DNA from: Pseudobdellovibrionaceae bacterium
Lineage (GTDB): Bacteria > Bdellovibrionota > Bdellovibrionia > Bdellovibrionales > UBA1609
DNA: 33,954 nt
Direction: 5' to 3'
Assembly (NCBI GenBank): GCA_030591685.1
Contig: JAUVAX010000027.1
Location: forward strand, 1 to 33,954
The notes beneath the pieces are model-generated. The model saw only the letters and a list, made by a program, of their open reading frames with translations, ran no database searches and had not been told where the DNA came from. Positions 1-33,954 of the stretch are shown here, piece after piece (position 1 is the stretch's first letter; each line of letters opens with the position of its first letter). The translations under genes and the position numbers were made by a program.

Positions 1-631
1 ACTCACTTAAAAACAAAAAATCACCCATGCGGGGGTTTTCGATTTTAAAGGCTTTTGGCATAATTTTTATGTATTTATGCTTAATGGGTAATAAAACAAA
101 AAAAGACTTTTCATCAAAGGACTTTCTTAATTGATCATGCAGTGATGCTAACTCTTTTTTTAAAAAATATATATTTTCGGTATTACCTTGCCACCATGAG
201 TAGGTACTAATGTTGACTCGGTCTTCAATAGTAATCATGGGTAAAATTTTAGGAGCCCCCTCCATTTTATAAAGTAAGCCGTTAGCGAGAAGGGTTTTAC
301 TAAGGCTATCTAATGAAATTTTAAGGGATACATCCATTTTTATACCCTGAGCTGTTTTCTTTAAGGGCGAACCTCTCATGTATAAAATATATTTTCCGCT
401 TTTTTTGATGATTTTATTATCAATTATTTTTCTGTTTCTCTTGGCCTTCTCTTCGCCAATGATCCCAGAAATGTACTTTAAAGATATCTCTTCAATCGCC
501 TTTTCCATGATTTCTTTACGTGCCTGGGTACGGAGTCTTTTTTCACTGATCCCTTCAAATAGCACATCAATCACTTGAGCCTGTAATGTACATGAGCCCA
601 AAAAGACCAATAAAACAGCAAAGAACTTCAA
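1..631 (-). CDS. Secreted protein or lipoprotein of unknown function, cut by the left edge
   Basis: An open frame runs from a TTG codon at 631 to the left edge (210 codons, no stop), so the C-terminus is missing. The TTG is chosen because an AAGGGG Shine-Dalgarno lies 7-8 bases upstream and it places a hydrophobic signal sequence (MKFFAVLLVFLGSC) at the N-terminus. Cys14 sits in a lipobox-like LGSC, so it could be a lipoprotein; cleavage after QAQ by signal peptidase I is the alternative. The mature part is Lys-rich, with an early amphipathic stretch (ARKEIMEKAIEEISLKYI) like those in some periplasmic or flagellar accessory proteins. That likeness is too weak for a family call. It is divergent from the gene at 800. 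Confidence 0.75.
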   Translation of the reverse strand, partial: MKFFAVLLVFLGSCTLQAQVIDVLFEGISEKRLRTQARKEIMEKAIEEISLKYISGIIGEEKAKRNRKIIDNKIIKKSGKYILYMRGSPLKKTAQGIKMDVSLKISLDSLSKTLLANGLLYKMEGAPKILPMITIEDRVNISTYSWWQGNTENIYFLKKELASLHDQLRKSFDEKSFFVLLPIKHKYIKIMPKAFKIENPRMGDFLFLSE

Positions 632-799
632 ACCTAAACCCCTTAATAAAAAAGCTTTTTTAGTGTTGCATAAAAAAATTACACTCACAACCTAAACAAC
701 CCTCCGCTTTTGAATAAAATACAATCGCCCTCCTAAAAGCTGCCTATAAGTTAAATGTATTTAGGACCTACATGCCACATAGTGTAATCTACCTTAGTT

Positions 800-1840
800 G
801 TGAAAGTTTTAAATATTCTGCTCTTTAGTCTCTTTTTTAGTACAGGCTCTTTAATAAGCCTCAGCTTTGTGCACGCCAAAAACCCGGACCCAATAGTGAG
901 TGTTAAAATCAAAGAATTTGTCGCCGAATCAAAAAAGCAAGTGATCCACAGGCTTGAAGGGCTTTTACGAAATAGTGTGAACACCCCTACTCTTTTTCAT
1001 TTAGATGGTCGATTTAGGGGCACTGAATTTGCTGAGGTTATAAAAAAAAATACCCCAGAAAGCTCCGTTTACTACACACCTCAGCCTGAAAAAGAAAAAA
1101 AGTACAGAATGGGCGAAAAGTACACGATCATTGCCGTTCGAACCCTCACCCTTTCAGGCTTTGCCTACTACAACATCACTTTAACAGATGCTTCACCAGA
1201 GGTGGCTTACGCCTACGCAAGTGCTACTTTTGTACTACAATTTTTACTCGGACAATTTAATGATCTTGAGCTAAAATACATAGCCCATAAATTAAAATTT
1301 AAGGTCAGACATTTAAAAAAATTTAAAAACCCATTAAGCTTAGACTCATCACGCGAGAGCTCTATGCCTTCACAAATCAGTAAATGGGTATTATTAGAGG
1401 CGATTTTTCTCGCAGGTATTGAATCGGCAAAAGTTTTATCTGCTAATACGGAGTTTAGTGCTTTAAGTATAATGTCTGATGTCTTTGAAACGGGTCTTCT
1501 AACAGCCTTTATGCAAATGCCTTTAGATTCGTTAAACGCAATATATACTCAAAGAAAATTAAAATCTGCTGTTAAAAATTATGTTACAGGGTCTTCAATC
1601 CAGGCGATTAAAAACATTGCTAACGTTAGAGCAACTACTATTTCAATATACTCTACTCTTTTAGCTCTTATTGTTTTAAACCCTGAAGGCTTTGGTGACA
1701 AACTCCCTATTGATATAAAAACATATATGATCGCCACAGGGGCCGTTTATCACTCTCTTTATATTGCCTATAAAAAAAATTGGCTACAAAAGCTGAGGCC
1801 AAAGCCTATGACTTGTAACCTTCTTTTTAATCCGATTTAA
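800..1840 (+). CDS. Exported or inner-membrane protein of unknown function
   Basis: A 346-residue protein starting at GTG. The first 26 residues form a clear signal peptide (positive start, hydrophobic core, SFVHA cleavage site). The mature chain has a soluble N-terminal part (residues 27-110) and then several hydrophobic segments (around 112-150, 195-215, 225-245, 280-300 and 310-325), so it is probably a polytopic inner-membrane protein with a periplasmic head. No family motif is recognised. It stands alone: the left neighbour is divergent and tnaA is convergent. There is no strong Shine-Dalgarno before the GTG, so the exact start is less secure, although the signal peptide supports it. Confidence 0.7.
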   Translation: MKVLNILLFSLFFSTGSLISLSFVHAKNPDPIVSVKIKEFVAESKKQVIHRLEGLLRNSVNTPTLFHLDGRFRGTEFAEVIKKNTPESSVYYTPQPEKEKKYRMGEKYTIIAVRTLTLSGFAYYNITLTDASPEVAYAYASATFVLQFLLGQFNDLELKYIAHKLKFKVRHLKKFKNPLSLDSSRESSMPSQISKWVLLEAIFLAGIESAKVLSANTEFSALSIMSDVFETGLLTAFMQMPLDSLNAIYTQRKLKSAVKNYVTGSSIQAIKNIANVRATTISIYSTLLALIVLNPEGFGDKLPIDIKTYMIATGAVYHSLYIAYKKNWLQKLRPKPMTCNLLFNPI

Positions 1841-1856
1841 TAAATAAAAAACAGGT

Positions 1857-1873
1857 GAGCTTTGTTAAAGCTC
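1857..1873 (-). terminator. Hairpin terminator candidate downstream of tnaA
   Basis: A perfect 7-bp stem GAGCTTT/AAAGCTC with a 3-base loop lies just past the tnaA stop codon. On the minus strand it is followed after four bases by a run of six T and more T-rich sequence, which suits a Rho-independent terminator for tnaA. It also lies between two convergent genes. Confidence 0.5.
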
Positions 1874-1878
1874 GTATA

Positions 1879-3267
1879 TTAAAGGGGCTTAAATCTAGCT
1901 GTGAAGTGGCGAAGTACCGGGGCCTGGTATTCAAACTCAAAACCCTTTAAATTTTTTAAATGGGGCGAAAGGCTCTGCATAACCTCAATCATATAATCAA
2001 CATGGCTTTGCGTATACACCCTTCTTGGCATTGCTAGTCGCACGAGTTCTTTAGGGGCTAAGACCTCTTCTCCGGTTTGTGGGTCCTTATGCCCGAGCAT
2101 AACGGTCCCTACTTCGACGCTTCTTATACCAACATATTGATATAAAGCAGCACTGAGTGCCTGCCCCGGAAACTGATGAGGCGGGATATGAGGTAGGCAC
2201 TTGCCCGCGTCAATATAGACCGCATGCCCCCCGTAGGGCCTTACTGTGGCAAACCCAGCCTCTTCAATGCCACGACCAAAATAATCTACAGAAGATATAC
2301 GGTAAGAAAGGTAGGACTCATCTAAGATCTCCTGTAGCCCAATGCTAAGAGCCTCTAAGTCACGGCCCGCAAGGCCACCATAGGTCGGGAACCCTTCGGT
2401 GATAACCATGGCAGAACGAATCTCGGCCGCTAACTTCTCATCATTAAAGGCTAAGAAACCCCCAATGTTTGCAAAAGCGTCTTTTTTTGCACTCATTAAA
2501 GCTCCATCACAGTATGAGAACATTTCTTGAGCTATTTTTTTAACCTCTACCTCTTCAAACCCTGGCTCTCTTAACTTAATAAAGTAAGCATTCTCTGCAA
2601 AACGGGCACAGTCTAAAAATAGGGGGATGTTGTATTTTAATAATATCTCTTTAGTTTTTTTAATGTTCTCCATCGAAACGGGCTGACCACCTACGGAGTT
2701 ATTTGTAACTGTCATAATAAGCAGGCTCACCTGAGCATGGTTTTTCTTTAAATACTCTTCTAATTGAGAGATATTAATATTGCCTTTAAATGGGGCTTCT
2801 AACTCTGAAGACTCATTTTCTTTACAGGGCATGTCAAGAGCCTGAGCGGATGCGTTTTCAATATTTGCTCTTGTCGTATCAAAGTGTGTATTACCAATAA
2901 CCACCTGGCCGGGCTTAATCATAGAGTTCATTAAAAGAGCTTCGGCAGAACGCCCTTGATGAGTAGGTATAACGTGCTCAAAACCAGTCAAATCTGAAAC
3001 TACTTTTTCAAATTTTAAATAACTCTTTGAGCCTGCATAAGACTCATCACCCATCATAATCCCCGCCCACTGGGTGTTTGACATGGCACTTGTGCCACTG
3101 TCAGTTAATAAGTCAAAAGTGACTAAACTGGCCGGAAGTGAAAATAAATTATACCCTGACTTTACAAGGGCTTTTGTTCGCTCATTAATGTCTATCATCG
3201 ACAAAGGCTCAACTGACTTTATACGAAAAGGCTCAATAATAGTTTTAGGTTTTGGTAGTTCAAACAC
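1879..3267 (-). CDS. tnaA: Tryptophanase (tryptophan indole-lyase)
   Basis: A 462-residue PLP enzyme that splits L-tryptophan into indole, pyruvate and ammonia in the cytoplasm. Family hallmarks are present: LLTDSGT, PTHQGR, GGQPVS, DCARFAENAYFIK and the PLP-lysine segment MSAKKD. The sister enzyme tyrosine phenol-lyase has an Arg in RSMERG that binds the phenol ring. Here the equivalent segment is RSVEVG followed by MLG, as in tryptophanases (RAVEIG in E. coli), so tryptophanase is preferred. The start is GTG at 3267 behind a strong GGGGAG Shine-Dalgarno. There is no neighbouring tryptophan permease and no tnaC-like leader was noticed. Indole made here could be a signal or waste product. Confidence 0.93.
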   Translation of the reverse strand: MFELPKPKTIIEPFRIKSVEPLSMIDINERTKALVKSGYNLFSLPASLVTFDLLTDSGTSAMSNTQWAGIMMGDESYAGSKSYLKFEKVVSDLTGFEHVIPTHQGRSAEALLMNSMIKPGQVVIGNTHFDTTRANIENASAQALDMPCKENESSELEAPFKGNINISQLEEYLKKNHAQVSLLIMTVTNNSVGGQPVSMENIKKTKEILLKYNIPLFLDCARFAENAYFIKLREPGFEEVEVKKIAQEMFSYCDGALMSAKKDAFANIGGFLAFNDEKLAAEIRSAMVITEGFPTYGGLAGRDLEALSIGLQEILDESYLSYRISSVDYFGRGIEEAGFATVRPYGGHAVYIDAGKCLPHIPPHQFPGQALSAALYQYVGIRSVEVGTVMLGHKDPQTGEEVLAPKELVRLAMPRRVYTQSHVDYMIEVMQSLSPHLKNLKGFEFEYQAPVLRHFTARFKPL

Positions 3268-3448
3268 AGACTCTCCCCAGTAAATGGATATTTTATACTC
3301 GAAACCCTTAAAGCTGTCGACTGTAGATCTGTAAAAAAAAGTATAAATATTTATTCAACACAGTGACTCAGTGTGACCAAAACCCCTCAAAAGAGCTCAC
3401 TGAAGACTTAATGAGCGAAACAAAGGTTTTTAGCTTGGGGAAAGCACT

Positions 3449-6400
3449 TTAAAACTTAAGGTCTACAAAATCACTTGAGCCCATTTTTTGCAACACCTCT
3501 TCAAAAAACTCACTTGTAGCCATTATACCGTTAGGTTCAGAGATATCCATGTTTACTGATTGCTTTATGTCAGGCAATGAGATTTTTACACTTGCAGACA
3601 AGTCACCGGGGTGTGTACTGATTATTTTTTTTAAAGTCTCAATTTTTTCGGACATCTTAGCCTCAATGTTAAAAACAACCCCTCGTATTTTTTTAAACTG
3701 ACTGTCGATGCTTTCTATTTTTTCTACTAAAATCTTAGCGTGTGATTTATCTTCTGACACCTCAACTGTACCAGTGACAACAATAATCCCATCACCTTTT
3801 ACAACAAACTCGCAATTACTATAGGCATCGGGGAAAATTATAAGCTCTGCACTGCCTGTTAGGTCTTCGACTTGAGAAAAGGCCATACGAGTGCCTTTTT
3901 TTGTAATAATCTCTCTTAGAGCTGAAATCAAGCCCACCACTTTAACCGTGGATTTATTATTTTTTTGCTTAAGCTCATCAATGGTGCAACTTGAGAAGGC
4001 TTTTAAAATGTGTTCGACCCCTCTAAGGGGATGATCACTTAAATAAAACCCTAAAACATTTTTTTCGTACTCTAAGCGCGCAGAACGCTTCCATTCTGGG
4101 GCTTTGTCTAAAAATACCTTTTCTTGTTCTTCAATGTTTTCGTCCATAGAGAATAAGCTAAATTGCCCGGCCTCTTTATCTTTTTTGACTCGATCGGCGC
4201 GCTCTATAAATTTACTATACCCTTGCATGAGTTCGGCTCGATTGGCGCCAAAATTATCCATAGCACCGGACTTAATAAGGCATTCGATTGTTTTTTTATT
4301 CACCTTTCTTAACTCTACGACTTCAAAAAAATGCTCGATACTTTCGAATTTATTTTCGGGGAGAGTTTCACGGGCACATAAAATAGCATCTACAGCCGCC
4401 TGACCAACACCTTTTATCGCCCCTAATGAAAAGAAAATCTGATTTTCTTTTACTGTAAACTTGTATGCTGAACTATTTATATGAGGTGATAAAACCTCAA
4501 TATCATGAGCCAGGGCGTCTTTAACATACTTTACAACCTTATCTGTATCATTCATTTCAGTTGAAAGTAATGCTGCAAAAAATTCGACCGGATAGTATTT
4601 TTTAAGCCACGCTGTTTGAGCTGTAATTACACAATAAGCCGCAGCATGTGATTTGTTAAAACCGTACTTGGCAAACTCAGCCATAGAGTCAAAAAGTTCA
4701 GAGGCCTTTTTTTCATTGTGACCATTTTTTGACGAGCCTTGCATAAAACGTTTTTTTTGTCGCTCCATCTCATCTTGGTCTTTTTTACCCATGGCTCGTC
4801 TAAGTAAATCAGCTTCTCCCAGTGAGTAGTTCGCAATTTTTGCAGCAATTAATTGCACCTGCTCTTGGTACACAATTACACCGTAGGTTTGCTTTAAAAT
4901 AGGCTCTAACTCTTTAAATGCGTATTCAACTTTTTGTTTGCCCTTTTTACGGTCCAAATAATCTGGGATCATAGCCATGGGGCCTGGCCGATATAAAGCT
5001 GTAGCTGCGACGATATCTTCAAAGCAGTCTGGTTTCGCTTTTTTAATCATATCGGTGATACCGTCACTTTCAAATTGAAAGATCCCGTTAGTATCACCCT
5101 CTGACATCAACTCGTAAATACCCTCATCTTTAAGAGAAATATCTTGAGGCCTCAGCGATTTGTTTTTATTTTGCTTAATCAACCTAAACGCCTCTTTAAT
5201 GTGCGTGAGTGTTTTAAGCCCTAAAAAATCAAATTTTATAAGCCCTACTTTTTCAGCATGCTTCATGTCGTATTGAACGATGTACTCACCATCAGCTCCA
5301 CGAGAAAGGGGGCTGATTTTAACAATATCACCATCGGCAATTACGACCCCCGCAGCATGTATACCAGCATGGCGGGTGAGCCCTTCAACTTTACGAGAGA
5401 GGTCCATTAAGGTCTGCACCCTGGCATCTTGCTCCATGAGCTCTTGTATGCGTGGCTCTTGCTCTATAGCTTCATCTAATGAAATCCCAAGTACATCGGG
5501 CATAAGTTTTGATACCACGTCGACTTCGGCATAGGTCATACCCATCACTCGGCCTACATCCCGAATAGCCGCCCTAGCCTGCAACTTACCGTAAGTAATA
5601 ATTTGTGAGACCGAACTTTGGCCATACTTTTCAATTACATAATCTATGACAAGACCGCGGCCCTCTTGGCAAAAATCAATATCAAAATCGGGCATACTTA
5701 TACGTTCGGGATTTAAAAAACGCTCAAAAATTAAATTGTACGGGATGGGGTCTAAATCTGTAATCCGTAGGCTGTAAGCCACCAGTGACCCGGCCCCGGA
5801 CCCTCGCCCCGGCCCTACAGGGATATCATTTTTTTTAGACCAATTTATAAAATCCTGAACTATTAAAAAATAACCATTAAAACCCATGCCCTCAATAACG
5901 CCGAGTTCGTACTCTAAGCGCTCTAAGTAGGTTTGTTTTTGTGCTCCTTCAATAGCTTCTCCGGCCTCTTCAGCCTCTATAAACCGCTGCTCTAAACCCT
6001 CAAACGAAAGCCTTTTGATCTCCTCTTTTAAACCCACACCACCTTTTGTCGGAAAACTCGGTAAGTGATAAATAGGCATACCCTGGGCGTCTTTTAAGGT
6101 GAACTCTAAGTTACATAGCTCTGCTATTTTAAGCGTGTTATCACAGGCCTCGGGCACGTCTTTAAAGAGCTCTCTCATTTGCTCAGGGCTTTTAAAGTAA
6201 AACTGGTTGGGGCCTAATTTAAACCGTGTTTCATCCTGCAAAGTCCTGTTGGTCCCGATGCAAACCAACACCTCTTGAGCTATTTGATCTTCTTGGTTCG
6301 TATAATGAACATTATTTGTGGCTACAAGTGGTACATCTAATGATTTTGAAATGCCTATTAAAAAGTTATTGATTTCTGTTTCTTCAGGTAGCCCTGTGCG

Positions 6401-6931
6401 ATTGAGCTCTAAGTAAAAATTATTTGGATATATTTTTTTATAAAAATTTATTTTCTCTATGGCTTCGTCTTCGCCTTTGTTTTTATAGGTCCAAGACACA
6501 TCCCCCATTACGCCACCAGAGAGGGCTATTAAACCTTCTGAGTACCTCTCCAGCACCTCATAGTCGACTCGAGGCACATAATAAAACCCCTCGTGGTAGC
6601 CTATAGTACTTAGCTGACATAAGTTTTGATACCCGGTTAAATTTTGAGCTAAAAGTACAAGTCTTTTATTGGGCTCTTTAATAGCGTTAGGGTTTTGCCC
6701 CTTTACCAACATCCCCGAGGGGGCCAGGTAGACCTCTATACCCAGTATGGGCTTTACACCGGCCTCTTTGCAGCTAAAGTAATGCTGAATGGCTGCAAAC
6801 ATATTTCCGTTATCGGTGAGGGCCAGGGCTGGCATCTCCCACTGGCTGGCCTTTTTAGCCAAATCCTTCACTGAGGACGAGGCCATTAATAGCGAAAACT
6901 CACTATGCACATGTAAATGACAAAACGACAA
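3449..6931 (-). CDS. dnaE: DNA polymerase III alpha subunit (replicative polymerase)
   Basis: A 1160-residue catalytic subunit of the replicative polymerase, the usual length for the DnaE1 class. Order: PHP domain (residues 1-280), palm with PDFDIDF (414-420; catalytic Asp417 and Asp419), third catalytic Asp in FDFLGLKTL, fingers with YRPGPM and the YQEQ segment, helix-hairpin-helix region, and a C-terminal OB fold. The PHP metal motif HLHVHS is intact, unlike the degenerate HLRVHS of E. coli. The frame has no ATG near the N-terminus: the start is TTG at 6931, five bases after AAGGGG. It is transcribed alone, with tnaA 181 bases downstream on the same strand. Confidence 0.97.
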   Translation of the reverse strand: MSFCHLHVHSEFSLLMASSSVKDLAKKASQWEMPALALTDNGNMFAAIQHYFSCKEAGVKPILGIEVYLAPSGMLVKGQNPNAIKEPNKRLVLLAQNLTGYQNLCQLSTIGYHEGFYYVPRVDYEVLERYSEGLIALSGGVMGDVSWTYKNKGEDEAIEKINFYKKIYPNNFYLELNRTGLPEETEINNFLIGISKSLDVPLVATNNVHYTNQEDQIAQEVLVCIGTNRTLQDETRFKLGPNQFYFKSPEQMRELFKDVPEACDNTLKIAELCNLEFTLKDAQGMPIYHLPSFPTKGGVGLKEEIKRLSFEGLEQRFIEAEEAGEAIEGAQKQTYLERLEYELGVIEGMGFNGYFLIVQDFINWSKKNDIPVGPGRGSGAGSLVAYSLRITDLDPIPYNLIFERFLNPERISMPDFDIDFCQEGRGLVIDYVIEKYGQSSVSQIITYGKLQARAAIRDVGRVMGMTYAEVDVVSKLMPDVLGISLDEAIEQEPRIQELMEQDARVQTLMDLSRKVEGLTRHAGIHAAGVVIADGDIVKISPLSRGADGEYIVQYDMKHAEKVGLIKFDFLGLKTLTHIKEAFRLIKQNKNKSLRPQDISLKDEGIYELMSEGDTNGIFQFESDGITDMIKKAKPDCFEDIVAATALYRPGPMAMIPDYLDRKKGKQKVEYAFKELEPILKQTYGVIVYQEQVQLIAAKIANYSLGEADLLRRAMGKKDQDEMERQKKRFMQGSSKNGHNEKKASELFDSMAEFAKYGFNKSHAAAYCVITAQTAWLKKYYPVEFFAALLSTEMNDTDKVVKYVKDALAHDIEVLSPHINSSAYKFTVKENQIFFSLGAIKGVGQAAVDAILCARETLPENKFESIEHFFEVVELRKVNKKTIECLIKSGAMDNFGANRAELMQGYSKFIERADRVKKDKEAGQFSLFSMDENIEEQEKVFLDKAPEWKRSARLEYEKNVLGFYLSDHPLRGVEHILKAFSSCTIDELKQKNNKSTVKVVGLISALREIITKKGTRMAFSQVEDLTGSAELIIFPDAYSNCEFVVKGDGIIVVTGTVEVSEDKSHAKILVEKIESIDSQFKKIRGVVFNIEAKMSEKIETLKKIISTHPGDLSASVKISLPDIKQSVNMDISEPNGIMATSEFFEEVLQKMGSSDFVDLKF

Positions 6932-7046
6932 AAAAACCCCTTAAAAAAAATTACAATAGATCATTTCAGCCCTAATGTTAACGAGTTACTCTACTAATCT
7001 CTTAATTTAATAATGATTTTAGCCATTTGTTCTGTAGTGGGTTTAG

Positions 7047-7074
7047 CCCTTATAGCTTCACCTGGCTATGAGGG
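7047..7074. other. Strong inverted repeat upstream of dnaE
   Basis: A 10-bp stem (CCCTTATAGC with GCTATGAGGG, one G-U pair) closes an 8-base loop. It lies 116-143 bases upstream of the dnaE start, in the 290-base gap between the oxidoreductase gene and dnaE. There is no T-run after it on either strand, so it is not a simple terminator. It could be a regulatory or structured-RNA element in the dnaE leader. Confidence 0.5.
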
Positions 7075-7100
7075 ATTTAACTCGTCGTGTAAGAACTTTC

Positions 7101-7126
7101 AAACCCTCTAGTTTTTGAGGGTTTTG
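7101..7126 (+). terminator. Terminator-like hairpin in the dnaE upstream gap
   Basis: AAACCCTC and GAGGGTTT pair around an 8-base loop, with TTTTG following on the plus strand. The T-run is short and the stem itself supplies part of it. No obvious plus-strand gene precedes it, other than a possible 32-codon ORF (7013-7111) whose stop lies inside the stem. It might equally end transcripts of the minus-strand oxidoreductase gene. Confidence 0.35.
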
Positions 7127-7221
7127 TAAAGCTCAATTAAAGCCCATCGTACAGTTCACAAAAGATGAGCCCACAACCTTTAAAGTCTCCGTCCCCATTT
7201 TACTTTTTTTGTCACTTTTTT

Positions 7222-8256
7222 TTAAAATTTTAAAGCAAGCTTTCCAATACTATTTCCAGATTCAATAAGCTTATGCGCTTCAGCGACCTGCTCTATTGGG
7301 AAGGATTTTACCTTTGGGGGTATTAAATCCCCCTTTTTGATCAACTCAAGTAAGCCCTGCATATTTTGGGCAAGTAGCCTTTGTTCCTCAAATAAAAAAC
7401 TAACATTAAAACAAATTATACTTTTGTTTTCAGAAATCATTTTCATCGGATCAAATTTAGGTGTTTTAAGCAGTCCCCATATGGCTTTAAAATAATTAAG
7501 CTTGCCGCCTGATTTTGGAATCAGGCTATGGCTGCCATAAATTACAAGTTTTCCAGTAGGGCGAAGTAAATCAAAGGATGATTGAATTGTTGTGTATCCG
7601 TTAGCATCAAACACAGCATCAAAACCCAAAAGGTTATCTTTTTGTACCTGAGCCCAATTAAATTTGGGGTCAGATTTATCATAAACATGATCAGCCCCAA
7701 GGTCCAAAACATGTTGTATTTTTTGGCTGCGGCCAACGACACCAGAAACTTTATAACCTTTATCTTTTGCTAAACTCACTAATGCCGATCCCACTCCGCC
7801 GGCAGCTGAGTGCACAAGGATATTGGCATCAGGTGGAAGGTAAAAAATTTGAAGCATGCTGTAATAGGCCGTCATGTAAACGGCCGGAAAACAAGCACCT
7901 TGTTCCAGTGTGAATGATTCAGGTAGGGGCATTACTTGGCAGGCAGGTATTGAGATTTTACTTGAATAACCATTAAATCGAGTAAAAGCCATGACTTTAT
8001 CGCCAGCTTTAAAATTTGTAACACCTTCACCAACAGCTGTAACGGTACCGCTGACTTCAAACCCTGGTGTGATGGGCCATCCAACGTATTTTTTGGCCGA
8101 GGCATAGACGCCAATTCTAACTAAGCAATCAGCGTAGTTAATACCGGCGTAAGAGACGTCGATTAAAACCTCACCTTTAATTAAAGAGGGATCATTGCAT
8201 GTAACCAATTTTAACTTTTCGTATCCTCCAGCTGATTCAATGTAGATTTTTTGCAT
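7222..8256 (-). CDS. MDR-family NADPH:quinone oxidoreductase / zinc-type alcohol dehydrogenase-like protein
   Basis: A 344-residue medium-chain dehydrogenase/reductase. It has a GroES-like N-terminal half (GINYADCLVRIGVY, PGFEVSGTV, VGEGV) and a Rossmann half with AAGGVGSALVSLA for NAD(P)H binding. No zinc-ligand Cys cluster is evident, so it belongs with the zinc-independent quinone oxidoreductase/VAT1-like group rather than true alcohol dehydrogenases. The FDANGYTTIQSSFDLLRPTGKLVIYGS segment region is typical of that group. The ATG at 8256 follows the upstream gene's stop by only four bases, so the two are probably cotranscribed. The substrate cannot be told from the sequence. Confidence 0.88.
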   Translation of the reverse strand: MQKIYIESAGGYEKLKLVTCNDPSLIKGEVLIDVSYAGINYADCLVRIGVYASAKKYVGWPITPGFEVSGTVTAVGEGVTNFKAGDKVMAFTRFNGYSSKISIPACQVMPLPESFTLEQGACFPAVYMTAYYSMLQIFYLPPDANILVHSAAGGVGSALVSLAKDKGYKVSGVVGRSQKIQHVLDLGADHVYDKSDPKFNWAQVQKDNLLGFDAVFDANGYTTIQSSFDLLRPTGKLVIYGSHSLIPKSGGKLNYFKAIWGLLKTPKFDPMKMISENKSIICFNVSFLFEEQRLLAQNMQGLLELIKKGDLIPPKVKSFPIEQVAEAHKLIESGNSIGKLALKF

Positions 8257-8260
8257 GTAT

Positions 8261-10060
8261 TTACTTTACCCTTTTTGCGAGATTAAGGTTTTCATCCTTT
8301 TTGATGTCAAATCCTCTTAGTACACTAACAAACTCGACATTAAGATTTTGCTCACGAACAGAGCGGTTATTAAATATTTGGTAATCCCTGATAAGGGAAC
8401 TTAACGACTGCTTTAGTAGTTTAACCTCGGGACTTGATAATATCACTCCGTAGTTTCTCTTTATATTAGAAGCATTAAAACCATTTATAAGAGTCAAGTA
8501 CTCTTGGTGTTTACTGTTGTTGTAGGTTTCAGCACCTTTGAATTCTTTAAATTTAATGCGGACTAATTGGTCTATTAGAGCTAAGTGGTTGATTTCAAAT
8601 TCTTCAAGGGCTAGAGCTTTCTGACGTAATACCTTAGGCCACCTTGCTAAAGATTTACGATTAACAGTTTCTCTATCTATTGAGGCTTTAAGCTTTTGTT
8701 CTTTCATAGGCTCAGTTGGTTCAGAACCTAAAGGTGTTAGGCTTATATCAGTTTCGTATACCTTTCTTAGTGTTTTCAGAGGAATACTTTTTAAAAACTT
8801 TCGAATTTGAACTTCGTAAAGAGCATGGATATAAATAACTTCCACAGCTGTTGCGGCTTCTTTGAATATACTGCTCTGATCACTCTTTGAACTTTTTTGT
8901 TTTATTTCATGAAACGATTTTTTAAGCATGACACTTAAACGTGACCAATAGGTATCACCTCTTAAATATTTGTAGAGCCCACCAAATATACTTTGATGCT
9001 TTACTTCATCTTTTCTAACGTTACCAATCCAAGTTCCAAGATCTCCCTTAGCATGTGCTCCAAGAAAATAATAAGCACTGCCTGCATGCCATTCAGTATC
9101 ATTTCTGGCGAGTAGGTGAAAGTAGGCATCTTTCATGTTTAAAGGGTCTAAACCTTTGTAGGCATCAAATATATCTGAAGTTTCAAGATTTCTTCCGGCA
9201 ACAGCTCGGGCGACTCTGGACAGAGTCAGTTCATGTCGGCTTTCCTCAATGCACCATGAGTTTGAACAAAAATTACGTCTTTTGGATTGAGACGTTCTTT
9301 TTAAAAACTCAACCTCTTCAGTCGTTTTACCCATAAAACGCGAGGCCTGAGGGCTGGCAACCCTTAAAATTTCTCCGCTATTATCAGAGTAGTTATCAAT
9401 GGGCTTTTCGATCTCCGAGGCAAGCATGGAGATCTGTGCCCAAGTGGTTGGATCAAGATTAACAACATCATCCATTTTAACGGACTTATAACCGTCCTCT
9501 ACTTTATCCCATTTTCTCAGTTCAGAACTTTTCAACCTTAAATTTAAATATCCATAAAAATCAAAAACATATTCATCTAGATTCTCCTGAGTTAGCTCAG
9601 TGTTTATAAGCTTTTTGGCATTTTTTAAACTTTCAGGGAGAAATCTAAGCTGTTGTATATTTCTAGCGCTTAGATCTTTTATATTTCTTAATGTTTGAAG
9701 TGCTTTTGTTAGAATTGTCTTCGAAGCTTTATCATTAAAAATCTCCTTGTTCTTTCCCGTTTGCACAGGCTCAGTCTCAAGAGCCCTCACAATGACTTCT
9801 CGAAGATTATGGTTTTTAAATTTATCCGATTTAGAGTAGATTGAATTTAAGTTACCTCTGAGTTGCTCTAAACTTTTGCCCTCTCGAATGCCCTGTAAGT
9901 ATTGATTGAAGTTCTCGTCATTTCTTAACAAATCGACCAGGGTGGATACACTATCTTTAAATTGAAATATTTCAGCACAATGACTCATCCGAGAATGGGC
10001 AGGATACGTTATGCTTAAGGCCAATGATAAGGTGAGTATGGGTAATGAGTATTTCAGCAT
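8261..10060 (-). CDS. Secreted protein with ferritin-like (acyl-ACP-desaturase-type) diiron motifs
   Basis: The longest frame opens at a TTG at 10123. The ATG at 10060 is preferred because GGAG lies five bases upstream and it begins a clean signal peptide (MLKYSLPILTLSLALSITYP then AHS). That gives 599 residues. The N-terminal third is Lys/Leu-rich helical sequence of unknown type. The middle carries WCIEESRHE (about residues 269-277), NDTEWHAG and RKDEVKHQSI. The EExRH and DExxH pairs with a further Glu resemble the iron ligands of the ferritin-like fold, closest in style to acyl-ACP desaturases (EENRHG / DEKRHE). The C-terminal part is charged and helical. It is followed after four bases by the MDR oxidoreductase, possibly a functional pair. 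The function is unknown. Confidence 0.7.
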   Translation of the reverse strand: MLKYSLPILTLSLALSITYPAHSRMSHCAEIFQFKDSVSTLVDLLRNDENFNQYLQGIREGKSLEQLRGNLNSIYSKSDKFKNHNLREVIVRALETEPVQTGKNKEIFNDKASKTILTKALQTLRNIKDLSARNIQQLRFLPESLKNAKKLINTELTQENLDEYVFDFYGYLNLRLKSSELRKWDKVEDGYKSVKMDDVVNLDPTTWAQISMLASEIEKPIDNYSDNSGEILRVASPQASRFMGKTTEEVEFLKRTSQSKRRNFCSNSWCIEESRHELTLSRVARAVAGRNLETSDIFDAYKGLDPLNMKDAYFHLLARNDTEWHAGSAYYFLGAHAKGDLGTWIGNVRKDEVKHQSIFGGLYKYLRGDTYWSRLSVMLKKSFHEIKQKSSKSDQSSIFKEAATAVEVIYIHALYEVQIRKFLKSIPLKTLRKVYETDISLTPLGSEPTEPMKEQKLKASIDRETVNRKSLARWPKVLRQKALALEEFEINHLALIDQLVRIKFKEFKGAETYNNSKHQEYLTLINGFNASNIKRNYGVILSSPEVKLLKQSLSSLIRDYQIFNNRSVREQNLNVEFVSVLRGFDIKKDENLNLAKRVK

Positions 10061-10359
10061 TTTGACTCCAAATTTTAAGTCACTCTCTTGAACTCGAAAA
10101 CAGGACCACAGATGTTTGAGCAACTAATTACTTCACGATTAATTAATATTTAGCGGAAACTTTAACATGTTCTTAATACAAACAAAGGCCAAAGCTGAGT
10201 TTTGTAATAAATACCAGAGGGCTGAGTCAAATAGCTTTTGGAAATAAGTCCTGAAGGGCAAACAGTCGTGCTTCTAATTCAATTAGCAACAACAGTTTCA
10301 GGCTAAACTCGAATAAATTTAGAAGCTTAAAATTATCGCATAAAATATTGCACGAAAAA
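10061..10359. other. Gene-free gap
   Basis: About 300 bases between the secreted diiron-like protein gene and tRNA-Ala. They contain the upstream region of the former and the downstream region of the latter. I see no convincing ORF, repeat or terminator beyond a short T-run directly after the tRNA. Confidence 0.5.
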
Positions 10360-10435
10360 TGGTGGAGCGTACAGGGATCGAACCTGCGACCTCAACGCTG
10401 CCAGCGTTGCGCTCTCCCAACTGAGCTAACGCCCC
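10360..10435 (-). tRNA. tRNA-Ala (anticodon GGC)
   Basis: A 76-base cloverleaf on the minus strand. The acceptor stem is GGGGCGT/ACGCTCC, the D arm GCTCAGTTGGGAGAGC, and the anticodon stem CAACG/CGTTG with loop CTGGCAG (anticodon GGC). The T arm carries GGTTCGATCC, the discriminator is A, and CCA is encoded. The acceptor stem contains the G3:U70 pair that defines alanine identity. A TTTTT run follows the CCA end. Confidence 0.97.
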
Positions 10436-10453
10436 ACAGATGGAAGGGCTCAG

Positions 10454-10482
10454 AAACTACAATCACTTTTGTCCGGAATCAA
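10454..10482 (-). promoter_or_regulatory. Sigma-70-type promoter candidate for tRNA-Ala
   Basis: Minus strand: TTGATT (-35) and TAGTTT (-10) separated by 17 bases, followed by a GC-rich CTGAGCCC discriminator. The tRNA 5' end is about 19 bases past the -10. GC-rich discriminators are typical of stable-RNA promoters. This rests on motif reading only. Confidence 0.4.
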
Positions 10483-10638
10483 GGGTTTTACCCTAAATAT
10501 AAAGATGCGTCATATATAAAAACTTAATAAATACAGCTAGATAAAGACACACTTTCAAGTGATCTATACCCTTATAGGCCCCTGCCGCCTTGCCGATAAG
10601 GGTGTGTGCATACACGCATTACAGGGATTGGGTCATTT

Positions 10639-11154
10639 ATGAACTATAAAGGTCACTGCATTACAAATATGGGGATACTTTTAGGCACTGTATATACGGC
10701 TCATAAACTTATGCCTACGACTCATGAAAACCTAGGAGCCTATATGGTCGGCTTTGCTCTAGGCACTCTTATACTCTCACCGGACCTAGACACCTTTAGT
10801 CGCCCCTATAAAAACTGGGGGGTGCTACGGTTTATCTGGTGGCCTTATCAAAAGTCACTAAAGCATCGCTCTTGGCTCACCCATGGGCCGCTCATAGGGA
10901 CTCTTTTACGATCTGTCTACCTCTTGCTCGTTTGTGCCCTTACCTACTCGCTTATTATCTATTTGTTTAAAGCGAGTGAAATACATTCAGTAGATAATTT
11001 ATTTTCTCAGTATAATTTTAATCTTGAGTTCTCTTTTACAAAAAATATAAATATCATTGCTTATCTTTTTATTGGCCTTGAGATATCAGCCCTAGGGCAC
11101 TTACTGGCCGATAAGGCCTCTGACTTTATTAAACTATTACGCTATAGATTTTAA
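10639..11154 (+). CDS. DUF2227-like membrane protein (putative metal-binding)
   Basis: The frame is open from a GTG at 10606, but the ATG at 10639 (MNYKGHCITNMG) is preferred because the family begins close to a His-containing GxH segment; this gives 171 residues. Conserved polar residues lie at the N-terminal His, SPDLDT (Asp pair), and KHRSWLTHGP, with a final H-L-x-x-D near the C-terminus. They resemble the DUF2227 / LexA-binding inner-membrane hydrolase-like group (compare YdjM), in which His and Asp may bind metal. Three to four hydrophobic helices are visible. The next gene, arsC, begins 84 bases downstream on the same strand but has its own promoter candidate. Confidence 0.7.
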   Translation: MNYKGHCITNMGILLGTVYTAHKLMPTTHENLGAYMVGFALGTLILSPDLDTFSRPYKNWGVLRFIWWPYQKSLKHRSWLTHGPLIGTLLRSVYLLLVCALTYSLIIYLFKASEIHSVDNLFSQYNFNLEFSFTKNINIIAYLFIGLEISALGHLLADKASDFIKLLRYRF

Positions 11155-11177
11155 AATAGTAAATTTCAAAATAGTGA

Positions 11178-11206
11178 TTGAACTCATGTCTTTAAGAAGT
11201 TCTAAT
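11178..11206 (+). promoter_or_regulatory. Promoter and operator-like dyad in front of arsC
   Basis: TTGAAC and TCTAAT are spaced by 17 bases, a good sigma-70 match. The spacer is bracketed by an inverted repeat, GAACT at 11180-11184 and AGTTC at 11198-11202, that overlaps both hexamers. Such placement would suit a repressor site. An AAGGAGAG ribosome-binding site and TTG start follow about 20-30 bases downstream. Confidence 0.4.
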
Positions 11207-11238
11207 TCAGTTAAGGTTATTTTTAAGGAGAGATCCCT

Positions 11239-11694
11239 TTGAAAGACGCAGAACAAGCCATAAATGTACTTTTTCTCTGTACCCACAACTCTTGCCGTAG
11301 CCAGATGGCCGAGGGTTGGTGTAACTTTTTTCACCATGGGACTATTCATGCCTATTCAGCAGGGACCAAAAAAACCTCAGTAAACACTTTAGCTATGGAT
11401 TCTATGCTTCAGGCAGGGGTGGATATTTCAACTCAATACTCAAAAACTCTTGAAGAAGTTAAAAATATTGAGTTTGATTACGTTTTTACAGTTTGCTCTG
11501 AGGCCGATCAAAGTTGCCCCGTTTTTACAGGCAAGACTCAAAAAATTCATATCAACTTTGAGGACCCCCCAAAGCTCTCTGCTGAGCTCACAGATAAGAG
11601 CGAAATCATAAAAATATATAACCAAGTTCGTGATGAAATCAAAATATTTGTAAAAGACATTCAATATCATTTTAACGATAAGTACTTGCCTTAA
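11239..11694 (+). CDS. arsC: Arsenate reductase, low-molecular-weight phosphatase / thioredoxin-coupled type
   Basis: A 151-residue cytosolic enzyme of the LMW-phosphatase-fold ArsC family, which reduces arsenate to arsenite using a cysteine relay and thioredoxin. The P-loop is CTHNSCRS (Cys14, Arg20), and the relay cysteines are in VCSEADQSCP (Cys86, Cys93). The 72- and 79-residue offsets from the first Cys match the 10/82/89 arrangement of S. aureus pI258 ArsC. The start is TTG at 11239 behind AAGGAGAG. No arsR, arsB, acr3 or arsA gene lies nearby, so it is an orphan reductase here. A protein-tyrosine phosphatase role (Wzb-like) is less likely because both relay cysteines are present. Confidence 0.9.
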   Translation: MKDAEQAINVLFLCTHNSCRSQMAEGWCNFFHHGTIHAYSAGTKKTSVNTLAMDSMLQAGVDISTQYSKTLEEVKNIEFDYVFTVCSEADQSCPVFTGKTQKIHINFEDPPKLSAELTDKSEIIKIYNQVRDEIKIFVKDIQYHFNDKYLP

Positions 11695-11837
11695 GTGCAG
11701 CTTTTTTAATTAAAAGCAAAAAAACTTATTTTTAAAGCCGACAATGATCGAGTTCATCACCCAAGTACTTATTTTTTATTAAGATTTCACCGAGTAGACA
11801 CTGTAGATATTTATTTAATTTAAACTTTGAGAGCGTC

Positions 11838-12419
11838 GTGAAAGTAAACATGCTAGCTGTAGTTATTATATTTTTTATGAGCTCTGTCTCGTATGGCCAG
11901 TTATTTTATTATAATGCTTCTAAAAAATCTAAGGGCATAGATTTTTCAATCACTCAACTCACGCTGACTGATTTAACTCAAGGTGGTGGGGTCCCAACAC
12001 TTGTACCCCCCATGCTTAGCGGAGAACTCATGTTTAGACTTTATCACACACATTATTTAACTATTATTGGAGCCAACTCACTCTCGTCAACAGCCGTTCC
12101 TAACTTAAAATCTACCTCATTTGGACTGGGTATAAAATCAAACTTGCCTGGGTTTTTCTTTTTTAAATCTAGAAAAAGGCACTTACTCAATAAAGCCAAA
12201 TCAAAATGGCTTAATACAGCTGTCTACGCACAGATACTCAGCACTAAAACGACGAATAGCCTAACAAGCACAACCACTGAAGGCTATGAGAGCGTTTTTG
12301 GCATTGAGATAGACGCCTTTTTATTTAGCCCGCTTTATTTAAAGCTCAATTTTCAAATAAACAATAGGTTGGGTGATTATTTTACAGCTATGGGCGTTGG
12401 CCTTGGTTGGGAATTTTAA
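11838..12419 (+). CDS. Small outer-membrane beta-barrel candidate
   Basis: A 193-residue protein starting at GTG with GAGAG a few bases upstream. A signal peptide ends near SSVSYGQ. The mature chain alternates polar and hydrophobic residues in strand-length blocks (GELMFRLYHTHYLTIIG, LYLKLNFQI, and AMGVGLGWEF at the end) and finishes in an aromatic residue, as outer-membrane barrels do. No family is recognised. A basic KSRKRHLLNKAKSK loop is an oddity. It converges on the wbpO-like gene with 17 bases between stops. Confidence 0.6.
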   Translation: MKVNMLAVVIIFFMSSVSYGQLFYYNASKKSKGIDFSITQLTLTDLTQGGGVPTLVPPMLSGELMFRLYHTHYLTIIGANSLSSTAVPNLKSTSFGLGIKSNLPGFFFFKSRKRHLLNKAKSKWLNTAVYAQILSTKTTNSLTSTTTEGYESVFGIEIDAFLFSPLYLKLNFQINNRLGDYFTAMGVGLGWEF

Positions 12420-12436
12420 GAATAGTTCTTTTTAAA

Positions 12437-13717
12437 CTAAAGACGCCAGTAGGCCTTGCTGTATTTACTGGCCTCTTCAGAACCTATAGCCCCTTTAATA
12501 TCTACAAACACACCCTCTGGCTTTACAAACTGACCCCAGTTCCCATTGTTAAGTATTTTCTCATGGGGGACAGCTAAAACTAAAATAGACTGTGGAGTTA
12601 AGTCCTCTAATGGCACAGGGGCAACCCCGTATTGGTTCTCTAGCTCTCCCTGGTCTGCAAGTGGGTCACAAATATTTACTTTTAAACCAAGCTTTATAAA
12701 CTCATTATAAATATCTAAAACCCTGGTGTTTCTAATATCAGGGCAGTTTTCTTTAAACGTTAGCCCTAGTAGGTTCACCTCAGACCCTACAATTTCGTGA
12801 GACATTTTCACTAAAGTCTGAGTTACTTTGTTAACAACATACTCACCCATTGAATCGTTAATTCTACGCCCTGATAAAATAACTTCAGGATGATAACCTA
12901 CCTTTTGTGCCTTATGAGTTAAATAGTAAGGGTCAACACCTATACAGTGACCCCCAACAAGACCAGGGTAAAATTTTAAAAAATTCCATTTTGTTGAGGC
13001 CGCTTCTAATACAGATTTTGTATCTATATTTAATTTATCAAATATTATAGAAAGCTCATTCATAAAAGCAATATTCAAGTCTCTTTGTGTGTTTTCTATG
13101 ACTTTAGCCGCCTCTGCGACTTGTATAGATTGAGCTTTAAAAACACCGGCTTCTACAACACTGCCATAAATTTCAGCCACCTTTTCAAGGGTTTTTTCAT
13201 CTTGCCCCGAAACAACTTTAGTTATTTTAGTAAACGTATGCTCCTTATCTCCGGGGTTTATTCTCTCAGGGCTGTAACCAACGTAAAAATCAACACCGCA
13301 CTTTAACCCTGATGCTTTCTCTAAAACAGGGACACACTCCTCTTCTGTAACACCTGGGTATACAGTAGATTCGTAAACCACTATATCCCCTGACTTGAGT
13401 TGAGCCCCAAGGGTCTCTGAGGCCTTAAAAAGAATATTCAAGTCAGGTCTGTTTGAATCATCAATAGGTGTGGGTACTGCGACAATGTGAAAGTTTGCCT
13501 TTTGTAGCTCTTTTGGTTCGTTTGTAAAAAAAAGTGGTGTTGATTTAAGCTCTTCTTCTGACACTTCAAGTGTTTTATCAATAGAGTTGTTAAGCTCATC
13601 AATACGAGAATTATTGATATCAAAACCAATCACATCATATTTTTTTGCAAAAGCAACGGCAACAGGCAAACCCACATAGCCCAGTCCAATAATAGAAATC
13701 ACATCTTTATTACTCAT
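12437..13717 (-). CDS. wbpO: UDP-N-acetylhexosamine 6-dehydrogenase (WbpO/TviB type)
   Basis: A 426-residue nucleotide-sugar dehydrogenase that oxidises the C6 hydroxyl of a UDP-HexNAc to the uronic acid in two NAD+-dependent steps. The N-terminal Rossmann motif is GLGYVGLP (11-18). YSPERINPGD (148-157) and AEAAKVIENTQRD are typical of the WbpO/TviB branch, and the catalytic Cys258 is in GGHCIGVDPYY. Its start overlaps the stop of the epimerase gene by four bases, so the two are translationally coupled. That pairing is the well-known WbpO-WbpP/TviB-TviC route from UDP-GlcNAc to UDP-GalNAcA. The first 14 bases of both coding sequences are identical (both proteins begin MSNKD). Confidence 0.88.
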   Translation of the reverse strand: MSNKDVISIIGLGYVGLPVAVAFAKKYDVIGFDINNSRIDELNNSIDKTLEVSEEELKSTPLFFTNEPKELQKANFHIVAVPTPIDDSNRPDLNILFKASETLGAQLKSGDIVVYESTVYPGVTEEECVPVLEKASGLKCGVDFYVGYSPERINPGDKEHTFTKITKVVSGQDEKTLEKVAEIYGSVVEAGVFKAQSIQVAEAAKVIENTQRDLNIAFMNELSIIFDKLNIDTKSVLEAASTKWNFLKFYPGLVGGHCIGVDPYYLTHKAQKVGYHPEVILSGRRINDSMGEYVVNKVTQTLVKMSHEIVGSEVNLLGLTFKENCPDIRNTRVLDIYNEFIKLGLKVNICDPLADQGELENQYGVAPVPLEDLTPQSILVLAVPHEKILNNGNWGQFVKPEGVFVDIKGAIGSEEASKYSKAYWRL

Positions 13718-14763
13718 AAGGCCCTCTTTTTAGTGTTTTCGATGTACCAATTAATTGTTTTCTCTAGCCCCTCTGGCACACTAAACTCAGGGACATAACC
13801 CAATACCTCTCTAGAAAGGCTCGTGTCTGCTAACGAATGTAAAACATCACCAGGCCTGAAATCTCTATATTTTGCCTCTCCTACAGTTAGCCCCTCAATT
13901 TCTCGTCTTAAGAGAGTTTTTAACGACTCATAGAGCTCATTTAAAGTGGTTCTTTGCCCATACGAAACATTAAAAGCCTTACCATAGGCCATTTTATTAC
14001 TACATAATGCGGCTCTAATGTTAGCTTGTACTGTGTTGTCGATATAACAAAAGTCTCGGCTGGTCTCACCGTCTCCGTTAATAAATACATCATCACCAGT
14101 GATTAAAGCGTCTACCCATTTAGGGATCACTGCCGCATATGCGCCTTCAGGGTCTTGTCTGCGGCCAAAAACATTAAAATAACGAAGTCCTATCACAGGC
14201 AGCCCATAGGTTTTTGAAAAAATCTCCCCGTATACTTCATTAATATATTTACTTGCAGCATAGGGCGACAATGGCTTTCCTGTTTTTAATTCTTTTTTGG
14301 GTAAATCTGGGTCGTCCCCATAAACAGAACTACTCGACGCATACACAACACGCTTTACCTTGTTATCAACACAAGCCTTGAACATATTAAAAGTACCATC
14401 TACGTTATTTTTATGTGTACTCATAGGGTCTTTAATCGACCTAGGGACTGAGCCGAGGGCCGCCTGATGTAGTGTAAAATCTATACCTTCAGTTGCACTC
14501 ATACAATGGTCAATGTCAGTCACATCACCCTTTATAAAGTTAAAATTTTTATGAAGGCCCTGGTCTACATTTTTTAACACATCCTCAATATTGCTCTCAT
14601 GACCCGTTGATAAATTATCTAAAGCCACCACAGATTGGTGAGCGTTTAATAAAAATTCGATTAAATTTGAGCCTATAAAGCCTGCAGCACCAGTCACTAA
14701 CCACTTATGACTTGTCTGAGTGAGCTCATTTTTTAAACCTTCAAGCGTGTCTTTATTACTCAT
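13714..14763 (-). CDS. wbpP: UDP-N-acetylglucosamine 4-epimerase (WbpP/TviC type)
   Basis: A 349-residue short-chain dehydrogenase-like epimerase. Motifs: GAAGFIGS (NAD binding, near residue 25), the SSSSVYGD Ser region, YAASK catalytic Tyr/Lys, and LRYFNVFGRRQDPEGAYAAV, a signature of the WbpP/TviC branch. It interconverts UDP-GlcNAc and UDP-GalNAc, or their uronic acids. It is the first gene of a two-gene minus-strand operon with the dehydrogenase and is divergent from the WecA-like gene, with 137 bases between the starts. Together the pair supplies a hexosaminuronic acid precursor for the polysaccharide made by this locus. Confidence 0.88.
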   Translation of the reverse strand: MSNKDTLEGLKNELTQTSHKWLVTGAAGFIGSNLIEFLLNAHQSVVALDNLSTGHESNIEDVLKNVDQGLHKNFNFIKGDVTDIDHCMSATEGIDFTLHQAALGSVPRSIKDPMSTHKNNVDGTFNMFKACVDNKVKRVVYASSSSVYGDDPDLPKKELKTGKPLSPYAASKYINEVYGEIFSKTYGLPVIGLRYFNVFGRRQDPEGAYAAVIPKWVDALITGDDVFINGDGETSRDFCYIDNTVQANIRAALCSNKMAYGKAFNVSYGQRTTLNELYESLKTLLRREIEGLTVGEAKYRDFRPGDVLHSLADTSLSREVLGYVPEFSVPEGLEKTINWYIENTKKRAL

Positions 14764-14900
14764 TTATACTGTCTCCAGAAAATATATTTTTTAAAGAAAT
14801 CTAAAAATATTAATTGCCTAGACCTTTGGCTTATTTTTTTAAATTAACTTAAACCTTTCGTACATTTATGTCGATTTTACCTTAAGAGGGCTCAAAATAA

Positions 14901-16325
14901 ATGTTTAAATCTGTAAATCCAAGTTTACTGTTTGCTATAGTTATATTTTCTACAGCATTGCTTACTTTTGCAATCAAAACTATTGCCAATAAAAAGAAAA
15001 TCCAAGCTAAGGTCGACTTTCGCAGAAAAAACAAACAATTAACCCCGCTTCTTGGTGGGTTGGCCATATACTCGACTCTTATTTTATCCACCCTTATCAC
15101 TCACGATCAGTTATTATTAAGTATTACTATTGCAGCACTACCAATTGTTATTATTGGTGTTTGGGATGACATTCATGAACTCTCAGCTAAACCAAAGTTT
15201 ATAGCTCAACTATTAGCCACAACAATTTTTGTTAATGTCTATCCTGAAAAAGATTTAATTTTTCACTCATGGGGTCTCCCTGTATTTATAAATTACTTTT
15301 TCTGCTATTTTTGGGCTCTAACACTGAGTAATGCTATTAACTTTATTGACGGACTTGACGGCCTAGCGGCTACTTTTTGCATTATTGCCAGCATCACAAT
15401 TGGCGTTATTTCACCTCATAATATGAATACGAGCATTGTCATTACAGCAGCCATTAGTGGTTTTTTACTATTTAATCTTCCACCTGCTAAAATCTACTTA
15501 GGCGAGGTGGGAAGCTCTTTTTTAGGCTTTGCCATGAGCGCGTCCACCCTATCAGTAGTCTCAGACCGTAGTTTTGCCGCAACTTCTATTACAATATTAT
15601 TCATTTTCTCATACCCTCTTATTGACTTAACATACTGTACATTTAGGCGTGTTCTTAATGGGCAATCCCCCTTTGTTGGTGACCATGATCATATACATCA
15701 TAAACTTAGAAAAATTGGGTTTCCCATAAAAGTCATACTGGGGACAATTATACTTATAGCTATTTTAACAAATTTAACAGCCTACATTTTAAGTCAAACT
15801 CAAAGCCTGCCCGTACTTGTTTTAACTGCAGGTGTTGTAGCCGGATCACTCTTAATCCTACTTATTTCATTTTTATACACCGAACACAAATTGGGGACAC
15901 AGGTCTCTACCTACGGACGTACTCTTTTGGAAAAACACTTTAGCTCCGAAGAGGCCATAACAGTCACAGGGCTCAAACAAGGCATAGTGATTGACCTATT
16001 ACCATACTATAAAGAGTTACAGGTCATGGGCATACCTGTTGTAAATAGTTTTTTAGAAGATCTCTCGGAGGTGGTGAAAACAATTCATGCCAAATTTGAA
16101 GTGCAAATTATTAGTTCTTACTCTCTAGGTATTTCGTTTTACACGATGGCCTCTGACCCAGAAAAATTGATTCAAGACTTTGACGCACTTATAAAAAAAT
16201 ATAAAATTCAAAAAAATATAAAAAAACTACCTGATGGGGTTTATTTTTACAGTAGACAAAACATAGGCCAGTTTGTTAAACTTACTCAAAGAACCCCTGA
16301 GAACGTTTATAAACAAGTTGGTTAA
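14901..16325 (+). CDS. WecA/TagO-like polyprenyl-phosphate sugar-1-phosphate transferase with a C-terminal extension
   Basis: A 474-residue inner-membrane enzyme of the MraY/WecA family, the likely initiator of glycan assembly on undecaprenyl phosphate. Motifs in order: VWDDIHE (Asp89, Asp90), NFIDGLDG (147-154), YLGEVGSSFLGF (200 onward) and DHDHIHHKL (261-269). About nine to ten membrane helices occupy residues 1-327. Two oddities: the usual GD-x-GS is GEVGS here (Asp replaced by Glu202), and a cytoplasmic-looking tail of about 147 residues (328-474) follows the last helix, where WecA proteins normally end. The tail resembles nothing I can name. The next GT4 gene starts one base after the stop. 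Confidence 0.87.
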   Translation: MFKSVNPSLLFAIVIFSTALLTFAIKTIANKKKIQAKVDFRRKNKQLTPLLGGLAIYSTLILSTLITHDQLLLSITIAALPIVIIGVWDDIHELSAKPKFIAQLLATTIFVNVYPEKDLIFHSWGLPVFINYFFCYFWALTLSNAINFIDGLDGLAATFCIIASITIGVISPHNMNTSIVITAAISGFLLFNLPPAKIYLGEVGSSFLGFAMSASTLSVVSDRSFAATSITILFIFSYPLIDLTYCTFRRVLNGQSPFVGDHDHIHHKLRKIGFPIKVILGTIILIAILTNLTAYILSQTQSLPVLVLTAGVVAGSLLILLISFLYTEHKLGTQVSTYGRTLLEKHFSSEEAITVTGLKQGIVIDLLPYYKELQVMGIPVVNSFLEDLSEVVKTIHAKFEVQIISSYSLGISFYTMASDPEKLIQDFDALIKKYKIQKNIKKLPDGVYFYSRQNIGQFVKLTQRTPENVYKQVG

Positions 16326-16326
16326 T

Positions 16327-17430
16327 ATGAACATCCTACAAGTCGGTAAATACTCTCCATCTGCTTCTGGAGGTATCGAATCTGTTATTTACAAATTAAC
16401 AACCGGTCTTTGTAAAAAAAAATATACCTCTACAGTTATTTACTTTGAGTCAAAAAAGTATAAACCTATACGCCCTGAAGCCTATAACGCAATACATATC
16501 CCTGAAACTATAAATATCTTATCAAACCCTTATAATTTAAATTATCAAAAAAAATTATTACATCATATTAATAATGCTGACATCATACATCTGCACACAC
16601 CACATCCATTAGCCGAATATATTATTAGCAAATGTTCTTTTAAGGCTCCCCTAGTGACAACTATTCATGCTGATATAAATCGGTCCCCTTTAATTGAGAG
16701 CCTTTACCACAAGCTCAATTTGAAAATTTTAAATAAATCTAAAGCTATCACTGTAGCCTCACCCCATCATCTCAAATTTATTAAAAACCTCCGTGGGTTT
16801 GAGGCTAAAACCACTGTCATACCGTTTGGCACAGAGAGCTACCTATCCCCCCCTCAACCCCTCAAACATAGTGTTTGTTTTGTGGGTCGGCTGGTGAGCT
16901 ATAAAGGTCTTGAAACCCTAATAAAGGCTCAATTAAAGACCAATTGCCTTTTGCAAATTGTAGGCAGCGGCCCTGATGAAGGCCTGTTACGCAAGCTTGC
17001 CCTTCGCTTAGGGCTCAATCAAAGAATTCAATTTATGGGCAATCAAACCCCATTAGAAATAAAAAAAATACTCGCCCAGTCAAAAGCACTTGTATTGCCC
17101 TCAATAAATCAAAAAGAATGCTTTGGCATGGTCCTTATTGAAGCCCTCTCAGCAGGGGTCCCTGTTATAACCACACGGTTGGGCACTGGTGTTGACTTTG
17201 TAAATCAACACTTTAAAACTGGCATCACTACACCCATCAACCATCAAGACCGCCTTTCTGAAGCCATTAATTTAATCACTGAAAGCCCACAACTTAGAGA
17301 TGAGCTATCAAAGGGCGCATTAAAGCATTATGAAAACTCATTTACAAAAAAACAAATGATAGATAGTTTTGAAAAATTATATTTTGATTTATTTAATCCA
17401 TCGACAGAACATATAGTAAATAGCCTTTAG
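16327..17430 (+). CDS. Glycosyltransferase, GT4 family
   Basis: The frame extends upstream to a TTG at 16273, but the ATG at 16327 is chosen: it begins the usual GT4 N-terminus (MNILQVGKYSPSASGGIE), and it follows the preceding stop after one base. That gives 367 residues in a GT-B fold. The N-terminal domain carries the GGIE loop, and the C-terminal domain has GRLVSYKGLETLI, GSGPDEGLL and the EX7E motif ECFGMVLIE. It probably adds the second sugar after the WecA-like enzyme, to which it is tightly linked. The final 42 bases overlap the 3' end of the convergent nucleotidyltransferase gene. Confidence 0.88.
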   Translation: MNILQVGKYSPSASGGIESVIYKLTTGLCKKKYTSTVIYFESKKYKPIRPEAYNAIHIPETINILSNPYNLNYQKKLLHHINNADIIHLHTPHPLAEYIISKCSFKAPLVTTIHADINRSPLIESLYHKLNLKILNKSKAITVASPHHLKFIKNLRGFEAKTTVIPFGTESYLSPPQPLKHSVCFVGRLVSYKGLETLIKAQLKTNCLLQIVGSGPDEGLLRKLALRLGLNQRIQFMGNQTPLEIKKILAQSKALVLPSINQKECFGMVLIEALSAGVPVITTRLGTGVDFVNQHFKTGITTPINHQDRLSEAINLITESPQLRDELSKGALKHYENSFTKKQMIDSFEKLYFDLFNPSTEHIVNSL

Positions 17431-18315
17431 CTTTGAATCAAACAATAAAAACTTAATTACATAGTATTTTAATCGAGAGCTCCTTGGCCTTAGTAAGAAA
17501 TTTTTAGTCACAAACCAATTTAAACATAAATTATTTTGTTTGCTTTTAAATAAGTTGCATTTAAAACCTAATCTTTTAAATGCAATATCTATAGCGCAGA
17601 ATGAGTTTATTAATTTATTTTTTTTAAAAAGCACTAAAAGCTCTTTTTGTTTGATCTTAGAGCTGTATTTCTCAATAAACAAAGTGATGTCATAAAAATG
17701 CAATAAGTCCTCAAAGGTATTTAAAAACGACCAGTGTACACATAAGTAAAATAGCTCTAGTGTGGGGTCGAGCAATTTGTACTCCTGTGACTCGCTATCT
17801 ATAGTTAACCCTTGCCCCTTGGCCTCTATCCAAAAGGCCCTTGTATGAACCTCTAAATGTATTTCTAATAAATTCACATGAGCTTTGTAATCTGTTTTAA
17901 ATTCATCACCTAACCATCTTTTTTGATGCACTTGAGTAAAGCCAATACTCTTTAGCCCCGCTGTGAACTTTTGAAGTCCCTGGGGGGCGACGAGCAAATC
18001 AACATCAGACATTGGTCTAGCTCCGTAATTGGTATATACACCCCTAAGAAGCAAACTCACCCCTTTAAAGGGAAGCATGCTACCACTCCCCCCAATCACC
18101 TTATAAAGTGATTTATAAACCTCAAGTGAGGTCAAGTTAATAAGCCGATTAGAGGCCCAATGGGGTTTGAATTCATCTATAGAAAACAACTCAAACAAAA
18201 GACCTTGAAGCTTATGCTCAACAATTATTTGCCTATCTGATGAGTTTAACTGTGCCCCTCCAAGAGACGGCAACAGTTGCAGTAGGTTATTTTTAATATA
18301 ACTGATCTCTGGCAA
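17389..18315 (-). CDS. PF14907-type nucleotidyltransferase, lasso-cluster associated
   Basis: A 308-residue protein with the nucleotidyltransferase signature of the uncharacterised NTP_transf_5 group: PFKGVSLLLRGVYTNYGARP then MSDVDLLV (the Asp-x-Asp metal site), and later EIHLEVH. The start is TTG at 18315, six bases after AAGGGA. Members of this family occur in paeninodin-type lasso peptide clusters together with an HPr-kinase-like protein, and in some exopolysaccharide loci. Here it faces away from the ABC transporter genes (divergent, 46 bases between starts) and overlaps the GT4 gene tail-to-tail by 42 bases. The substrate is unknown; nucleotidylation of a phosphorylated product is a guess. 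Confidence 0.8.
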   Translation of the reverse strand: MPEISYIKNNLLQLLPSLGGAQLNSSDRQIIVEHKLQGLLFELFSIDEFKPHWASNRLINLTSLEVYKSLYKVIGGSGSMLPFKGVSLLLRGVYTNYGARPMSDVDLLVAPQGLQKFTAGLKSIGFTQVHQKRWLGDEFKTDYKAHVNLLEIHLEVHTRAFWIEAKGQGLTIDSESQEYKLLDPTLELFYLCVHWSFLNTFEDLLHFYDITLFIEKYSSKIKQKELLVLFKKNKLINSFCAIDIAFKRLGFKCNLFKSKQNNLCLNWFVTKNFLLRPRSSRLKYYVIKFLLFDSKLKAIYYMFCRWIK

Positions 18316-18361
18316 AACTAATCCCTTGACGCTAACGCCGAAAACAATTGTACTTTTACTT

Positions 18362-19012
18362 ATGAACCATCATTTAGCAGTATCCATTGATAATCTATCA
18401 TGGTCGTATAAGGACTTAAAAGTATTATCTGCAATTCATTTACAAGTTTCTAGGGGTCAAACTATCTGTATCCACGGGCAAAATGGGTCGGGCAAAACGA
18501 CACTCTTAAAAATCATTTCAGGACTTTTAATACCTCAAAAAAAAAGTGTTGTTATAAATAACATTTGTACCCTTAAACACGGAAAAAAGGTAAGAAAACT
18601 AATTAGCTGGTCTCAAGCCAGCGACACTGGTTTTTTTAATTACCTCACTGGTTTTGAAAATTTAAAATGTTTTTACTTGTTATCTAATAACGATGAACAG
18701 TACTTTTTAAACGAACTTAAAAAAATGAAAGTTCACCCTATAGTTAATAAAACACTCAATTCCAAATATATTGATATGTCCACAGGCATGAAGCAAGTTT
18801 TAAGTTTTTTACGTGGGTATATCACCGAGCGGCCCCTTGTGTTGCTGGACGAACCTACCAGGTCCCTCTCTACCGAAATGCAAACATTAATTATTAAATG
18901 CATTAAAAACAAGGACCCTGGCAAGACCTTTATTATAGCCTCTCATAATGCTGAGCTCATCAACTCGTTTAAAAAATATACCCTTACAGATGGTCATCTA
19001 AAATGTTTATAA
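18362..19012 (+). CDS. ABC transporter ATP-binding protein
   Basis: The frame is open from a TTG at 18326, but the ATG at 18362 is preferred since it begins normal ABC sequence (MNHHLAVSIDNLSWSY) and leaves promoter room against the divergent gene; 216 residues. Walker A is GQNGSGKTT, the Q-loop region lies near SWSQAS, the ABC signature is degenerate (DMSTGMKQVLSFLR), Walker B is PLVLLDEPT, and the H-loop is IIASHN. The length and simple architecture resemble CcmA-like or drug/lipid ABC-2 ATPases. It overlaps the permease gene by ten bases. It is placed to energise export of the lasso-machinery product or a glycan; which one is not shown by sequence. Confidence 0.9.
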   Translation: MNHHLAVSIDNLSWSYKDLKVLSAIHLQVSRGQTICIHGQNGSGKTTLLKIISGLLIPQKKSVVINNICTLKHGKKVRKLISWSQASDTGFFNYLTGFENLKCFYLLSNNDEQYFLNELKKMKVHPIVNKTLNSKYIDMSTGMKQVLSFLRGYITERPLVLLDEPTRSLSTEMQTLIIKCIKNKDPGKTFIIASHNAELINSFKKYTLTDGHLKCL

Positions 19013-19812
19013 TACTTCGGCTACTGTTTAAAAATACATATAAGTATACGACGCCAACGCCATTAGTATATCTCAGTGATGTTTTTTCAATTGTGTTTAC
19101 ACTTATAATTTACAATTTAACGAGCAAGGCCCTAACCCCAAGCTTATCGGCTCACTACAACTGGCACTCACAGGATTACTTTACCTTTATTGTTATTGGA
19201 GAGCTCATATTAAGCGCTCCCATCTTATTTTTTGAGAGCCTCCCCAGGTCATTAAAAATGCATATATTCGATGGGAGTTTTACACACCTAATACTCAGCA
19301 AATCAGGCCCCGCAAAAGTGCTTATAATAAGTACTTTGAGCTTTCTCCCTAGAGAATTATTATCAACCTTTTTGTTATTTATGATCGCTAAAATCAGCTT
19401 TAACTTGAATGTTTCACCAAGTGATTTTGTGGCAATTATTATGTTACAGCTAGCTTTTCTGCCTAGCCTTCTTGCACTGAGTTTTATTATGAGTAGTCTT
19501 ATTTTATTAATGGGTCGAGGGTACGGGAGTGCTAGCCAGCTGGGCCTTGGGATGACTCTTTTAGCCGGGCAGTACTTCCCCATTGATGTATTGCCTGAAA
19601 CTATAAAAAAAATATCTGAACTACTATTGCCAACAACTGCGCTTATGCAAATTGGTCGTGAGCTTATCTCTGGAAGTTATGTTATTAATTTCATGCACAT
19701 AGGCACCATTTTACTATGGGCCCTCTTTTTATTACCACTTAGCATATATGTTTTTAACCAAACCTTAGAGTACAAACTAAAAAAAGGGTCTCACTTTACT
19801 TTTTATATTTAA
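19003..19812 (+). CDS. ABC-2-type transporter permease
   Basis: A 269-residue protein with about six hydrophobic helices and the family's conserved C-terminal segment (AGQYFPIDVLPETIKKIS, then LLPTTALMQIGREL). It is the membrane partner of the ATPase whose gene overlaps its start by ten bases. It would form a homodimeric half-size exporter with no peptidase or substrate-binding domain. Its stop is separated by a single base from the stop of the convergent leader-methyltransferase gene, leaving no room for a terminator between the operons. Confidence 0.88.
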   Translation: MFIILRLLFKNTYKYTTPTPLVYLSDVFSIVFTLIIYNLTSKALTPSLSAHYNWHSQDYFTFIVIGELILSAPILFFESLPRSLKMHIFDGSFTHLILSKSGPAKVLIISTLSFLPRELLSTFLLFMIAKISFNLNVSPSDFVAIIMLQLAFLPSLLALSFIMSSLILLMGRGYGSASQLGLGMTLLAGQYFPIDVLPETIKKISELLLPTTALMQIGRELISGSYVINFMHIGTILLWALFLLPLSIYVFNQTLEYKLKKGSHFTFYI

Positions 19813-19813
19813 A

Positions 19814-20917
19814 TTAATGAGATAGTTTTTTTAATAACTCTTTTGATAATGGTATTGAGTCAAAACTGCACTGATCCACTAATAACTCACCGTCTTTTAC
19901 AACCGACCATCTCCAAAGAGGAGAGTCAAAGGTCAGGTTTTGGTACATCCCGATTTTTACCTGTATTTGATCCCCTTGCTTTAAAGACAAGGTTTTATCA
20001 AAAGGTAAAAATATCTCCTGCCACAAATCATGATCTAATTCTAAAGGTGGTTTTGTGGATAAAAAGTTCTCTTTATCGTGTAAAAAACTATACCAACCCA
20101 TAAAACCTGTCATTACTGAGCTTCTGTTAATAGTAAAATTCATTTGCCACTCAAGATGATCCGACACTTTATCGGTTAAACATATCGGCTCACACGTATG
20201 ACCTTCAGCCATAGACTCTTTACCTGTAAACACAGAGTAAAGGGGGTGGTTAGCGGCCATTTCTCTAAGAGCACTAAAATCAAAACCAAATTTACTCGAT
20301 GACCAAAAATTAACCGTGTCCTCATAAAATGTTTTTACATCTACGGGAGTAAAATTTAACTGCAATTGATCCGGTATCACGCTCCCGCCGGGTTTTAAAA
20401 ATCTCATGGCAGCATCAGGCAAGCTCTCTATTGTTCCTAAAAACCCAATGTTTGTAACAATCACATCGACCTTTTCTGGCAATTCAACCTCTAAAGAGTC
20501 TCCGTATATAAATTCTATTTTTTCACTCATACCATTGTCTATGGCTACTTTTTTGGCCAGTTCAATAATTGGCTTAGCTTCAATGGCATACACCTTACTC
20601 GCCCCTAAGCGTACCGCATACATGGCATGAAGACCTGAGCCCGAGCCCAAATCTAAAACAACATCCCCTGGCTTAATGGCTCTTTGCATTTGAGTTAAAA
20701 AACTCTCCTGACAAAGGCGATCGCCCAATAAAACTCTATGTTCTTCAATTTCAGGGGCCGAAGTAATGCACATTTTTTTACTCGCCGGAAAGGCCCCACC
20801 ATCAGTTTTAGATCCCATACTAAAGGTCCGAGTAAATTCTTTAACTGATCCAAATTTAGTTAATTTTGGCTGAGCATAAGTTTTTTTAGTCTCTTTTTGC
20901 TTATCTTCAGAACTCAT
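19814..20917 (-). CDS. PRMT-like SAM methyltransferase with an N-terminal lasso-peptide leader
   Basis: 367 residues in one uninterrupted frame. The ATG at 20917 has a strong AAGGGG Shine-Dalgarno, so the N-terminal extension is really translated. Residues 14-29 (YAQPKLTKFGSVKEFT) match a lasso leader, with Y14, P17, L19, G23 and T29 at the canonical Y-17/P-14/L-12/G-8/T-2 spacing. Cleavage at the canonical place, after Arg30, would make Thr31 core residue 1 and Asp39 core residue 9. From about residue 55 the chain is protein-arginine-methyltransferase-like: HRVLLGDRLCQESF, SAM motif VLDLGSGSG (87-95), Glu114, NIGFLGTIES in place of the double-Glu loop, and a beta-rich C-terminal half. It is the last gene of the operon, after cyclase C. 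The substrate is unknown. Confidence 0.85.
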   Translation of the reverse strand: MSSEDKQKETKKTYAQPKLTKFGSVKEFTRTFSMGSKTDGGAFPASKKMCITSAPEIEEHRVLLGDRLCQESFLTQMQRAIKPGDVVLDLGSGSGLHAMYAVRLGASKVYAIEAKPIIELAKKVAIDNGMSEKIEFIYGDSLEVELPEKVDVIVTNIGFLGTIESLPDAAMRFLKPGGSVIPDQLQLNFTPVDVKTFYEDTVNFWSSSKFGFDFSALREMAANHPLYSVFTGKESMAEGHTCEPICLTDKVSDHLEWQMNFTINRSSVMTGFMGWYSFLHDKENFLSTKPPLELDHDLWQEIFLPFDKTLSLKQGDQIQVKIGMYQNLTFDSPLWRWSVVKDGELLVDQCSFDSIPLSKELLKKLSH

Positions 20918-20934
20918 GTGCTATCCCCTTAATA

Positions 20935-22494
20935 TTACCTATTGATGATTTTTTCTGCGTAATAGAGTTTCAAAATTTGATCAATGTTTGTATTATTACC
21001 CAAATCCTTAAATAATTCATTAACACGTTGTTCATCGATGACGTTTCGCATTACAAAATGTCCCCTCATCAGTTTTACTTTTAACTCATCCCTCTTCATA
21101 GATATTTGCTCAGATCTAATTATAGAGTAGTCCTGCTGGCTACGATGCTCAATTATTGAGCTCGGCAATAGGGTCTTTGACGCCTCTCTTAATATACATT
21201 TATCTCTCCCTCTCCATGTAAACGACTCAACATTTAAACCCATACACCAATTAATAATATCCATATCCAACAAGGGGTAGCTCATAAGTTGACCATAACT
21301 CAAAGCCTGCTGCTGCTCCATAGCCATTGCAAACTGATAAAATCCTGAACTAAAAAACCGATTAAAAATTGTTTTTTGAACTGCATTTTTGTTAAATCTC
21401 TTTTGTAAACCTTTAAAGTTTTTAGAGCTCCCATTATTTTTTATATCCTTAATAAACTGTGGCACCACGCCCTTTGCTAAAAGAGTTATCAAATCAAAAG
21501 TCTTTAAATTTCTATTCTCTTTTTCAAAAAAAATATCTTTTACACGTCCCTGCTTTAACAAATCACTCAAAACATAATTGTCCATTGAAAATAAATCATC
21601 TCCCCCCAGTCCTGTTATAATGTACTTAATCCCATCAGTAGCGGCGCTTTCTAATAGCGGAGCAAAAAGGGTCAACGTGGGATCATAAAAAACACTTGAA
21701 TGAGGCTCTCTACTGATTTCAGCCCTAAGATCATCATATTCAAATACCTGATTATTGAGTTTACAAAAATCAATAACTTGTTTTAAGGCCCAATACTCAT
21801 CGGCCTCACTGTGCCCTGAAAACCTCAATGAATATGTCTTTAAAACTTTAGCTTCTCTTTGTATTAAAGAGGCTAGAAGGCTCGAATCAAAGCCACCACT
21901 TAACAGTAAACCAACATCAAAACCTTTGGCTCTGCGTAATATGGATTTTTGTAACAAACCTTGAAGCTCATTAGTCAATTCAGCTAACGACTTACCCCTA
22001 TGACATACCGGTGACAACCTGAGCGTCTCAATGAAGCCTTCACCACCTTCACTCACTCGAACAATTGTACCAGGAGGAGCTTTTTTAATGCCTTTATAGG
22101 GCGTTTTAGAAAGGCCAGAGAAGTCCTCATTGTATATTGAGAGTAAGTATTCAAAATCGTAATTTTCACCCTCTAAGAGCTCCTGCAAGTGACTACTTAC
22201 AATAACTCTATCTTTAAATACTTTATAAAAAAGTGGTACAACCCCAAGCGTGTCAGTAGATAAAAGTGTCTCATTTTTTAAGGGCAAACTTAATGCTAGA
22301 GCAAATTCACCTTTAAATTGTTGTACTATTTTCTCACCCTGAGCTTCACAAAGCAACAATACGTCACCTTCAGGGCTTCCTGTGGGCTGTAAATCAAAAA
22401 AACTTATGAGCTCAGAAAGGTTAAATATACGACCGGTGAGATGCACCAGACTAGAGCTAGCAAAGGGGCATTCAATCATGTCGCTAGCACTCAT
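20935..22494 (-). CDS. Asparagine-synthetase-like lasso cyclase (C protein)
   Basis: The frame opens at TTG 22500; the ATG at 22494 is taken as start (519 residues), overlapping the B2 stop. The N-terminal half resembles the class II glutaminase domain, but the nucleophilic Cys2 is absent (the protein begins MSASDMIEC), so glutamine hydrolysis is not expected. The synthetase half has the ATP-binding PP-loop LLLSGGFDSSLL and ITGLGGDDLFS. In lasso pathways such proteins adenylate an Asp or Glu side chain and close the macrolactam. Its position directly after B1 and B2 supports that role. The alternative is another amide-forming function in glycan decoration, which is less likely without Cys2. 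Confidence 0.82.
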   Translation of the reverse strand: MSASDMIECPFASSSLVHLTGRIFNLSELISFFDLQPTGSPEGDVLLLCEAQGEKIVQQFKGEFALALSLPLKNETLLSTDTLGVVPLFYKVFKDRVIVSSHLQELLEGENYDFEYLLSIYNEDFSGLSKTPYKGIKKAPPGTIVRVSEGGEGFIETLRLSPVCHRGKSLAELTNELQGLLQKSILRRAKGFDVGLLLSGGFDSSLLASLIQREAKVLKTYSLRFSGHSEADEYWALKQVIDFCKLNNQVFEYDDLRAEISREPHSSVFYDPTLTLFAPLLESAATDGIKYIITGLGGDDLFSMDNYVLSDLLKQGRVKDIFFEKENRNLKTFDLITLLAKGVVPQFIKDIKNNGSSKNFKGLQKRFNKNAVQKTIFNRFFSSGFYQFAMAMEQQQALSYGQLMSYPLLDMDIINWCMGLNVESFTWRGRDKCILREASKTLLPSSIIEHRSQQDYSIIRSEQISMKRDELKVKLMRGHFVMRNVIDEQRVNELFKDLGNNTNIDQILKLYYAEKIINR

Positions 22495-22855
22495 ACTCAA
22501 AAAGAGTTTTATATTTTACGGATTCATCCATGTTATAAATTTTATTATTCAAAAACACCCACGCGTGAGCCCTAAAGAAGGGTTTGGGTTGTACTCCTAA
22601 GCAAAGCCTTGATCGACCCTTAATACCGCAAAAAATAACTAAACTTGAAACTAAACAGGCGCTTTGAAACCGTCTTGATATTTGTTGCGAGGTCTTTATG
22701 AAGAACTCTACATTTTCAGGGGATAACTTTATTGAAATAATTTTTTTAAGATTTTTTGAAAAAGAAAATAGCCGTTTAGGGCTATAAATATATAAAAGAA
22801 AAATAAAAGTAAAACTCAGAGCAGCAACATGGATTAAAATAAGCCCCTTCTTCAC
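22484..22855 (-). CDS. Lasso peptide B2 protein (transglutaminase-like leader peptidase)
   Basis: A 123-residue protein with an N-terminal hydrophobic helix (about residues 4-23), suggesting membrane tethering. It has the B2 catalytic pattern Cys67 in SACLVSSL, His97 in RAHAWV and Asp110 in YNMDE. B2 enzymes cut the precursor after the leader, recognising the Thr at -2. The ATG overlaps the B1 stop (ATGA) and its own stop overlaps the cyclase start, so B1, B2 and C look translationally coupled. The length is close to the usual size of about 140 residues. Confidence 0.85.
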   Translation of the reverse strand: MKKGLILIHVAALSFTFIFLLYIYSPKRLFSFSKNLKKIISIKLSPENVEFFIKTSQQISRRFQSACLVSSLVIFCGIKGRSRLCLGVQPKPFFRAHAWVFLNNKIYNMDESVKYKTLFEYEC

Positions 22856-23115
22856 TGAAGAAGTTCGTTATTTTTTAATTCCTCAATGAGGCGCTTTAAA
22901 TGAGCCTCAGCAGTCGTTGCTTCAACATCATAATTATCGCAAATAGTGTTAATAATTGTGAGTTGATCTGTATTAGACTCTATTAAAGTCCAAATATCAG
23001 TACCTACTGGGTCTAAACCAAAGTAAAAACCAGTTTTAAGGTTCAGTAAAATTTGCTCACCCTGAACCGTTTTTGACACGACATCTTTATTGATTTTTAA
23101 CTCAGTGATTTCCAT
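22852..23115 (-). CDS. PqqD-family lasso B1 protein (RiPP recognition element)
   Basis: An 87-residue stand-alone PqqD-like domain: a beta-strand region with VQGEQILLNLKTGFYFGLDPVGTDIW, then helices (TIINTICDNYDV, AEAHLKRLIEELKNNELL). This winged-helix fold binds the YxxPxL part of lasso leaders and presents them to B2. The only such motif in the window is in the methyltransferase three genes downstream (Y14, P17, L19), making that protein the predicted ligand. The gene lies between the kinase-like gene (40-base gap) and B2 (four-base overlap). Confidence 0.88.
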   Translation of the reverse strand: MEITELKINKDVVSKTVQGEQILLNLKTGFYFGLDPVGTDIWTLIESNTDQLTIINTICDNYDVEATTAEAHLKRLIEELKNNELLQ

Positions 23116-23155
23116 AAAATCATCTAACTATACAAAAAGTTTCATGGCAACAGGA

Positions 23156-24070
23156 TTACTTGATGCTGCGTGCAATGCGCTCCAAAGACTCCTGATTTTT
23201 TAAATAGCTCAATTTACACACAGGGACCTTAAGCAGAAAATCTGTAAGTTGGCTCAACTCATTTGCCGCCTTTTGACCTGAAACATCGATTCTATAAATA
23301 TTATCCAATATTTGTGGCCAAATAGATTGAGTCTCTTGGCTCATATTACTCGGATGACCGCATAAAGGTGGTCTTGAGTCTAATAAAAATACTTGCTTAA
23401 TTTTACTAGAGCTTAAAGCAAACATTTCTCCCACACTCAGCCTGACTTTCCCACAATGAGTGTTGGTGATTTTTTTTAAGTGACTCGTCACTTCACCATT
23501 ATCATTGAGTCGAATTTCTGAAAAACTTGACTGTGCCTCGTAGCCATCCAGTGAAGGACGCACCCAGACCGCATCATCCGAAATCAACATAAAGCCTTGA
23601 GTTACTAAGTAATGGGCAATTGTAGATTTACCACTACCAGAGGGGGCCACAAACACATAGGCCCTCCCCTTTTTATCGCACACAGCACTTGCGTGCAACA
23701 CAAGCTCTCCACTGAGCTGAAGCCATAACGGAATGACCTGGTTCATTAATAGACTCTCAACAGAAGCCAAAGGTGCATTCATATTTGAAATGATAATTTC
23801 TTTAAGATTCTTGTTTAAATAAAAATCGGCAATGTTTGGAATATGACAAATAAAAAAATCATTAGCCTCGCCGTACTCACACCACAATTGGTTGTCCTCT
23901 TCTATGTGATGGTACCAATTTATTTTTTCTGCAGTGAACTGTGAGTTTATGGAGATTTTTATATCAACATCTCCATCAAAGGCCGATTCAGAAGCATGTG
24001 GGAGCAAAAAATGAGACTCAATATTTAGACCAAAAGGCTTATAGAAAAATTTATTCACCTTTAAATCCAT
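23156..24070 (-). CDS. HPr-kinase-like P-loop protein, lasso-cluster associated
   Basis: The frame is open from TTG 24091. The ATG at 24070 (MDLKVNKFF) is preferred; 304 residues, overlapping the AsnB stop by 20 bases. The N-terminal half is unrecognised. From about residue 120 it resembles HPr kinase: LVLHASAV, Walker A APSGSGKST (142-150), then FMLISDDAVWV with the paired Asp165/Asp166. Members of this group in paeninodin clusters phosphorylate a Ser in the lasso product; related proteins also occur in exopolysaccharide loci. Its target here is unknown. Ser or Thr residues of the leader-methyltransferase N-terminus are candidates by inference only. Confidence 0.8.
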   Translation of the reverse strand: MDLKVNKFFYKPFGLNIESHFLLPHASESAFDGDVDIKISINSQFTAEKINWYHHIEEDNQLWCEYGEANDFFICHIPNIADFYLNKNLKEIIISNMNAPLASVESLLMNQVIPLWLQLSGELVLHASAVCDKKGRAYVFVAPSGSGKSTIAHYLVTQGFMLISDDAVWVRPSLDGYEAQSSFSEIRLNDNGEVTSHLKKITNTHCGKVRLSVGEMFALSSSKIKQVFLLDSRPPLCGHPSNMSQETQSIWPQILDNIYRIDVSGQKAANELSQLTDFLLKVPVCKLSYLKNQESLERIARSIK

Positions 24071-25997
24071 ATTTTCTGCGCCAACTCTCAAAGATTAAAA
24101 CATCCCATAATTTATACTGATAATTTGCCTTTTGAGATGAATGATCCAACCACTTGGAGCGAATAAGGTTCACATTAAATAGCCCTGAATCAGACAACGA
24201 GCTCTCGCTTAATAAATCCTCAGCCCAATCTCTGAGGTCACCTCTGAGCCAATCTTCGATAGGTACTCCAAAACCCTTTTTAGGGCGATCAATTAATTTT
24301 TGAGGCACATACTTGTTGAGTACTTGCCTTAAAAGCCATTTAGATTCGTTATCTCGTATTTTATACTTTTCCTCTAAGGGCCAAACGTGCTCAATGAGTC
24401 GACGGTCAAGCAAAGGGGCTCTTGATTCTAAGCTAGAGTACATGCTCGCTCGGTCCACTTTTACCATTATATCGTCTGGTAGATAGGTCATAGAGTCTAA
24501 ATACATCATTTCTTGAGTGAAACTCACGAATGAATGCCTCTGACTATCAAAGAGGGTTTTATTTAAAACGTCATCTACGCCAAGGACTACGCTCTCATTG
24601 TACCAATGACTTATTAAAGTTTCATACATTTCAAGAGGCTTATTTAGTTTTAAAAATTTTTCGATTTTATAAAGTTTCTGACCAAAATCATGTACTTGAT
24701 AAGCCTTCGGGAGCGTCCACTTAAAAGTTTGATACAAAGTGTCCCAAGTGTTTTCAGAAAATAGTTTAATTATAGTTGCGCCAAGGCCCCGACCTATCCC
24801 GGGCACAGAGCGCAACTGTCCCCATAGTTTATCAACCCAAAGGTATCGATTATAACCACCAAAAAGCTCATCCCCGCCATCACCTGATAAACTCACAGTC
24901 ACATGCTCTGAGGTCATTTGACTTAACAGTACTGTTGGGATCTGAGAGGAGTCCGAAAAGGGCTCATCATAAATTTCTGGTAAACGATCAACTATACCAA
25001 GGATTTGACTCGGGCTCACTATAAGCTCAGTATGGTCAGTCCCTAAATGTTCAGCGACGGCCCTTGCGTAATTAGACTCATCATATTGCTTTTGTTCAAA
25101 TCCAATTGTGAAGGTTTTTACTTTATCAGGGGAAACCTTTTTCATAATAGCAACAATTAAAGATGAATCTATGCCCCCTGATAAAAAGGCTCCTAAGGGG
25201 ACATCCGACACCATTTGGCTCTCAATAACTTCAGTGAGTTTATCCTCAAAGCCGTCAACTATCTGGCTATCCGAAAGATCACTTTCTATAGGGTGCAAAC
25301 TATCGCTAAGGCTCCAATAAGGCATTGGCACCATCTCAGTATTTGGAGAAGATAAGTCCACCTCTAAATATGTACCCGCTTGTAGCTTAAAAATATTTTT
25401 AAAAATACTTCTTGGGCCAGGGACATAATTATGCCGCAAAAACAGGCGCAAAGACTCTCTGTCAATTAAAGGGCTAAAATTTTTAATTGTAAAAAAAGCT
25501 TTAAGCTCTGACGCAAATAAAAACTCCCCATCAACCCAGCCATAATAAAGCGGCTTTTCTCCCATAGCGTCCCTTGAGAGAAACAAAGAGTTTAGCTCCG
25601 AATCCCATAGAGCAAAAGCAAACATACCCGTAATTTTAGTTAATGCCACTTTTAAACCATGAGCTTCAATGAGAGCTAATAAAACCTCCGTGTCAGAGTC
25701 ACCAGAAAAAGTATGACCTGACTTTAATACCTCTACTTTTAAAGCCCTATAATTATATATCTCCCCATTGTATACCAGCGTATAGCGCTTCGATTTAGAC
25801 TTCATTGGTTGAGCGGCATGGGTGCTTAGATCAATAATCGAGAGCCTATTATGAACAAAAGTTAGCCCAGTTTTATTGCTCCATATTCCCTGATCATTAG
25901 GGCCACGATGATTAAGTGCCTTTAAAAAGCACTGAGCGCGCCCTTCGCGGTCCTCGTCTGATAAATAATTGCTAAAAAAACCTGAGATCGCACACAT
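24051..25997 (-). CDS. asnB: Asparagine synthase-type glutamine amidotransferase, glycan-associated
   Basis: 648 residues with both domains intact. The class II glutaminase domain has nucleophile Cys2 (MCAISGFF), HNRLSIIDL, NGEIYNY (77-83) and GDSDTE. The synthetase domain has FLSGGIDSSL (PP-loop 273-279), SLSGDGGDELFGGYNRY and the VKVDRASM region. It can therefore make an amide from glutamine, unlike the Cys2-less cyclase C in the same operon. Its placement beside GT4 and flippase genes, with a HexNAc uronate pathway nearby, suggests a WbpS-like role amidating a uronic acid. Ordinary asparagine synthesis or a lasso-related role cannot be excluded. It starts three bases after the GT4 stop. 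Confidence 0.87.
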   Translation of the reverse strand: MCAISGFFSNYLSDEDREGRAQCFLKALNHRGPNDQGIWSNKTGLTFVHNRLSIIDLSTHAAQPMKSKSKRYTLVYNGEIYNYRALKVEVLKSGHTFSGDSDTEVLLALIEAHGLKVALTKITGMFAFALWDSELNSLFLSRDAMGEKPLYYGWVDGEFLFASELKAFFTIKNFSPLIDRESLRLFLRHNYVPGPRSIFKNIFKLQAGTYLEVDLSSPNTEMVPMPYWSLSDSLHPIESDLSDSQIVDGFEDKLTEVIESQMVSDVPLGAFLSGGIDSSLIVAIMKKVSPDKVKTFTIGFEQKQYDESNYARAVAEHLGTDHTELIVSPSQILGIVDRLPEIYDEPFSDSSQIPTVLLSQMTSEHVTVSLSGDGGDELFGGYNRYLWVDKLWGQLRSVPGIGRGLGATIIKLFSENTWDTLYQTFKWTLPKAYQVHDFGQKLYKIEKFLKLNKPLEMYETLISHWYNESVVLGVDDVLNKTLFDSQRHSFVSFTQEMMYLDSMTYLPDDIMVKVDRASMYSSLESRAPLLDRRLIEHVWPLEEKYKIRDNESKWLLRQVLNKYVPQKLIDRPKKGFGVPIEDWLRGDLRDWAEDLLSESSLSDSGLFNVNLIRSKWLDHSSQKANYQYKLWDVLIFESWRRKYGFKGE

Positions 25998-26000
25998 AAT

Positions 26001-27110
26001 TTATTTTCTCAACTCTTTGTAAAGGTTCAAGTAGTTTTCACACATTTGTTCTACTGAAAACTTTTCTTTAATCCTGGATGAGGCTAAACTCCCATATTCT
26101 TTGATTTCACCAGGCGATATTACTAACGCTTTGCTTATTTCAATGACCATGGCATCACTTGACTCTGGGGGGATCACCGCCCCACAGTTGCCAATTATTT
26201 CAGAAGAAGACCCCACATCTGTTACAATACAGTACTTACCCATTAACATGGCCTCAGCAATAACATTAGAAAACCCCTCAGCACGAGAGGCTGATATGAA
26301 TATATCTGATTGTTCTAAATATGAAAACACATCACTCACCTCACCCAAAAAATGAAAATACTTTTTATACTCATCAGAAATCATGGGCTCAAGAGTCTCT
26401 ACATTACGGCCTACAAACACATAGTGAGATAGCCCCCCACGCTGTAAAAGCGTTAGTGCCGCTTTAATAAGTAGGTCTTGCCCCTTATCTCTATGCAGGC
26501 GCCCAATGTTAATAATTATAGGCAGATGAGAAGGGTTACTGATTATTTCACTCAATGGCGTCTCAGATTTTTCATTTAGGCTTGGGAGCTCTAACCCATT
26601 GGGTATATAAGCAAACTCACCCTTAAACCCCAGCTTTTTATGCTGTAATAGGGCTACTTTAGAGTTACAAACTGTCGATTTGGAAAATCGACTCAAAAAC
26701 ACACTTAAGTAAATAATAAGTTTAGTCGTCCACTTTTCGTATTTTAATGTTGTTAACGATTGTCTTATGTTCCAAACGATTACTGAGTTTTGAAAACAAA
26801 TGAACTTAATAATCAAAGCCAAAAGGTTACCATGGTACATCCAGCCCTGTATGACAAGGGGTGTTTTAAGAGCTATTTTACGTAAACTTAAAAGACTTTT
26901 TATAAATTTAAGGGGGTTTAAAGGTATTTGCATTGTTTGAATACCGGCTTGTTTAAATTTAGCCACCATACTCCCGTGAACAACGAATAAGACTAAAGGC
27001 ATATGACCTTGAGAGAGCATTTCTTGAGTGAGTCGAAGTAGTGCCGTTTCAGCCCCCCCACACTGCAGGCCTGTAATAATGTGTATAGAATCTACCTTTA
27101 ATTGGTCCAC
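26001..27110 (-). CDS. Glycosyltransferase, GT4 family
   Basis: 369 residues, starting at GTG 27110 seven bases after a GAGGGGGG Shine-Dalgarno that overlaps the end of the flippase gene region. GT-B fold: the N-terminal nucleotide-fold loop is LQCGGAETALLRL, and the C-terminal domain has INIGRLHRDKGQDLLI and the EX7E motif EGFSNVIAE with GSSSEII after it. The GGAET loop and EGFSNVIAE are shared with the GT4 at 28517 (GGAETQ, EGFPNVLAE), so the two are probably paralogues with different acceptors. It sits inside the minus-strand operon between flippase and AsnB. Confidence 0.88.
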   Translation of the reverse strand: MDQLKVDSIHIITGLQCGGAETALLRLTQEMLSQGHMPLVLFVVHGSMVAKFKQAGIQTMQIPLNPLKFIKSLLSLRKIALKTPLVIQGWMYHGNLLALIIKFICFQNSVIVWNIRQSLTTLKYEKWTTKLIIYLSVFLSRFSKSTVCNSKVALLQHKKLGFKGEFAYIPNGLELPSLNEKSETPLSEIISNPSHLPIIINIGRLHRDKGQDLLIKAALTLLQRGGLSHYVFVGRNVETLEPMISDEYKKYFHFLGEVSDVFSYLEQSDIFISASRAEGFSNVIAEAMLMGKYCIVTDVGSSSEIIGNCGAVIPPESSDAMVIEISKALVISPGEIKEYGSLASSRIKEKFSVEQMCENYLNLYKELRK

Positions 27111-27122
27111 CTTAAGCCCCCC

Positions 27123-28472
27123 TCATAACGCTTGCTTCTTGGCTATAAACCTTAAGCAAGAATAAAAAACAAGGGCAGAAACTACAACATATGAGATGGA
27201 TGTGGACAGGGCAATTCCAGAAATACCAAAGAACTTAATTAAAATAATATTTCCTAGTATATTAAACACAAAACTAACTAGCACAATTTTTAAATTTAAG
27301 CTCCCTAAGAAATTAGAATTTAAAAACCTCACTCCGATCATTGAAACCAAATAAAAAGGGATCTGCAAAGCAAACATGGCTTGAACCTTAGAGACCTCTA
27401 GAACATCCTTTGGGTTAAAATCCCCATGTAAGTACAAAAGTTTCACTAGGGGCTGTGACAAGAGGATGATTGAAAGAGCCACCACAGACCCTACTAAAAA
27501 TACAGTCAAAGAGACCCTTTTTAATCTATTATAAGCCAGTGTGTATTTTTTTTGGGACATCAGTTCTGAATAATCAACTAAAAAAACCAAGCTGAGCGAA
27601 GAACCTATTATAAAGTTAAATAAATTAACAACCTTAAGGCCAAATAAAAGTGTCGACATACTGCCTTTACCAAGTGCCGAGGCCATGTTTTGATCCACAA
27701 CGATAATGAAGTACAAAACAACTGAGGAGAGGGCTAAAAAAGAAAATTCTTTTATAAATCCTTTTATTTCAGGGCTCCATTTTATTTTAATATGAAAATA
27801 ATTATACCTTTTAGATGATATAAAAAATAGCAAACAAAACTCGACAGCATGAGCCACAATTAAACCATAGAGTAAGCTTTTAATCCCCAGGCTTTCATTT
27901 AATAAATATAGTGAACTAATAACAACGACTAAAGATATATTGTTTAAAATCGAAGGCAAAACATAATTTTTGTATGAGTGTAAAGAAGATCTAATAAAAG
28001 CACACATTATTATAAAAAATTGTGCAATAAGGATTAATGGCAAAAGCTCTGTGCTTAACGTTGCGATTTCGTAATTTCTGACAATTAATTGTGCAAGAGG
28101 TGATCTGAAAAAATATATAATTAATAAAACAAGAGTTGAGGACACTAAACTTATGGTAAAGAGGGTTAAGTAGCTGTCTTGCTCATTATTTTTACATCTC
28201 TCCTTTAATAAAAAGGGGATCAAAACGCTCGGCACTACACTAATAAAAATTGATAATAAAAACCCTGGGATCATCCATGCCCCAAAATAGGCATCCACCT
28301 CTATACCCACACCAAATATCCATGCCATCAACAGGTCACGAGCGGCTAACAATAAGCCCGCCACTAAGTTAAAAACAGAAAGCACGGTGAGTGGGCCTAG
28401 TAATTTTTTAAAATCTACTAAAAATAAAGAAAGGGTTTTACTCAAGAACAATCCTCTATTAGTCTGGTACAT
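27123..28472 (-). CDS. Wzx/MurJ-like lipid-linked oligosaccharide flippase
   Basis: Up to 449 residues with 12-14 hydrophobic helices. The N-terminal part (LLAARDLLMAWIFGVG then DAYFGAWMIPGFLLSI) resembles the MviN/MurJ branch of the MOP superfamily. In this locus it most likely flips the undecaprenyl-linked repeat unit. The ATG at 28472 has no Shine-Dalgarno. A TTG at 28445 (MSKTLSLFLV) has AGAGGA about seven bases upstream and is an equally good start in a genome that uses TTG often. It is the first gene of the minus-strand operon that ends with the leader-methyltransferase, and is divergent from the GT4 at 28517. Confidence 0.85.
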   Translation of the reverse strand: MYQTNRGLFLSKTLSLFLVDFKKLLGPLTVLSVFNLVAGLLLAARDLLMAWIFGVGIEVDAYFGAWMIPGFLLSIFISVVPSVLIPFLLKERCKNNEQDSYLTLFTISLVSSTLVLLIIYFFRSPLAQLIVRNYEIATLSTELLPLILIAQFFIIMCAFIRSSLHSYKNYVLPSILNNISLVVVISSLYLLNESLGIKSLLYGLIVAHAVEFCLLFFISSKRYNYFHIKIKWSPEIKGFIKEFSFLALSSVVLYFIIVVDQNMASALGKGSMSTLLFGLKVVNLFNFIIGSSLSLVFLVDYSELMSQKKYTLAYNRLKRVSLTVFLVGSVVALSIILLSQPLVKLLYLHGDFNPKDVLEVSKVQAMFALQIPFYLVSMIGVRFLNSNFLGSLNLKIVLVSFVFNILGNIILIKFFGISGIALSTSISYVVVSALVFYSCLRFIAKKQAL

Positions 28473-28516
28473 GTGATTCTATAATGCTATAAACATGAGT
28501 GCAATGGGCTTTTTAT

Positions 28517-29626
28517 ATGAATATTGCTTTTTTTACACAGGAGCTAAATACAGGTGGTGCTGAGACTCAACTCTTAGTCTTAGCAAAGGAGCTCAAACAC
28601 CGTGGCCATGATATTCATATCATTACATACTACAAGGGCATTAACGACGACCTTGCAAAAAAAATGGGCTTTAAAACTTTTGTTGTTCGCAAGAACAAGC
28701 ACTTCACCCCATTCTCTCTGATTTATCAGACCATAAGGTACTTAAAGAGTAATAATATACAAATTCTTCATAGCTACCTAGCTGTGCCTAATCTCTATGC
28801 CTCTATAGTTAAAATTTTTTATCCTAAAATTATAGTGGCCTGGGGGCTTCGAGACTCAAAGCGATTTAAATCACTGTCTATTAAAGATAAACTTGGGTTT
28901 CTTCTCTCAATTCCACTTTCTATATTTTCTGACGTTATTATATGCAATTCAATTTGTGGTCGCATGACTTACTCCAAATTTTACCCGGTTAAAAAAATTT
29001 TTACTATATTTAATGGCATTGACACCAAAAAGTTTGTTATTTTTAAAAATCATAAAACTGACAGCGAAAAACCACGTTTAATAAAAATTGGTCTTCCTGC
29101 ACGCCTAACTGAAGTCAAAGACCACCTCACATTTATCAAAGCTATTTTTATTTTAAATAAATCTCTTAAGCATTTATCTGTCACCTGCATAGGGGTTGAT
29201 AATATTTCATTGCGAAATCGCCTACAGCATCAAATAAAAGCTATGGGCCTTAGCGAGCTTTGGACTTGGCGTAGCTTCACTCAAGATATGACGCAATTTT
29301 ATAATGATCTTGATGTCACCGTGCTTTCTTCAATATCTGAAGGGTTTCCAAATGTTTTAGCCGAATCCATGAGCTGTGGCACAGCTTCTGTTTCAACTGA
29401 TGCCGGTGATGCCTCTGTTATTATTGATAATGACTTATTTATTTCGCCAATCAAGGACCCTAAATCTCTAGCTAGTGCCATAGAGAACGCCTGCACAAGC
29501 TCTGTAAACAAAGAGCATCTTAGAGAACAAATAGTATGCCGCTTTAGCGTCAACAAGCTGGCCACAAATACTGAAAGTCTTTTAGAGCAAACTTTACTTA
29601 ATGCCTCTTATACAGGCCCGGCCTGA
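28517..29626 (+). CDS. Glycosyltransferase, GT4 family
   Basis: The frame is open from GTG 28499; the ATG at 28517 begins the typical GT4 N-terminus (MNIAFFTQELNTGGAETQLL), giving 369 residues. The C-terminal domain has IGLPARLTEVKDHLTFI and the EX7E segment EGFPNVLAE with DAGDASVII. It transfers a sugar from a nucleotide donor to the growing lipid-linked glycan on the cytoplasmic side. It is transcribed alone, divergent from the flippase and overlapping the 3' end of the convergent Wzy-like gene by 29 bases. Confidence 0.87.
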   Translation: MNIAFFTQELNTGGAETQLLVLAKELKHRGHDIHIITYYKGINDDLAKKMGFKTFVVRKNKHFTPFSLIYQTIRYLKSNNIQILHSYLAVPNLYASIVKIFYPKIIVAWGLRDSKRFKSLSIKDKLGFLLSIPLSIFSDVIICNSICGRMTYSKFYPVKKIFTIFNGIDTKKFVIFKNHKTDSEKPRLIKIGLPARLTEVKDHLTFIKAIFILNKSLKHLSVTCIGVDNISLRNRLQHQIKAMGLSELWTWRSFTQDMTQFYNDLDVTVLSSISEGFPNVLAESMSCGTASVSTDAGDASVIIDNDLFISPIKDPKSLASAIENACTSSVNKEHLREQIVCRFSVNKLATNTESLLEQTLLNASYTGPA

Positions 29627-30890
29627 TATATAAAACATAGTAGGGCAATAAAATTAATAAGGGGAATATCTGCAAACGAAACCTAATTGCTGTCCCTAAA
29701 TTTTGATAAGAGACAAACCCGTACATTAGGGACCACACTATAAGCAAAGAAAAAGAAAACACAATAAATCGATCTTTAAAAAAAGAAATGTTGAAATATA
29801 AGCACATGTAAGCAAAGACAACGAGTAAAACAGCATTTTCTATCCCTACCATAATGCCAAAAACATTATTAATTTCTCCGGGAAGTGGTCTGAAAACAGC
29901 GGCAAACATACCTTTTGGAGCAAAAACGATAAGATCTTTAAAGCTTTTAAACTCTGGCACCTCTTGGCGAGCGCCCCCTGTATTCCATGATTTTGAAAGT
30001 CTATTCATGCTATTTACCACATCGACCCCAGAACCAATTTTCATTTGAGTCTGCACATATGTGAACCCGCTAAAAAGAGTGGCACCTAACAAACCTATTG
30101 AAATTATTTTAACAAAAATGCGCCGATTAGAAGAAAAAATATACGTAAAAACATAAGGAGTCATTAATATGGGCACAAGCCACATTCGGATACTCCCTGC
30201 AATGAACACCCCCATTAGAATGCATGCGACGTATTTAAACTTTTGAACCCTTAGGGAGGAAAACGCACCAAAGGCAAATAACCCTATGCCAAAGATTACA
30301 ATAGGGTCCTTATTTAATATTGATGACCAAAAAATTGATGATGGAAACAGGCCTAAAAGCCAGAGCATTTTTACACTGTGTTTCTTTATATAAGCAGCAA
30401 ACCCATAATAAAATAATAGTAAACCCATTAACCCTACAAAAGACCATAAAACTTTAAGTGCGTGATACGACTCCATCAAGGGCAAAGCTTTGTTTGCAAG
30501 CCAAACCAACCAGACTAAGTTATAGGTGCCGTGCCCAAATTTTAACTCATAAATAAAATTAGGCTTTATGCCTTGCTTATAATACCAGTAAGCATCTAGG
30601 TTATAGGCGTACTCATAGTACAACATAAAACCTAGGGTGACGGCACACTTACAAATCCAAATTAAAATGATACTTCTATGGATCTCTTTCGAAAAGGGGA
30701 TCACAAGTAACAACACCGTCAAGCCTAAAGCCCAGATGGCCCCATCAATATACTCAGAAATCAAATTTTGACTAGGGATGTGCTGACCAAAGGCGGGCAC
30801 ATATTTTAACATTAAAGAGAACAGTACCCCCACAAAAAGGGCTGAGAATATAATTAAAACTAGTTTTTTAGACTGATCTGCATTCGACAT
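29598..30890 (-). CDS. Polytopic membrane protein, Wzy-like polysaccharide polymerase candidate
   Basis: 430 residues with about ten to twelve hydrophobic helices and a periplasm-sized loop (about residues 285-335, containing GGARQEVPEFKSFKDL). Features seen in glycan polymerases and ligases are an early YNLDAYWYYKQG motif, SIFWSSILNKDP, and a late Arg-containing segment (NLGTAIRFRLQIFPLLILLPY). Wzy proteins diverge strongly, so the assignment rests on topology and on the locus otherwise lacking a polymerase. It is transcribed alone from ATG 30890 and is divergent from the Wzc-like gene. Confidence 0.65.
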   Translation of the reverse strand: MSNADQSKKLVLIIFSALFVGVLFSLMLKYVPAFGQHIPSQNLISEYIDGAIWALGLTVLLLVIPFSKEIHRSIILIWICKCAVTLGFMLYYEYAYNLDAYWYYKQGIKPNFIYELKFGHGTYNLVWLVWLANKALPLMESYHALKVLWSFVGLMGLLLFYYGFAAYIKKHSVKMLWLLGLFPSSIFWSSILNKDPIVIFGIGLFAFGAFSSLRVQKFKYVACILMGVFIAGSIRMWLVPILMTPYVFTYIFSSNRRIFVKIISIGLLGATLFSGFTYVQTQMKIGSGVDVVNSMNRLSKSWNTGGARQEVPEFKSFKDLIVFAPKGMFAAVFRPLPGEINNVFGIMVGIENAVLLVVFAYMCLYFNISFFKDRFIVFSFSLLIVWSLMYGFVSYQNLGTAIRFRLQIFPLLILLPYYVLYIRPGLYKRH

Positions 30891-31016
30891 TAATTCACTT
30901 TATACCTCAAAATAGAATATAACGAAATCATCTCATAATTCTGGACCTATGACTCGCCATAAAAGCTAATAAACTTATGAAATCACACCGAAAAGAAATT
31001 TAAGGTACACGACTAT

Positions 31017-33038
31017 ATGAATAATGAATTAATATCTAACAGTTCAATAATTAAAAGTATTATTTCCTTAATATCAAGGAACTATGTGCTTATTATAATG
31101 ATCGTTGCCTTAGCAACACTTTCTGCAATTTTACATCACAAACTAAACCCATCATTTAAAGCCAATGCTCGGTTACACATACAGTCCCCTGAGGATAGTC
31201 CATTAATGTCTTCTATGGCCAGAATTAGTGGGAACCCGGCCCAAAGATATTCTGACACTGATTATGCCGATAAATACATAAAGATTTTATATTCAAATGG
31301 CTTTAATCAATTTTTATATCGAAATATTCTAAAAAATATCCCCTCAGTGAGAAAACTTTTACCTAATTTAAAGTTTAAAAACAAAAAAAATCTTGCCGAA
31401 CTCGCCTCCGAGCAACTCACTGTTTCGAGTCAATTTAGAAAGTCTGATTACGATATAATCACAGTGAGCGCGTGGAGTAAAAAACCCAAACAAGCTGTGG
31501 CCATTGCCAACTACATGAGTAAAGTGGCCACGTTGGCTATAGTAGAGTTCGAACAACTTGAGATCCAAGAGGCCTATAAGTATCTCTTATCTGAGGACAT
31601 GAAAACCTATCAAAGAATCACATCACTCAATAAATCACTTGAAGAATTTAAGAAAAAAGAAATTGTAAATCACCAGGCTACCGCCGAGTCTAGCATAAAC
31701 AAGCTTCAAGAAGAGCTAGAGCTAGCAAATGTAAAGGTCGAACAAAATAACCTGTTGGCTCATCAAATTAAAACACGTGCTCAATCAATAATAAGTGCAA
31801 ATCCTCAACTTAGAAACGTAGCCTCAGTAAATGGGAACTTTATGAATCATCGAGGTAAATTACTAGACACCATCAACTACCTCAAAGAGCAAAATCAAAC
31901 CCTTCAGGCCCATATCAAAGCCCTCTCTAATAGGCTGCAGATCCTTTACTCTAAAAGGACACCAAAATATGAACAAAAAATATATGAACTTAATAAACAA
32001 CTTGAACTGGAGCACACCTTTTACCAGTCAATAAAGAAGCAAATTTTTGACTCTAGTGTTCAAAAAATAGCTATTAAAAATAGAGTAAGGGCTTATGACC
32101 CTGCATCCTCTAAACAGGTCAGCGCGCAAATCCCGCTCTCAAAAAAGGTTCTATTTGTTATTATTTCATCCTTTTCAATTGTTATCATTTTTCTATATAT
32201 GTGGGAGCAACTCCACCCTGTTATCCTATCAAGAACAGAGCTCGCTGAATTAGGGATGTTTTACTTGGGACATATCCCAAAAATTTTAAAGGGCAAGGAT
32301 AAAGCCCTTGGAATTAGTCGATACATAAACAAGACAAAATACCCCACGCACTCCAAGTTTGACTCTGAAGCCGCCATGGCCTTTAGATACTTAAGAACAC
32401 GGATTTTACAATCCTTTGCTCTAAAAGACGGTGGAAAGGTCATTTCAGTTATTAGCCCCACAGCAAATGATGGTAAATCAGTAGTGTCTTCGAATATCGC
32501 TCTGAGCTTTTCACATTTAAGAAAAAGAGTCCTTGTTGTGGATGCTGATTTTAGAAAGGCCTCTTTAGATGAAGTCTTTAATGTGGGTTCAAATGTAGGT
32601 ATTTTTGATTATTTTTCTCGGAAAATCCCGTTGAGTGATATTATTCAAACAACTAAGTTCAAGAATCTTGATTTCGTATCCTCTGGAACATATTCAGAAA
32701 ATCAGCCGGATGCCATTAATAGTGAAAACATCAAAGACCTCCTCGATGAACTTAAACTTCACTATGATGTCATTGTGATAGACACCCCAGCCTTTCAGGT
32801 CAGTCCTGAGGCCCTTTTAATCACCGAACACGCCGACATTCCACTGCTTGTTTCTAAATACGGAAAAACGCAGTCTAATGATTTAGCAGAGCTTGTTGAA
32901 ATCCTCCATTATCATAATGTTGAAAGCATTTACTCTGTTATAAATGAATTTTCTACTGGCATCAGCGGATCCACAAACCTCTACTATGTGAACTCAAAAA
33001 AAATGCAACAACGGAGCGCTGCTAATGATGATTTTTAA
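31017..33038 (+). CDS. Wzc/GumC-like chain-length regulator with BY-kinase domain
   Basis: 673 residues. A Wzz domain is framed by TM1 (about 22-39) and TM2 (about 378-397), with a long periplasmic coiled coil (about 200-350). A cytoplasmic bacterial tyrosine kinase domain follows: EAAMAFRYLRTRI, Walker A in SPTANDGKS (480-488), Walker A' VLVVDADFRK and Walker B DVIVIDTPAF. It would control chain length and export of the capsule or exopolysaccharide. The C-terminal tail has only one Tyr pair (NLYYVNSKK), fewer than the usual Tyr cluster. An AAGGT lies about 12 bases before the ATG. It overlaps the SLBB gene by 14 bases. No cognate Wzb-like phosphatase is adjacent. Confidence 0.9.
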   Translation: MNNELISNSSIIKSIISLISRNYVLIIMIVALATLSAILHHKLNPSFKANARLHIQSPEDSPLMSSMARISGNPAQRYSDTDYADKYIKILYSNGFNQFLYRNILKNIPSVRKLLPNLKFKNKKNLAELASEQLTVSSQFRKSDYDIITVSAWSKKPKQAVAIANYMSKVATLAIVEFEQLEIQEAYKYLLSEDMKTYQRITSLNKSLEEFKKKEIVNHQATAESSINKLQEELELANVKVEQNNLLAHQIKTRAQSIISANPQLRNVASVNGNFMNHRGKLLDTINYLKEQNQTLQAHIKALSNRLQILYSKRTPKYEQKIYELNKQLELEHTFYQSIKKQIFDSSVQKIAIKNRVRAYDPASSKQVSAQIPLSKKVLFVIISSFSIVIIFLYMWEQLHPVILSRTELAELGMFYLGHIPKILKGKDKALGISRYINKTKYPTHSKFDSEAAMAFRYLRTRILQSFALKDGGKVISVISPTANDGKSVVSSNIALSFSHLRKRVLVVDADFRKASLDEVFNVGSNVGIFDYFSRKIPLSDIIQTTKFKNLDFVSSGTYSENQPDAINSENIKDLLDELKLHYDVIVIDTPAFQVSPEALLITEHADIPLLVSKYGKTQSNDLAELVEILHYHNVESIYSVINEFSTGISGSTNLYYVNSKKMQQRSAANDDF

Positions 33039-33525
33039 ACCCTTAGTACTTTTTGTTTCTGTTATGTTTGTTAGCACCCAATTATGGGCGCAAAATCCAT
33101 TTTCTAATACCAATTTAGATGTTGATAAATATAGATCCAGAATAAGTGAGTATTTTTACTCCCCGACAGGGATAGAAATACTACAACCCGTTAAAATTTT
33201 AGGCAGTGTTGCCAAGCCTGGACTTTACCACTTGCCAAATAAAACCAGTATTACAACGCTACTTTCAATTACTGGGGGAACTATTAAAAATGCCAACACC
33301 AAGAAAATTTATATCACCAGTTTAAATGGAGAAAAAAAAGAGCTCAGCCTGCACGATTTAATGACCACTCAAAATGATGTTATTTTAAAAACCGGTGATA
33401 TTATTTATATCCCTGAAAAGGAACATTACTTCGACCAGTCCACTGTAAATGCAACAACTACTATTACTGGCATAATCAGCCTTGTTCTAACCGCCATTCT
33501 GGTCAACGAGCAGCTTAAAAATTAA
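33025..33525 (+). CDS. Small exported SLBB-domain protein
   Basis: 166 residues with a signal peptide (ending near LWAQ). The central part (residues about 52-130) is a soluble-ligand-binding beta-grasp domain (GSVAKPGLYHLPNKTSITTLLSITGG, then LKTGDIIYIPEKE), as found in Wza-type exporters. The Poly_export domain and C-terminal amphipathic helix that form the Wza pore are missing. A C-terminal hydrophobic helix (TITGIISLVLTAILV) follows instead. It overlaps the kinase gene, so it probably works with it, perhaps as a periplasmic adaptor linking Wzc to an exporter encoded elsewhere. A strong terminator follows. Confidence 0.82.
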   Translation: MMIFKPLVLFVSVMFVSTQLWAQNPFSNTNLDVDKYRSRISEYFYSPTGIEILQPVKILGSVAKPGLYHLPNKTSITTLLSITGGTIKNANTKKIYITSLNGEKKELSLHDLMTTQNDVILKTGDIIYIPEKEHYFDQSTVNATTTITGIISLVLTAILVNEQLKN

Positions 33526-33532
33526 AAAAAAA

Positions 33533-33560
33533 ACCGCTCCTCTAAAGGTGCGGTTTTTTT
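33533..33560. terminator. Strong bidirectional Rho-independent terminator
   Basis: Stem CCGC-T-CCT / AGG-T-GCGG (one T-T mismatch, loop TCTAA) followed by seven T on the plus strand. A run of A precedes it, so the minus strand also ends in a T-run. It closes the wzc-SLBB operon and can stop the convergent gene to the right. Confidence 0.9.
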
Positions 33561-33605
33561 AATTCTCAGTTTTATTAATCTTTAAAGTCTAACTCTTTTT
33601 GAATA

Positions 33606-33954
33606 TTAAAGTAAACTCTCTATTTCTAAATCTGTTAAGTGATGCATATGAGGGTTATTCTTACAAGCTCCTGTTTTTTTGGCTTCTTTTATTTCAAATA
33701 CTCCACTTTCAGCAATTAAACCCTCGCAAGCATGCCTGCTCATGCACACCATTTCTGGCACTCCAGTTTCAGAGTTTAAACCACCCTCAAATGAAAGAGA
33801 TACTCTTGTACTATTCCCCATTCCGTTGTCAATGACACATGTGTAGTCCATAGCTCCTTGCTCTTGCTGAGAACCTTCATCGGATCCCTCATCAGAACCT
33901 TCATCGGATCCCTCATCAGAACCTTCATCGGATCCCTCATCAGAACCTTCATCG
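33606..33954 (-). CDS. DEGS-repeat, Cys-containing protein, cut by the right edge
   Basis: The frame runs from the stop at 33606 to the edge with no need for an internal start: the codons upstream of the ATG at 33851 remain open and encode seven DEGS tetrapeptides and then QQEQGA. 115 residues of the C-terminus are visible. After the acidic repeat comes a compact part with five Cys (in YTCVID, MVCMSRHACEGL and GACKNN) and a PHMHH segment, suggestive of an extracytoplasmic disulfide-bonded domain after a flexible linker. The N-terminus, probably with a signal sequence or lipobox, lies outside the window. The family is not recognised. Confidence 0.75.
   Translation of the reverse strand, partial: DEGSDEGSDEGSDEGSDEGSDEGSDEGSQQEQGAMDYTCVIDNGMGNSTRVSLSFEGGLNSETGVPEMVCMSRHACEGLIAESGVFEIKEAKKTGACKNNPHMHHLTDLEIESLL
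33870..33953. repeat. 24-bp tandem repeat coding for DEGS-DEGS
   Basis: Three full 24-bp units plus a 12-bp partial unit, identical to each other by eye and each containing GGATCC; the array reaches the window edge, so the total number is unknown. The unit is two 12-bp sub-units that differ at synonymous positions. Being a multiple of three, gain or loss of units would change linker length without a frameshift. Confidence 0.93.

Follow-up and report, generated by a model that had tools for sequence, protein, structure and literature searches.

The question raised by this locus is whether a methyltransferase that begins with a lasso-peptide leader is itself a substrate of the maturation genes in its operon, or whether the leader is a docking tag that brings the enzyme to the leader-binding protein B1. 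The gene lies in a stretch of 33,954 nucleotides that was analysed as a whole (the window; features in Table 1), and it is a real feature: a lasso precursor fused to an enzyme, present in two genera of the Bdellovibrio phylum. We put at roughly 60% the probability that the fusion is a natural join of a complete lasso-type precursor and a PRMT-fold methyltransferase, and a substrate of its own K-B1-B2-C enzymes.

The open reading frame, its coordinates and residues and the strong Shine-Dalgarno sequence described in the first-pass annotation were all borne out, with the AAGGGG duplex at -8.3 kcal/mol against a median of -2.5 at internal ATGs. The lasso-leader spacing it had proposed is exact, and the N-terminus of the fusion holds the positions that mark a lasso leader (Y-17, P-14, L-12 and T-2). 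The strict leader motif occurs once among the 27 proteins of the window, in the fusion, and arises by chance in about 2-4 per 100,000 shuffled 60-residue stretches. Additionally, the NCBIfam model NF033528 (lasso_cyano) matches residues 11-39 with an E-value of 2.6e-6 and a score of 27.3 bits, which lies under its curated cut-off of 33; because this model was not tuned on the fusion sequence, its E-value is a better gauge of chance than the motif count. A search of the fusion's own genome with NF033521 gave no match, but as the controls were likewise without a match this result carries no information.

The resemblance to lasso precursors runs past the leader, a point that had gone unremarked, as residues 31-48 can also be aligned with stand-alone lasso precursors. 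In the resulting layout T31 takes core position 1, S33 position 3 and D39 position 9, followed by GGAFPxxKK, so that both fusions carry an Asp within the range (positions 7-9) at which an Asp or Glu is expected of a lasso core. To our knowledge, Thr is not common at core position 1 of lasso peptides. Homologues of the methyltransferase that lack a leader have their first residue opposite about M49, so that the junction between precursor and enzyme falls at about residue 48/49, and the stand-alone precursors of another genome of the phylum (G331) align with residues 8-51; therefore residues 1-48 look like a whole precursor. Judged from these alignments, the simplest account would be the in-frame joining of a precursor gene and a methyltransferase gene at this junction. 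An AlphaFold model of the fusion, built from a two-sequence input, had a mean pLDDT of 52, with residues 1-66 all below 50, and was too weak for a fold search.

Table 1. Features of the fusion gene and its cassette (positions in the window)
Feature	Position	Strand	Length	Remarks
Fusion gene	19814..20917	-	367 aa	Lasso-type precursor (residues 1-48) and PRMT-fold methyltransferase (residues ~49-367)
Shine-Dalgarno sequence of the fusion gene	20925..20930	-		AAGGGG
Leader	20828..20917	-		Residues 1-30; Y14/P17/L19/G23/T29 at -17/-14/-12/-8/-2
Core-like segment	20774..20827	-		Residues 31-48, TFSMGSKTDGGAFPASKK; residues 31-51 71% identical to L021
Candidate 9-residue macrolactam ring	20801..20827	-		T31 (position 1) to D39 (position 9); placed by distance from T-2 and alignment
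Ser33	20819..20821	-		Core position 3; candidate site for the cluster kinase
PRMT-fold SAM methyltransferase domain	19814..20773	-		Residues ~49-367; motif I VLDLGSGSG; N156 replaces the first double-E Glu
C	20935..22500	-		Asparagine-synthetase-like lasso cyclase homologue; SGGFDSS; N-terminal amidotransferase domain reduced
B2	22484..22855	-		Transglutaminase-like leader peptidase; NF033537 above cut-off; Cys and His invariant
B1	22852..23115	-		PqqD-like leader-binding protein (RRE); GxYxGL...IW motif
K	23156..24091	-		HPr-kinase-like protein; GSGKST, DD
N	17389..18315	-		NTP_transf_5 nucleotidyltransferase, as in kinase-type lasso clusters
ABC-2 type transporter ATPase	18326..19012	+		Conserved in the second cassette
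ABC-2 type transporter permease	19003..19812	+		Conserved in the second cassette

The genes K, B1, B2, C and the fusion gene all lie on the minus strand, overlapping or separated by gaps of at most 40 bases; the ABC-2 ATPase and permease genes face the fusion gene, with the NTP_transf_5 gene beyond. The B1, B2 and C genes expected of a lasso cluster are present with their catalytic or binding motifs (B2 Cys/His, C SGGxDS/T and GGDD, B1 GxYxGL...IW), and K retains its P-loop. B2 matches NF033537 above cut-off, while B1 and C match lasso models below cut-off. The cyclase C is divergent and has lost much of its amidotransferase domain, most of all in the second cassette described below, the usual lasso ABC exporter is replaced by the ABC-2 pair, and no gene of the cassette encodes a protease that could make a second cut. 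The cassette is embedded, in both genomes, in an exopolysaccharide locus, with a WecA-like gene on one side and a Wzc-like gene on the other (window 12437-33525; L021 4571-16158). In the window, the start of K is overlapped by a second asparagine-synthetase-like gene (24051-25997), of the XrtA/PEP-CTERM type with TIGR03108 below cut-off; in L021 no such gene adjoins K.

Across 369 genomes of the phylum, one further fusion was found (L002/L021). It comes from another genus within the family, and its contig, L021, belongs to the MAG Bdellovibrionales bacterium HKST-UBA10. Its cassette has the same genes in the same arrangement (K, B1, B2, C, fusion, ABC-2 pair, N), and the two fusions are 48% identical. 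The first-pass annotation had named loss of the Y/P/L/T positions in homologues as evidence against its reading, and this sole close homologue keeps all five leader positions, together with S33, D39, GGAFP and KKMCI. In pairwise comparison the core segment (residues 31-51) is 71% identical, computed over 21 positions, the leader 59% and the methyltransferase domain 45%, compared with 28-31% for B1, B2, C, K, N and the ABC genes; by this measure the precursor part is the best-conserved piece of the cassette. The set of fusions comprises these two cases, both from draft genomes. Two narrow patterns applied to genome contigs recovered only the L021 case, and no fusion was found in viral contigs. 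PRMT-like methyltransferases found on plasmids by tblastn were considered as further fusions and rejected, as the matches mostly began at residue 60 or later and neither of two annotated neighbourhoods that were inspected is a lasso cluster; the leader-core part alone had no match among the plasmids. In L021 the fusion shares its first 22 codons, in a different frame, with the tail of the cyclase gene (10557-10623), such that one stretch of DNA encodes both leader and cyclase tail.

The short stand-alone precursor gene that is usual for lasso clusters was not found here. There is no room for one between the cassette genes, an all-frame motif scan of the window and L021 matched the fusion alone, and a leader-core profile matched only the fusion gene in the two genomes (G000 and G011). 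A separate short precursor, likewise named beforehand as evidence against the proposal, was thus not found in either cassette or either genome by motif scan and profile, the latter built from four sequences that include both fusions. In G331 the same profile gave a pair of stand-alone precursors as its only significant matches. The G331 cluster (L041, 7497-9113 and 11407-12090) is an ordinary lasso cluster with an ABC transporter, B2 fused to N (NTP_transf_5), B1, C, K and two short near-duplicate precursors, one of them PYHSPQLKSLGSLTELTQ/AKGGTRTDGASPKTK... Leader and core align column by column with the fusion, with ten invariant columns that include Y, L, G, T, D and P. It differs from the fusion cassettes in its two stand-alone precursors, its fused B2-N, its predicted 8-residue ring (the ring Asp is at position 8, compared with 9 in the fusions) and in that no methyltransferase was seen adjoining the precursors. 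Short lasso-like precursors of the form MKKYQKPVVVKLGSVxLIKG[SN]KNVKSD..., with Ile at -2, occur in further clusters of the phylum, in L042 (5231-5347), L044 (7440-7601) and L045 (12240-12371), a type described from Bradymonadales (PMC10368454).

The METHYLTRANSFERASE domain of the fusion matches the PrmA and PRMT_C models as well as PRMT1 structures. The SAM motif I is intact and the PRMT C-terminal domain is present (PF22528 above cut-off; PRMT1 PDB match E 2e-24), and thus the fold and SAM motif of the "complete SAM methyltransferase" of the first-pass annotation stand, but the PRMT substrate site is altered. PRMT1-type arginine methyltransferases share fold and SAM motif with the fusion, but of their two double-E glutamates the first is replaced by Asn in both fusions, whose loop is also shortened by four residues compared with homologues from the phylum (TN-IGFL----GTIE in the window and AN-LGFL----GSLE in L021, compared with SEWxGH...E in L023-L025). 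The fusion core is also without any Arg. For these reasons arginine methylation is unlikely, and the fusion probably does not encode an arginine methyltransferase. In the PRMT-like proteins encoded at L023 1375-2409, L024 1414-2370 and L025 1465-2412 the double-E (SEWxGH...E) and THW motifs are both intact, and on these motifs the proteins are candidates for true bacterial arginine methyltransferases.

Several other explanations of the fusion were weighed. The leader may only bring the methyltransferase to B1, with the enzyme modifying a separately encoded peptide and residues 31-48 acting as a linker. Such an arrangement would draw on a common RiPP strategy, the joining of a recognition part to a tailoring enzyme, and a leader by itself suffices for RRE binding through its YxxP motif. 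It is nonetheless unlikely: no separate precursor was found in the cassette or in either genome, conservation is higher over residues 31-51, which can be aligned with real cores, than over the leader, and the T-2 required for cleavage is retained. The docking-tag alternative of the first-pass annotation is therefore weakened by the core-like segment that follows the leader, with Asp at 9 and Ser at 3, which is the most conserved stretch. Its other option, that the operon acts on the enzyme itself, gains from the conserved leader and from the failure to find a separate precursor, but was incomplete in that a whole precursor is fused and not a leader alone. Alternatively, the N-terminus may derive from a precursor without yielding a lasso, such that the maturation genes clip or modify the enzyme (e.g., for activation) and no threaded ring forms. 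The exopolysaccharide setting in both genomes, the 29% identity between the two C proteins and the loss of most of the amidotransferase domain in the C of L021 are consistent with this, but it is a quite unlikely explanation given the conservation of D39 and S33 at core positions 9 and 3 and the SGGxDS/T and GGDD motifs that C retains.

The junction could also allow two products from one gene, if translation began internally at M49 or if slippage occurred at codons 47-49, in the A7 run, giving a free methyltransferase or a short precursor. Both M49 and the A7 run are kept in the two fusions, and the -1 frame ends after 7 codons in the window and 17 in L021. Conversely, the Shine-Dalgarno duplex at M49 (-3.1) does not stand out from those of other internal ATGs (median -2.5), runs of A7 or longer are ordinary here (42 in 31 kb) and the -1 peptides are not conserved, which makes this very doubtful. 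An assembly error that joined a precursor gene to a methyltransferase gene might be suspected from the A7 run at the junction and from the draft state of both genomes, one at low coverage (~3.4x), but is scarcely credible when two separate assemblies from different genera share the same in-frame junction, with KKMCI conserved across it.

The fusion resembles the borosins in that precursor and methyltransferase form one polypeptide. The core of OphMA is C-terminal, unlike that of the fusion. OphMA, a borosin with its precursor fused to a methyltransferase (PMC11285071), also differs in its methyltransferase family and has no lasso machinery; nor is the fusion enzyme a borosin-type alpha-N-methyltransferase, as it matches PrmA/PRMT and no borosin model is among the Pfam and NCBIfam matches listed. 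Kinase-type lasso clusters (paeninodin, pseudomycoidin and Bradymonas bsf) share K, B1, B2, C, in some cases N, and the YxxPxL leader; both K and N have been described as tailoring genes in such clusters, with N fused to B2 in some Firmicutes (PMC8498205). These clusters have a separate short precursor, whereas here it is the N-terminus of a methyltransferase, and a fused ABC exporter in place of the ABC-2 pair. In Bradymonas, BsfA carries a Ser at core position 3, as do both fusions, and BsfK phosphorylates this core Ser3 (PMC10368454). The lasso methyltransferases StspM, LasF and the PIMT-type LihM are SAM methyltransferases within lasso clusters as well, but are separate proteins of other subfamilies that target the C-terminus or the ring Asp and are not fused to a precursor. 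According to the accounts of Zong 2016 in PMC8498205 and PMC13352647, lasso enzymes accept engineered proteins fused to the tail of a lasso core; astexin-1-sfGFP, as described there, likewise places a lasso core before a folded protein in one chain, but is artificial, whereas the present fusion is natural and carries an enzyme. In the papers searched, neither a natural fusion of a lasso precursor with an enzyme nor any mention of this cassette was found.

Taken with these systems, the fusion is most likely the precursor of its cassette, with a tailoring enzyme carried in cis in a borosin-like manner. We infer every chemical step of the maturation, including cleavage, ring closure and the fate of the methyltransferase. 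B1 would bind Y14, P17 and L19 of the leader, K may phosphorylate S33 (core Ser3), B2 would cut after R30 and C would close a 9-residue ring between the amino end exposed at T31 and the D39 side chain. The C-terminal methyltransferase need not block ring closure, because engineered core-tail protein fusions are matured by lasso enzymes. Held beside the core, the methyltransferase could modify it in cis, or in trans within a dimer, and a further cut near K47-K48 would release a small product that the ABC-2 transporter could carry.

The presence of the ABC-2 pair speaks for export of a small product. Without the cut near K47-K48 the enzyme would keep the lasso at its N-terminus; core and enzyme are strongly conserved together and no second protease is present, as would fit an enzyme from which the modified N-terminus is not removed. 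A natural lasso-capped enzyme, for which B2 and C would form a macrolactam ring at the N-terminus of the methyltransferase, the enzyme's own chain would thread this ring and the mature product would be a folded enzyme with a mechanically interlocked N-terminus, is a tentative and rather unlikely outcome. Several observations also count against the precursor model. A core this conserved is unusual for a secreted lasso peptide, and the Thr at core position 1, the missing protease for a second cut, the ABC-2 pair and the divergent cyclase C do not favour it. There are, further, two fusion genes only, and the absence of a separate precursor comes in part from a profile that contains both.

Should the fusion be matured as proposed, lasso enzymes would act in nature on a protein of ~360 residues, as so far shown only with engineered fusions. 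The borosin-like joining of substrate and enzyme would then have evolved twice, on the second occasion within a lasso pathway and with another kind of methyltransferase, and searches that rely on short precursor open reading frames would miss such clusters.
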